Positions 1-64,000 of a DNA stretch of 64,000 nt are shown here, one piece after another. The stretch spans positions 558,001 through 622,000 of the forward strand of contig NC_079490.1 in assembly GCF_020520425.1 (NCBI RefSeq). Direction: 5' to 3'. The stretch is from Spinacia oleracea (taxonomy: Eukaryota > Streptophyta > Magnoliopsida > Caryophyllales > Amaranthaceae). Positions within the stretch are counted from its first letter, which is position 1; every line of letters begins with the position of its first letter. Under the pieces are notes generated by a model that was given only the letters and a program-made list of their open reading frames with translations, ran no database searches and was not told the origin of the DNA. A program made the translations under genes and the position numbers.

Positions 1-56
1 AAGATGGTGATGAAGAGGAGAGAGAAAACGGTGAGGTAGGGTTTTGCAGACGCCAT
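1..56 (-). CDS. Start of a secreted protein gene, cut by the window edge
   Basis: On the minus strand an ATG at 56-54 opens a frame that stays open to the window edge (18 codons plus two bases). It reads MASAKPYLTVFSLLFITI, a short polar start followed by a hydrophobic run, as in a signal peptide. Upstream (57-130) is CT- and A-rich on the sense strand, typical of a plant leader, and the ATG context ATCAATGGCG is good. The mature protein lies outside the window, so no family can be named. It could be a chance frame, since only 56 bases are visible. Confidence 0.45.
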   Translation of the reverse strand, partial: MASAKPYLTVFSLLFITI

Positions 57-2082
57 TGATGATGGTTGTTGAAGGTTTTGTTCGTTTTTTAGAGGAGAGA
101 GAAAATGAGAAAAGAATCGATGGTCTGAATTTGAATATTTAAGGGAGAAAATGAAAAGGAAAATGGGGTTAAAATATTGATTAGTGAAACTGAAAAGTCC
201 AAAAGCTGATTTGGTGGACGATAATGTTAGTTTACTGGCCAAATGATGGCATTAGTCAGCTAATGATTTATAGATAAGATTGACACAACTTGACATTTTA
301 AAATATTGTTGGCCAATGTGGTAATTAGCCCTATATTTAGTTTGAGCAAAGAGTTGATTATGATTCTGATCGGTCAAACAGACTTTATAAACTTCGATGT
401 TAATTTAGAGTCGAACGTAGATAAAATCAAATAATAATCAAACAGATTAAAACATAAACTAAATTAGAAACACTAGTATGGGTGAATAAGCATCTCACAT
501 ATACTCTCATGCGTAACACATTTCATAACAAAACTCAAACCGCTATTAATTTCAATCACACGTTAATAATTACACAATAATATATGCCCTTTATACATAC
601 AAATACTTTGTAATAAAATTCTAATTATACTAGGACTTCTAATAAAAATAAAGCACATCTTTTTGCTACATGACAGCTGGCTAAAGGGACTAGTAAAATC
701 GTGTAGGATTCATACTTATGATTAAGCCTAAATCTTAAAATATAAAGTAGTTGATGAGAGTTAATGTAAGGAAAATAATAATAAAATCACTAATTCCACA
801 TTATTAATTTCACAGTATGTTTTTATCAACCCTGCCATACTTCCAACCTCTATAATTGTAAGATTATCTCACTTTAATTTCACTTATCAATAAATCCTCT
901 TCCATAGTTGGTCACAAATCACAATACCCCTTAAATAATACTCTATGGAGTACCTATAAAAAAAGTGATCATTGAGATAGAAGAAAAATGTGCATAGTGT
1001 GATAGTGAAAACTAGTTTTACTCCCTCCATTTTTTAATAAGACTTATTAAGGATTGTTAGTAATCATTTTGTATTAACATGGAAACCATAAAAACAATTA
1101 TTAGTATTGACAATTTTTAAGTTTATAATTCAAACTAAATCATAAGATGCTCGAGTGGTCTGGCGGTGGCAGCCCAGAAGCTAACGATTTCGCCTTTGAA
1201 TTTTGAAATCATACGATATAACTTTCAAGATTTATAAAATTAAAAACGGACAACTGATAATGATTCATAACCGTCTAAGCAGATCCTGAAATACTAGATA
1301 CTTTACGAGTAAATTTAATATCTCAACGACCAACAACTACTTAAAGAATAGGAAAAGTATGTGGCCATGTGCCAGTAACCCATAAAAGCAACAATAATGA
1401 AGGATAGATCTTCAATCATGCACCATTATTGCATTACCTAAGGGCTTACTCATCTGCAAGTTCCATCCCAATATTAACTCTGTGAGCACAAAGCAGTTCA
1501 GACTTCAGACTCACCAATCAACCACACTATTTATGGAACACTGAAGTTTATGAAACAAAGGCATTATTGTGCATCTTTTTACAGGTATGGATCATATAGG
1601 TACATTTATAACACCAACAAGAAGAAAAGAAAATTACTCATAATAGCAAATTTGAACTTTTTGATCTAAACATCTATCCGTTAATTCAGGACATGTCAGT
1701 GTCGAGAATCACACACGAATAACCATACCATCTCGAATTGTCCATACTGCTTTGTCTATTGCAAAAGAAAAGTCTTCATATTGAGGCATCTCTGTGGATA
1801 GCCACAATATAGGCAAAACTGTAAAATCCAGTACAAATTTTACTAAATTGAGACTGTATTCTAAAACAAAATTATTAACATTATTCAGATAATCAGGTCC
1901 CCATTTGGTTTACAGAAATCACAACTAATAACTGAATTAAGCAGACAATACAAGAACATAATACCTTCAAGAACCCCGGAAACCGAAAAAAAAGTCGAGT
2001 AAAAATGACAATGATACATCTTTATAACCTGTAAGCACAGCATAATGAACAATTGAACATAATAATGTCCTTTTAAATCATG
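57..2082. other. AT-rich intergenic stretch, no gene seen
   Basis: No credible coding frame on either strand. A Stowaway-like terminus (ACTCCCTCCATTTT, about 1020-1034) has no visible partner end, so it is probably a broken MITE. Positions 1840-2082 are the 3' flank of the first lipid-transfer gene and are repeated at 3540-3925. The rest is unremarkable AT-rich DNA. Confidence 0.6.
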
Positions 2083-3095
2083 TTAAAGGACAAGGTGTGA
2101 GACAAAAGACCAAAGCAAGGCTCCACAAAATATCTGAACCACCAACCACCTTTTTCCCTTAGCACTATCACTAGTGTCCTTAGCACTCGTTCCGCCACCA
2201 CCACCACCAGTAGACTTACCTGCAACCAAGATCATTACTTCAATATGATGAAATCAACTTCACCTTCTATATATTTCAGGCAGAATTGTTCTTCCATTAT
2301 GGTAATTGTGGATTAATTAACCACAGATTAATACTTTTTAATTAATTTTATGGAGGACAGTAGCTTACCACTAGAAGCTGGAGCAGTGCTATTGGTTGCA
2401 GGAGAACCTTTAGATAAATCATTGAACACCTTAGCATCTGGAGAATTGGGTGCTATGTGCAGAAGACCTGAACCCACATAACATAATAACATAAAAAAAA
2501 CCGAGCTAGTGGTACATAAATTGCGCGATAGAGGATGTAGATTCAATAAATTCATGCTCATTTCTAGACTTGATCAACTATAGCCCGACCTGACCTGAAA
2601 AAGTGAGGGTTTGGGCAGCCTCAAGTATTTTTAGACCAAAACCCAAGCCCAACCCAAAAAAACCCATTTCGGCCCAAACTTTGATCACCTCTACTCATTT
2701 CATATAATAATAATAATATCTAAAAGACAAATAAAAAAAATAATGTTACCTGGACATTCAGTAACACTGAAAGTAGGTAAATGACAAGTCTGAGGGAGTT
2801 CAAGAGCTAAGGTAGCATTGACCTTGATGCCGAGGCTAGGATCATCACGGTCTTTGACGAGGATGCACAGACATTTCTTGCTGTCCCTGAGAACTGGCTT
2901 CAGTCCAATGCAACAATCTTGTGTTGGAGACTTAGCCTGACCAGAAACATAAGGGAGACAAGTTGCAATACCAACTAGTTGATTTGCACACTCTTGTTTA
3001 TCCTTGGTTATGTCACAAAAACACTCAGTTACAAGAACAAGAAACACTACAATTGACAAGAATCCTCCTTTACTGTGTGTTGATCTTCTTGCCAT
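2083..3095 (-). CDS. GPI-anchored non-specific lipid-transfer protein (LTPG-like), copy A
   Basis: Three exons on the minus strand, 3095-2750, 2467-2369 and 2219-2083, join in phase to give 193 aa. Residues 1-27 are a signal peptide (hydrophobic core SIVVFLVLVTECFC). Next comes an eight-cysteine lipid-transfer domain with the expected order C, C, CC, CxC, C, C, including QDCCIGL and KCLCILV. A Ser/Thr/Gly-rich linker with a six-Gly run follows, then a hydrophobic C-terminus (LVVQIFCGALLW...) fitting a GPI-attachment signal. In this family the protein sits outside the plasma membrane and carries lipids to cuticle or wall. The start is the first ATG after a TATA box. It lies tandem to copy B and carries an intron (2368-2220) that B lacks. 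The LTPG/YLS3-like assignment is from the motif pattern; the ligand is unknown. Confidence 0.85.
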
Positions 3096-3131
3096 TTTGT
3101 GAATATGTAGTGCTCAATGGAGTGAATGCGC

Positions 3132-3137
3132 TTTATA
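3132..3137 (-). promoter_or_regulatory. TATA box of LTPG copy A
   Basis: The minus strand reads CTTATAAAGC 37 bases before the ATG of copy A, and copy B has an equivalent TATA box. That spacing implies a leader of only about 10 bases unless transcription starts further upstream. The site and distance are visible; the function is inferred. Confidence 0.5.
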
Positions 3138-3679
3138 AGTGTGCGCAAAAAGGTATCCAAATGATCAATTAAAGAAGTTGGCAAACAGTAGGGTAACAGA
3201 GTGGGCACAATGAAATTAAATGCAATAAACCCATCCCCACTTATTTTTACTTTTCACCTCAAAAAATAAGTTTGATCTAAGGCTAATAAGTTTCAATAAA
3301 AGTTTCCCGATCAAGTGACAAAACATAGTCTTAACGTAACTAAATTCCAACTATATTCAGAAAGAAGAAAGATATGCAAAACATAGGCCACGCCAAGCCC
3401 CGAGTTAGTTGCATACTTGCATATCAATCAATTCACCTGTTAGGGCCTCTGTAATGCAATATGCAATGTACTATATAGGGGTGAAACTGTAAATTAAAGA
3501 GTGCATACACTAAATATAAGAGCATCCCTTTACAAACTTTACTAAATCAAGACCCCTGTATTATATTAAAAAAAATTACTACCATTGTTCAGATGATCAA
3601 ATCCCATTTGGTTTACAGAAATCAGAACTAAAATTAAATCAAGCAGAGATTACAATAACATAATAGCATATTACATACA

Positions 3680-3807
3680 ACCGGGTGCACGGTGCACCCT
3701 CTCACATTTTCTCCTTAAATATGAGGAGAAAATGTGGTAGGGACCACCAATGGGCATAAAAATACCCTTGGGTGCACGGTGTACCCGGGTGCACCTAATA
3801 ATTTTCA
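3680..3807 (+). mobile_element. Short hairpin-ended insertion, Helitron-like 3' end
   Basis: Comparison with the duplicated flank of copy A shows extra DNA here. It starts near ACCGGGTGCACGGTGCACCC, itself a hairpin, and ends with a GGGTGCAC/GTGTACCC hairpin, eight bases, then CTAA followed by T. Hairpin, short spacer, CTRR and a host T is the standard Helitron 3' end. No 5' TC end is certain. The same ending occurs on the other strand at 63107. It could instead be another small hairpin-ended MITE. Confidence 0.5.
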
Positions 3808-3925
3808 ATTTTCAAGACCCTGAAAACGCGAAAAAAATCTAGTAAAAAAGACAATGATACATCTATTTAACCTATAAGCACATCATAATGAACAATTGAA
3901 CATAATAATGTCCTTTTAAATCATG

Positions 3926-4625
3926 TTAAAGGACAAGGTGTGAGACAAAACACCAAAGCAAGGCTCCACAAAACATTTGAACCACCAACCACCTCTTCCC
4001 CTTTGCACTATCACTAGTGTCCTTAGCACTCGTTCTGCCATCACCACCACCACCACCACCACCACCACCACTACCACCACTAGAAGCTGGAGTAGTACTA
4101 TTGGAATTAGCCAAAGCTTTAGCATAATCAGTGAACAACTTAGCCTCAGGAGAAGTAGGTGGCAAGTGCAGAAGAGCTGTAACCACATAATAGATAATAC
4201 AACAGCATCAAACACGGCAATTAAATTCGAGTGGTACACAAGTTGTCGGATAAGTACAAGAAAAACAACGTCGTACCTGGGCAATTAGTAAGACTTTGAC
4301 TAGCATTAGGTATACGACAAGCCTGAGGGAGTTCAAGAGCTAAGGTAACATTAATCTTGAGGCCGAGGCTAGGATCATCGTGGTCCTTGATTAGGATACA
4401 CACACATTTCTTGTTATCCTTGGCTACTTGTTTGAGTCCAGTGCAACAATCTTGGGTTGGAGCCTTACCCTGACCACCAACAAAGGGGAGACAAGTTACA
4501 ATCCCAACTAGTTGCTGTGCACACTCTTGTTTATCCTTTTCTATGTCACAAAAACACTCAATTACAAGAATAAGAAGCACTACAATTGACAGTAATCCTC
4601 CTTTACTATGTGCTCTTCTTGCCAT
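3926..4625 (-). CDS. GPI-anchored non-specific lipid-transfer protein (LTPG-like), copy B
   Basis: Two exons on the minus strand, 4625-4277 and 4176-3926, give 199 aa. The order is as in copy A: signal peptide (LSIVVLLILVIECFC), eight-cysteine domain with QDCCTGL and KCVCILI, linker, and hydrophobic GPI-type tail (LVVQMFCGALLW...). The linker holds a run of nine glycines coded by a GGT/GGC microsatellite. Copy A has an intron just before this point; here the frame runs straight through, so one intron is missing. The eight cysteines are all present, so it looks functional. The role is presumably the same as copy A: extracellular lipid binding at the plasma membrane and wall. Confidence 0.85.
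4042..4085. repeat. CAC trinucleotide microsatellite coding poly-Gly
   Basis: About 14 CAC-type triplets with a few CTA/CCA changes. On the minus strand it codes the glycine run of LTPG copy B. It is likely length-variable between individuals; copy A has only six glycines here. Confidence 0.9.
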
Positions 4626-4671
4626 TTTTTGAACAAGTAGTGTTCAATGGAGCAACTGCGGTTTATAAATG

Positions 4672-4677
4672 TGGGAG
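4672..4677 (-). promoter_or_regulatory. TATA box of LTPG copy B
   Basis: The minus strand reads ATTTATAAAC 47 bases before the ATG of copy B, at nearly the same place as in copy A, so the duplicated promoter core is kept. Confidence 0.5.
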
Positions 4678-6527
4678 ACAGAGTGGGCACATTAAATGCC
4701 CATCCCCCCATTTCCTTTTACTTTTCTCCTTAAAAAAAATTATGTTTGGTCTAAGGCTAATAAGTTTCCCATCAAGTGACAAAACATAGTCTTTACGTAA
4801 CTAAATTCCAACTACATTCGGAAAGATGAAAGAAAAAAGATTACAAGAAAAGAAAATCAGTTACAAAGACTCTAATAGTGTGGTGATTTAATAGGTTTTT
4901 ATATATTACAAATTTCAATACGTGTCTCAAAAATTTAAGTGCCTGAATAAAATATAAGGGTGCCAAACAAAATTATTTCTTACGGGCAATTATATCACTT
5001 CTACTTATATCGTGAATGTCAACTATCTTAGTTGTTTAAAGTAGTGGGTGATACTCATGGCATGAGATTGAATCTCGTGTGGAACTTGACCTATCAAGAA
5101 GACAGTTTGGCCTTCACATTATGTGTTTCTTTTGTTCGAAATAGTTGCACCAAGTGTTGCTTTTATTTATAGGACCCACCAACCAATTGGCAAAAGCAAC
5201 TATTGTCAATTGTCAATACATCAGTATGTCTGTGAGAAGAGGATGGGGTAGGTAATGCCATAGTGAGACTTAAAGAGTCCTAATCTTAAAAATAATTCAT
5301 AACTACACATTTCTGCTATGATGTGTAAAACAACAAGACATCATGCCCTAACAAAAACATATGCATATTTGATGCCTAGGTTGGCTAAGCTGGCAACTCT
5401 CTCGGATTTTAGACGGGAGGCTTGGGTTCAATTCACATTAAGATTTCCTTTATTCCCCTATCAAGACGGGTGTTCTCCTTATGGAAGTAATTACTTCGTA
5501 ATATTCTATCTCAGATGTTGATATGTTTGATAATGGATTATATTTGTCTTAGATAGAATATAGATACATAGTGGATGACTTCTTTGTATCTAGTAGAAGG
5601 GATCTATCAACGTGGGAGCCAGAATGAAGATAGTTCCAAGGGAAGAAATTAGTCCAATTTCAGAGGAAAGATGTTTGTCCAAGCAACCCGTGAGGGGATC
5701 TATTGTAAAATCCAAATTGGAAAAAGATAATAATTCCCTCCTATGTTGGACTTGGAACCATGAATTTGTCTTCACAACCTTATGGCCTGATATTATTTAA
5801 AAAGATATGGATAAACTAATTTCCACAATATTCCACACAGAAAATAGAGAATACAAGTCTTATCATTTTTTTATTTAGTTGCACAAAATCCGATCTTGGA
5901 TCCCGATCATGGTCCCAAACGTCTCACACATCTTTTTCTCACAATAAATAATTAATCCACTACCCCACTTGTATACTAGTTTATTAAATTCAACTCAAAG
6001 CTCCTAAAACTATGTATCTGCCAAAAAGTAACACTTAAAAAAAATACGGAGGAATACATGTTATTCCGTCTATCAAACAACATTACATACACCCATTAAC
6101 TCCTATTTCATGAGCAATATTATATACACACATTAATTCCTATTTCAGATTATATACATTTTCCTAAAACCTTCAATTATTTTGATTATCATGCATTTTC
6201 TGAAGTGCGTACAGAAACTTCCAAATACAGCCTGCACATCTATATATAGTAATTATGTAGTGGAGTATATCCTGTTTCATCTAAATCTGGTAGGGAAGTG
6301 AGTATGTATTCCAAACAAGATTTGTTTATATTGAATGCTGAGAGCCGTGGGAGGTTAATTAAGGTGGCGCTAACAGTTGGGAAAGTTGCATTAAATAAGA
6401 TGTTATCATGTACCAATCATTAATTATCCACTTATCATCATAGCTGGAGTAGCAGCACTAGCATGGTAGCCGTAGCACCTATTCAATTCTATAACAAGCC
6501 TCTTATCATCACATTTCGACTTACGTA
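4678..6527. other. Intergenic, AT-rich, no gene seen
   Basis: No supported coding region. It includes the promoter flank of LTPG copy B and a SINE-like piece near 5375-5530. Frames near 5318-5521 and 5612-5800 match no family I know and lack coding character. Confidence 0.55.
5375..5530 (+). mobile_element. Possible tRNA-derived SINE head
   Basis: TGGCTAAGCTGG at 5382-5393 fits the RNA polymerase III A box, and GGTTCAATTCA at 5425-5435 is close to the B box. The ~31-base gap is normal for a tRNA-derived SINE head. The region does not fold as a complete tRNA by eye. Element ends, tail and target repeats are not clear. Confidence 0.35.
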
Positions 6528-7030
6528 GACGAAAACTTGCTAGGAGTACGTCTACGATGTTCTCGACACGAGCCTAAGAATTAATGAACGTGTTACCCTT
6601 ACAAAGCTGAAGATGTGCAGTGCAGAGGACTTTGACACAAAACTTGCTAGGAGTCTAGGATGTTCTCGACACGATCAAGCCTAATATATGTTACTCGGAC
6701 TCAGGTAACCCATGTCGGACACGGGTACGTATCAAAGTGTCCTACTCGACTATTTTGTAAAAAAGATCCATATTTTTGGTCCAAAATAAAGTGTCATACC
6801 CATGTCTGATTGTTAAGGATCCTACATAGATACATGAGGTAAAATGAAGAGTCCAAGTAACATAAGAGCCTAGTATGAACGAATTACCTTAGCCTGCAGT
6901 TGCCACGGTGAAAATGTGCAGTGCAGAGGAGTTGGACACAAAACTTGCTAGGAGTCTAGGATGTTCTCGACACGATCAAGCCTAACCCTTAATGAACGAG
7001 TTACCTTATCCTGCAGTTGCAAAGGTGAAG
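6528..7030. repeat. Degenerate array of a ~95-bp repeat family
   Basis: The phrase TGCTAGGAGTCTAGGATG, then GTTCTCGACACGATCAAGCC, recurs at about 6635-6680 and 6945-6990, with a weaker copy at 6538-6575. Each is followed or preceded by a TTACC..CTGCAGTTGC..GAAGATGTGC segment. More copies lie at 10085-10150 and 10689-10830. No protein is coded. Each unit holds an AG-6-GT pattern on the minus strand that resembles a tiny exon, probably by chance. Confidence 0.65.
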
Positions 7031-7530
7031 ATGTGCTGTACACAGGACTTCCACAGAATAACACTGGGCCAGGCCATATGCTCACTTAAAATCTAACCCA
7101 ACACGTGGCTATTGATCGATGTTGCAGGGATGCTAGTCAGGCTAAATTGATCTGATTTTTACCTCACGTAAGGGTGACCACAGGTCCACAAGTGATGCTG
7201 ATGCATACATTCAAGTTCTAAAACCTTAGGAGACAAAGAATGAAAGGGAAAGGAGCAAATAAAAAAATGACACGGGCGGAGATTTATTATGTGCAGCATT
7301 ATATACGTAGTACATAGTGTTTATACTTTATGTTTTCTCCTATCTAAAAAATTAACCACTTCGTGTTTTCAGCATCGACAGTCTGGAAAACCCTAAGTGT
7401 GATTCATAGCATTCAAAATGTCTTGCCCGTTACTTAAAATCAGTAGTCCTAAAAATCCAAAGAACGCCCATAATACAAAGAATCAAGTGGGAGTTTAATG
7501 GTGAGTTCCTACTTCTAATCATGATGTAAA
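6890..7530. repeat. Direct ~600-bp duplication, left copy
   Basis: Matches 10685-11255 in the same orientation. Shared landmarks in order are CTGCAGTTGC, CAACACGTGGCTATTGA, GCTAGTCAGGCTA, CACCTCACGTAAGG (with changes), TTCTAAAACCTTAG and GAGTTTAA.GGTGAGTTCCT. Similarity is well below identity, so the duplication is old. Confidence 0.7.
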
Positions 7531-10085
7531 GGATGTACAGAACAGCTAAACAGATACAAAAATAAATTTAACACTTACATCACTTCAGAAGTAAAATCTT
7601 ATTCCGTAAACAAGTCAAAGTTTATCCAGCCAATTCATAATCCTTTGCTCATACGACTTACAAAAACTTCATCTAGATGAGAAGAGGAAAACCTTGTGTC
7701 ATACCTTATGCCATATTAAGTTCACTGTTTCTGGTTCTTCCAACTTATTTTAAATCAGACAAGAACAGAAACGAAAAATAAGACTACCTTATTTTAGAAA
7801 GCAACTTTGAAATCAAAGTTCAGAAACTTTGGATCCTACGTTCCTATCATATCAGAAAAGCCGATCAAGAATTCAAGTTACATTATTTCAAGCAAATTGG
7901 GTGTATGCCTTAGCTAACTTCTACACTCATATAGGCCAAAAACAAAGAACACTTGCACTCAAGGCTCAAACACGAGCCACATAAGCAATCAAGTATGAAT
8001 AAAAAGGTAAAAAATAACATTTAATACATACTTGTAAATCCTTTCAGAATATAATATAATGATCAACTTTCTAAACAACTTCCAACTAGTGCACCTACAT
8101 TATTTATTATAATTGTCCCTTATTTTGTTCATTGCATTCAAAAGATCTCATAGATAAGTCAATTAAGGTGTCACACACTCCTAAGTAGTCTTAAAGGAAA
8201 GAAATCTTCACACGATTACTCCAAGTACACTTTCAGCACTTTAGTTTCCATAAACCACATAATTAACACCAGTAAAACTCAAAGGCTCCATCTACTCTCA
8301 CAGCAGAACAATAAGCTAAAACACTTCCCAAAAGGAAGCGAAATTTTCATCCAATTGTTTTTAATAATTTAGAACATTCCCCAAAATAAGCTCGACAACA
8401 TTTACCTCAATCTATGTTTTTAATAACTCTATCATACAGATAATCGTATTCCACTCTAAACAAAACCCGTCGTCATAGAACAACACACAAAACTCAGCAA
8501 CCAGGCTCCCTTCAAAAGTCGATAAATCTGCAACAAGTTTTACCACTTGTACCTTTAAAATAACACATTACCCGCCATAAATAACATGATATACACCATA
8601 ACAGAAAATTGTACTTCCAATATCTTAAACCTTATTTTTTTAAACCTTTCCTGTAATACCCTTCACCAGTTCAAAGCATGCTCTACTCGCCTAACAGAAA
8701 TATAGACTCGAAGGCTACAAGCTAATGAAGAAGTATATGATCACATCAGAATCAATACTACCGTAAGGTCGGAAGCAAAAATTCTCTGCAAAAAGAAACG
8801 AGGATATAACTCAGCACATCTGAAGTTCTGAACCCATATATGTCTAACTCCAAAGGGCGATGGAGCTTAAACCTGCAAGCAATTTCACAACTCCCATCCC
8901 ATGCACGTGTAATAGCATCTAAACAAACTTTGGTTCCCTCACTTCAATATACAGGACTGGTAGTTTAGAGCAAAACACGAGGCACTAAAGAAAGAGACAA
9001 AAAGGATTCTATATGTTGTGTGGCCAATGGCCATGCTTCCTATTGCTCTTTAGTTAGATACGCGAATTCCATCCTTCAATTAACAGACCACATCAATAAG
9101 AATCACCTTCTTGTTTCTGGATGCTCCAATGCACCAAAATAACAATTAAATCAATGTGCAGAATTCATCAGCCTAATTTCTCATAAAATGTCACTTATGT
9201 CAGCGTGCCAACAGCAAGAATCACAGCAGTCGTATAACAATAAAGCATTTTCAAGCCATACATCACATAACACGCTCAAAACCTAAAACACGCATTACAC
9301 TTTCAGGGCATGTTTGGTATAAATTTAAGAAAAGAAATGGAAAGGAAATGAATAAGAAGGGGAAAGGGTAAACCGAGTAACCAATATTCCCTTCCAATTT
9401 CAGTTAACCAACAACAATCTCTTTCCAATCTTATCTTTAAAATAGCAGTCTTCACAAGATGACAAGACAACTTCGAGTATGTCATCAAAATAGTACTTTC
9501 CATAAACCCCAAAATAAACGTAGCTTCTAGCACTTCAAAATCCCACCAACTCTCACTAACATAAAATATAACCACAATTACAAATCAGTAAATTGTAAGT
9601 GAAACACCAAAATGTTTCTCGCATAGAACCAAAATTTTCATCCAGATTACTTTCTCCATCAGAAATATAATCACATTCCTACTACTACCACCTCAACCAG
9701 AAAAATACAACAGCTCAGCACACACAACTACTACCACCTTTGAAACATGAAAAACTCAGCAACCTATATTTCCTTCAAAAGTCAATTCATCCACAACAAA
9801 CTCTTGAACTCAATATCTTTAAAATATATAGCACATTGCTTGGCATAAATAACAACGTACACAGTGTAACCATAATACTTAATCCCTATAAATCCTTCCA
9901 GAATAAAATCCACAACTCCATTCAACTTCCAGCTCCTGCATATCAATTCATACATTACTCTCATAAAACCATTTCATTTAAAGGATCCATACATTAACCA
10001 ACTCATGTATCCAAACTCCCTCATTAAAAAACCACTCATCACTTATACCCGCAAATAACACAAAAAAACAACCATCAAACATAAT
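7531..10085. other. Gene-free AT-rich stretch with an internal old duplication
   Basis: No supported gene. About 8480-8620 and 9735-9875 are degenerate direct copies: both run AAAACTCAGCAACC, CCTTCAAAAGTC, a CCTTTAAAATA-like segment and CATAAATAAC in the same order. Short frames at 9303-9575 and 9740-9997 fall in this repeat material and show no coding signal. Confidence 0.55.
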
Positions 10086-10153
10086 GAACGAGTTATCGAC
10101 GGGATCAAGCCTAACACTTAATTCACGGGTTATCTTATCGCCTTATCCTACAG

Positions 10154-10680
10154 CATAGATAAAAAATGCGGTATCGGTCACGGTCGCGGGATCGGTCGCG
10201 GAGTCTTGGTAACGGAACTAATGCATTAGTCGCGGACCGTGTCGCGGTTGTCGCGTAGGATTTGAAATTTAAAAAGAAGCCCCATGTCAGCCCCATTCAC
10301 TACCTACGGACCTACCCTAGTCCCCCTCCCCTAAACCGTACACGCGACATAATTAAAATGAATTCCTTTCTCTACCTTCTCTCTCCTCTCTTGTTTTAGA
10401 TTTGAAAATGGAGTTCTCTACTCTATTTCAATGGAGTTTCTCCATTTCTTTCATGTTTCCCTTTCTTTTTGTCGAAAACATGGGAATTCGACTGAAAACC
10501 GAGTAGATGTGAGGTTTATAACGTTTAATGCGGACAAAATTCGTTCAGATCGGTTGAACCGGCCGAGATCTCGCCGTTTTTAAAAACACCTTTACAACTC
10601 GGGATATCTCGTATCGCCAGCCTCCAAAACCTTGTTAACTCGGGCGATACGAGTTAACTCGGGCTAGTTTTTACACCATG
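10154..10680. mobile_element. hAT-like non-autonomous insertion, 527 bp
   Basis: It splits the repeat TTATCCTGCAGTTGCCAC. The eight bases at each side are TCCTACAG (10146-10153) and TCCTGCAG (10681-10688), a target repeat with one change. The ends, CATAGATAAAAAATGC and the reverse complement CATGGTGTAAAAACTAGC, are weakly inverted. The interior is unusually CG-rich in its outer parts (GGTCGCGG..., CTCGGGCGATACGAG) against an AT-rich background. It codes nothing I recognise. Confidence 0.5.
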
Positions 10681-10684
10681 TCCT

Positions 10685-11255
10685 GCAGTTGCCACACTGA
10701 AGATGTGCACATGACTTTGGCACAAAACCTGCTAGGACTCTAGGATGTTATCGGCACGATCAAGCCTAACACGTACTTAACAAGTTACCTTATCCTGCAG
10801 TTGCCACACTGAAGATGTGCAGTACACATAACTAGCAATGAACTGGACCAGGACATATGCTACTCAAAATCTAAGCCAACACGTGGCTATTGAACGATGT
10901 CACCGGGCTGCTAGTCAGGCTACATTGATCTGGCTGTCACCTCACGTAAGGATGACCACAGCTCCACAAATGATGCTTCTTGTGGAGCTGGATGCATATT
11001 TAGTTCTAAAACCTTAGAAGACGAAAGAATGCAAAAGGAGCAAATAAATAAGGACACACAGAGAATTATTATGTACAGTATTATATACGACAACTTCGTT
11101 TTTTCAGCATAAACAATCTGAAAAACCCACTTACCATGATTCATAACATTCAGAATAGCTCACCGGTTACTTAAAACCAGCAGTCCTAAAATCCAAAGAA
11201 CACCAATAATTGGGAGTTTAACGGTGAGTTCCTCCTTCTACTCATGATGTAAACC
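10685..11255. repeat. Direct ~600-bp duplication, right copy
   Basis: Partner of 6890-7530 about 3.8 kb away, same orientation and same order of landmarks. A minus-strand frame at 10920-11144 lies in this copy, but its partner is not open in the left copy, so it is not treated as a gene. Confidence 0.7.
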
Positions 11256-11479
11256 CTCAACCAACAGGTCAGGCATTATGGTAGTTGTTTTGTATTCGGT
11301 AAAGGTTTAAATGGTTGAGATTCCCTTGCAGTTTGGGATCTCCTCATCTCCTCCCCCTCCAAGATATGGATGTTCCTAAATCATTTCCCTTGTCATTAAG
11401 CTATACCCCGATTCAAAACGATATGGGTGACCCTAGAGATGAAAGTGCATAAAAGAAATAAGCAGGGACATAAAAAAAC

Positions 11480-12085
11480 CTGTTATGTGATACTTTGAGT
11501 TAAAATATCTAACTATTGCGATACTGGATATGTATATTGTGATGAAAAATTAACATATTTGGGAGATATAGTTTGTATATATTGGAAAGTTATCTGGGTA
11601 TCAAGGGTAGCACAAATACAATTTTGAAACCTTTGGATGCCTTATGTTTCTTTGGTTGTTGGTTATTTATGACAGGTTGCTAAAAGTCTAAAACAACTTA
11701 ATCTATCCGATATAACCTACAAACTATATTTTACTAGTATATATATTTCTATTAACATAAGTATTACGATAATGGGGACATGTATTGTGATAACACTACT
11801 GTAACATACTTGAGAGATATAAGTTTGTATCTTTAGGAGATATATTCTAGGGATATTAAAGCTACGTAGTGTTTAGGAATAAGTATATCATTAACGAGTT
11901 TTGGACATCAAGGATAGCACAATTTGAATTTTAACACAATTAGATTTTTTTCTGTTTCATTTGATGTTAGTTTATTTATGCTAGGTTTGCTAAATTTCTA
12001 AAACAACTTAAATTTATCTGATATAAGTTTATAACCCTCAAATATTTTTTTTGGTAAATAAAGTATACATTTCTAATAACATTAT
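11480..12085. repeat. Imperfect ~300-bp tandem duplication
   Basis: Two units, about 11480-11790 and 11791-12085, share GAGATATA.GTTTGTAT, ATCAAGG.TAGCACAA, CTAAAACAACTTAA and ATTTCTA.TAACAT in order. The second unit lies in the left arm of the large palindrome and is missing from the right arm. Confidence 0.6.
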
Positions 12086-14640
12086 CTTTTTTTTAAGAAT
12101 GTCCAAAGTAATTGAAAATTCCTATTCTTTTATTCAAAAATCAATTGTTTACGTTTTTGTGTATTAGTTTTTAATTGTAGTTTGTACTATTATGTGAATT
12201 GTTTATGTTAAGTTGCTAAGAAAAAATTGCTTCTAGTTTTTAGTGGTTGACTGTTCATAATGGTGCATGATATTTTTGTGGAGAGTCCTGCGTTTTATGA
12301 AATGAATCTCCTATTGGAGTCTCTGAAAAATGAGTTGGATAAGTAAAGTTCTTCTCCTCTCCTTAATCCAATCTTGGCGTATATCAGTCCCCTGTCACCT
12401 TGGATTGAGTTGGAACAAACTTCGAATCTATATACTATGCTTTGGGAGTTTTATGGACGAACGAGATATTGATGTATTTCTTGAGAATTGCATTCTACCT
12501 AATGTTGTGTTAGGTTTTGCGGTCGAAAAAGAAAGATAAGGATCGGAGAAGGTAAAAGAGCAATTAAAGGAAGAAGCTAGGAAGAGAGAAATGGATGAAC
12601 AATTTTTGAATTTGATGAGAGTTGTAGTTCAGGGGACTCTAATAACACCATTGAAATTGTTGAACTTGAGCTTGTTGGTAAGGTATATAAACTTAAGAGT
12701 CGATGAGTCTGAAAATATTTATTTAATATTATAACAAATGCCCTAGGAACCTATATCTCCATATTCTTATCCATCTCATTTTTCTACACATGGCGCACTT
12801 TTATTGCCCATGGCCCATCTCATGCTTTCTCGGTTCGTCCTAATGCCCAATCATGTTTTGACAAGAGTCACGAGATTACTCCCAGTGGCGCACCAAAGAC
12901 TCTTAGAAGAAAGCACATTGCTAAAATGACAAGGAAGAGGAAAAAAACAACCTAAAACAAACAACCTGCAAACATGCAAACATTCCAAAGATTAACGGGA
13001 GGAATGGTCTCTAAGGACAAACAACATCTCCGTGAGTTTGTTTTTGATAGATTTCTATATTCTAAAGAGGTTTAATCTGAAAAGGGAGAAAGCGGAAACT
13101 AATAGATACACAAGCAAGTGAGTATCCGGTAGCAAATGCAAATAGAGAGTATATGCAATTATGAGATTTGACAATGCATCTGAAACATACTTGTAAGAAA
13201 TTATCGCGTAGTGGAATGGTTGGCACAGAGTAGCTTACTACCAATCTTCTTGAGAGACATTAGGGTTGTCTTTAATGTTCTCAAGCTGCTTGGCAGTAAG
13301 TCACTCTATACAAGTCATTCGACTCTGCAACAACTTCTTACAAGTATGTTTCGACAGGGTATCACCATCCGATATCAGAGTTGCATATACTCTCTATTGC
13401 ATTTGTCGTCAGCACACACTCACTTCACTATGTACCTATTACTTTCCGTTTTCTCCCTTTTTATATTAAACCTCTTTATAATACAGAATTTCATCCAAAT
13501 CTCACGAATATGTCGTTTGTCTTTAAAGATCATCCATACAGTTATCTTATATCTTATAGGCTTATAGCAGTTCGAAGGTTTGTAGGTTGTTTGTGGTTAG
13601 GTGTTATTTTCTTCTCTTCCTTGTCATTTTAACAATTGTTTTTTCTTAGGAGTTTTTGGTGGATCAGTACGAGGAACCTCGTGACTCTCGTCAGAACATG
13701 ATCGATCATTAAGACAAACAAGACAAACATGACAAAGGCCCATGGGCAACAAAAGTAGGTGAACCATGAGCAAAAGAATGAGATAGGTCCACACGACACA
13801 AAAAATAGTTGAGTAATGCTTAAAAATAAGATCGGCCAGTAGAGCTAGAAATAGGTGAACCGCGTGCAGAAGAATAAGATGGACCATAATCTAGGATACA
13901 GGTTCCTAAGGCATTTGGGGAAAATATTAAAATAAATATTTCAGACTTGTCATCACTCTCGAGATTATATACCATACAAACAGGCTTCAGTTCATCAATT
14001 TCAATGGGGTTATTAGAGTTCCCTAAACTATAACTCTCATCAAATTCAACAATTGTTCATCCATTTCTCTCTTTTAGCTTTTCCTCTAATTGCTCCGGCT
14101 CCCTTAGCTTTGTTAACTACTTTACTACTTTACTGCCTTTCTTTTGTTTTTTACTAGAAAATCTAATAGTGCATTGGGCACAATGCCATTCTCAAGAATT
14201 AAATTAATATCTCGTTCATTCATAAACTCCCAAAATATAGTATACAGGTTCATAGTGTGTTCCAACTCAATCACATCCAAAGTGACGGAGAACTGACATA
14301 CGTCAAGATTGGATTAAGGAGAGGAGGAAAACATTAACCCGTTTTAGCCTCCAACAGGAAATTCCTTGTATAAAACGCAGGATTATCCACAAAAGTATCA
14401 TGCACCATAATGAACAATCAACCACTTAAAACTAGAAACAATTTTTTCCTAGCAATTTAACATAAATAAATCAAACAATTCACATAAATATACAAACGAC
14501 AATTAAAAATTAATACACAAAAACGTAAACAATCGACTTTTGAATAAAAGAATAGAAACTTTCAATTACTTTGCACATTCTTACAAAAATAAAGATATAT
14601 TTATTTCCAAACACTACGTATCATTAATATCCCTAGAATT
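11833..14640. repeat. Giant near-continuous inverted repeat (~2.8 kb foldback)
   Basis: The left arm (about 11833-13263) pairs with the right arm (about 13272-14640) read in reverse. Examples are CTCCTCTCCTTAATCCAATC at ~12351 against GATTGGATTAAGGAGAGGAG at ~14311, AATGGTGCATGATA at ~12258 against TATCATGCACCAT at ~14396, and GAAACATACTTGTAAGAA at ~13182 against its complement at ~13338. The centre is CTTGAGAGACATTA / TAATGTTCTCAAG around 13267 with a loop of about ten bases. I judge the arms roughly three-quarters identical. Both arms hold the decayed remains of one former coding piece (SHEVPRTDPPKTPKKK-like in the right arm) that I cannot place. It may be a foldback transposon or an inverted duplication of a transposon fragment. 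Confidence 0.8.
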
Positions 14641-15431
14641 ACCAAGTTCTGAACCGATGCACCAAAATATTATGAATGATTTCCAAGTCATATTGTAATG
14701 ATGTACTTCTATATAATATCTAACATATAATACATATTAAAGAAAAAACCTTCACATAATATAATTTATCCTCTCACGTGGATAGAGATAAATTCATAAT
14801 AATTTTTCTAAAGCAGTAAAGTATTGATAAGAAAAATTATTCCCACCATATCTTCTATACTTTTTTTCCGTATCTTCTGCCTTAATAAAAATTTCAGTTG
14901 TGCAAGTTAAATCGCAATCGAGCCCATTCTTTTGAGGCTCATTAAACCCAGCTTCAATTGCAACTTAGAGTTGATTATCATAATTTGCCTGCATTTAAAC
15001 AGACTGAGGTCGTTCTCTTGACCCTTGTTAAAGCATAATTCGAGCATCTACCTAGCTTGGCCAACACCAAACTAAGTAACTTAAATGGTACCAATAATCA
15101 TAATTTTCTTAGCCTTCAAACCCTAGCACAAACTAAAATTCTCAAAATTCCAAATTCTAAGTACACGAATTCCAATTTCTAAGAGAACAAACAATTCTAT
15201 TAACATCACTAACTAACAACCTGGTAGACATTAACAAATAACAAATCATTATTAGACTATTTATACACAAACAAATTAAATCATGACATTGAAACGCAAA
15301 ACGCATTTCCTCAAATTTAAGTATCAATTTTCAAACCCGGGAGAGAAATCAGGATAATATCAAGGGATCAAACCCTAGAAATTCCATAACCAGAAACAAA
15401 TTATAGAAAAGCGAAAGATTAAGTAAAATAC
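14641..15431. other. Intergenic, AT-rich, no gene seen
   Basis: No coding frame or repeat pair recognised. It lies between the end of the foldback and a possible orphan 5' exon. Confidence 0.5.
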
Positions 15432-15560
15432 CTCATCGGAAACATGGCCGAAATTCAAATCGCCATTTGATCTTCTTCATAGGGGTAGGGCAGTTCAACA
15501 GAGAGGGGGGGAAGTTGAGGGAGAGTGGGAAAGACAACGGAAGGCAAGGCGCGGTTACAA
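15432..15560 (-). other. Possible orphan 5' exon on the minus strand
   Basis: On the minus strand a CT-rich leader-like stretch (TTCCCCCCCTCTCTGTTG) runs to TCCGATGAG followed by GTATTTTACTT, a good splice donor at 15431. The ATGs in it open only very short frames. It resembles the untranslated first exon of a plant gene, but nothing downstream (toward lower positions) is coding; that space is taken by the palindrome. Perhaps the stump of a lost gene. Confidence 0.25.
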
Positions 15561-15634
15561 AAACAAATTCTCGCGCTCAATAGTGTTTTCACTCCCGCTA
15601 TGACGAAAGATCATTAGTGTTTTTAAGGTAGCTC

Positions 15635-15922
15635 TAAAGATGGCTGTGGGCCGGGCCCACATTGTTTCGGGACGGACCGAAAAGTTAAAAACAAGGCCCG
15701 TGCCCGGCCCAAGCTCACGTGCTTTCGGGCCAGGACGGGCCGTCGTGCCTAAGGATAACTTGACTAAATTTAATGTGCTTTGTCGAGTCGTGTCGTGTCT
15801 TGTCGTGCTTTTTCCAAAAAAAATAAGGCCCAGACCCGGCCCACGACTTCGTACCCGTACCGGGCCGGGTTTTTTTCGTGTCGGGCCGGGCTTCGGGCCG
15901 GCCCGGCCCACAGCCATCTTTA
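15635..15922. mobile_element. hAT-type MITE, 288 bp, with 8-bp target repeat
   Basis: Ends are TAAAGATGGCTGTGGGCCGG and its reverse complement, perfect terminal inverted repeats of about 23 bp. They are flanked by GGTAGCTC at 15627-15634 and 15923-15930. TAAAGATGGC-type ends with an 8-bp duplication are usual for hAT MITEs. The interior is rich in GGGCC blocks, which leaves open frames on both strands that are artefacts of the palindrome. Confidence 0.85.
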
Positions 15923-16064
15923 GGTAGCTCGGCATTTTATTATTTTAAATCAATCGAGTTCCGTTAAAACTAAGATCGAGCGACATCAGTTCCAAGTTTT
16001 AAGATTTGAATTTTGCTGACATGGCATATGACTCACATAGTCTTAAGATCAGACATATCAATTT

Positions 16065-16342
16065 GAAGCATTGAAGGGGGTTAGTCTTAATAAAGTATTA
16101 AATCGAGGTCTTGACAAACTAAGACTCAACTTAAGACTCAATATGTGAGTTAAATAAAATAAATAAATAAAAATATTATATTATTTGATATGGTTTAAAT
16201 GAGTTTGAGGGGTGAAGAACTAAATTTGAATGAGTCTTAAGAAGTCTTAACAAAATTTAATTAATTAAATATTACTCCGTATTGGAAAGACGACATAGCT
16301 TATCAAGAAAGTCTTAAGATAAGACCCCCTGATGTTGCTCTA
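16065..16342. mobile_element. Probable MITE with GGGGGTCTTA-type ends
   Basis: The left end GAAGCATTGAAGGGGGTTAG pairs loosely with the reverse complement of the right end, GAGCAACATCAGGGGGTCTT. The interior repeats AGTCTTAA and AAGACTCAA motifs in both orientations. Target repeats are not evident. Confidence 0.45.
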
Positions 16343-16349
16343 ATACTAA

Positions 16350-16482
16350 GTGACAAATGAGGTTTAAATCAATCATTTGATCAAGGTTTGAAACAATAAA
16401 GTTTGGTTTGATCAAGGTTTGAATCAATCATTTAAACATGCTCTGGTTTGATCAAGGTTTGAACCATTCATTTGTCAAAGTT
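16350..16482. repeat. Short tandem repeat, ~3 copies
   Basis: TTTGATCAAGGTTTGAA recurs three times with spacing of about 35-60 bases, joined by CAATCATTT-type links. Confidence 0.7.
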
Positions 16483-17536
16483 ACGTTAAAGTTTTAAAAA
16501 ATGACCGAGGTTTTTAAAAGTTAGAGAAAATATCATTAGGTAACAATTAATGCCAACTGAGTAATTGTTATGAGGAACAAAAGCTTCATAAACGCAACAG
16601 TGAAATATGTTAGAAACGTGTAAGGGTAAACCTATCATGTTCTTCTAGGCACGTAACTTATGTCGTTTTCCTGATAGTAACTTACTGATCCACAAGAACA
16701 ACAGAGTTACACGGTAATTCTACTGAGATACAAAGAAGACCAATTGAGTTTGGTTGTTCCAACAAGCTCAATCAAACAAGTGTTTGTATATGTGAATGTC
16801 ACAACTCTCTTTAATAATACTATATATTTCCTTATAAGAGAAAACAAGAGTATATGTTGAATTTTTCGCATATCCTTCGCAAGTAATTTAGCATTTTTAT
16901 TTATAGAGAAAGGAAACACACTTAAGAGGGTTTTCCCAAGAAACATATCCGGAAATCAATAACGTAAAAACAATTACGTTAACACATAAGATAACAAACT
17001 TACGTTATTCATTGATTTTAGTCAAATTAATGTAAGAACAAAAGTGAACAACATTATGTCTTTATGACATAACACCAATGAGAATTAATTGTTGGAAGTT
17101 CCTTATTGGAATAACATGTATAATGCAAAGCATGCAACGTTTCTAACCTTAGTTTCATTTTCATGATCGATTTTTCTTTGTCCAATTAACCTCTTATAAA
17201 CTTTATGTCATTAATAAACTCCTCAACTGCAATGACATAACTTGTGAACATAAAACATATTTTACAATATAAATGTTTCAACAAAAAAACATAAATAAAA
17301 AACTATCTATTTAACATAATCATAAACGGCTCATTGTACTCCATTTCGTATCTCCATTTCCATTTGCGTCTTGCGACATGTATAATTAACCACATTCGAC
17401 GCCACATACGATTTTGTTTACTGGACTAGCTTCTCGAACTATGAAAACAAAAATTATGGTAACAAAGTTAAATGAAACAACTGGCATAAACAAGTTTACA
17501 AATGTTGCACATAACTATAAAGTTTTTTGTAATTTA
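16483..17536. other. Intergenic, AT-rich, no gene seen
   Basis: No coding region recognised. The minus-strand frame at 16707-16946 has no family resemblance. Confidence 0.5.
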
Positions 17537-17790
17537 CTTCCTTCGTTTTTTTATTAGTTGACACAATTTGACTTTGACACTTTTCAAACAAGCTTCTTTC
17601 ACCCTCTTTAGTGAATTATACGTAATAAAAAACATAGTAACGTGTAATATTATTAGATTCGTCATAATGAATAATTTTCAAATAACAATTTTTTTCTATT
17701 CATAAATAAAATATTAATGTTTGAAATTGTGCATTTGAAAACGCGCCTAAAGAATTGTATCAAGTGTTAATTAGAAAAGAACTGAGAAAG
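17537..17790. mobile_element. Stowaway-like MITE, 254 bp
   Basis: Flanked by TA on both sides. The left end CTTCCTTCGTTTTTTTATTA pairs with the reverse complement of the right end, CTTTCTCAGTTCTTTTCTAA, and both continue into a GACACAATTT/GATACAATTC match. The ends are diverged, so it is old. Confidence 0.6.
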
Positions 17791-17810
17791 TATATTATTT
17801 TTTCATCAGC

Positions 17811-18026
17811 AACTTTTGTGTAAGACTGCCTTATCAGAAAGACCTTTTTCATTGCTTAAACTAATTGGTTTCATTGCTTAACTAATTAATTCCATTGTTT
17901 AACTAATTGGTTATAACTAGTGCTTAACTAATTAGTTATAGTGTTTGACTAATTGATTCCATTGCTTTACTTATATGATACAAACACAGTGTTTTGTGGA
18001 AGATCGTCTTATAAAAAAAATTGTAT
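17811..18026. repeat. Repeat with GTAAGAC..TCTTAT ends and internal tandem units
   Basis: The outer parts TTGTGTAAGACTGCCTTATC and GGAAGATCGTCTTATAAAA are roughly inverted. Between them TTGCTTAACTAATTGGTT recurs about five times with changes (17856-17970). It resembles the common plant GTAAGACGGTCTTAC element. Confidence 0.5.
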
Positions 18027-18195
18027 TTTCTCATTATGCCTTATAAAATGATGATTCATGTAGTCCGCCTGATTTTCTTTCTTAATTAAAATTAATAAAT
18101 AATTACTTCCTAATTACCTTAGTTAGTCAAACAATGCCCGAGGTCAAATAACTGGAAAAACGGAATAGCATCTCTCTTCTGCAACTGGATCTCCA

Positions 18196-21100
18196 ATGGC
18201 GGAAACCAATTACTCAAGGACAGTAATCCAATACGCAATATCATCAAGGATCCTTCTCCTAACCCTAATTGTTCTATGGAGATCTCTTCTCAATCCATAC
18301 GATACCTCTGCATCTATAAACCCTAATTGTCTTTCTATCTCTTCCGAATCAACAAAACCCCCAATTATATTCCCTTCAGTTGCTTCCGCCATTGAAGATA
18401 GCATCGTTTGGGATTCAGTCTACTTTGTTCGAATTGCTCAATGCGGTTACGAGTACGAACAGACCTATGCCTTCTTCCCTCTCTTGCCCATCCTCATTTT
18501 CCTCCTTTCGAATTCAGGTTCTTAATTTTCTCTTTGTTTTTTCTTTGATGTTTAGTGAAAATGACCTAATTTGACCTTCAGCCGGTTATTAATTACTAAT
18601 CAGTTCATCATTTTATCGTAATGGAGGAAATAGTGATTAATTTGAGCTCAATTTTAAGCTTAATCCAAGTGATTGACTAATTTCAAGCTAAAATTTCTGA
18701 CTTTTATTAATTTTTTCTGTTCTATTTGGGCCTTCAAGAAAGTTTTCTGGCCGCTGATTCCGGTAATTGGGTATAGAGCTGTGCTGGGATTGTCTGGTTA
18801 TGTGATCAGCAATGTTGCCTTTGTGTTTGCTGCACTGTCTTTATACAGGTATCTTCTCCTTGATTACTATTCTTTATTAACTAAACATAGACAACATTGA
18901 TAGTCTTGGCTTGCTGGTACTGTAATGATGATACTGTAATAATGATGCTATAAGAGTGATCGCGGCATTAGTTATTTGTATTGATCTTTCTGAAGTACAT
19001 TTTGGTCTATGAGTATAATGATATAACTTTCGCATTCGTGTGATGATCTTAATCGGGTTGTTTCTGTAGTGAAAGACCCTAATTTGATGTAGTTATGAAC
19101 TAGAATTATGAGTGTTATCTGTCCTTATACACCTTGATTAATTGATCTTTATCAGCTAAACATAGACAACAATTGATAGTCTTGGCTTACTAGTACTATA
19201 GTAATGATGCTGATAGAGTAATTGTGGTGTAAATAACTATTTGTCTTAATCTTCTTAAGGGACATTTTAGGTTCTGAGTATCATGGTATCCTACTTGCCT
19301 TCCATTTGTAAGGTTCGCATTTGTGAAATCATCTTAATCCGGTTGTTTCTGCAGTAAAGGACCTTACTTTGATGTAGTACTACGGAGTAACTACGAATTA
19401 TGAGCGTTCTTTGTCCTTATACACCTTGAGTGACAATCTTCATCAATGTGTAATAAGTTGGGATGTATGTGCAGGGATTGTTTCTCATGTTTAATGTGTC
19501 ATGTGATTTTCTGTCAGGCTTTCGCTGGTTATTTTAAAGGATCCAAATGCGTCGCTGCGAGCATCTGTCTTGTTCTGCTTCAACCCAGCTTCGATATTTT
19601 ACTCGTCAATGTACATTTCTCTGTCCCTTGTCTAAGTTAGTAATGTTATTAAGTACTATGTACATATCTAGTTGATTTTGAGTAAAATTCCATGTTTCTA
19701 TGTAACTATGCTATCAACTTTGACCTTATTTCCTGATATGCAGTTATTCAGAAAGCTTGTATGCTCTACTATCAATTGGGGGTACGTATCTCTTGATGTC
19801 TGGAGTGAACAATGTTCCCGCTCTATTGTTTGCGCTTTCCGGCTCTGTAAGGTCTAACGGGGTGCTTAATGCTGGGTATTACGGATTTAAGGCTCTGCAC
19901 CAGTCTTATTATGCCATGTATGTGAAGAAGCGTCCTCATGTAAGTGCTATTGATTTTCTGTATTTCTACTACCTCATTTTTACAAGAGTAAAGAGTTTAA
20001 GATAGGATACCTTGATAGCTTTGCATATTCCATGGTTTTCAGTTGGTTCTGAAGGTTCTTTTAGCTGGAGCACTGCGATGTATCTGTATTTTCATACCCT
20101 TCCTAGCATTTCAAGCATATGGCTACTACAATATCTGTCATGGACGCAATCCAGAGGAAATGAGGCCTTGGTGCAAAGCAAAGATTCCTTTGTTGTATGG
20201 TTTTATCCAAAGTCATTACTGGTATACACTCTCCCTTTGCTAGCAATATTCAGTGACAGTGCAGCAGTCGACCTTTACCTTGTTGTTGCATTATGCTGGA
20301 TTTGTTTCTGTATTTCCAGCTTGTTTATTAGGTTCTGGTGTCATTGTCAATATGCGATCCACTCAATAGCTGAATTGATGCAATGACATATAGCGCCATG
20401 TATTTTGACTTTCCTTGCTTGTTACACATGTTATGTTTTTTCCTGAGTATTAACCTTAAGCTTGAAAATATCCAAAAACTGCTCATATTTATAAGAATAT
20501 GACTTTCCTTGCTGGTTACACATGTCATGTTTTTCCTGAGTATTAACCTTAAGCTTGAAAATATCCAAAAAATGCTCATATTTATAAAAATGAGATCTGA
20601 GACCGATTGATGGTCTTAGAATTATAGCCTTTACTCCTGATTAGGTTAAAGGCGTGTAGCGTCACTAGTGTGTGTTTCCCACTTTAACTGGCATGAATCT
20701 TTCGTTGTTTCAGGGGTGTTGGCTTTTTGCAGTATTTCCAACTAAAGCAGATACCCAATTTTCTGCTCGCATCTCCTGTGCTATCTTTGGCATTTTGCTC
20801 AATCCTTTCTTACTGGAAAGCTGACCCTGAGAACTTCTTTTTACTTGGTTTTAGAACTACGTTAAAGAAAAAATATACACCTGCTTTTCTCTTCTCTGGA
20901 GGAGAAGAGCCGGTGAGAGATGATAATCACTCTGCTGCAAAGAAAGGTACTAGAAATACTTGCCTTTGCATTTCAGTCACTTAACTTCTACATTATATGT
21001 TGTAGTAAATGCATTCTTATGTCTCATTGAGTTTGTTCTTGAAAGAAACTATGTCTTTTTAGCTTCAGTAAATTTTCTACCAAGTCACATTTCAGAGCTC

Positions 21101-21932
21101 AATGTTTTCAATGTGACAGAGGCTATAAATGTGAGGCGACGGCAAAAGTCCATTTCACAAGACAGATCTGCGAGTCCTAGTAAAAACCAGATCTCGGTTT
21201 CTGGATACCATTCGGCTATTGTGCTACCTTTCGTTTTTCACTTGAGCTTCATGACCGCCACAGCCTTCTTTGTTATGCATGTTCAGGTGACTGTTATTCT
21301 CTTAGTGGTTTTTGAAGGATTAAATTTAAACATTTATTTCGCATTCCAATCATCCAAGCATACATATCATTATATTCATCTTCATAGCTTATCCATTTAG
21401 CGTTGGCATGAAATTTAAACATATCATTATAATACTAGAGTGATGTTTGGTTGGCATGAAAAACCATAAGTACGACTTCCTAGGAAGTAAAATATTAGAA
21501 TATTGTTTGGTTGACAAAAATATGAGAACTCACACTTCCTAAGAAGTTCTACTTCCTACAAAATGAAGGAAGTTCCTAGGTAAGTGAAACTTCCCATGTT
21601 TAACCAAACGATATCACCCACTTCCTAGGAAATGCTTATACATGAGAAAAACTCATTCCTACGAAGTTCTACTTCCCATGATCAACCAAATGACCCGTAG
21701 ATCCTAGTTCTAGAACGGAACGTTTGAAGTCCTATTTTGTTTGTAACGCTTTAATACTCTACAGGTTGCAACTCGGTTCTTGTCTCCTAGCCCGCCCCTA
21801 TACTGGTTTGCCTCTTACCTGATGACTTCTGCTGGAAAGAGTCGGCTATGGGCACACCTGGTCTGGGCATATGCTGCCTCCTACATCCTCCTTGGAAGTC
21901 TGCTTTTTTCAAACTTCTATCCATTTACTTGA
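18196..21932 (+). CDS. PIGV: GPI mannosyltransferase 2 (PIG-V family)
   Basis: Eight exons: 18196-18517, 18743-18848, 19518-19610, 19744-19939, 20043-20221, 20714-20946, 21096-21286 and 21765-21932. They join in phase to give 495 aa, the usual family length. PIG-V is an ER membrane enzyme that adds the second mannose to the GPI-anchor precursor, using dolichol-phosphate-mannose. Family marks are VIGYRAVLGLSGYVISNVAF, FCFNPASIFYSS followed by ESLYALLSI, the repeated hydrophobic membrane segments, an SHYWGVGFLQYF-type stretch across exons 5-6, and a C-terminal WFASYLM. ATG 18196 starts a protein with an early hydrophobic segment (ISSRILLLTLIVLW). Its introns hold tandem duplications and a MITE but the frame is intact. 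It probably serves general GPI-anchor synthesis; the anchored LTPGs in this window are coincidental neighbours. Confidence 0.92.
18881..19439. repeat. ~275-bp tandem duplication in PIGV intron 2
   Basis: Units 18881-19155 and 19156-19439 both open with CTAAACATAGACAACA and end with TCCTTATACACCTTGA. They share TGATAGTCTTGGCTT, CTTAATC.GGTTGTTTCTG and TTTGATGTAGTA. They are moderately diverged. Confidence 0.8.
20407..20592. repeat. ~94-bp tandem duplication in PIGV intron 5
   Basis: GACTTTCCTTGCT.GTTACA through ATCCAAAAA.TGCTCATATTTATAA occurs twice in direct succession, at 20407-20500 and 20501-20592, almost unchanged. It is recent. Confidence 0.9.
21428..21702. mobile_element. MITE in the last PIGV intron
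   Basis: Ends GTGATGTTTGGTTGGCATG and, on the other strand, GGGTCATTTGGTTGATCATG are inverted. The interior repeats CTTCCTAGGAAGT-type palindromes. Class is uncertain; it could be hAT or Harbinger. Confidence 0.5.
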
Positions 21933-22310
21933 ACGATAATCGAGATCAGCTTTAGAAATTTAGAGATTTTAGATTAAGGTTTTGGAATGTCAAATTTGTG
22001 TGACATTTTATTTTAGGATTTTTAAAGAAATTGATGATGATATCTTAATCATAATATCAGTGCAGTTATCAAGATGAATCTTCTAAGTCCCTTGAAAGGC
22101 AGCTTCATACAATCAAGTCCATCATCGACAGCCTTCAATTTCACTCTTTTGTGTGTTAGTTTTGTTTGGTGTGTTTGTTGTACCTTAGTTTCGTTTGGTT
22201 TTCCTAGGTTGTAAATTATAGGATAACTAATGCCATATTCTTAGTTAACATACATTTTCTGTACCCAAATATCCCGTTTTTTCTTAAATTCGAGTGAATA
22301 TAAAGTAAGA

Positions 22311-22735
22311 CTTTTTTTTTTTGACATAGGATTAAGAATACAAAAGAAAGCAAATTAAAAATTAACCAGTTGGCCCAACACCCTTTGGGGAAACAAAGCA
22401 TATTCCTTCCCTTGTTGCCCTCTTGGCCAGATTGTGTGCTGATTGAATATGGTCTCGATGCACTTTGTTGATGATGCAATGTCTAAACTCCTTTCCAATA
22501 TCCCAAATGGCTTCAATTGTCCATGTAAGCTGAACACTTGACTTAACCTGTCTCTGCAAGTAAGAAACCAAAGTAGCGGAATCCGTAAAAACTGCAATGT
22601 CTTCATATGAAGAATCCTGTGTCCATTTATAATGCTCGCAAACAAGCCATTGCCTCAACATGGAGTGCCAGTAAGACCTATTTCTTGAATCCTTCATGCT
22701 CTCCTTTCTGTTGAGAAACTGTATTCAACTGGAAA
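22311..22735 (-). mobile_element. 3' tail of a LINE retrotransposon (RNase H-like domain)
   Basis: The minus strand codes an RNase H-like domain of the RVT_3 type: AVFTDSATLVSYLQ, then HRDHIQSAHNLAKRA, which match the FTDS and H..A..LA motifs at the end of plant LINE pol proteins. It ends in a short 3' tail with an A-run on the minus strand (T-run at 22311-22321). Only the last ~400 bp of the element is present, so it is 5'-truncated as is usual for LINEs. Target repeats are not obvious. Confidence 0.75.
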
Positions 22736-23480
22736 AAAAATTGTGTAGAATAGATAGATCATAAGAGTTGTAAACATAGCTAAATGACGTTGACGGAATA
22801 AACGATTTCTTACTTACTTTTCGAAGTTAAATCATCCTCACGCCTTCTCTTATTTTGTTGACCCATCGCGTGAATTACTCACATTTTATAATCTATTAGG
22901 AGCAAGTATTTGATGACTAACCCGACCTAACCTAGTGGGTAGTCGTAGAACATCTAATTACTAAACAATCCGACCTTTAATAACATATACTTGAAAAAGA
23001 CTCGATCCAAGCTCGAACTTATCATAAGTTGAATGATCCGAAATTAATATGACCTAAAAACTTAACCGAAATTGACCCAAACGGTACCAAGATAAACTAT
23101 AGCTAAAAGTCAATTGTTCATTTGTTCCCACATTAAACTAACTTTCAACGGGCCTAAGATGGACTCGTCCCAACCTAACCTTGTACGTGAATCGAAAGTC
23201 ATTTCACTCGAATATGACTCGTACAAGAATGAATTCGACCACAAAAGTACCTAACTATAAAATGACATTATTCGTATTATTCAAATATGGTTTTTCCAAA
23301 TAAACTCGATCCAAACCTGAACTGATCGACCCGATTGCCACGTCTAGATAGATGTACTAGTAAGTCTAATGTCCGGTAAACATGTAGGGCTACCGTTGCC
23401 ACAAGCCCACAACAATAAGAACATGGGTCAAGTCTCGCATATTTCTTTCTTTGCTAATCTAAGAACACAAATTTAAAGAG
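22736..23480. other. Intergenic, no gene seen
   Basis: AT-rich DNA between the LINE tail and the first untranslated exon of the KH-domain gene. No repeat pair recognised. Confidence 0.5.
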
Positions 23481-23852
23481 CTGAAAAACCTGTAATTTGC
23501 TCTGAAGAATAGTTGAGAAAGATCAAAAGGAAAGGATTCCGCCCAAATTCAAACTTTTTTCCAGAAATCGAATTCAAAGTCGCTCGCTTTCAGGTAAATT
23601 GCTTGTCTAATTTTGTTTCATTGCTTAATTTCCTCACACAACACACACACTCTCCCGAATTTAAACTAGGGTTTTGGGGAAATAAATAAACAAATCAGAT
23701 TTGGGGTCTTCCTCTACCTTGGATTAGATATGCAATTGATGAATGGATTAGGATTCCCATGAGGTTGGATTCCTTGTCCCGACTTTAAACTAGGGTTTCT
23801 GCTGAAATGGGTTATCAGGTTGGTTGATGTATCATTATGTATGAGGTTCAAT

Positions 23853-24690
23853 AGTTTCTGGCGATTTCCAGCTTGTAGGAGATTACTGAATGTGGATTTC
23901 ATTCACTGAGTTTTATCTTGGGGAGCAAGTGAAGCTCGTTAGTTTCCTTTTGAAATGGTTTTTACTTGTTAGGTTGACTGCACCCGAAACCTATGCTAAT
24001 CAGTTGTTTCATTTCACTACAAGTATGAAGTATCTGTGTAGGAAATTCAATGCTTTGATTGCAGCTGGTGTAGGAAATTCAATAATTTGATATCGGTATC
24101 GACACTAGCTACTTCATTTTGAACCAAATTCATAAAACAGTTAAGTTTCTGGCGATTTTCAGCTTGTAGGAGATCACTGAAAATGGATTTCATTCACTGG
24201 GTTTTACCTGGAAGAGCAAGTGAAGCTCGTTAGTTTCGTTACTGGGAAAATATGTAATTTTCAACTGGTTATTAGGTTAATTGCACCCAAGACCTATGTT
24301 AATTGGTTGTTTCATTTCACTACAAGTCTCGGTATAGGAAATTTGATTCTTTGATATCGGTCGGTGTAGGAAATTCAGTACTTGATATCGGTAACGGCAC
24401 TAGCTACTTCATTTTGAACCAAATTCATAAAATGGTTAGTTTCTGGAGCTTTCAGCTTGTAGGAGATTCTGAGAGTGGATTTCATTCACTGAGTTTTACC
24501 TTGGGGAGCAAGTGAACTATGTAATTTTCAAAAGGTTATTACTTCCTAGGTTAATTGCACCCGAGACCTATGTTAATCGATTAGTGTAGAGCTTTGATAG
24601 TGGTTGGTGTAGGAAATTCAGTACTTTGATATTGGTATCGACACTAGCTACTTCATTTTGAACCAAATTTCATAAATTAGTTTGAGTTTG
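23853..24690. repeat. Three ~290-bp tandem repeats in the 5' intron of the KH gene
   Basis: Units start at 23853, 24144 and 24438, each with AGTTTCTGG and then AGCTTGTAGGAGAT. Each continues through GGATTTCATTCACT, AGCAAGTGAA, TTGCACCC-like, GTGTAGGAAATTCA and ACTAGCTACTTCATTTTG. The third unit is shortened. They lie in the 1.6-kb intron between the untranslated exon and the first coding exon. Confidence 0.9.
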
Positions 24691-25198
24691 GCAACTTTAC
24701 CTGTGTTAACATTAATAACAGAGGTTGAGTAACTTAGCCTGAGAGGTTAACACTAATTAGTAGTATGTTTTACGATTCTACCATGGACAACTGTGTTAGA
24801 AGTGCCATGTGGTTTTTAACCTTTGGTATGATGGCTAAAGTTGAATCTCACCGTAATTTGCGTAATTTCTTTTAGATGCAACATCGAAAATATAGGGACA
24901 TTTACCTTTGAGCCTGAGGGCTTTGTGTCAAGTGTACTTGAAGAAGCAGGCGCTTGCAAGAATATAAGATGTTTTTAGATTTTGCTTTTCTGAAGCTCTT
25001 GTGGCCCGGACTACTTAGTGAATGGCTGAAATCCATGCCCGGGGAGGGGGGGGGGGGGAGGGATGTTTTGATCACTTTCCTTCCGGTTATACTGGTTTAG
25101 GCTTTATGGTTACGCGTTTATCTAGATAACACTGGGTTAGCCGAATTTTCTTTTGTATATATGCCTTACATTTAGTATTTCTATTTTAAAACTGCAGC

Positions 25199-25216
25199 AT
25201 GGCCAGTGTGCATTGA
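25199..25216 (+). promoter_or_regulatory. Short upstream ORF in the leader of the KH-domain gene
   Basis: The exon starting at 25198 opens CATGGCC and codes MASVH and a stop, ending 41 bases before the main ATG at 25258. Its context (GCAGCATGGCC once spliced differs upstream) is strong enough to be used. It could damp translation of the main frame by ribosome termination. Confidence 0.45.
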
Positions 25217-25257
25217 TTTTTCAAAGAATAGTGGAAGCAAATTCGAGTGTCGGAAAC

Positions 25258-28200
25258 ATGAGTGCACAATACGCAGGCACTGCCGCTGCTTCTCCAACCA
25301 CATCATCAACTACTGGCGCAAAAGTATCTATGTTCAAGGGGAAGGCAGGTTTTGTGATACCAAAAAACAAGTTTTCAGGTTCACTAGTTCCCATTTTCAA
25401 AGGTGTTAAAAAGTCAGAGAGCGATGATGCTGCTATAGATGAAAGTAACAGACAGCTGCACAGGAAAACAAAGTGGGGACCTGATCTTACACAGGATACT
25501 TCTGTGAGGAGGGGAAGAGCTTTAGCGTATCAGGTACCTAATTAGGCTTTTATGAACTCCTCTCGCACTAGTAATGGCTCTCTTCTTACCTTGTTTTCAT
25601 TCTGGATCCTAAGTATTACAAATGATAAAATCTTCCCTTTGAACCTCTGCATGTGGATTTTATTTTCTGTATATTGTTTTTACTGCTTGATTGATGATTT
25701 TATATTTATAAAAAATAATGAGCAAAAATCTCAAGATTTAGAGATGGGTCAAAGACAGTTGTAGCACCAGGTTGTTTGAGGGAAGAGAATCTAGCATGTG
25801 ATGCTATAGTGTTCTCTGTTTCTTCACTTGGTGCTATAAATCCATCTCTTCCTTGTGACTGCTCACATAGAAGCTTCCCATTCCAGGTGCCAATAAGTGA
25901 TAATACTGCCTCTGTGGTGGTACAAATTTTGGGCAGACTCGAGTGGATCAAATCACGCAACTGCTGAAATCGGGATCATTAGGAAATGACGATGAAGATT
26001 CAAAATCAGCTAGAGACTCTCAAGATGGCGAGCTTCCAACTACGCAGATTGAGTTCAAGGTATAGCTGTGACATACATGCGAACATGCCATATTTTTAGT
26101 ATTGTTTGTTGTACATCTTATTCAAACTAACTTGTTAAACACCCCTGCATATCTTTTTTTTGATATAGAAGTTGCGAAGTTTGGAGTTTGAAAGACGAGA
26201 AGCTATAGGTATGTTGACTGCTTGACTTTCATTTTCAATTATTGTTCATTTATTTTTTCTCCTGCTGCTTAGACTTAAGCTCATCTTCAGGGGAAATACT
26301 GAAGCTGAATCCAAGTTACAAAGCTCCATCTGATTATCAACCTGTAGTGAGGGAAGCTACCGTTCCTTTACCGGTACATCCAATCTTCCTTCTTGACTTA
26401 TTTTGTTTTATTTCTAGTGTTACGTGTGACTTTCTCTCTACATCATGTGCACTGAACCCTCTGTTGATAGCAACACAAGATAAACCATACTCTTGCTTGC
26501 CTATTAGGCTATTAGTATGCAGAAGTTCCTGATAAAGTATGTGTATATGTGCACTGCAGGTAAAGGAACATCCCTATTACAACTTTCTTGACCTAGTATA
26601 TGGTTCTGATGGCGAAATTCAGAAGAGATTGGAAAAGGTTAGTACTGCAGTGTTCTTGGTTTTAACCTTTAGCAAATTTGTGTATACCCATTCAGCATCT
26701 TTTCTATGTGGAAACAGTATATAAGCTTCCATATTTTTTATATAATTAAATGTAGGAAACTGGAACAAAAATACAAGTTTGTGGCACAAAATCAGAGACC
26801 AACAAAACGGTGATATTTCTCTTCCTATGCTTATATATACACATGGAATTTGTTCTATACTTCTATCTGCTTTGAACTTGAATTCTATACTCTCTTGATT
26901 TCTTTCATTCTTATCATGTAACTGCATTCAGGTTGAAATTAATGCATCTGAGGGGAGTGAGCTTGTAAGATCTTGTGAGGAGGTATACGTTCGAATATCT
27001 TCAGACACTTATGAGAAAGCTGATGCTGCAGCTGCTTTGATTGAATTGCTACTTAGCTCAGTACCAGTAAGTTCCTAATGATGACCACTTTGCTTCCAGA
27101 TTTCTGTAGTTATTTTCAGCATCTCATTCTATAAATCATTGCAAAATACAAACTTCGTTTTAGATTTCTTATTCAAGTCATTATGGCTTTTCAGGTAAAA
27201 CCTGCTACCTCTACAACTGGAGATAATGATCAAGCTCAAAGGGGGGGTCATGACATAGCTGCTACTCATGCAATCAATACATCCATGGAAAACCAAGAAC
27301 TGCAGCCAGGTGTAGGATCTATACCAAGTTCTTCACAGGGACATTTTCAGCCATACCCAAACTCATGGTTGCCACCAGATCAATATAACTCACCTTCTGG
27401 CCATGCACCTGGTCCTAATTCTATGGCTTTTCCATTCAACCCTTCACTTCAACGTCCATTATTTGGACTTGGACCGCCTTCTCCCTATGGATTTGTCTCA
27501 TCTCATCAGGGCACTGCAGTTCCGCCCCCAAGGGCACATACTTCGGCACAAGTTATGCAGGGCCCATTTGGGCCTCCTGCGTATTCTTTAGGGCAAACTG
27601 GTCCACAACTTTCTTCTCCATCTCCATTTTCTGCTCATCAGCCAACTTTAGCAGGTTCGTCCAGGCTCCCCCCTCCACAACTAGCCGAGCGAAACATGAC
27701 CCCTCTGTCAACCTCACCTGGATGGGCACCTTCTGGTAGCTTTCTTACTATAGGTTCTTCACAGGGATCTATGGTACCTCCACCATTTGCTGCTTCACAA
27801 ACTCCTCAGTTTCCTTCACAAATGCGGTCTTCCTCACCCATGCCTTCTCAGGGCGTTGCACAACTATTTAATCCATCCTCAAATAGTGCATTAAGGCCAA
27901 CACAAAATCCTCTGCCTCCCTCTGCAATTCATGCACCAAGTTTTACTCCCCTAAATCACATGGGTCCAACAGCTCCAGGGCAAACACTTCCTGGTTCCGG
28001 CGGGTTCTCTTTTCAACCGCACCGACCACAAGGAGCACCATTGCAGTCTCTCCCCCCGGGACCAGGTTTGCATTTTGCATCTCAAAGACCTGGATCAGCA
28101 CCATTGCCTCCCGCACCGCAAGTGCCATCATTCCGTCCGGCATTGCAAAATACGAATCAGCAGCCTGTCAGACAACAAAACTTTCCAGGTCCACCAATGG

Positions 28201-28586
28201 GTAATCAGATGGGCCAACGCCCTGGCCAGTTTGGGCCTCCAAGCCCAAATCAATACATGGGCCCTAGACACCTTGGTCCAGTTCCTCAGGGTCTAAATGC
28301 TGGTGGTCCTTACCCTACCCGAGGAGGACATTCTGTTCAATTTCAGCAAAACTTTCCTCCCCCTCCCTTGAGCCGGCCTGGAGGTAATTTTTCTGCAAAT
28401 CTGCGCCCCAATTCATCTGGCAGACCTCAAGTTTATGATCCCTTTTCTCCTCAAGTTTATGATCCCTTTTCTCCTACTTCTATCCCTTCTGCTCCTCGGG
28501 CTCAGGGAAGCAACAATGAGACTGCAAGGAAACAGGACTCAGATCCTGAATATGAGGATCTGATGGCATCTGTTGGGGTCAAATAA
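25258..28586 (+). CDS. SF1/branchpoint-binding-like KH-domain protein with Pro-rich tail
   Basis: Coding exons are 25258-25533, 25937-26059, 26169-26208, 26291-26373, 26560-26637, 26756-26809, 26932-27066 and 27195-28586, in phase, 726 aa. A leader exon ends at 23593 (donor GTAAATTG). The N-terminus has RKTKWGPDLTQD and RVDQITQLLKSG, and EILKLNPSYKAPSDYQP leads into a type of KH domain seen in SF1/BBP (about residues 175-265: [34 protein letters not shown]...). The remaining ~460 aa are rich in Pro, Gly, Gln and Ser, with no zinc knuckle or RRM visible. SF1 proteins bind the intron branch point in the nucleus, so an RNA-processing role is likely. The 3' half is one long exon ending DPEYEDLMASVGVK. 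Start: first in-frame ATG after the leader exon that is long enough; the earlier ATG is a five-codon frame. Confident on KH/SF1-like, less on exact orthology. Confidence 0.88.
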
Positions 28587-28817
28587 CGACTATTAGTCTG
28601 CACCTTATAGAGTTCCTAGTTATACTGTATGCGAGTTCAGAGTTTGAACGGGAAAGATGGCACATGTAGGATTCCAGTTTTGCTTCTTATCTGTTATGAG
28701 GCGCTCTTGATCTATGGTTCCAGAATTTGTTGAGGGTTAGGGCCCTGATTACATTTGCTAAATCTTCTTGATGAAATGTGGTCAAATCTGCTTTGATGAT
28801 GTAATATCTAAAGTTCT
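28587..28817 (+). other. 3' untranslated region of the KH-domain gene
   Basis: Follows the TAA at 28584-28586, T-rich without frames. No single polyadenylation signal stands out. Confidence 0.5.
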
Positions 28818-29045
28818 AAACAGTAACATTTCAGGAATTACTTTATGCATTATGGCAGATTATCTGATGTAATTCTTTGTTTACCTATTAGCAACCAGAG
28901 TTCCTTGTTTACCTATTAGCAACCAGAGTTGGGTTTGATTACTGGTTAAATCTAAACAGTAACAGTTCAGGAATTACTTTATGCATTATGGCAGATTATC
29001 TGATGTAATTCTTTGTTTACCTATTAGCAACCAAGTTGGGTTTGA
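28818..29045. repeat. 136-bp tandem duplication downstream of the KH gene
   Basis: AAACAGTAACA.TTCAGGAAT starts units at 28818 and 28954; both contain GCATTATGGCAGATTATCTG. Inside the first unit TTGTTTACCTATTAGCAACC is itself doubled (28-bp period). Near identity implies a recent event. Confidence 0.9.
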
Positions 29046-29491
29046 CTTCTTAAATGTATTGTAATTGCACTTGGTAATTCACTACTTCCTGTTCTGTTCA
29101 CTGCATCTGAATATTGAAGAAGCAATTTATCAAAAAGTGAAGGGATCCCTCTTTTCTCTAATTAATTGTAATTGCACTTGGTATTTCCTGTTCTGTTCTG
29201 TTCTGTTCAGGCTCAACATTGCAGTTCCTTGTCATGAAAATACCATTCATTCATATTAAAGGGATAACTAACTAAGTAACTCCCTTTCTGATCGAGTTTT
29301 ACAAAACAAAATACACAACACTTGCATAAGACCTGAGACCTGATAATATGCTTACAAACTAAATGATTCTTTCAACTCAAACTGAAACACAGAAACTGTT
29401 GATCCGTGAACAGTACAGGTTCAAGATATATGTAAACTGTGTCAGGTGTCTTTATTATTTACAAAGTTAGTTGCCAAGATGTTGAGGAAAA
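29046..29491. other. Gap between convergent genes, no gene seen
   Basis: The KH gene (plus) and the next gene (minus) converge here. A small TTCTG microsatellite lies near 29186-29208. Probably 3' UTR sequence of the minus-strand gene at the right end. Confidence 0.45.
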
Positions 29492-31896
29492 TCAAACTGA
29501 AGGGCTAGATCTGAGCACCTTCTCTACTTTCTCAGCTTTAGCATAATCCCTTTCTGTTAGAGGTCCAGCAGGAAAAGGTGTGATCTCGACAATGATATGT
29601 GGCGTTGGGAGCTCATCAAAGAGCGCTCTGACATTGTTGCAACATACACTTTCTCCATGCGCACTCTCCCTTCTAATCTGGCAACCCTAAAACACAAGAA
29701 ATCTAGTGATAAGTAAAGACTTCACCATGTAGAAAAACAAAGGATTAAGCACTTCTATCTATTACATTATACTAAAACAAACATCAGGAATGAAACATGT
29801 CATTTCCCGATGAAAATTTTCCCGTCAACACTTTTTTTTCGTTATTCATTTACTTATTTCAACATTTTTTTATGGAACAGATTCAGTATATGATTAAAAC
29901 TTTATTAATCTTTTGAAAATCAATATTAAAGCAATTTTATACATGATAAAGCTTAGAGGACACAAGAATACATGATTTGTGACCTTCCTATAGCCGCCCT
30001 ACTTCAAGGGCGTCTCTGGGAATTCGGTGGCCCTGTTCTTTTTTTCTTAATGTGGAGGCCCTTTTCTTAATATAATGATTAGTAACACTAAAAAGCAAAA
30101 GAAAAAATGTACATATTAGGAGTCAATCCCACAACCTAAGGAATATTAAGAGAATGTTTTACCATTGATCCACAAACAATTAAGTGTCTTCTATTTGCAC
30201 GATTTACTATATAACCAATAATTGGGATATGTGAGTTATCACTAATTTTTTTGGGTCCTATTGGACCTCCTTATTGACGGCCCTAGCCTACTTCTATGGA
30301 ACTCAAAGACATGGTTTTGTTCTTTGTAGTACCTTGTGTGAAGTAACGTCTACAAAGTGATCATCCTCAGAGAGCAAGGATGCAATAGCTTTAAGAAGCC
30401 TCCGACCTTCTGGTTTGGAAGGTATCCTATAGTTCCTTTTTAATGTTCCCTTTGTTGTAGGATGCCATTTGCTCACCAACTTCCGCTTGTCAGCAGCTTC
30501 TTTGTCTAACAAATACAGAAAATGGACACAATTATTCCCCTGAATCTCGTGGAAACGGTGCAACTTCATATCAGATTACAAAAATCCCAGCAAAACTTCT
30601 TTAACATATCAAATTGATGGCCATTGGAAAGAAAGAAACTGTTTGTTGGTCAATGATATGAAGTAAGCTCATATCTTCAGAAAATATGATCATGAATTCA
30701 GAATTTAAGACCATAATGGTTTCGCTACCTCTTATTGTGCTATCTCAAAGAGCTCAAAAACCTCAAAAAGTTTTTCTTTCCAATATCATTTTAGTAGCTA
30801 AGTTCCACTGCTAAAGAACAAATTATGATTGTTCTTGATCAAAAGAGATGAAGACGAATAAATGACTTCAAGTTACAAACTCGAAAGATCAAGAGTAGAC
30901 CTTATCTAGACACATATTCTCATGTTCCATAAAAGTATAAAACAACTTCTCATCAACAGGCAACAATGGTTGTGATTCTAGCTTTGATACAAACATGGTG
31001 ATTACATAAAAAAAGGTTCGGATAAAAGCGAACATCCTTTAAATAGCTAAACCACAATTGCACACACTCTTATCTTTTAGAGCAATGCAGAAAACTTCAA
31101 TTTGACAAAAACACATTATTTCACCAACTCTAACATCCTTTAAATAGCTAAACCGCAATTGTACACTCTAATTCTGTCAAATGACATTAGTCAGACAATC
31201 AGTATCCTTTCTACATATACTTACTTCTTTCAGACCAATACAGAAAAGCTCAATTTGACAAAAGCACATTGTTTCTCAAACTCCAACATATAACATACCA
31301 AATTAATCATTCAGTCCAAAAGTTGATACAAAATATGATAACTTTATACCAAAAACAGATAAAATCCAAACACCTGGATTCTTTTGGAACTTATCCAACC
31401 ACTTGGAGAACCCCAAATCAGCACCATCATCACTCATTCCAGCTTCTGAACCTGAAATGTTAAAACACAGAAAATTAATTCAGCAAAATCCCAACAAACC
31501 CATCAATTTAAGCTTGAATATAATCAACAAAAAGGCATAAAAATTATCCAAAAAAAAAATGTTACCTGAAAGTATAGGATTGGATTGAGATCCAGCTAAA
31601 CCAGTCTTCAAAAGAGCATAGAAAACACAAATTCTACCAGCCCACAAAATTGGGTTCTCAAGCAAAGAAGCACAAATTGAAGCAGTGTTATTGAACTTAT
31701 TAATTTTACAACAAGATTTGGAATTGAGAAAATATTTAAGGGTTAATGTGTGTCCAATTGGAAAATCAGGAAGAAGAGATTTGGGAAGCAAAGTAGAAGT
31801 AATATTGGTAGAAGAAACAGCAAATGGGCTGTGATTGTACGACTTCAAATGGGTTGATTGCAAAGATGAGATTGTCTGTACTAATGGAACCGCCAT
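29492..31896 (-). CDS. Probable chloroplast membrane protein, conserved in plants
   Basis: Four exons on the minus strand, 31896-31566, 31451-31374, 30505-30333 and 29686-29492, give 258 aa. The first ~75 residues are Ser/Thr/Lys-rich and poor in acids, like a transit peptide. ENPILWAGRICVFYALLKTG (about 88-107) looks like a membrane helix. The C-terminal half is compact and looks highly conserved: SKWHPTTKGTLKRNYRIPSK, GRRLLKAIASLLSEDDHF, GCQIRRESAHGESVCCNNV and DELPTPHIIVEITPFPAGPL. I recall such a C-terminus in chloroplast proteins linked to photosystem I assembly (Ycf3-interacting-protein type), but this is memory only. ATG 31896 is chosen because AACAATGGCGG is a good context and the longer frame upstream falls in a duplicated, UTR-like stretch. 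A hAT MITE sits in intron 3-4. Confidence 0.8.
30006..30286. mobile_element. hAT-type MITE in an intron, 281 bp
   Basis: Perfect 8-bp target repeats CCTACTTC at 29998-30005 and 30287-30294. The right end read in reverse, CTAGGGCCGTCAATAAGGAG, is a familiar hAT-like end; the left end AAGGGCGTCTCTGGG is diverged. It lies in the third intron of the chloroplast protein gene, clear of its splice sites. Confidence 0.75.
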
Positions 31897-31986
31897 TGTT
31901 TTCCTGAACTCACCTCTCAATTTTATTAAGTTTTGTTGATAAATGGCTGATGGTGAAAGAAGCCAATGTTGAAAATTCCAGGGAGA

Positions 31987-32460
31987 TTGAATTTTGTATG
32001 AGATATTTTGGATTCGGGTCGATTTGGCCCGGGTTGGTGTTTTCATGTGGGCCTAGAGGAGATTATCATAGACTCAAAGTGGATATGAATAGGATGATTG
32101 AATTTTGTACTACCTCCGTCTCGCAATAGATGCATCATTCCATTTTTTACGTATCCAACATGTTTCTTTGAATATTAATATCTCTAATTGCGTGTAATTA
32201 AAAATTATAAAAAAATGATATTTGGAATCTTGACATTAATACGAATTTAACAAGATCTCACTTGACTATGATTGTTTTTACATAATATAAAAGAATAATT
32301 GTCAAAATTAGTTAATGAATAGTGTACGAAGGAGAAACGATGCATCTATTGCGGAACGGAGGAAGTATGAGATAATTTGGATTCGGGCCGATTTGGCCCG
32401 GTTTGGTGTTTTTACGTGGGTCTAGAGGAGATTATCATAGACTCATAGTGGATATGATAA
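31987..32460. repeat. ~108-bp tandem duplication, second copy split by a MITE
   Basis: GATTGAATTTTGTA, GAGATA.TTTGGATTCGGG, GATTTGGCCCGG, TAGAGGAGATTATCATAGAC and GTGGATATGA occur at 31987-32095 and again at 32096-32458. The second time they are interrupted after GTA by the MITE at 32110-32365. The first copy overlaps the 5' leader of the chloroplast protein gene. Confidence 0.85.
32110..32365. mobile_element. Stowaway MITE, 256 bp
   Basis: TA on each side. The left end CTACCTCCGTCTCGCAATAG pairs with the reverse complement of the right end, CTTCCTCCGTTCCGCAATAG, and both continue with ATGCATC. Typical Stowaway ends and size. Confidence 0.85.
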
Positions 32461-32555
32461 CAAAAAAAAAACATAAAATAAATAAGGTCAAGATTGATCG
32501 GTCCGGCAGATGTAAACCATAAAAGTTAGTTTCAAGTTTCATTACAAAGTATAAA

Positions 32556-32804
32556 TTATGTATTGTGTATGTGATTAGCATGTATTATGTATAACTGTGG
32601 AGTACTTTGAAATATTTTAATAGTCATGTTAGAATGTGTGATCTTTCTAGAAACCCTATGAATTTATTTGAATTTTGTTGGACATGATTGGATCTAATTA
32701 GAAACTATAGGACATAACTACGCCTGATTGAAACTTGATAGATCTGATAGTAAGCTTCATTAGACCCGATTGAAATTTATTTGAACTTATTGAGACTTTT
32801 TGAA
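32556..32804. repeat. Dispersed repeat, copy 1 of 2
   Basis: Matches 61442-61655 in the same orientation, starting TTATGTATTGTGTATGTGAT and ending CTTATTGAGACTTTTT. This copy has ~45 extra bases near 32640-32675. Non-coding, class unknown. Confidence 0.85.
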
Positions 32805-33501
32805 CAGTGGTGTCTTTTTATAAAATCCCTTCCAAGTCCCTCCAGCTGTCATCCTGGCATTCCACCATTTTTGTTTCTCACCAAGACAAACAGTCCCTTG
32901 CATCTCCTTCCCTTTTACCAACCTACACCGCCACTGAAACTTGCCCACCAGTCATCCCACCGTACGGAGGAGAGGGAGTACGTTGCTCAACAACACAGCA
33001 ACAGTCAACAGATCCAGAATCAAGAAGCCACGATTGATTCAAGATTGAAGAGGAAGGCGAAAGAGATCATACGGGCACGATGATGATGGCTGATGGTTAA
33101 TGATGATGATGCGCGGAGGCGGAGGCAGAGGCGAAAGCTGCGGGAACAAAAAGAAAAACAAAGGGTCTGAATGTTATTGCTAGTTGCTAGACTAAAGCCC
33201 TATTAACTTGACCCTAACCCTATATCCATTGGACTACCCTGTCCAATAACAAGGTCTATTGCTAACTAGTCCAAGTCTAAACAAAACGACTTTAAAGTTT
33301 GAATTCCTTCAAGTTCCCATTCTAGACCACACTGGAACTGGAACTGGAACTTACATCCATTCAACCTTTAACATTTAACAGCCTCTCTCCTCTCATTCAT
33401 TTTAGGAATAAAAAAATTTAGCAGCAACTTAAATATTGACAATAATTATAATGGGTATCATCCAAGAATCAGTGGACAATGCCAACATAATCTTTTTAAT
33501 T
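32805..33501. other. Intergenic, no gene supported
   Basis: Overlapping plus-strand frames at 32781-33083 are of low quality. GGAACT repeated at 33333-33353 is a tiny tandem. This is the left neighbourhood of the gene-fragment region, where a Helitron 3' end would be expected; I did not find one. Confidence 0.4.
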
Positions 33502-34135
33502 TTACTGGGTAGCCTGAACGTTCACAGCAGCTACAGTCGAGACCATGGAGTCTACGCCACAAACATTGTGGCCTCGACAGATTTTGTAATAGCCGTCATC
33601 TCCCAGTTAGGTCCCCAGGAAATCTTAATGATCCAGTATGGCTTCTCCTTGAACCTCATAGGAGCATAACCAGCAAACCCGTAGCCAACTAACAGCACTC
33701 CATAGTCCAAACTCCTCAAGCAAATCAATGGACAAGAAACTCCACGAATGTATGTCTGGCATGAATACCCACTGCAACAAACAAAAGAGAAACACCACTT
33801 CAGCAACACAATCTTGAATTCCTGATTAATTGACTTACAAGACATAATGCAATGTTAACAAGATATTCAAGTCTGGATTCATACCTGCTAGAGGACCATT
33901 CTTCACCAAATTCGCAGATATTTGGTCTTCATCAAGAGGGACCACACTAAAGTTAGCCACTGTTGCAGCACCTTGCTTTTGTCAAATTTGCAGGTACCAC
34001 GATCAGTACCGGTATAGGGATAATCTTCCTCGTGTTGATACCACCAGACTTCAGTACGTACTCAAATCCATTATTCATCAACCCACCATTGCAACCAGAG
34101 TCACATGAGTTGCGTTCTTCAGGATCACACAGCAA
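33502..34135 (-). pseudogene. RD19-type papain-like cysteine protease, 3' fragment
   Basis: The minus strand keeps two exon remnants. About 34135-33890 has CDPEERNSCDSGCNGGLMNNGF, then EEDYPYTGTDRGTCKFDKSK, ending at a donor after CCTCTAGCAG. 33780-33502 has QTYIRGVSCPLICLRSLDYG, VLLVGYGFAGYAPMRFKEKP, YWIIK, then CGVDSMVSTVAAV to the TAA. This is the C-terminal part of a vacuolar cathepsin F/RD19 protease, including the active-site His region (usually LDHGVLLVGYG; here His reads Tyr). At least three frame slips break it (around the REEDYP segment, after KSK, and at the start and end of the second exon). The N-terminal domain and catalytic Cys are absent. It keeps introns, so it is a DNA-level copy. 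Confidence 0.85.
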
Positions 34136-36414
34136 AAGAGAACAATATTGATGCATCAAAATAAGAAGCCCTTCACTATGCCTTAAAACTGAGAAATAAT
34201 TTGAAGAGTAACAAGAATCAAAAGACACACCCTTCACAATCACGTGTAGCTTTAGCTTTGTTTTTTCTCTGTAAATAAAACACGACGGAGAAATAGACTT
34301 TGTAGACCTGCTTCTTTGCTTTGCATTTCTCTCTTCTGATCTCGGAGCTGAATGTTGGGATTTTCATAAATGACTTTAGAGACTTTAAATTAAAAAATAG
34401 ATGTTCTACTGTAAACTTGAAAATGGATCAGCTTACCAAGTCCATTAGCCTCAGAGTCCTCATGATTCTAAGCCGCTTCACAAAACTAAGGAACATCCTG
34501 TTATCAAACAATAAAAAGAAGATGTAATGCATCAGTCAGACTTATCCATCATCACCTTAAATTAAAAAATAAAAGAAACTTCTCAACACCTTCGCCTAAT
34601 GGAAAGCTCTTTGAGAAATGAAGTTAAGACTTGAGCAAAGGAGCTCCTAAAAATATATGTTTCTCTTCAACTCCCTTCTACAGCATGCCCAATTTAATGC
34701 AATAAGCTATTGAATCTATGACAGAACATAAGATTACCTAGGTTGCTTTTGCAGCCAACATAAAAGAGTGTAATATCAAATTTGAAGAAATGAAACGTGA
34801 CTGAGTTTGAGGTTCCTAAGAAGGAATAGCCCCGTTAGACAAGGACCAGTTGCAGGGTCAATATTCTAGAAGAAGTAAAATGATCAAACCAAATTAGATT
34901 GACGACACAGTAAAAAGTGTCCTTTTTTATGATGCCAACAGTGTAGTGTCCTTTAAACCTTATACACCTTGACACCAGATGAGCAAGCATCACATAAAAT
35001 AATAATTTTGGAAACGCCAAAATTTTTGAAGTTTTGAATCAAACTTCTGTAATAGATTCAGCATTCCTAAAAAGTTTGTCCAAGGTTTAGATCCAACATT
35101 CCTAAAAAATGCACAGTTCCTCTTCATTGTTTTACAACCTCTAAGTGAGATTCATTTAGATAATTAACCACATATTTGATAGTAAAGATCTAACTAAGAA
35201 GATTATTCCTCTCTTTTTTCCCTTTTTGAGACGTCAAGAAGATCTAGTTTTTGTTGTATTAGGTTTCTAGTAAACATTCCAAAATGATGTTGTTAGAATG
35301 TAAGTTTTGGAGTAATCTCTTTTGTATTGTAGATTTAGGAAAGGGTCTAGACTCTAGAGTCTAGACTATCTGTTTCTGAGAGAAGGGGCAGTACTCTATC
35401 ACTCTATGCAAAGAGCGCACTGGGTCATTATTCTTTCTAAAGAAAATACGGTGAGAAATTGCACACACTATTACGAGTCGTTTTAGAAATTTTGTGAAAG
35501 AAGGTTGTATTCTGTAAATCATGGGGTGCTGTCAGCTTGTCACTTGGCAGGGTCATTAAAATTCATTGTAGCGCTAGTGACATTGGTTTTTCTTCTCTTC
35601 TCTTCTGGGAAAACTAATAGATTCTTCCACGATTATAAGTGAAATGATCTCAATACACTAACTTGCTTCCTCAAAGTATATGAGTGTTAGAACATTAGTC
35701 AATCAAACAAGGCAAATTCGTGTAGGAACGGATAAAAAGTAAACCTTCTGCAGCAAATGGCAAGCATACAACAAATAATTTCATTCTTAAAGCTATAATA
35801 AGAGCAACAAAAACACCTGAATGACCTCATCCAGCAGCAAAACATGAGTGAATCTTAAAATCTCGCCAAGAAAATTGTTCACATTTTTTTTCTTTCTGAG
35901 ATGTCAACATCATGATCTTTACTCTTTAGCAATCTTAAAATCTCGCCCTCACAAAGTGATCTTTCCAGGGAAGTAGACAACCAAAAATGTAAGGCACCCT
36001 TGGTAAGGACTAAGGACTAATGAAATAGATGTATTAGAAGAGTGTTCAATTCTCCCCTTATTTTCTCAGTATCCTTTTTTCCATGATTTTCAATTTTTCT
36101 ACCTAAACCTGATTCAGGCATTAGTGTTGTCCAAGTTAGTTGTTACACAAGAGAAAGAATTCACGAAATCACAGTAATCATTTCATGGAAAGCTAATTTT
36201 ACAACCGATTTGGGAAACAAATTTCATGTTTTCTCGGAAGGAGCCAAAGTGATAAATAGTGACTGTCCAAGATGCAAACAGGAAAAAAAACAATGCATAA
36301 TTCAGAAGCAAGCTTCGGGTTCACTGTTTACTTTAAAGGCACCTGTATGGAATCACATCCATTATTTATGGGGAGTACCATCCAAGAAAGCACACACAAC
36401 AAAAAGGGACATAC
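34136..36414. other. Non-coding stretch inside the gene-fragment region
   Basis: No recognisable exon on either strand. It contains a 22-bp perfect palindrome at 35345-35366 (arms GTCTAGACTCT). It is probably intron or flank DNA brought along with captured pieces. Confidence 0.4.
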
Positions 36415-36643
36415 CGGAAGATTGTGTTTGGTCCGAAGAATTCCTCGATAGTTGCAAGCATAACACGAAAGAAGGCAGCCAGACAACCCCAAAAGTACAC
36501 AATATAAGCAACTAACACTGTTGGCGATGGCCCAGAGCATACAATGAGGCGATGAGCCATACAAGATCCTACCAGGGTTTCAGAACCCAGTAACTCTGCA
36601 CTCTTAGCAAAGAGATAGCAGGGGCAAAAGATAACTATGCAAC
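36415..36643 (-). pseudogene. PLAC8-domain gene, single broken exon
   Basis: An exon with acceptor TATGCAG before 36643 and donor CCG|GTATG after 36415. It codes IVIFCPCYLFAKSAELLGSE and GSCMAH; then, after a shift, MLWAIANSVSCLYCVLLGLS, GCLLSCYACNYRG and LRTKHNLP. This is the Cys-rich core of the plant PLAC8 family (FCPC...PCMTHC...CFVACYACGYR.ALRTKYNL). The shift fits an 8-base insertion in a CATCGCCTCATTG context. No neighbouring PLAC8 exons were found, so this is a lone captured exon. Confidence 0.75.
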
Positions 36644-37499
36644 CTGCATAGAAATGAATAAGGGTATAATCAGAAATAAGATACTATGAATAAAGAATTC
36701 TCAACAATTACCTAAAACATGGAATGGTGTTCATGCAAGTTAATCCAGCACCTAATTCAATTAAGCAACAATTATTTCCTTACATCCTACATAAATGTCA
36801 TTAGCCACACCAAAAGTCACAATCGAATATACTACGCGCAGGGGAGATAAGCCGAACGATTTAAACCTTGATCAATTACAACCCCCATAACAATTAATCC
36901 TCTAAAACCCGAATAACCCAACATGGACACTCCCCCTCTATAAAAACTCATTGTAAAATCCCACCTAAATACCATACCTAATTTGCTAGGAAGATAAGGC
37001 TATAAGACGACATCTTTTCCACTTTAACTATCTTTGACTTTTTCTTGCTCTCTCTTTAGTTCTTTCATATCTAATTCACAAAACTAAGACGGTTAGATGA
37101 TTTACACAAAGAATACCTTTAGCATGTTGTAAATTATACAAGACACTTCATTTCTAGTATGTAGCTTGTCGCCTAACCACATTGAGTCATGCCTGGTGGT
37201 AATCACATAGATTTTTCTATTAAGGAATCACCCTCTCATGAATAAGCGAACAGAAAAAAGGACGAGTTAAATCTAGCATGCGATATAATACCAGAACTCA
37301 TCATCTGAAATCTGAATTGAACTGCCCCCCACTGCATCATTGTGGGTAGATTTTACAACATCCGTGAAAAATGTTCCTATTTTTTGCTCAACCAATTATG
37401 GAGATTAGAGATAAAAGCTATATCATTTTTGACATGAAAATAAAGCACCAATAACTATTTTCTTTAGCTAAAAAAATCATTTTTTCTGCAGCCACTAAC

Positions 37500-37589
37500 C
37501 TTGTACAGCTCATACCCAGTTATTTCGTATCGCATCTCAATAACAATTGGAATGTGAGTATTTGAATGAAAACCAAAGATATCATCAGC
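37500..37589 (-). pseudogene. GH127 (DUF1680) glycoside hydrolase, single exon fragment
   Basis: A 90-base exon-like segment between an acceptor (TTGTGTAG) and a donor (CAAG|GTTAG) codes ADDIFGFHSNTHIPIVIEMR then YEITGYELYK. This resembles the ISGFHSNTHIPIVIGSQMRYEVTGDPLYK stretch of plant DUF1680/GH127 arabinofuranosidase-like proteins; two residues of the usual IGSQMR are missing. No other GH127 exon is present nearby. Confidence 0.65.
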
Positions 37590-37728
37590 CTACACAACAA
37601 ATCGTAACGAACAATTAATCAAAAGGCGTAAATTAACCAGAGATAACTTTTAAGAACCAATTAATCAAAAGGTCTAAATTAATAAGTTCATTATGGAGAT
37701 TAGTTTATGAAAATACAGAGAAGTTAAC

Positions 37729-37940
37729 CTCATAGTCTGCAGCTCTAATACTCAGGTTTTTCAACGTCTGGTGTTTTAAACATCCGAAGCTGCATTAAGG
37801 AGTGTGTTTAGCTATAACAATAAGCTGACGAATACATGAAAAAGTTCATTATGCTAATGAAGAACCAGTACCTGTCTAAACACATCCCATAAGCCTTCTA
37901 CCGGAAAATAGTCATCCACCTTTATAGAATCCCAGCAATC
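37729..37940 (-). pseudogene. Two exon remnants of an unrecognised gene
   Basis: Exon 37940-37872 is bounded by ATATGCAG and GTACTGG and codes DCWDSIKVDDYFPVEGLWDV then FRQ. Exon 37789-37729 (AATGCAG ... GTTAAC) continues in phase with LRMFKTPDVEKPEY and then a stop. The joined reading is convincing coding sequence, but I cannot name the family. It lies on the same strand as the other fragments. Confidence 0.5.
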
Positions 37941-38580
37941 CTGCATATTCCACAACATCAGGGAAACGAAAAAGAAGGTACGTTCACCGCCACAATTCTA
38001 ATTTTCATTCTTCTTCTCCAAAATCCCAGATGGGAATATCATTCTTATCACGATCTAGATTCAAGGTGGATTAATTTAACATGAAGTTTTCTGTCACCCT
38101 TTGTAATTTGTTTAAAGTTACCCTTTTTATCTCATTTTTTTTCAATCAATTTCATAGGAAGTATATTGCTCAATATTTTAAGGTTGATGATAAAGCTTCT
38201 TCTTTGCGAAAGATAATCAAGCTGACAAGCTCCAAAAGGAAAGAAGAAAGAAAAAATAATCTGATAACAAAGGTTTGTGGTTTCATGACTTTATCATCAT
38301 ACTGTCAACAGTTCTGTATCCAAAGGGAGTCTTATTTACACTGTATTTTATTTTAAAGAGGTCAAAAGATAAGGAGAGATTTTGTGTTTGTTTCAAAAAT
38401 ACAGATAACTAAAACTAAAATCAGTTATCTGTTTTAAGAAAACAAAACACGGAAAATAAAAAGTGATGTCGAACAAGCCCTTAATTGCCAACCTTAAAAG
38501 TAAACTATGATTCGATCTGTATACTAAATCACAAAAGATTTATTTAAATATTTTAGGATCAGATGGTACCATTTACTTAG

Positions 38581-39019
38581 TCATGGTTGTTGCTGAGAAT
38601 CCATGTAACTGGCACCGACAAGCACCTTTTCCCTCTTAGCCATTTCTACATCTTCATCAACCATCATTTTTACCAGTTGCTTGAACCCGACCTTATTAGG
38701 CTTCCAGCCTAGAACTTTCATTGCTTTGCTGGCAAAACCTTCAGATTGGCGACCTCATTTTGGCCTAAAGTACCTCTTGTCGATCACACATGATCCCACC
38801 AGTTCAATCCTACGTACCCAAATGCAGCTTCCAGAAACTCCTCAACGCTATGGGACTTCTCGGTGGCAACCACATAGTCATCAGGCTTTTCCTGTTGAAG
38901 CATCAACCACATTGCTTCTACATAGTCTTCCACAAATCCCAAGTCCCTTGATGGTTGCAAATTACCTAAGAAAAGCTGACTATGAATCCCGATCTTGATC
39001 ATGCCAACAGCACGGGTGA
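38581..39019 (-). pseudogene. GDP-mannose 4,6-dehydratase, C-terminal fragment
   Basis: The minus strand reads [20 protein letters not shown], then [40 protein letters not shown] and [12 protein letters not shown]. After a one-base slip it reads IDKRYFRP, then VLGWKPNKVGFKQLVKMMVD and ends YMDSQQQP plus stop at 38581. This is the last ~145 residues of GMD (the MUR1/GMD1 enzyme, first step of GDP-fucose synthesis). The 5' edge (39019) follows a TTCTTGCAG acceptor-like site. The Rossmann and catalytic parts are missing, so it is not functional. Confidence 0.88.
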
Positions 39020-40671
39020 CTGCAAGAAAATATGCCTATATAAAAGAAACAAGTTTAGTTGTTCATTCACCAATACCTAAAACTGCTAGAATAAAGAGCA
39101 TCCAACAACATTTCAATATAGCAACAACAAGAAGCATCAAGTTTCCACAGCTAACTCATCACTTAAGTTTCACACCACATAATAAATCATCATCCTATAT
39201 TACAACTAAAATCTAGAGTATTTAACCTATTATTTGAATAACCAACATAATCTAACCTATGATTTAGAATATCATTCAAATGAAGCCAGATCATAAAAGA
39301 AGTCGATTGATGGATCCAATTGAAATAAATTCCAGATCTTTCTTAGGTGTGTAAAATACATTTCTAACTAAAAAACTGGAAAGTCACTAAGTCAGTAACA
39401 ATAAATAATCAATCACATCAAATTAAACAATCCAGTTGAGTAATTGAGAGATCGACCATCAAAATCAAACTAATATGAATACTATATGGTCACATTATTC
39501 TGAAAATAGCACCTATAACCCAAACTGATCCCCACTTCTTTCCACCTTTTCCATTATATTGCTACCCAATACCTCGGATCAAAATCTAATTGATCCTCTA
39601 TTTCAAAACTTTATACAAATAATACTCGAATAAAATTAATCATTCGGCTTATAAATAATACCCAAACAAATCGAGATGGGAAATTACCACATATTACAAC
39701 CCCGTTGAGTTAAAGGAGGAATAAACTGGGAGTTGTATATCTCCATTGCTGCAAACTGAATATTACGAAAAGAAAGGAGTGAGTTCGTACAACTGTATAT
39801 AATGATGAATTGAAAGAGTCATAGCCTAGGTTAAAGCAAAAATATAAATTCAAGATCCAATCAAACAAACTAAAAGAAATCGAAACGAACTTCCTCCTCA
39901 AAATCCAATCAATTCGACAACAATCAATTTCACAATAAAGAAAAATACAAACTTTCCAGAGAAATCAAGAATATGAAAACATATGATAAAATGAAAAAAA
40001 AAATCCACGAAAAATGTATATAAATACAATCAACAGGGGTAAACACGAAATAGTTGCTGTAAAATGACTAAAGTCATTTTTTTCCAAAAAATCAGAATCA
40101 AACCCTAAGTTTAGATTGAGATGGGCAATAATAAAACTCACCTCATTCGAACCCGAGAAAGGTGAATTGAAGACTGCAAAAATCAACAACACAAATAGAA
40201 TAGTTAGGGAGAGTTATTGATGTTGAAGACATAGAGGAGAAACACAAAGAATAAGAATGACAAATTGAAGAACTTACCTACACGGGACATGAAGGCAGAG
40301 CTGCAGGAAGGGGGAAAGGAAAGCACGAATAAACCTAGAAGTGAGGAGAGAGAAAACGTCTAGATAGGAGGAGAACGAGCTGAGGAAGACTGGATGGCGC
40401 AATTAAAAGTGAGGGCAAAGATGTATTTCTGGAAGAAGCTCAGAGATTTGATGAAAGTTACAGATTTGATGGAAGGGAATAGAACGACGAAGGGGGCGGA
40501 GGAGACCGGAGGGAGAGAGAGATCAAGGGCTTCTTGAAAATGAAAATGAAAAAGAAAGGAAGAACTCAGAAAAGCAAAGACGTGAAGCAAAGAGGGCAAA
40601 GATATGCAAAGGGCAAAATCAATTTTACACTGTCTATAAGAATAATGCCAAAAAAAAATTGTGAAGAAAAC
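39020..40671. other. Non-coding part of the inner Helitron-like element
   Basis: No credible exon. On the minus strand it has leader-like purine/pyrimidine-biased DNA and a donor-like CCGTGTAG|GTAAG near 40276, as in the 5' region of a captured gene. The ~400 bases next to the 5' terminus are A/G-rich on the plus strand. Confidence 0.4.
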
Positions 40672-40744
40672 TGAGGACAATACGGTATTTGCACTATTCT
40701 GTGAATAGTAACTTCATACTCCTTGCTTTTAAAAGGGTACTCGA
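40672..40744 (-). mobile_element. Helitron-like 5' terminus, inner element
   Basis: From 40744 leftward the minus strand starts TCGAGTACCCTTTTAAAAGC, then AAGGAGTATGAAGTTACTAT, then TCACAGAATAGTGCAAATAC. TC at the edge, TTTAAAAG, GGAGT, and ACTATTC followed by GAATAGTG form a pattern common at plant Helitron 5' ends, and it recurs at 42797. If Helitron insertion after A is required, the start could be 40749 (A|TCAGTTCG). The element would extend left over the GMD, GH127, PLAC8 and RD19 fragments. The 3' end was not found. Confidence 0.6.
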
Positions 40745-40768
40745 ACTGATGTTCAGAAAGATGTATTA

Positions 40769-42310
40769 TTATACAGATGGTGGTTGATGGGATTCTGTCG
40801 GACTTGCATGATCTTGCGAACTCATATCACACACAGGTACCTCAAGGTCTGGTCCGGTGTCAACAACTTCCAAGGATTCATTTGGAAACGCATCAGGATA
40901 AGTGGCGAAAATCTTGGACTTGATGTTTCTCAACTTGAGAAATATGTAGTCAAGGTCACTCTTCATTGATTTCAAAAGACGTGTATTTTTTGAAAACTGA
41001 GTCATGACATTTGCTTAGCAATTGTCTGAGTATTCATTGATCAAAATGTGAAAGCACTGCATTGCTATCTTGCAACCTTCCTAATAGCAGGTGTTGTGTT
41101 TGCTTGAATGAATCTATAGCCTCCGTATCCATCAGAGTTTTCACTTCATGAGAAACCTCCTTAGATGCAGCCCTTATCGCTGTCCTCTCCGATACTTTCA
41201 TATGTAAATAGAGACGCAAGATATAGTCAGTATACGTCATTTCAAAAGGAAACAACAAGCAAGCTGTAATAAATTCTTACAGCATAACACTAATATGTGA
41301 TTAAACATAAAATCAGAGACAAAATCGTAAAAGTCAAGCATCGTTATTTCTGGCCTCCTAGGAGCATAATATTTGATAAGAGTATGGAGCTTCTATGTTG
41401 AATTGCCATTATTCCGGTGTTTCCAAACTGGTGCCTAGTAGATAATCTGACGCTAGCAAATAATAACAATCTAACAGTAAGAAATTTGGTTCAAATAAGA
41501 AAACAACACAGTGGTCAGCTTCATTTTTGCTTGATTGCTTTATACTTTTCATTTCTACCTTGATTATGAAAAACACTGTAACACATATTACAACCCCTTG
41601 GAAAAGGTTTAAATGATGCAATGCAAATCAATAAGATAGAGAAAAGGATTACACAATGCAACCCCCTGGGGAACTTAGATGATGCAATAGTAATCAACTG
41701 ATGGAGCAAAGAATTATTCCCAACACTCGATCAATCTTCTCTATCATCAAACAAAAATACAGAGTACCATAATCAAATGACAGTAAACGATCCTTTAACA
41801 ACAGAACAGTGAGCCATTAACCATCTTCTGATGTATAGGCTGAAGTCTGAAGTCTGAACTACTTGCTCAAATAGCTCAATCCCAGATCAACTTTTATATT
41901 ACCCCAAGACCTCTAAAACCAACACCAATAAAAACGTTTGGATAGGAAGGTTAAAGCACACTACTTTACCCTTGCAAAAACAGAGATACTGTTTCCAGAT
42001 TACACTAAACTAAAGACGGATATAGATACCATTTCAAACAGAGTATACCCCGTATGTACCTAATCAAACAAACCAACAAAATCACTCCAAATTAAATTAA
42101 CCTAATCTATACAATTCAAACTAATTACCAACAAAACCCTAATTACCAATCATTTCTTACCCAAAATTAAATTAAAAGAGAGAAACAAAAAATAAATTAA
42201 AAGAGAGAAAAATTACCTTGCGAACCAAGTCAAGCAGCTCGGCACCATCTTTTGAGTCACAAACATCTTGTTGTTGGCTCCCATCAAAAAATCAACAAAA
42301 AAAAAAAACA
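40769..42310 (-). pseudogene. KxDL-domain protein (KXD1/BORC subunit-like), broken copy
   Basis: Three coding blocks on the minus strand. About 42310-42222 reads DGSQQQDVCDSKDGAELLDL then VRK, with a CGCAAG|GTAAT donor. 41258-41034 reads ERTAIRAASKEVSHEVKTLM and LGRLQDSNAVLSHF. 40999-40769 reads FSKNTRLLKSMKSDLDYIFL then KLRNIKSKIFATYPDAFP, with a stop at 40769. LLKSMKSDLDYIF is the KxDL motif region; the family forms part of the BLOC-1/BORC complexes on endolysosomes. Between the last two blocks are a four-base GATC insertion (about 41031) and an in-frame TAA (TGCTAAGCA). No intron fits in the gap, so the copy looks dead. It lies between the two Helitron-like 5' ends. Confidence 0.75.
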
Positions 42311-42719
42311 AACGAATAATGTCAGAGAAGAGAGATCGAAGAAAATGGTGAAAACCGTACCGAGGAGAAATAGGACGAACGTCAACCTGATGAGCGCGAG
42401 TTGTGAGCTGGAGGAGGAGAGGTAATGAAACGAAATCCATAGTCCCGGATCATCCTTACTTTGAAACCCTAATTTGCAAAAATCTTCAGGAGTTCATCCA
42501 CTTTGTAAATTTCGATTAGAAATTGATAGTTAGGAGTGGGAATGGTTTGGTAGTTCATGGAGTAAATTATGAAAAAGCTTAAACCCTAGAAATAATGGCC
42601 TCGAATGGCTAGCTGGGACTCAGGGAGAGAAAGGCAAGGAAAGAGAGGCAAGGGACTGAGGGAGAGTGAAACGCGAGATTAGGGTTCAACGTTGAAGAGG
42701 GCAAAAACGAAATTGTGAA

Positions 42720-42797
42720 GGAAGTAGAGGGCAGTTCCGTCACTACACTATTGAATGAATAGTATAAATCAACTCCTCACTTTTAAAGGTTGTAAGA
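42720..42797 (-). mobile_element. Helitron-like 5' terminus, outer element
   Basis: From 42797 leftward, directly after a host A, the minus strand reads TCTTACAACCTTTAAAAGTG, then AGGAGTTGATTTATACTATT, then CATTCAATAGTG. It matches the 40744 terminus in layout (TC, TTTAAAAG, GGAGT, ACTATTC/CAATAGTG). It would carry the KXD1 copy and was later hit by the inner element about 25 bases past the KXD1 stop. Its 3' end was not found. Confidence 0.55.
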
Positions 42798-43931
42798 TTG
42801 ACAAGAATGTCCGAACACTAAGTAGTCAAAAGCACATCGTTCACAGTCTTCACCTAAACTATTAGCAAAATCACATTTCAACTACATTCACATCCAGCAG
42901 CATGATATCAAAATAGGTAACATAATCATATTAACATTTCATGAAGGTACCGGAGGTCCCCATTTGTTCCGTGACAGACAAACTGAAAGAACACGAATAC
43001 AAGCAAGAACCACAAATACAATTGATGTTCCACACTTCCACTTGAAAATAGAAACCTGACAGTTTCCGTCCACCCACACAGGGGAAAGGATGTAGAATTT
43101 CCTTTTAGATCACTAAATTCATTTTTTTCCTGTTTGAAGTGAAGGTCTTTCTGCCCAATCTCACAAGAGCCCAGATCAAAAGGTAATTTACATAAACAGG
43201 GCAAGGTTAATTGTCATGTACAGGGGGGACTTTGCGCATCATCTGCATGACTGTATCTTACCAAAACCCACATGTTAAAGAGACTCATCAAGTCTTCACA
43301 CAGCTAACCTAGATCAGTTAAAATATCAGTATAATCTGAATGACTCTATCGAGCCGAAACCACATTTTAAAGACACTCACTCTGCAGTCTGAAGACTCAA
43401 GACTGTGAACTTCAGGATAACCACGGATTTTTTTTTTATTACTGATAATATACTCAACTGATGTATGATTTACAGCTACAAATTATTCTACTGGCACAAT
43501 GCAAAAAGAAATATGACATTCCAACATACTCTGACTGAGCCAAACCAATCAAAATCAGGAATGACCATTTAAATGATACAGAGATAACAATCACAATCGA
43601 GATGAAGTTAAAGCTTGAAGATAGAACAAAATTTTGAATATTTGAATTCCTCAAACAGTTGATCTTTCTGCTGTTACAAGTTACAAAATTGTAAATCCGT
43701 AAGAAAGACTCTAGATAGCAGCAAAATAACTAACATACCACAATCTGATAAACCAGATCAATATTTGACAATAAAGTTAAAAGCAAATAACCTAGATAAA
43801 AATGATATATCTAACCAACTTAAATCATCAAAGTTGAGGTGAAAAGCAATACATCATCAGTAATTGATAATCACATTTAGTTCAAACGAGAAAAAAATGA
43901 TCAATCATCAGCATATGGTAAATTATTATAC
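42798..43931. other. 3' flank of the RSL1D1-like gene, no separate gene seen
   Basis: AT-rich, no supported coding frame. The stop codon of the next gene is directly followed by GTATAATAA, which could act as a splice donor in the 3' UTR. The T-run at 43427-43438 may mark the transcript end. Confidence 0.4.
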
Positions 43932-45065
43932 CTAAACTTTGTGTTTCTTGCTTTTCTTTTCAGTCGATTTTGCCGAACCCTTATCTTTCTTTTCTTTCAA
44001 ACCCTTCACTCCTTTCTTCACCTTTGCCACCTCCTTCTCACCCTTCTTCCTCTTCTTACCAACAATTTCATCACCACCCACTTCAACATCCATCACCTTC
44101 TTCTTCTTCCTCTCCTCCTCCTCCTCCACATCATCGACTTCGCTCCCAGATTCATCTCCCCCAACCATCCCACCAGACTCAACACTATCCATATACCTCA
44201 CCTCATGAATCCTCCCCTTCTTCTTACTCACCTTCTTTTCTTTCTCCTTCTTCTCTTTCTTTTTTGAAACGACCGCCTTCTCTTCTCCATTACTAATCAA
44301 CCCACTAATCTTCAACCCTAACTCAGGCACTTTCTGATAAACCGGCAGCGCCAAGGACTCAGAAAATTTCAAATGAAACGCCCTCACATTGCCCCACTTC
44401 TTAGGCACAACCTCGGCAACCCCACTCACAGCAGCCGCCACATTAGCCACAATCTCATCCCGCCCCATCGAACCCTTTGCCACTTTAATCACACTACAAG
44501 TCCCAGTACTCAAATACAACATCGCCGAACTACAAACCCTCTCAATCTGCTCCTTCCAATTACCCCTTCCCAACTCAATCGGCACAGGAATCTTCTTCTT
44601 TCGATAGAACTGCTTTCCAATTGCATTCGGCAATAATGGGATAATCCTCTTATCAGCAAAAAACATGTCAAATGAATCGCAAAGCTTCCTCTTCTGCTCA
44701 AACGCTTTGTAATCCTTTTTCAATTTCGAGAGCTTTATCACCTTAGAAACTGGAACCCCGCCTTCTTCGACCTTTTGTTTAGCGGTTTTGGAAACGCTGT
44801 CATGAACAAAGAGGCAAAACTCAGCGGTTTCCGGGGTGTAAATAGCGTTTGGAAGAGCAATTTTGTGGGCGTTAGTGCGATTTTTGGGGGGGATTTTGTT
44901 TAGGGTTAAGACTAAGTAGAGGAATTCATCGGAAGGGAGAAGTTGAGATTTTTGGGAATCGGTATTTGCGGATTTCCATTTTAGCAGAGCATCAACTGCT
45001 TTTCCAATTGCTAGGGTTGAGACCTTTGAGCTTAGTGTTGATGGCGGCGGCGCTGCGTACTCCAT
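43932..45065 (-). CDS. Ribosomal L1 domain-containing protein (RSL1D1/Utp30-like)
   Basis: Single open frame of 377 aa on the minus strand, ATG at 45065. About residues 15-250 form a ribosomal L1 domain: AVDALLKWKSANTDSQKSQL, then FLYLVLTLNKIP, LPNAIYTPETAEFCLFVHDS, KVIKLSKLKKDYKAFEQKRK, DMFFADKRIIPLLPNAIGKQ, FYRKKKIPVPIEL and NVRAFHLKFSESLALPVYQ. The last ~120 residues are a highly charged Lys/Glu tail with an acidic patch (ESGSEVDDVEEEEERKKKKV), as in nucleolar proteins. The family (human RSL1D1, yeast Utp30) acts in the nucleolus in pre-rRNA processing and small-subunit assembly. It is intronless and intact. The open frames on the opposite strand are shadows of the Lys/Glu codons. Confidence 0.9.
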   Translation of the reverse strand: MEYAAPPPSTLSSKVSTLAIGKAVDALLKWKSANTDSQKSQLLPSDEFLYLVLTLNKIPPKNRTNAHKIALPNAIYTPETAEFCLFVHDSVSKTAKQKVEEGGVPVSKVIKLSKLKKDYKAFEQKRKLCDSFDMFFADKRIIPLLPNAIGKQFYRKKKIPVPIELGRGNWKEQIERVCSSAMLYLSTGTCSVIKVAKGSMGRDEIVANVAAAVSGVAEVVPKKWGNVRAFHLKFSESLALPVYQKVPELGLKISGLISNGEEKAVVSKKKEKKEKEKKVSKKKGRIHEVRYMDSVESGGMVGGDESGSEVDDVEEEEERKKKKVMDVEVGGDEIVGKKRKKGEKEVAKVKKGVKGLKEKKDKGSAKSTEKKSKKHKV

Positions 45066-45261
45066 TGCTGTTTTTGAGATGCTGAGATTTGGGAGAAATC
45101 GAGGAGAGAGAAGATGAGGTTACTGGGAAGTTGTTTTGAGGGTTTAAGTTGGGGTTTTTGATTGCTGAGTGTGGTATGGATCCGACCCGGTTTCTAGTTC
45201 TTTATATGTGGGTCCAACGCAAGAATTATGTGACCTAGCTATTGACCTTTGTGATCGATTT
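45066..45261. promoter_or_regulatory. Promoter region of the RSL1D1-like gene
   Basis: About 200 bases between the ATG and the TIR element. No clear TATA box, as is common in housekeeping plant genes. Anything further upstream is transposon DNA. Confidence 0.35.
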
Positions 45262-46651
45262 GTGCTACGTTTGGCAACATTAATTGAAATTGAGCTGAAA
45301 CTGATAAGGTAGCTGAAACTGATAAACTAACGCCTGAAACTGATAAGACAAATATTTATATTACCCGTTTGGTAAAACTAGTTGATTAAGTAACTGAAAT
45401 TTTTATTATTCTATACTACCTCCGTTTCAAAAAGATCTTTACAGTTACTATTTGCACGGACTCCGGTGCAATGTTTGACAGTTAATATATCCAATTTCGT
45501 ATGACAAAAAATTATAAAAAATTGATATTTATAAAATACATTTCGAGATGAATCTAACAAGATATCTCATGATAATTTTTGATAGATATAATAGTGAGAA
45601 TTTATTGTCAAAGTTTTGATTTTTAGACACATTTTTCAAAGCGTAAAGATCTTTTTGAAATGGAGGAAGTATATTTCAATATCAATAACTATTTCCATAG
45701 TAAGAATATTAATAGAAAATATAATAAGTACGAAGAAAGTATCATTAGAATGCATATATGGGCAATATATTCATCTTTGCCGCATATGGTTGTGAACTCC
45801 CCATAAGAAGAGCAACACCAACTTATTTCTATTGATGTCTACATTCTCTATTTCCTACCTTGAAGAATTTCTCTAAAGACTATTTGTTAAGTAGTTATTG
45901 GATGCAACCCGTAATTTTAAATATCATTAAAGTTTTATCTAGCCGGTATTCATAGTTTTACTATGCTCCCCATATGAAATTAAACAACCCTTTTTCTATG
46001 TCTCCTAAAAAAGTAGTCGATTATGTTATTTTCACAATATAGCCCAAACATTATTTTTCTCAATACTGCTGCTACAAGTCTACAACTACTGAAATTAAAA
46101 TTGAAAAACAAGATTTTGATCAAAACCCAAAACAATAAATAAAAACCCCAAAACTTTAAACAAATGTCCTGACTAATATACTATGCAACAAAAAAAAAAT
46201 CCAAAATTTACAACAATTTATCAATATCCTGTATGATTTACAAGCAATTAGCATAATTACAAACAATAATAATCAAATTTAAGAGAATCAGTAAGCATAT
46301 AAGCAAAAGTATACAAATACAAAAAAGTATAGAGAAGTGCTTACCGACGTTTGATCATTAACAGAGGAGGGACTTTTTTTTGCTCCCATAGAGAGTTACA
46401 ATTATACAACATAGTATTAGAGTTTTAAATTTTTTAGAATTTTAGAGATTATCATGTTTTTTTTCAAAAGAAAATAACAAATTCAGGAGCTGAAAATCAA
46501 ACGTTAATCAGATTAACGTTTCAATATCAGTCACTTTTTTCAACTTATATTTTATTTCAGCTTCCTACCAAACACTCCTAATTGTATAAGGTGACTTATA
46601 TTACTAGCACCTAATTATTTAAGGTGACTGGAAGTGCTTGCCAAACATAGC
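45262..46651. mobile_element. TIR element (~1.4 kb) with CTATGTTTGGCAA-type ends
   Basis: The left end GTGCTACGTTTGGCAACA pairs with the reverse complement of the right end, AGGCTATGTTTGGCAAGC. Similar ends are common in plant MITEs. The subterminal AGCTGAAACTGATAA repeats near the left end recur in reverse near 46550. It contains the Stowaway at 45416-45669. The target repeat is unclear, so the class is open. Confidence 0.5.
45416..45669. mobile_element. Stowaway MITE, 254 bp
   Basis: TA at 45414-45415 and 45670-45671. The ends CTACCTCCGTTTCAAAAAGA and, in reverse, CTTCCTCCATTTCAAAAAGA both continue with TCTTTAC. Nested in the larger TIR element. Confidence 0.85.
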
Positions 46652-46679
46652 CTTGATAACCCAATTTCAGTTAAGCTGG

Positions 46680-47610
46680 ATTTTTTATTCTAAAAATCTA
46701 TGCACGAATTCCGATAGCTTTAGGATTCGTATAGCACACACACACGTAGCGCACAAGCACCGCACGCCCATGTGCAAGCCTTGCGGCCCACGCTGAGCGC
46801 ACAGCTCTGAGGCCCAGTGCTCGCAGCCCATCGTCGAGCGCGCGCCAGCCTTGGGTGGGCCTGGTCGAGGCCTTGGCGTGTTGTTGGATGCGTGTGGCTT
46901 GCTAGGCGACGGCCTGGCTTCGTGCTGGCCTTCGTATTGCAAGCCTCGTCCGATGCTAATTCATACGATACGCTTTCCGATTAAATTCTCGATTCCGGAA
47001 TTCATTTCCGACACGAACAATATTTAACATTTCCGATTCCGGAATTAATTTCCGTTTCGAACAAATATTTAATATTTCCGTTTCCGGAATTATTTTCCGA
47101 TTCCGATAATATTTCTGATTCTGACAATATTTCCGTTTACGACAATATTTCCGATTCCGGTAATATTTCCATTTCCGATAATATTTTCCGATACGTACCA
47201 TGTTTCCGTTTCCGGCAACATCTACGACTTGGATAATATTTATATTTCCGATACGATCCATATTTCCGTTTCCGGCAATATCATCGTTTCCGGAGTATTC
47301 ATTTCTTGCCTTTGACGATCTCAGCTCCCACTGAAACCAAGATCCGTCGATTCCGAGTATCCATAGATGGAGTATTTAATGTCATTAATTACTTCATCTG
47401 TTTACGTACTATTTGTGTGACCCTACGGGTTCAGTCAAGAGTAAGCTGTGGATTAATATCATTAATTTCACTTGAACTGAAGCGGCCTCTAGCTAGGCAT
47501 TCAGCTCACTTGATCTCACTGAATTATTAACTTGTTTAATTAATATTGAACCACATTTATTAGACTTAACATTAAATGCATACTTGGACCAAGGGCATTA
47601 TTTCCTTCAG
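46680..47610 (-). mobile_element. Ty1/copia-type LTR (3' LTR, minus orientation), fossil
   Basis: On the minus strand a purine-rich tract GGACAAGTGGGAGAC leads into TGAAGGAAATAATGCCCTTG. A polypurine tract followed by TG is the junction at which copia 3' LTRs begin. The LTR then runs left through GGAAATATTGTCGG-type repeats (46980-47290) and a GC-rich block (46750-46950). Its outer end near 46680 and any target repeat are not certain. An old remnant. Confidence 0.55.
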
Positions 47611-48769
47611 TCTCCCACTTGTCCTTAGGGACAAGTGTGCATTTCCTAATTCCTTTGTCGCTCGATGCTTTCTCTTTAACATAAGGTAAGAGTTGTCATC
47701 CTTATTATGTCCAGAGGTGTTTCTCGGTTTCAGATTCAACTGATCAAATAGACAGATAATCATAGCCTATGATTCATCTGAGCACGGCCATGCATTTTAC
47801 AGTTTCTAACTCTCCGAGTGGCCTTGTACAACTTTCGGCATCTCGTCCCGATTTATGGGAGGACAATCCCAATCTTGCGATCTTGAGATTAGACTTCGTT
47901 TGATAGGTGATTACCTGAGCGTTGCCTTTATAGCCTCCTTTTACGGTGCGACGGTTGACAACGTCAAAGTAAGCAGTTCTCAAACAAGTAATCTCAAATC
48001 ACTCAGGTATTGAGGATTAGTGTCTAATAATTTTAATGAAATTTACTTATGATAGATTTTCATCTCTTACAGTAAAGTTTCATAGGTATGTCCGATACTA
48101 GTATTCCCAAAGTAAGTATCTATGCAAATGATTACGACATTGCCATGTCAACATAGTTCAAGAAACCGAACTTGTAACGCCCCGACCTCTAATTCAATTA
48201 TTAAAGCATAATTAGCAGCGGAATTAACCTAATTGGTCGGGACATTACCTGCCGTAACTTCCTTTTTGGAAATTACAAGGAAAACATCAATCATAAGCCA
48301 TTAAATACTCCAATATATATATATATATATAATAATCCTTTATATTATCAAAATAAAAGTACATAACTTACTAAAAGTCTCTAATTAAAACTATTAAAGC
48401 TTTAAGCATAAACTAGGTGAATATTATTAACGTGAAATTCCTCGCCACTACTCGTGTCCATCGTCCTCATCAGTACCTAAAACAGAAAACAAAACAGTGA
48501 GCCGAAGACTCAGTAACAACTACCCTAGCAACGTAAATTCATTTCAACTCATTTTATTTAATAACACAGGGAGAATAGAATAAGTAAAACATTTAATAAA
48601 ACATCATATTTAATTCATTTATCAACTTTGCAATTTAACATGCTAGTTGTCGTCAAGTACGAACCGTGAAGGATTTCTCCACTGGGTCTGGGCCCTGAGC
48701 TTGGGCTCATCATCGTAACATGGGCCTGGGCCCTGAGCCTGGGCTCATAAACCATGGGAGCCTAGGCTC

Positions 48770-51700
48770 TGTAATCCCCCGTAAATTTATAAATTTTATT
48801 AATATATTTTTAACGTATATTATTTATATTTAAATAGAACTTATGAATTTTAGTAATAAATATATAATTAACGTATATTCATTTTATTTTAAGTACGTTC
48901 TAAATATTTAACGATTTTTGAACTTTATTATATTTATATATTTAATGTATATTTAATTTTATTTAAATATGTTCGAAATATTTTAACGGTTTGTGCAATC
49001 AAAAATGATTTTAGAATTTTACGTGAAAAGAATTCGAATTACGAAAACGCGTTCGATTGAATTTGGATAAACAATCCTAACTATTTTTTTGGATTCGATT
49101 AACCTCAATTCTAGTCCTAGCCCAAGTTGACAAAGCCCAAATAAGTAAACCCATACCCCAATCCATGTTCTAATCTCACATAAACAACTCTCCCCTCCTT
49201 GCTTCAATTTCACGTGAAACCAAAAACACCTAAACCCTCAAACTTTGCTTCCCCTTCACGTGAACTCTCAAGACCTTGCTCTCCTTCACGCCGTTCTCCT
49301 TGCTGCAGCCGCTCACACCGCCAGACACTCCTGCACGTCACCGGAATCTTGTCGACGCCGGTAACTCCCACCCTTCTTCTTCGTCCTTTCCTCCTCCTTC
49401 ATTGCGGTATTGCTTTTCTTTCCTTTTAATCGTTGTTGTTTGCCCAGCCACACAACCACCGCGAGTTTCCTCGCCGCCAGCAACCGCCGCGAACCTCACC
49501 GTCGCTGGACCGCCGACCTTGCACGGTAGTCCTCTCTCCTTTGTTCTCTTTCCCTTCTTGATGTGTCGTCCTCCCTTATTCGTTGTCCTCTTGCTTCTCT
49601 CTCACTCGTTTTTGTTGGATGCGGCAGCCACACACAACCGCCTGTGCACCGCCGTGCCTCAACTCGCCGCCGATCTGCTGCCGCGCCTGTGCTCCGGCCA
49701 GCCTCTTCCCTTCTCCTTCTTGGTTAATCCCTGGAAACCCCTACGTGAATTAAATAATTTAAATTATGTTTTAATTAACTTTTAATAATTTAAATTATGT
49801 TCTTGAATTTAATTTATATGTTTTTATGATCTAATTAGAATTTTCAGATTTGCATATATGTTTAAATGATGAATTTAATAACGTTTTAATAATTTAAATT
49901 ACGTTTCTTGAATTTAAATAATAAGCTTTATGATTTAATTATGAATTTCAGAATTATAGGTTTGCATAATTGAGTTATTAATTTCAGATTATCTAATTAC
50001 ATTGAAATATTGATTTGTGATTGTTTAAAGTATGAAATTCAAAGTTTTTATGATTGTAAATCATGGTAGGACGGGTATGGATTATTAAATTTATTGTTTC
50101 GAGGTACTAGGAACATAGATTGGCCTTGGTGAAGTTTTTAAATGAATTATATTGCTGAAAATTTAAAGTACGATGCTTGCAAAAAGTTTTCAACGAATTT
50201 CAATCACTAGTTCAATAATTATGATGCTAGGAAATCAAATGTTTAGGTTTCGATATTGGGGAAGGTTCTAAATATGTTTAGGATGCAATTAGAATGCTTT
50301 ATGATGGTTGCCAATGATTAGAAATTGATTGGGATTATTTGTTGGTTGTTTTAGGCGGAGAATTCTCTCTAGGCGACTTTTGAAAGTGTTAAAGTGGCCT
50401 ATCAGTTTGTTTACACAAGGTACGTACATACCTGTGTGCTTGGAATGAGTGTGATTTGTTGAAACCATATTGAAATGATTCATGAACTTCGTTATGTCGA
50501 AATGATTAAGGAACTTGGTTATGTTGAAATTGTTGATGAACTAGGTTATGTTGAAAGTGAATGTTTAATATTGTTGGATGGACATGTTAAGCATATATAT
50601 TTCATTATGAGAATTATAGCATGTTGGTATGGATGATTGATGCGAACATGTTGGTTGGGAACATTAGATTATTATTTATATATATTGATTCAGATCGATT
50701 GTTTATTGTTCCCTTTTAGCTTTTCACTACTTTACAAGGGCCGAGGACCTTGTTTAGTAAGTTGAAACCTTATACCCATATAGAGGGGTTGATCAGTATT
50801 AAAGGAAAGGTTGAATTAATTGGAATAAGTCTTGTGTGACATCTCTGTGATCACTTGCTTAATTCAAAGATAAAAGAAGTTGTGTTTACTTGTTGAATAT
50901 AATATTTATGTTTGATGAGTCATAACCAAGTATTAAAAGTTAAGTCATGTAAAGTGAACATGAGTAGCAATAGCTTTAGACTGTGCACGTCTAAAGTGTC
51001 GGACAATCAGGAGTTGGGGTCATGGGTAGCCTATGGCTTTTTCTGGGGCCGGATTGATCACCGGTTCTATTTTTATTTAAAAGTCCCTCGATATCGCAGG
51101 TCATTGGGGTTTACGGAGTCGCGCCCGTACCTCGTCTTCCTTAGTGAAGAAGAAGAAGTTTCTAGTAGACAACTCAGTCCATTGACTATTTCAATTAAAA
51201 TAATGTTAATGATACAAAGGTCTAGTTCAGTCAAATATAGTTTTCAAGTCAATATATCTTGATTATCCTTGCTTATGTTTTATTTAGTATCATGTTAGGA
51301 TTGTTCATTTAATATAGAATCATGTTAGGACTATTATTGATTTAGTATGTAGTACTCAGCTTTGCTGATTACGTGCTTTTGCTTGTGCATGTTGATCATG
51401 GCTATGCTTTATTGATCCTGTGATGACCCAATCTTTGGTGAGCAGTCTCTAAGGATCAATAAGCATTGTCCATCTGCAGGTTTGAAGATGTTGCATCATT
51501 GGGATCGGGAATAGAGAGCTTGTATTTAGTTTTGTTTTGATAAGTTGACTTGGGTTTGTTTAATCGGACTTTAAACTTGTCGTACTATTTATATTTCCTT
51601 ATTTTCGTTGGTTGATTTTTGAGACTAAACCTGTAATCGATTATTTATAAACCTAAAGTTAGTTTTATGTTTTCCGCTGCAAAATTCTGAATAAGCCGTT

Positions 51701-51792
51701 ACGTTTTCACACGGGCGATAACGCCCTGATAATTCTCTATGTTTTATATTAAAAGGTTATTTTAGAAAAGAGAGAATTGTCGGGGTGTTACA
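48770..51792 (+). repeat. 5' LTR of the GAG-only element
   Basis: 3,023 bp, TG...CA. It holds an AT-rich 5' part, a CT/GC-rich block (49199-49785) that stays open for 169 codons of Ser/Pro-rich sequence, and CACGTGAA motifs at 49211 and 49257. Near the 3' end TTATTTATAAACC (about 51640-51652) could be the promoter TATA box. The open stretches inside it are not treated as genes. Confidence 0.92.
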
Positions 51793-51793
51793 A

Positions 51794-51812
51794 AGTGGTA
51801 TCTAGAAGCTAA
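51794..51812 (+). other. Primer-binding site region of the GAG-only element
   Basis: Directly after the 5' LTR comes AAGTGGTATCTAGAAGC, close to the TGGTATCAGAGC of initiator-Met tRNA complements used by most plant Ty3/gypsy elements, with small changes. The site is visible; its use is inferred. Confidence 0.6.
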
Positions 51813-52553
51813 GGTTTTATTTTAATAAATTTTTAGGCGCCTAACTAGTTAGTTATTTAAAATAAATTTCTTAAAAATCGAGCTTCTACGGATTATAGTG
51901 TTCAAAATTGGTACTTTTTTTTTGGGGGGCCGATTTCCTTTTATCTTGTTTGAAAGTATATGATATTTCTTATTTAAGTTCGAAATCAAATTATTATTCA
52001 AGTTAAAGTGATACTTTTGACATTTTATTTTTCTTATTATTTATTATTCAAAAAAAAAAAAAAATGAGTACATTTTTTTAAAGAAGTTCAATTTTTTTTA
52101 GTTGTTTCAAGAGTTAGAATTCGTTATTTAGGAAATATAATTTTTTTTTGAATTAATAACTTTATTTTTTTATTTATTCGCTATGCATTTCCTTAATTTA
52201 TTTTACTTTATTTATTTTATATTTTTATTTATGTTATTATTCTATGTTATAATTTTATTAGATTATCGTCCTTTTACCTTGTTATTTAAATTATTTCAAT
52301 GCTTTAGCTTATGAGAGATGGGTAGTATAAGAAGGGCATATAAGGTAGAATTATATGTGCATTAGTGGCTAGTCAACGCTAGCATTAGAAATTGATTGTT
52401 ATGTACGTGCGTGTGCTAATTGTTTAAGTGTTACATTTACATGTGCATAAAGAATTGTTTGATTCCACCAAACTTATTGATCACTGAACCTTGTTTATGT
52501 TTTGGCTGGAAAATCGTTAGTGAGACCTTGAATTTTTTTATTTCAGGGATAAA

Positions 52554-53171
52554 ATGTTTCTTTCCAAGTATACCAATATAGGATCCTTCGAGAAACTTGA
52601 TATAGAAACCCCAGATATTTATGTGAAGAAAATTGTGTTTGGATGTGAATATTATGCTAAGGTTCAAGGGCAACCTATCTTAATGAGAAAGGATATCATA
52701 GCAGCCACTATCATTAATTGCTTACCTAACAAATTTCCGTACCTAGAACTCAAGGAAAAGTTTAAAGACATGCATTCTGATAATGGAACTCCAAACTTGG
52801 TTAAGTATGGAACTTGGGATGGTAGATGGAAATATGATTCAGAAATTCTGACCACCATTATTGAAGCAGCAGAAAGTGGATTTAGAGACGGTAAAATCGT
52901 AGGGAGTCATGTTGGGGATTCAGTTACAGAAGAACCTATGGGAATAAGTGTAAATAATGACCTAGAGGAAAATGATGTAGCTGTGGAGAATGAGAATGTA
53001 GGTGTTGAGGCAGAGAATCCTAACCTAGTGGCCCATGAGCCAACCATTGAAATTTCTAGTGACTCAGATGTAGAGCTCGAAAGTGAACACATGGCAAATG
53101 AGCCTAATCAAGATGAAGATATGGAAGAAGATGAAGACCCTGAGGAAGAATTTGATGATCTTGAGATCTAA
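52554..53171 (+). CDS. Extra ORF before gag in the GAG-only element, 205 aa
   Basis: A 205-residue frame starting MFLSKYTNIGSFEKLDIETP. The first ~125 residues look globular and mixed (VFGCEYYAKVQGQPILMRKD, IINCLPNKFPYLELKEKF). The last ~80 are very acidic (SSDSDVELESEH, then DEDMEEDEDPEEEFDDLEI). I recognise no domain, and gag, protease and RT motifs are absent. An ORF upstream of gag in the sense direction is unusual for this class. It could be a captured host piece, a regulator of the element, or chance; the length and organised composition argue against chance. Confidence 0.6.
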   Translation: MFLSKYTNIGSFEKLDIETPDIYVKKIVFGCEYYAKVQGQPILMRKDIIAATIINCLPNKFPYLELKEKFKDMHSDNGTPNLVKYGTWDGRWKYDSEILTTIIEAAESGFRDGKIVGSHVGDSVTEEPMGISVNNDLEENDVAVENENVGVEAENPNLVAHEPTIEISSDSDVELESEHMANEPNQDEDMEEDEDPEEEFDDLEI

Positions 53172-53840
53172 ATTTCACTCCGCAAGTTTCAGGAGCAATG
53201 GGTAGGCAAGAGGCCACAAATATTTTGAAGTCATAAATAGTTAATTAACTCTTTTATGTTTTAAAGAATAAGTAGCAAAGCTACAACAGTTTAAGGTTAA
53301 AGTTTATTGAAGTTTGAAATGTTCTTTATTATTTTCAAGGATGTAATAAACCTCTATGGAGTTAGCAATAAAAGTTAAAGTTTTCAAGGAATTGTCCTTT
53401 ATTCTATTTTGAGGATTCCATAATACTCCAACCTCTAGGTAGTACGTCATGGATTAATTGTTTGCATACTCAATGTGAATTGTGGATCAATTTAATTGCC
53501 ACAATAATATTAAATAATTTGAGTACATAAAGGAAGTGAGGGCCATTCTAGACCCTCATGACCAATATGATTCAAAATGTTATGCCTTATGTGCAGTGTG
53601 GGAATGTCTTTCGTGAATTATTGAGTATGATTATTTTTTTTAATGATTATTGCATCTTGTAGACGATCGTTGCACATTTGTAAACGATTGTCGTGCCTTC
53701 GTAAATGATGTGTATTAATGTGAACATTGTTGGTTGAGGCGATCTTTATGGCCAATTCAAGTATTAAATTGTATGGGATAATGTATAGGTGATGTTTCAA
53801 ACCTAAAGTAGAGTATACTAATTGCAGGTCGCGTTCTAGA

Positions 53841-54980
53841 ATGGCCAACAACAATGATCTAGCTGCTGCGATTCGCCTCTTGGCGGAAAAGCTAACCCAG
53901 GAGAGAACTGAGCACCCCGATTCTGCAGGGGAAATGTTTGAAAGACTTTCTAAGGTTAAGCCACCGTATTTCAAGGGACAAGCAGACCCTACCTTCCTGG
54001 AAAACTGGATTAGGGAGTTTGAGAAACTATTTGAGGCTGTGAGTTGCCCTGGGAGTATGAGAGTAAGTCAAGCTGTCCTATATCTAAAAGATGAAGCCGA
54101 TTTGTGGTGGAAAGAAAATGGAAATAGACTAAATGCTGTTGAGGGATTCAATTGGGATTCATTCATAGTTGCCTTAAGGGGGAAGTTTTATCCTCCTTTT
54201 ATGAGAAAGCAGAAAGCGCAGGAGTTTATCAACCTTAGGATGGGGAATATGACTATTGCTGAATACTATAGCAAGTTTATAGCTTTATCGAGGTTTGCAC
54301 CTGAGGTGGTAGCTACTGAGGAGCTAAAGGCTCAAAGGTTTGAGCAAGGGCTGACTGATGAAATTCAATTGGGATTAGGTGGAGAAACCTTTACTTCCTT
54401 AGACATAGTGTATGGGAGAGCTGCTCATATTTATGGGCTACAGTCTAGAAGGGAAAAGAAAACTGTGGTAATTGGGGAAAAGAGAAAAGATTTTAATGCT
54501 GGGGGTAACCAAGAAAACTTTAAAAGGAATAGAAACGGAAATGGGAATGGAAATGGAAATTTCCAAGGAGGAAACAATCAGGGGCACCACAACAACTCGA
54601 ACCCATCTGAGAGAGTGCATCATTGCAAGATGTGCAGTAACAATCACCCTGGTAAGAACTGCAAAGGAGAATTAGTGACCTGCAACTATTGTCAAAAAAG
54701 GGGACATAGGGAGTATGAGTGCTTCACTAAGCACAGAAAGGAACAAAATAGTAATGGAGGTGGAAACCAAGTGAGGTATAACCAGTCTGGAGGTCAAAAT
54801 TCAAAGCCTGGAGGGGCACAAAACAACCAAGAGAACTATAATAAGCCTGCAAATGATAACAACAACCCGAATAAGGCTCCAGGAAAGTTGTACATGATGA
54901 ATCAGAATGAGGATGAACGATCTGCCGATATAGATTCTGGTACTTTTCTATTAACTCTGCGCAAGTTAAGCATTATTTAA
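53841..54980 (+). CDS. gag: gag of the GAG-only element, 379 aa
   Basis: Codes a Ty3/gypsy capsid protein. The retrotransposon-gag domain covers roughly residues 30-200 (FLENWIREFEKLFEAV, AVLYLKDEADLWWKENG, FYPPFMRKQKAQEFINLRMG, IAEYYSKFIALSRFAPEV, RFEQGL). A Gly/Asn-rich linker follows, then two CCHC zinc knuckles (CKMCSNNHPGKNC and CNYCQKRGHREYEC) that would bind the element's RNA. The frame ends shortly after a KLYMMNQ-type stretch that normally lies before protease. No pol follows before the polypurine tract. Family known role: particle formation. Confidence 0.88.
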   Translation: MANNNDLAAAIRLLAEKLTQERTEHPDSAGEMFERLSKVKPPYFKGQADPTFLENWIREFEKLFEAVSCPGSMRVSQAVLYLKDEADLWWKENGNRLNAVEGFNWDSFIVALRGKFYPPFMRKQKAQEFINLRMGNMTIAEYYSKFIALSRFAPEVVATEELKAQRFEQGLTDEIQLGLGGETFTSLDIVYGRAAHIYGLQSRREKKTVVIGEKRKDFNAGGNQENFKRNRNGNGNGNGNFQGGNNQGHHNNSNPSERVHHCKMCSNNHPGKNCKGELVTCNYCQKRGHREYECFTKHRKEQNSNGGGNQVRYNQSGGQNSKPGGAQNNQENYNKPANDNNNPNKAPGKLYMMNQNEDERSADIDSGTFLLTLRKLSII

Positions 54981-55135
54981 TTCGTGGCGACTTGTCCTTT
55001 TGTTTCGTCGTCTGTTGTGAAAAGTTTAAAGTTAGTAGTTTTAGTAAAATAGGAATTTTGAGAATAGAATTCGTCGAAAGAGAATTTTGGTTAGCTATTC
55101 CCTAAGGTGAGTTACGAGGGCGTAACTCGTTTTCT

Positions 55136-55423
55136 TTAAGGGGGGTAGAATGCGATAGAAATTCGCGCTTTTTACTTATTTTATGGTATTTTTATGAATT
55201 TTATGCTTATTTTTTAGCAACCTTTAGAAGTTGATGCAAAGCAAATAGACTCTCCGCATAAGAAAATGTGTTCATTAGTAACACAAACAGCTTTGAGTTG
55301 GCAAAAGAGTGCACATAGGTGGCACAAGTATTTCTCTAGTAAGAATAAGTTAAAAGCTTTTGGGAAAATGTGGGAAATTTCGTGTCAAGTTTCGGGACGA
55401 AACTTCTTTTAAGAGGGGTAGAT
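55136..55423 (+). other. Two polypurine tracts before the 3' LTR of the GAG-only element
   Basis: TTTAAGGGGGGTAGAATG at about 55136-55153 and TTTTAAGAGGGGTAGA at about 55407-55422, directly before the 3' LTR. The second is in the right place to prime plus-strand synthesis. The first is a stronger tract ~270 bp upstream. Confidence 0.6.
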
Positions 55424-58400
55424 TGTAATCCCCCGTAAATTTATAAATTTTATTAATATATTTTTAACGTATATTATTTATATTTAAATAGAACTTATGA
55501 ATTTTAGTAATAAATATATAATTAACGTATATTCATTTTATTTTAAGTACGTTCTAAATATTTAACGATTTTTGAACTTTATTATATTTATATATTTAAT
55601 GTATATTTAATTTTATTTAAATATGTTCGAAATATTTTAACGGTTTGTGCAATCAAAAATGATTTTAGAATTTTACGTGAAAAGAATTCGAATTACGAAA
55701 ACGCGTTCGATTGAATTTGGATAAACAATCCTAACTATTTTTTTGGATTCGATTAACCTCAATTCTAGTCCTAGCCCAAGTTGACAAAGCCCAAATAAGT
55801 AAACCCATACCCCAATCCATGTTCTAATCTCACATAAACAACTCTCCCCTCCTTGCTTCAATTTCACGTGAAACCAAAAACACCTAAACCCTCAAACTTT
55901 GCTTCCCCTTCACGTGAACTCTCAAGACCTTGCTCTCCTTCACGCCGTTCTCCTTGCTGCAGCCGCTCACACCGCCAGACACTCCTGCACGTCACCGGAA
56001 TCTTGTCGACGCCGGTAACTCCCACCCTTCTTCTTCGTCCTTTCCTCCTCCTTCATTGCGGTATTGCTTTTCTTTCCTTTTAATCGTTGTTGTTTGCCCA
56101 GCCACACAACCACCGCGAGTTTCCTCGCCGCCAGCAACCGCCGCGAACCTCACCGTCGCTGGACCGCCGACCTTGCACGGTAGTCCTCTCTCCTTTGTTC
56201 TCTTTCCCTTCTTGATGTGTCGTCCTCCCTTATTCGTTGTCCTCTTGCTTCTCTCTCACTCGTTTTTGTTGGATGCGGCAGCCACACACAACCGCCTGTG
56301 CACCGCCGTGCCTCAACTCGCCGCCGATCTGCTGCCGCGCCTGTGCTCCGGCCAGCCTCTTCCCTTCTCCTTCTTGGTTAATCCCTGGAAACCCCTACGT
56401 GAATTAAATAATTTAAATTATGTTTTAATTAACTTTTAATAATTTAAATTATGTTCTTGAATTTAATTTATATGTTTTTATGATCTAATTAGAATTTTCA
56501 GATTTGCATATATGTTTAAATGATGAATTTAATAACGTTTTAATAATTTAAATTACGTTTCTTGAATTTAAATAATAAGCTTTATGATTTAATTATGAAT
56601 TTCAGAATTATAGGTTTGCATAATTGAGTTATTAATTTCAGATTATCTAATTACATTGAAATATTGATTTGTGATTGTTTAAAGTATGAAATTCAAAGTT
56701 TTTATGATTGTAAATCATGGTAGGACGGGTATGGATTATTAAATTTATTGTTTCGAGGTACTAGGAACATAGATTGGCCTTGGTGAAGTTTTTAAATGAA
56801 TTATATTGCTGAAAATTTAAAGTACGATGCTTGCAAAAAGTTTTCAACGAATTTCAATCACTAGTTCAATAATTATGATGCTAGGAAATCAAATGTTTAG
56901 GTTTCGATATTGGGGAAGGTTCTAAATATGTTTAGGATGCAATTAGAATGCTTTATGATGGTTGCCAATGATTAGAAATTGATTGGGATTATTTGTTGGT
57001 TGTTTTAGGCGGAGAATTCTCTCTAGGCGACTTTTGAAAGTGTTAAAGTGGCCTATCAGTTTGTTTACACAAGGTACGTACATACCTGTGTGCTTGGAAT
57101 GAGTGTGATTTGTTGAAACCATATTGAAATGATTCATGAACTTCGTTATGTCGAAATGATTAAGGAACTTGGTTATGTTGAAATTGTTGATGAACTAGGT
57201 TATGTTGAAAGTGAATGTTTAATATTGTTGGATGGACATGTTAAGCATATATATTTCATTATGAGAATTATAGCATGTTGGTATGGATGATTGATGCGAA
57301 CATGTTGGTTGGGAACATTAGATTATTATTTATATATATTGATTCAGATCGATTGTTTATTGTTCCCTTTTAGCTTTTCACTACTTTACAAGGGCCGAGG
57401 ACCTTGTTTAGTAAGTTGAAACCTTATACCCATATAGAGGGGTTGATCAGTATTAAAGGAAAGGTTGAATTAATTGGAATAAGTCTTGTGTGACATCTCT
57501 GTGATCACTTGCTTAATTCAAAGATAAAAGAAGTTGTGTTTACTTGTTGAATATAATATTTATGTTTGATGAGTCATAACCAAGTATTAAAAGTTAAGTC
57601 ATGTAAAGTGAACATGAGTAGCAATAGCTTTAGACTGTGCACGTCTAAAGTGTCGGACAATCAGGAGTTGGGGTCATGGGTAGCCTATGGCTTTTTCTGG
57701 GGCCGGATTGATCACCGGTTCTATTTTTATTTAAAAGTCCCTCGATATCGCAGGTCATTGGGGTTTACGGAGTCGCGCCCGTACCTCGTCTTCCTTAGTG
57801 AAGAAGAAGAAGTTTCTAGTAGACAACTCAGTCCATTGACTATTTCAATTAAAATAATGTTAATGATACAAAGGTCTAGTTCAGTCAAATATAGTTTTCA
57901 AGTCAATATATCTTGATTATCCTTGCTTATGTTTTATTTAGTATCATGTTAGGATTGTTCATTTAATATAGAATCATGTTAGGACTATTATTGATTTAGT
58001 ATGTAGTACTCAGCTTTGCTGATTACGTGCTTTTGCTTGTGCATGTTGATCATGGCTATGCTTTATTGATCCTGTGATGACCCAATCTTTGGTGAGCAGT
58101 CTCTAAGGATCAATAAGCATTGTCCATCTGCAGGTTTGAAGATGTTGCATCATTGGGATCGGGAATAGAGAGCTTGTATTTAGTTTTGTTTTGATAAGTT
58201 GACTTGGGTTTGTTTAATCGGACTTTAAACTTGTCGTACTATTTATATTTCCTTATTTTCGTTGGTTGATTTTTGAGACTAAACCTGTAATCGATTATTT
58301 ATAAACCTAAAGTTAGTTTTATGTTTTCCGCTGCAAAATTCTGAATAAGCCGTTACGTTTTCACACGGGCGATAACGCCCTGATAATTCTCTATGTTTTA

Positions 58401-58446
58401 TATTAAAAGGTTATTTTAGAAAAGAGAGAATTGTCGGGGTGTTACA
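55424..58446 (+). repeat. 3' LTR of the GAG-only element
   Basis: 3,023 bp, same length and, where read, the same sequence as the 5' LTR (constant offset 6,654). The identity over 3 kb points to very recent insertion. Confidence 0.92.
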
Positions 58447-61441
58447 GGCTCGTAATCCATGGGTGGACAGGTGTCCGTGGTGCATGCATAACCGGTAGAT
58501 AGGAAGATGGTAGTTTATATACCGCCAGACAAACTATGTCTTTCACTTTCATTTATCATGTTTTATGTATTTTTACTAAGCCTTGGCTTGTATTTCAGTT
58601 GAAATAACATAACTCTTTTAGATCATAAAACATCATTTTGATCCTGGGATCAATAAAATATCATTTCCTTCATAGCATTTCATAAACATCATTTTATGAG
58701 AAAACTCAATCAAATCATATTATAAGAAACAATTCAATCAAATCATATTTCATCCCACAATCCTTAAAACACATCAAAACATTTAATTCATAAATTCAAT
58801 CATAACGTCATATTTTCATAAATCATATTTATAAGGGGATTGCGGGTACTAGCGATAGCCGTTACCTCACTTCCACGATTTTGCTAAGGGTTTTCCTTGG
58901 TTCGTTCGTCCTGAGCTCCAAGTCCAGTTTCCAAAAGCCCAAATGAGTGTAGCCCAATTTAATTTGTGGTTTTTAAGGATAATATAACCAAAAACCAAAA
59001 ATTGGTTTTGGTTTTCTGGGAGCAGGACCCGAAACAGGGGAGGGGGAGAAGGGACGCACGAGGAGGAGGAAAGGGAGGAGGGAGGAGGGAAAGGTGGCGG
59101 CTGGGCTCGGTGGTCTGATGCGACGGTGATGGTGGGCGGTGGTTCGCGGCGGAGGAGCAGCTTGAGAGAGGAGGAGGAACACGATTTTGGGTGAGAAGCA
59201 GGGGAGGTTCGGGGGGGTGTTTCAGGGAGTTCTGGGCGGCGGCAAGGTGGCTTTTGGGGCGGTAGTTGATTAGCAAGGTGGGGATGGTGGTTGGAGGTGG
59301 TGGTGTGCGGCGTGGTGTTGGTGCGGTGGAGCGAAAGAGAGGAAATAAGGGAGAGTAGGGGAGGTGGGTCGCGAAGGAGGTGAGAGCAGGGGGAGGTACG
59401 GTGGGTGTGCGGTGGTGCTGGAGGGAGACGGTGGTCAAGGTGGTTGTTGGACGGAGGTGGCAGTAGTGGTGGCTGGTGGTTGCAGTGGTGTTTGCGGTGG
59501 TGGTTCGAATTAAGGAAGAACAAGGGAATGATTTTTTTCTCAGTTTGTGAATTGATTTTGGTAATGAAATTGATCAGAAATTGAAGGAATTTGTAAGTTT
59601 TGTGAAGGATTCTAGAAGAGGAAGGCCTTGGGGCTCAAGAAAATGTATGGGGACTGATTTGAGGGAAGGTGGGATATGCGTGGGGAGCAAGGCGGTAAAG
59701 TAGATAAATAAATTTTCCTTTTTTTTTAATATTATTTTATTAATTTCATAATATTTGGCAAAAATTCAGAAATTGTAATTAATTTTCGGAAATTGCTTAA
59801 AATAATTCCTTAAAAAAAAAATTAGCGTTAACGAAAAAAATAAATTAATTTCAGTTTATAAATTCGTCGTTTAAAATAAATCGTGAAAACGATTAAAATA
59901 ACGAAATTCGATTATTCGTAATTTAATTTAAAACGAAATTAAGTTAATAAATATTTTTAATTTTAATAAATCGAGTTTAAAATTTCGGGGTATTACAGAA
60001 CTACTAGTCATCTTGCATTCTAGTCGTCTAACGTTTTCTATGCGTCCATCTTTATAGAAAACTCCGACCAGGGACCTTTTTCAACTTTTGACATTCAAGT
60101 TCACTTGATAGACATTTCTTAGTCACAGGACTGGTCCTGACAGTCTATCTTGAATATATCGTCAAATTGAAGGGACTCATCATTTAATACTAAACCAAGA
60201 TTAAATGGAATATGAAAATACATTTCATATATGATAAATGTTCAACCCCAATGTTTTACAACCATGGGCCTCGAACCCATCTTTAAAACAATTAGTGAAA
60301 TTTCAAAACTATGCTTGATTTCCAGTGCCACAATGTGAGTGTTGTTTCTCACTTGTTGCATAGGTTTAGTTATCATGCTTTGCCAATCTTGATATCCTTT
60401 TCATCGAACAATATTCGAGATATGATGATAAGATCTTTTGAGTTTGTTTATTATGTGATCTAGTCTTTCTTACTACAATAGTGGTTCTACGCATTTCTCA
60501 ATGAAGAACCATCAAGTTAGCAGACGGTTTTCTTGCTTCAAGAGTGGTTATACGCATTTTTCAATGAAGAACCATCAAGCCAGCAGATAGGTGACCTACC
60601 CAAGTTCAGTGAAGAACTTTAAACAACCCTGTTTTATTGCTTCTTAGGCAATAATTACTTTTACTTCAACTGTATAAGTTGCTAGTGATGCTTTGGTTGG
60701 ATTTACTTATCCAAGCAATTCACAGATATGTGGAAGACTTTCCAGCTGTATCTTAGAACATAGAAATTAATATTTAATTTCCCACGCAACAACTCATGGT
60801 CTCCGATCCATGTTGCCATTTCAAAACACGATGCTCTATAGCTCGTCCTTGCCAATGGTTAACTCCAAAGGGATCTTGCTTGATCCTTTACCAGTGTTTA
60901 TGCGTGTAGCATCAATATTTAGCATATCTTTATTTCCTTGAATCAATAACTATTCCTATGTACCTTTTCAAGTACCATAAGTATTCTTGATCTCAATCTA
61001 GTTGATTTTCACTTAGATCAATAGAGATTGGTATATGTTCGTCATGCCTAAAGTCATACGATACGTTTTTGGCGATCCTCATATTATATCATACATGATA
61101 AATTCTTTTGCAGAATAATTCCCAATTGAATTCTATTCATGTAACTTAAGCTCATTCTAGTTTCAGTAGATACTAAAACCAGTTAAATTCTTTGACATAT
61201 AATATAGGTTAAGAATCTCACTTAGATACTTTGATGTTTATCTTAGTAAATGCTTATACATAGTTCAAACATTCATTACTTAGATTTATTCATATGGATC
61301 GAATATCTCCAATGGAGTCTTTCGTGTTTGATTTAGTAAATACCATTACTTAATCCAAAACAATATCATAAGATCTTTGTAAATAGATCTTAATACCCAG
61401 TATGTACTAAGTTTCGCCTTGGTCCATCATTGGTCCATCAT

Positions 61442-61655
61442 TTATGTATTGTGTATGTGATTAGCATGTATTATGTATAACTGTGGAGTACTTTGAAATA
61501 TTTTAATAGTCATGTTAGAATGTGTACTCTTCCTGTTGGATATGATTGGATCTAATTAGAAACTATAGGACATTAGGCCTGATTGAAACTTGATAAATCC
61601 GATAGTAAGTTTCATTGGACCTGATTGAAATTTATCTGAACTTATTGAGACTTTT
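61442..61655. repeat. Dispersed repeat, copy 2 of 2
   Basis: Same sequence and orientation as 32556-32804, but about 35-45 bases shorter in the middle. It abuts the right limit of the copia-type fossil. Confidence 0.85.
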
Positions 61656-61855
61656 TTCTTTAACAAAATGAAATTTATCAAAATTATTGAATCTAAAACT
61701 TAGTATTAAGCTTAAGCATAGTTTTGAAATTTCACTAATTATATGTTTTGTAAATAGTGTAGTAATTTTTATTGTAACTATTTAAATTAAATTAATTAAG
61801 GTATTCTACTAATACATACAAGTTGCCAAATAGTTAAGGATTAGAATGTACTTAC

Positions 61856-62186
61856 CAAATGTTGCCGAAGACATGGTGGTTTGATTTGTTAAAGAACTTC
61901 CATTATGAATAATGAAAGTCTTTTCGATCCCTTGACCGGTCATGACTATGTTTGTCTTGTCGTTTTGCACGAGAACTTGCTCGTGATACTCCTTGGCTTG
62001 TAGGGTAATGTATACCGGGCAAGAACTATTGCTAGGAGCCGCCTCCAAGGCCTCGAAAATGGTGGCATAGTTGCCATAGCCCTCCAAGGAAACCGTTCCA
62101 TAAGATCCATTACTAGTAGCTAGATATGTGTAAGTAATAAGAAGTATTGTTACTAATTGAGCTACTCTTTGTTGGATGGAAAACAT
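61856..62186 (-). pseudogene. Pectinesterase (pectin methylesterase), exon 1 only
   Basis: The minus strand, ATG 62186, gives 110 codons ending at an intact donor (ACATTTG|GTAAGTAC at 61856). A signal peptide (VAQLVTILLITYTYLATSNG) leads to the N-terminal part of the catalytic domain: YGNYATIFEALEAAPSNSSC, PVYITLQAKEYHEQVLVQND and KTNIVMTGQGIEKTFIIHNG. That matches the plant type without a pro-region (usually DGSGNYTTI..A...AP, then VLVQNDKTNIVMIGDG). The intron phase after SATF fits the family. The catalytic Asp/Arg exons are absent: downstream DNA is repeat and transposon and the next gene is unrelated. The exon itself shows no break. Confidence 0.75.
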
Positions 62187-62320
62187 TTTGAAGAGAAAAA
62201 CAGAAGAAATTATTGGAAACTAGAGGAGTTAAGTGTATAGTAGGAGAGGATAGAAAGAGATGTAGTAAAAATTGGCTTAGTAGAAAGAGTTGTAGGAAAT
62301 TGATCAATGCTTCAAAGTTA

Positions 62321-62328
62321 TATTTATA
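62321..62328 (-). promoter_or_regulatory. TATA box of the pectinesterase stump
   Basis: The minus strand reads GCTATAAATATAAC about 135 bases before the ATG, an excellent plant TATA box. The promoter of the broken gene may still fire into the transposon nest. Confidence 0.55.
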
Positions 62329-63106
62329 GCACATTAATGCAAAGTGATTAAGAACTAATTAAGCAAGTATTATTAAACTTCAAATGTGATTATTATTGAT
62401 AATCTTACTTAGTCCCTTTGTTTTTGAGTTTCTGTTGAATGTCTATATCTAAAATGTATAACTAGTATAGTAGTATAATTGTTGAGAATGGACCAAGACT
62501 AAGACCTTAGGCCCAAATGGACAATGGCCCAAATGCATGTATGCATCAAAATGGACAATTATCTTCTAATAGAGATTATCAAAATTACAATTTATATTCT
62601 TAGTAGTCATTTGCATATGCATACATTGTATAATTATAAATTCAACCCCTACTCACCCCCAACCCCACCCCTTTACACATTTTCCACTAACTACATTAAA
62701 ATAATACCCCACTATCAACTACTACCTATTAAATTAAATAAGTCAATTCAAGTCTCTTAAACTCTGTGCCGGTCAAACCGGGTCTAGTATTCCGAGACGG
62801 AGGGAGTATCTCATTAATATACATAATAACTAAAAGAAGTCTTATTCTTTTTACATGCACTACCTATAGCTTTTTTTTTTTTTTTAAAGATACAACTATA
62901 CAAGTAATACAATGACATAAGGTGATTACAACAATTCTTTGTTTTAGATTAGATGAAATAGGGGACTAATAATCCAATATGTTCTTGGACTAAAAGAAGC
63001 AGCTTCAAAGTTCAAATTCATTGTCTGTATTAAGGCTAGTATAGCCCAAGTTATTAAGGCCCATAATCTTGCTACACAGAGAGGAAGGCCTGATGTGCGC
63101 AAATTA
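62329..63106. other. Intergenic, with one broken Stowaway end
   Basis: No gene. GAGACGGAGGGAGTA at 62794-62808 is a Stowaway right end; the matching left end near 62407 (TACTTAGTCCCTTTG) is weak. The rest is AT-rich. Confidence 0.45.
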
Positions 63107-64000
63107 TTAGGTGTATCCGGTTGCGTGTAGCTCTACACGCAACCGGGTTAAAACTAGGTCGTTTTGATATTTTTTGCCAAAAAAAATGTAAAATCGCATA
63201 ACTAACTTCCCCCCAAAACCACGCATATCATGGTTACTTTACAAAAACAATCAGTTATTTTTATTGATTAAAAAAGTCAAAGATTCTATTAATATTTTAA
63301 CAAATCTTTACAAAAACAATCAGTTACTTTTATTTGCATTTAAATCTTTAACAATTTATATTGTTTTATTTGCGGTTTTTTCATACTCCATATTTCTCGT
63401 ATCATGTACAATATGGAGTAGAAATACAATACATGTGTAAAGGCATATAAAAAACAAATCCTAAAACAAAAATACATTGAAGGTGTAAAAGTACATGATA
63501 GGACAAAAAAAATACATTTAACCAAAAGCACATAACTAAGACCAAAAACACATTACTATATATAAAACTACATCTTACTTCACATATAAGTACATATTTA
63601 CAACTACAAGCACATAACTATGACCAAAAAAACATTATTTCACATAAAAGTACATATTTACAACTACAAGCACATAACTAGGAAGAAAAGCACATGTTCA
63701 ATTGGAAAAGAAAATCAACGCAAAATAGGACAAATTCTAATTACTGGTTGATAAACACTACGTCTGCCATTGATTAAGATGCACGTCTGTTCTTGGGTGT
63801 AAAAAAAACCCATGAAATTCCAATTAATAATAGATAAAATTATCAAAAACTGTCAAAATAAATGAAATTAACAATTAAATTACACATGAAAAGAACATCA
63901 ATACACACTTACTTGAATAAATGAAGATTAACACATACGTAATTTACGAATTTGAGCAACTGTGTCGCCTAATTTGCGATTTTTGGAGATGAAGATGTTC
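63107..64000 (-). mobile_element. Helitron-like 3' end, element runs past the window edge
   Basis: Read on the minus strand, a 14-bp-arm hairpin (63117-63146, arms CCGGTTGCGTGTAG around a two-base centre) is followed after a short spacer by CTAA and a T: the standard Helitron 3' signature. The same ending, with a different hairpin, occurs on the plus strand at 3790-3807. The body to the right holds tandem repeats and no gene I recognise. The 5' end lies beyond 64000, if present. Confidence 0.5.
63245..63705. repeat. Short tandem repeats inside the right-edge element
   Basis: TTTACAAAAACAATCAGTTA occurs at about 63239 and 63307. From about 63525 to 63700, AAGTACATATTTACAACTAC then AAGCACATAACTA recurs with a ~66-base period, two full units and a partial one. 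Confidence 0.8.

Follow-up and report, generated by a model that had tools for sequence, protein, structure and literature searches.

The window, that is, the whole 64,000-nt stretch of Spinacia oleracea DNA analyzed here, carries at positions 48,770–58,446 (Table 1) a recent insertion that belongs to a large, non-autonomous Ty3/gypsy family of chromovirus type, probably of the Tekay clade. Its 5' and 3' LTRs are identical and exactly 3,023 nt long each, and together they make up 62.5% of the element. The initial annotation had described a young, gag-only, TR-GAG-like element with identical-looking 3,023-bp LTRs exceeding 60% of its length, a 5-bp target repeat and, upstream of gag, a 205-aa sense ORF with a strongly acidic tail. 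This description held: GGCTC stands on both flanks, the LTRs, target-site duplication, primer-binding site, polypurine tract and an intact gag are present, pol is absent, and the ORF (hereafter ORF0) is borne out by frame and composition. The junction pattern of polypurine tract and 3' LTR occurs at 1,419 places in the genome, and its reversed control at 0. We take the primer-binding site, TGGTATCTAGAAGC, to be a variant of the initiator-Met-tRNA type; across 33 copies, the primer site was TGGTATCAGAGC in 7, the variant in 24 (window element included) and not found in 2.

Table 1. Features of the spinach element, in positions of the window. A slash marks the putative splice point.
Feature	Positions	Strand	Remark
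Target-site duplication GGCTC, left	48765..48769	.	
5' LTR, TGTAAT...TTACA, 3,023 nt	48770..51792	+	Identical to 55424-58446
Acceptor-like TTTTAG/GCGGAG within LTR (3' LTR too)	50352..50354	+	AG kept in 12/12 aligned matches, some copies contributing both LTRs
Donor-like AAG/GTACGT within LTR (3' LTR too)	50418..50421	+	AG/GTACGT kept in 14/14 aligned matches, some copies contributing both LTRs
Leader, T-rich (T 45%, GC 25%)	51793..52553	+	Without coding phase (p=0.52)
Primer-binding site TGGTATCTAGAAGC	51796..51809	+	Variant
Acceptor-like TTTTTTTATTTCAG	52544..52546	+	7 nt upstream of ORF0 ATG
ORF0, 205 aa, acidic tail	52554..53171	+	Sense, 5' of gag
ORF0-gag spacer	53172..53840	+	Without coding phase (p=0.48)
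Acceptor-like TACTAATTGCAG	53825..53827	+	13 nt upstream of gag ATG; AG in 34/34 aligned matches
gag, 379 aa	53841..54980	+	Frame breaks at protease start
Inner polypurine tract-like motif	55131..55152	+	Arranged as PPTa of sugar beet Bongo3 (available part of PMC3605345)
Polypurine tract	55411..55423	+	Adjoins 3' LTR
3' LTR, 3,023 nt	55424..58446	+	Identical to 5' LTR
Target-site duplication GGCTC, right	58447..58451	.	

The gag protein matches Retrotrans_gag (1.4e-13) and Ty3_capsid (5.1e-8) in Pfam and has, by eye, two Cys/His knuckles, the first being C-x2-C-x3-H-x4-C; the earlier reading of a gag with two CCHC knuckles and no pol was confirmed. The gag frame ends where the protease begins in relatives, and from there to the 3' LTR there is no ATG frame of at least 80 codons. 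Frames were at most 446 aa in 108/108 scored gag relatives, the best 150 matches to a 53-aa pol piece all had frames no longer than 250 aa, and each copy read had either lost pol or kept it in a broken state. Judged by sequence, these copies show a family that retains ORF0 and often gag, with pol deleted or degenerate.

A full-length partner sharing the LTR ends, which the initial annotation had named as support, was not found among the matches listed. At the first 30 of 150 RVP_2 protease loci, the neighboring gags were 28–43% identical to the gag of the element where they matched (27/30), and the DNA of the element had no match to those 30 loci at E 1e-5. None of the seven long-frame RVP_2 places on one contig (C1) sat 3–5 kb upstream of an exact polypurine tract/3' LTR junction (0/7, by eye, with 100 of the 1,419 junctions listed). 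At the one locus with a 1,514-aa frame that was inspected (n=1), the 1.3-kb stretch upstream, bounded by a gag start that is only approximate, was without ORF0 (L108).

ORF0 is longer than chance frames: when the 2,048 nt around it were shuffled 2,000 times by mononucleotide, no ATG frame exceeded 124 codons, against 205. Its first 117 residues are charge-balanced (16 to 16) and its last 88 contain 33 D/E and zero K/R, with a tail motif, TIEISSDSD, that we take to be SUMO-interaction-like. The 'globular front' proposed earlier was not borne out, as single-sequence AlphaFold2 gave a mean pLDDT of 37. Some ORF0 copies have a long upstream frame (up to 275 codons), which we rejected as accidental because stops stand there in other copies. 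Searches with ORF0 returned no match in Pfam and NCBIfam, no credible match in PDB, matches at E 0.1 and 3 in PHROGs, no match in phages and plasmids, and six pattern matches in viral contigs, none of them a relative. Crov588, a PDB look-alike over the whole chain (E 1.3e-8), was rejected since its repeat units had i-Evalues of at least 17. Rfam gave nothing at gathering score over 44–64 kb of the window. No host homologue was recognized among the genome matches listed, all of which were saturated by element copies, and one motif search allowing alternative codons had no match. The suggestion that ORF0 is a captured host gene accordingly gained no support from the domain, structure and genome matches listed, although an ancient host-gene origin may lie behind it. 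The other suggestion, an undescribed accessory protein, stood for this protein within the open-licence literature searched and fell for its type, given that Tekay sense 5' extra ORFs are published (PMC11728184, available in part).

Next, we compared ORF0 across genomic copies. The best 150 of 3,326 candidates were all 92–100% identical, and 141/150 had no in-frame stop, in a list that is similarity-ranked and so biased to intact copies and blind to frameshifts; a second listing gave 138/150 without a stop. In 16 copies chosen blind to ORF0, by gag, LTR or pol matches, ORF0 was present in 16/16, open in 11 and broken in 5. Since ORF0 copies lie in many genome places, ORF0 is not a one-off capture.

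Substitutions followed the reading frame. Among 60 distinct sequences (of 69 rows), ORF0 pN/pS was 0.22, and 0.14 in the N-terminal part; in the ORF0-blind set (15 distinct copies) the values were 0.29 and 0.16, with 0.62 in the tail. Variable sites stood at the third codon position in 56/97 of the shared cases (p=7e-7) and 26/87 of the singletons; the blind set alone gave a modest excess (35/77, p=0.018). Over 30 loci, ORF0 variable sites were distributed as 11, 7 and 33 by codon position (p=1e-5), whereas phase was absent from the non-coding flanks of the same loci (leader p=0.52, spacer p=0.48). The gag sites, counted at 23 loci after 7 of the 30 with ghost or truncated gag were left out, were distributed as 8, 12 and 43 (p=2.6e-8). 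At 17 of the 30 loci, the other 13 being broken, truncated or near-duplicate, pN/pS was 0.152 for ORF0 and 0.145 for gag (828 nt, 17 copies). Indels were multiples of three in 9/9 cases in ORF0, 1/62 in the spacer, 45/211 in the leader and 26/88 in gag including ghosts, at 30 loci chosen by ORF0 matches and with a shared event scored once per copy. The in-frame ORF0 indels represent few independent events: among the 16 blind copies they are 3- and 24-nt insertions shared between copies, and the sole private ORF0 indel seen there (L095) breaks the frame.

These patterns show ORF0, as far as substitutions can tell, to be a protein-coding gene under purifying selection of about the strength acting on gag. 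The earlier claim that many copies keep the ORF under such selection is therefore supported by pN/pS and third-position bias, and neither outcome named as speaking against it, namely no other copy keeping the ORF or neutral substitutions, appeared. A host gene captured recently, riding along and not yet decayed, could account for a protein unlike other retroelement proteins in Pfam, and plant LTR elements are known to capture genes (PMC13317346 and PMC3726574, each available in part). Yet the copies are diverged (pS 0.10) at a pN/pS of 0.22, and their spacer and leader vary without phase, which makes recent capture quite improbable. Still less probable, in our judgement, is that the stretch is kept as RNA, for packaging, dimerization or leader structure. 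Packaging signals usually lie between primer-binding site and gag, where ORF0 sits, and it is retained even in ghost elements, where neither gag nor pol is intact. A protein is favored, however, by the excess of changes at third positions and by an in-frame ATG newly present in one copy (L071, below), and leader and spacer, equally suitable for such signals, have no phase. We consider it likely that this pol-less family conserves ORF0 as an accessory gene, and its protein is probably useful to the element.

The ghosts form a second young subfamily, in which gag and pol are broken and ORF0 is intact. At four such loci (L032–L035) ORF0 is open and identical at all four. In one of them (L069, the same locus as L032), the match to gag is split into five pieces in three different frames, the plus-strand frames after ORF0 are all at most 98 codons, and a comparison of 1,612 nt of the LTRs shows a single difference. 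Its degenerate pol aligns at 37–69% per piece to a gag-pol frame beside an RVP_2 match. Copies with pol remnants had an ORF0 pN/pS of 0.20 (n=10), which is no proof of selection while ghost, since backbones with gag and ghost backbones exchange alleles.

An allele with a stop at codon 38 occurs at 15 exact genome places, which speaks against ORF0 being strictly required. Per module, one copy with this stop (L021) is 0 to 0.7% different from two other carriers (L025, L029), and an element null for ORF0 has therefore spread. The window element and another copy (L013) are mosaic relative to each other, with a leader 7.5% different and a gag 0% different. The stop allele with its near-identical null copies, together with such mosaic alleles, fits a scheme in which ORF0 works solely in trans: a minority of copies would supply it and be under the selection seen as low pN/pS, with the ghost and null copies riding along. 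The high stop-free fractions among the matches listed speak against it, in lists biased to intact copies, and we regard this scheme as a serious possibility, if short of an even chance. It is rather doubtful that ORF0 is a Gag packaging or assembly cofactor instead of a nuclear or anti-silencing factor: the pol-less type does retain both genes under similar constraint (0.152, 0.145), but ORF0 is intact also where gag is not, though Gag might act in trans.

The conserved splice-like sites in the LTR, before ORF0 and before gag suggest separate spliced messages. Within 48770-53860, the donor-like AAG/GTACGT is the sole match to two scanned donor patterns. In 60 aligned matches, the acceptor before ORF0 was CAG in 56, shifted by one base in 3 and absent in 1; one copy (L071) lacks its AG and has its own in-frame ATG at that spot. 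Transcription would start in the long 5' LTR, and the full RNA would be the genome of the element. Splicing from the donor in the LTR would remove an intron and give an ORF0 message if it used the acceptor ahead of ORF0, and a gag message if it used the one ahead of gag. Reverse transcriptase and integrase would come from another, intact family, and genomes of different subfamilies might be co-packaged, with template switching shuffling modules. As a tentative guess, ORF0 could be a nuclear acidic regulator, shared in trans, that keeps family members expressed, e.g. against silencing. In a fuller version, ORF0 would be peculiar to this family and act in trans as a chromatin factor or against silencing, with a SUMO-binding-like acidic tail; a consortium of enzyme-less retrotransposons would have it in common, and selection would maintain it even after loss of gag and pol. 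This version is in our view unlikely as a whole. If this anti-silencing reading were true, ORF0, and not gag or pol, would be the last gene such a parasite loses.

Extra ORFs are common in plant LTR elements and their worth is uncertain. The small protein encoded here looks selected against built-in controls, namely the non-coding DNA flanking ORF0 and the broken gag-pol of sister elements. The minimal coding needs of a non-autonomous element thereby become testable: none of the copies read has an intact pol, gag can be lost and ORF0 is more often kept. The 5-bp target repeat GGCTC is of the Tekay/Del chromovirus kind. Spinach and sugar beet belong to the same plant family. Like sugar beet Bongo3/SCHMIDT of the Tekay clade (LTRs about 2.6 kb), the spinach element has an inner polypurine tract at the gag-pol end besides the functional one, and a 5-bp target repeat; Bongo3/SCHMIDT has an intact gag-pol, and the available part of its description (PMC3605345) says nothing of an ORF ahead of gag, whereas the spinach element is pol-less and has ORF0. 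A survey of whether additional ORFs in plant LTR elements are functional sets, in its available part, a minimum of 250 codons (PMC6317226), so the 205-codon ORF0 falls below its cut. TR-GAG elements, as partly available in PMC8704663, have LTRs and gag, lack pol and borrow it, and one is mobile in Arabidopsis ddm1; the spinach family goes beyond them in conserving a further gene, ORF0, and in having a sister subfamily in which gag and pol are both broken. RLG_Quinta/RLG_Cereba of einkorn wheat is likewise a non-autonomous gag-bearing family, moved there by an autonomous partner, but that pair is centromeric, with a CR-domain integrase and a known partner, and the available part of PMC11302176 is silent on any extra ORF. 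VANC of VANDAL, an element-encoded protein acting on related copies, is a possible analogy only: VANDAL is a DNA transposon, and VANC is reported to direct hypomethylation (PMC13317346, in part). Also comparable are the 5' additional ORFs of Tekay elements in sunflower (group 2) and in grasses (Tekay, Sb7, Retrosat-2), which in sunflower have no known domain, a biased composition and a presence in 500/523 similar elements (available part of PMC11728184). ORF0 resembles them in its sense orientation, its place between 5' LTR and gag and its presence in all 16 ORF0-blind copies; by description, it is set apart from the sunflower protein, which has 402 aa, is proline-rich and bears a basic nuclear signal, by its 205 aa, its acidic tail and its pol-less setting (PMC11728184, same part). 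Tekay-type sense 5' extra ORFs being already published, what is new here is an acidic ORF of this kind that elements without pol conserve.

The element (table below) was initially annotated as a young, gag-only LTR retrotransposon with seemingly identical LTRs, a clean 5-bp target repeat and an extra ORF that might encode an accessory protein. This description holds, with GGCTC on both sides, and we conclude that the extra ORF, ORF0, is a real, conserved accessory gene of a young, non-autonomous family. At the commonly used substitution rate of 1.3e-8 per site per year, the lack of any difference across 3,023 nt of LTR dates the insertion to no more than some tens of thousands of years ago. 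At its primer-binding site the element has a variant of the canonical Met-tRNA complement; 7/33 copies retain TGGTATCAGAGC. The neighboring 395-codon frame is probably a host gene.

Features of the element and its neighborhood in the window
Feature	Position	Strand	Basis
LTR retrotransposon, whole	48770-58446	+	two LTRs, 3,023 nt each, 0 differences
Target repeat GGCTC	flanks element left and right	.	read from sequence
Primer-binding site, Met-tRNA type	51796-51809, three bases past the 5' LTR	+	motif
ORF0	52554-53171	+	ORF upstream of gag
gag	53841-54980	+	ORF
Inner, second polypurine tract-like motif	55131-55152	+	motif
Polypurine tract	55411-55423	+	motif
395-codon frame	43932-45119	-	Ribosomal_L1 domain, Pfam 3.3e-46

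With as many as three mismatches allowed, a pattern spanning the polypurine tract and the beginning of the LTR occurred at 1,419 genomic places, some of which may belong to other families; the reversed control gave 0. When the ORF0 protein was searched against the genome, the best 150 of 3,326 candidates were 92-100% identical, and an in-frame stop was found in 9 of these 150 and in 12 among the 150 matches listed for a second ORF0 query, although such lists favor intact copies and are blind to frameshifts. All 108 scored gag matches lay in frames of at most 446 aa, hence none continues into a whole pol. Some ORF0 and gag matches were evenly spaced: copies on a single strand recur every 6.4-7.3 kb at C5:76476428-76490762, C3:72680368-72694221 and C5:18704786-18720010 of the searched genome (G000), which suggests tandem chains of alternating LTR and body. 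Separately, two same-strand ORF0 matches within 1.6 kb (G000 C4:28427995-28429566, minus strand) perhaps reflect duplication of ORF0 within one element.

The annotation's proposed check, that ORF0 be kept under purifying selection across many copies, was borne out. Because the ORF0 match list is biased, we hand-picked 16 extra copies (L092-L107) by gag, LTR or degenerate-pol matches, excluding places on the first ORF0 list. In these ORF0-blind copies, ORF0 was open across the available stretch in 11 and broken in five; two of the open copies, L093 and L094, are mutually identical and stop a few codons early. The pN/pS of ORF0 was 0.22 over 60 distinct sequences (69 rows) and 0.29 over 15 distinct ORF0-blind sequences, with respective values of 0.14 and 0.16 for the N-terminal 117 codons, and 0.31 and 0.62 for the acidic tail. 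At most one of the 69 rows deviated at 102/117 N-terminal and 51/88 tail positions (stops and gaps set aside). The tail motif IEISSD, which we take to resemble a SUMO-interacting motif, was kept in some frame in every row.

Across 30 loci chosen by ORF0 matches, variation followed codon phase in ORF0 (p=1e-5) but not in the leader (51793-52553; p=0.52) or the spacer (53172-53840; p=0.48); phase was also seen in gag (23 loci, seven with ghost or truncated gag dropped). The third-position excess was weaker in the ORF0-blind set by itself (35/77, p=0.018). In the full ORF0 set, third positions made up 56/97 variable sites common to at least two copies versus 26/87 singletons, as would be expected if active lineages are under selection while dead copies drift. 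Indels in the 30 loci were multiples of three in 9/9 cases in ORF0, 1/62 in the spacer and 45/211 in the leader; in these counts a shared event is scored once per copy, and the choice of loci disfavored broken frames. When every row was included, 75/76 ORF0 indels were multiples of three, mostly a few recurring insertions; the remaining one was a 1-nt deletion private to L095.

A stop allele at codon 38 (L021, L025, L029, L018-L020 and L102), found at 15 exact genomic places and in at least two ORF0 length types, argues against ORF0 being strictly required; the unbroken form was counted on one flanking haplotype, where it occurs at 79 places, so that 15 versus 79 is no true ratio. Per module, only 0 to 0.7% separates L021 from L025 and L029, which carry the allele at other genomic locations. 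An element can therefore lack ORF0 in cis, at least temporarily.

ORF0 also persists in ghost copies, in which gag and pol are broken. L069, which is the L032 locus, matches the window at 89-95% identity across leader, ORF0 and spacer; its gag matches are split into five pieces across three frames, and its pol is degenerate, the longest plus-strand frame 3' of ORF0 reaching at most 98 codons. Its LTRs show one difference in 1,612 nt compared, and its ORF0 is exactly common to four loci. The degenerate pol of this lineage matched 40 scored places at 88-100% identity; none of the best 150 matches to the pol-piece query lay in a frame longer than 250 aa, so these matches revealed no intact pol for the lineage. 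Ten copies with pol remnants, only four with gag at least partly read, gave an ORF0 pN/pS of 0.20, a value weakened by mosaic structure among copies. Between L031 and L032, divergence falls from 7.4% for the LTR part to 1.6% within ORF0 and 0% across the spacer; between the window element and L013 it is 7.5% for the leader and 0% for gag. These patterns indicate that alleles moved between backbones through recombination between subfamilies, for which template switching between co-packaged RNAs would be the simplest route.

Acceptor-like motifs lie directly 5' of the ORF0 ATG (TTTTTTTATTTCAG) and the gag ATG (TACTAATTGCAG), and AAG/GTACGT in the LTR is the sole match to two scanned donor patterns in the 5' 5.1 kb. 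On this motif evidence they are candidate splice sites; further acceptor-like motifs within that region have equally high pyrimidine-content scores. Among aligned matches, the donor AG/GTACGT was kept in 14/14, the AG before gag in 34/34 and the CAG before ORF0 in 56/60; in three of the four exceptions the AG is one base off. In the fourth, L071, a ghost copy from a group near-identical by protein, the AG and the old ORF0 ATG are lost, and a new in-frame ATG lies a few codons 5' (L071:4001 and upstream).

We found no report of ORF0 in spinach or its relatives in the open-licence PMC literature. By analogy to VANC (PMC13317346), one idea is that ORF0 might act as an anti-silencing factor. Movement of a TR-GAG (gag-only) element has been observed (PMC8704663). 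The nearest published case is a 5' aORF carried by sunflower and grass Tekay elements, which PMC11728184 describes as conserved within sunflower, with no function assigned; that study detected no resemblance at the amino-acid level between the proteins of sunflower and those of grasses, and 5' aORFs may therefore arise repeatedly. Compared with that aORF as presented there, ORF0 differs in size, acidity and its location in elements that lack pol. An inner polypurine tract like that of the window element also occurs in sugar beet Bongo3 (PMC3605345).
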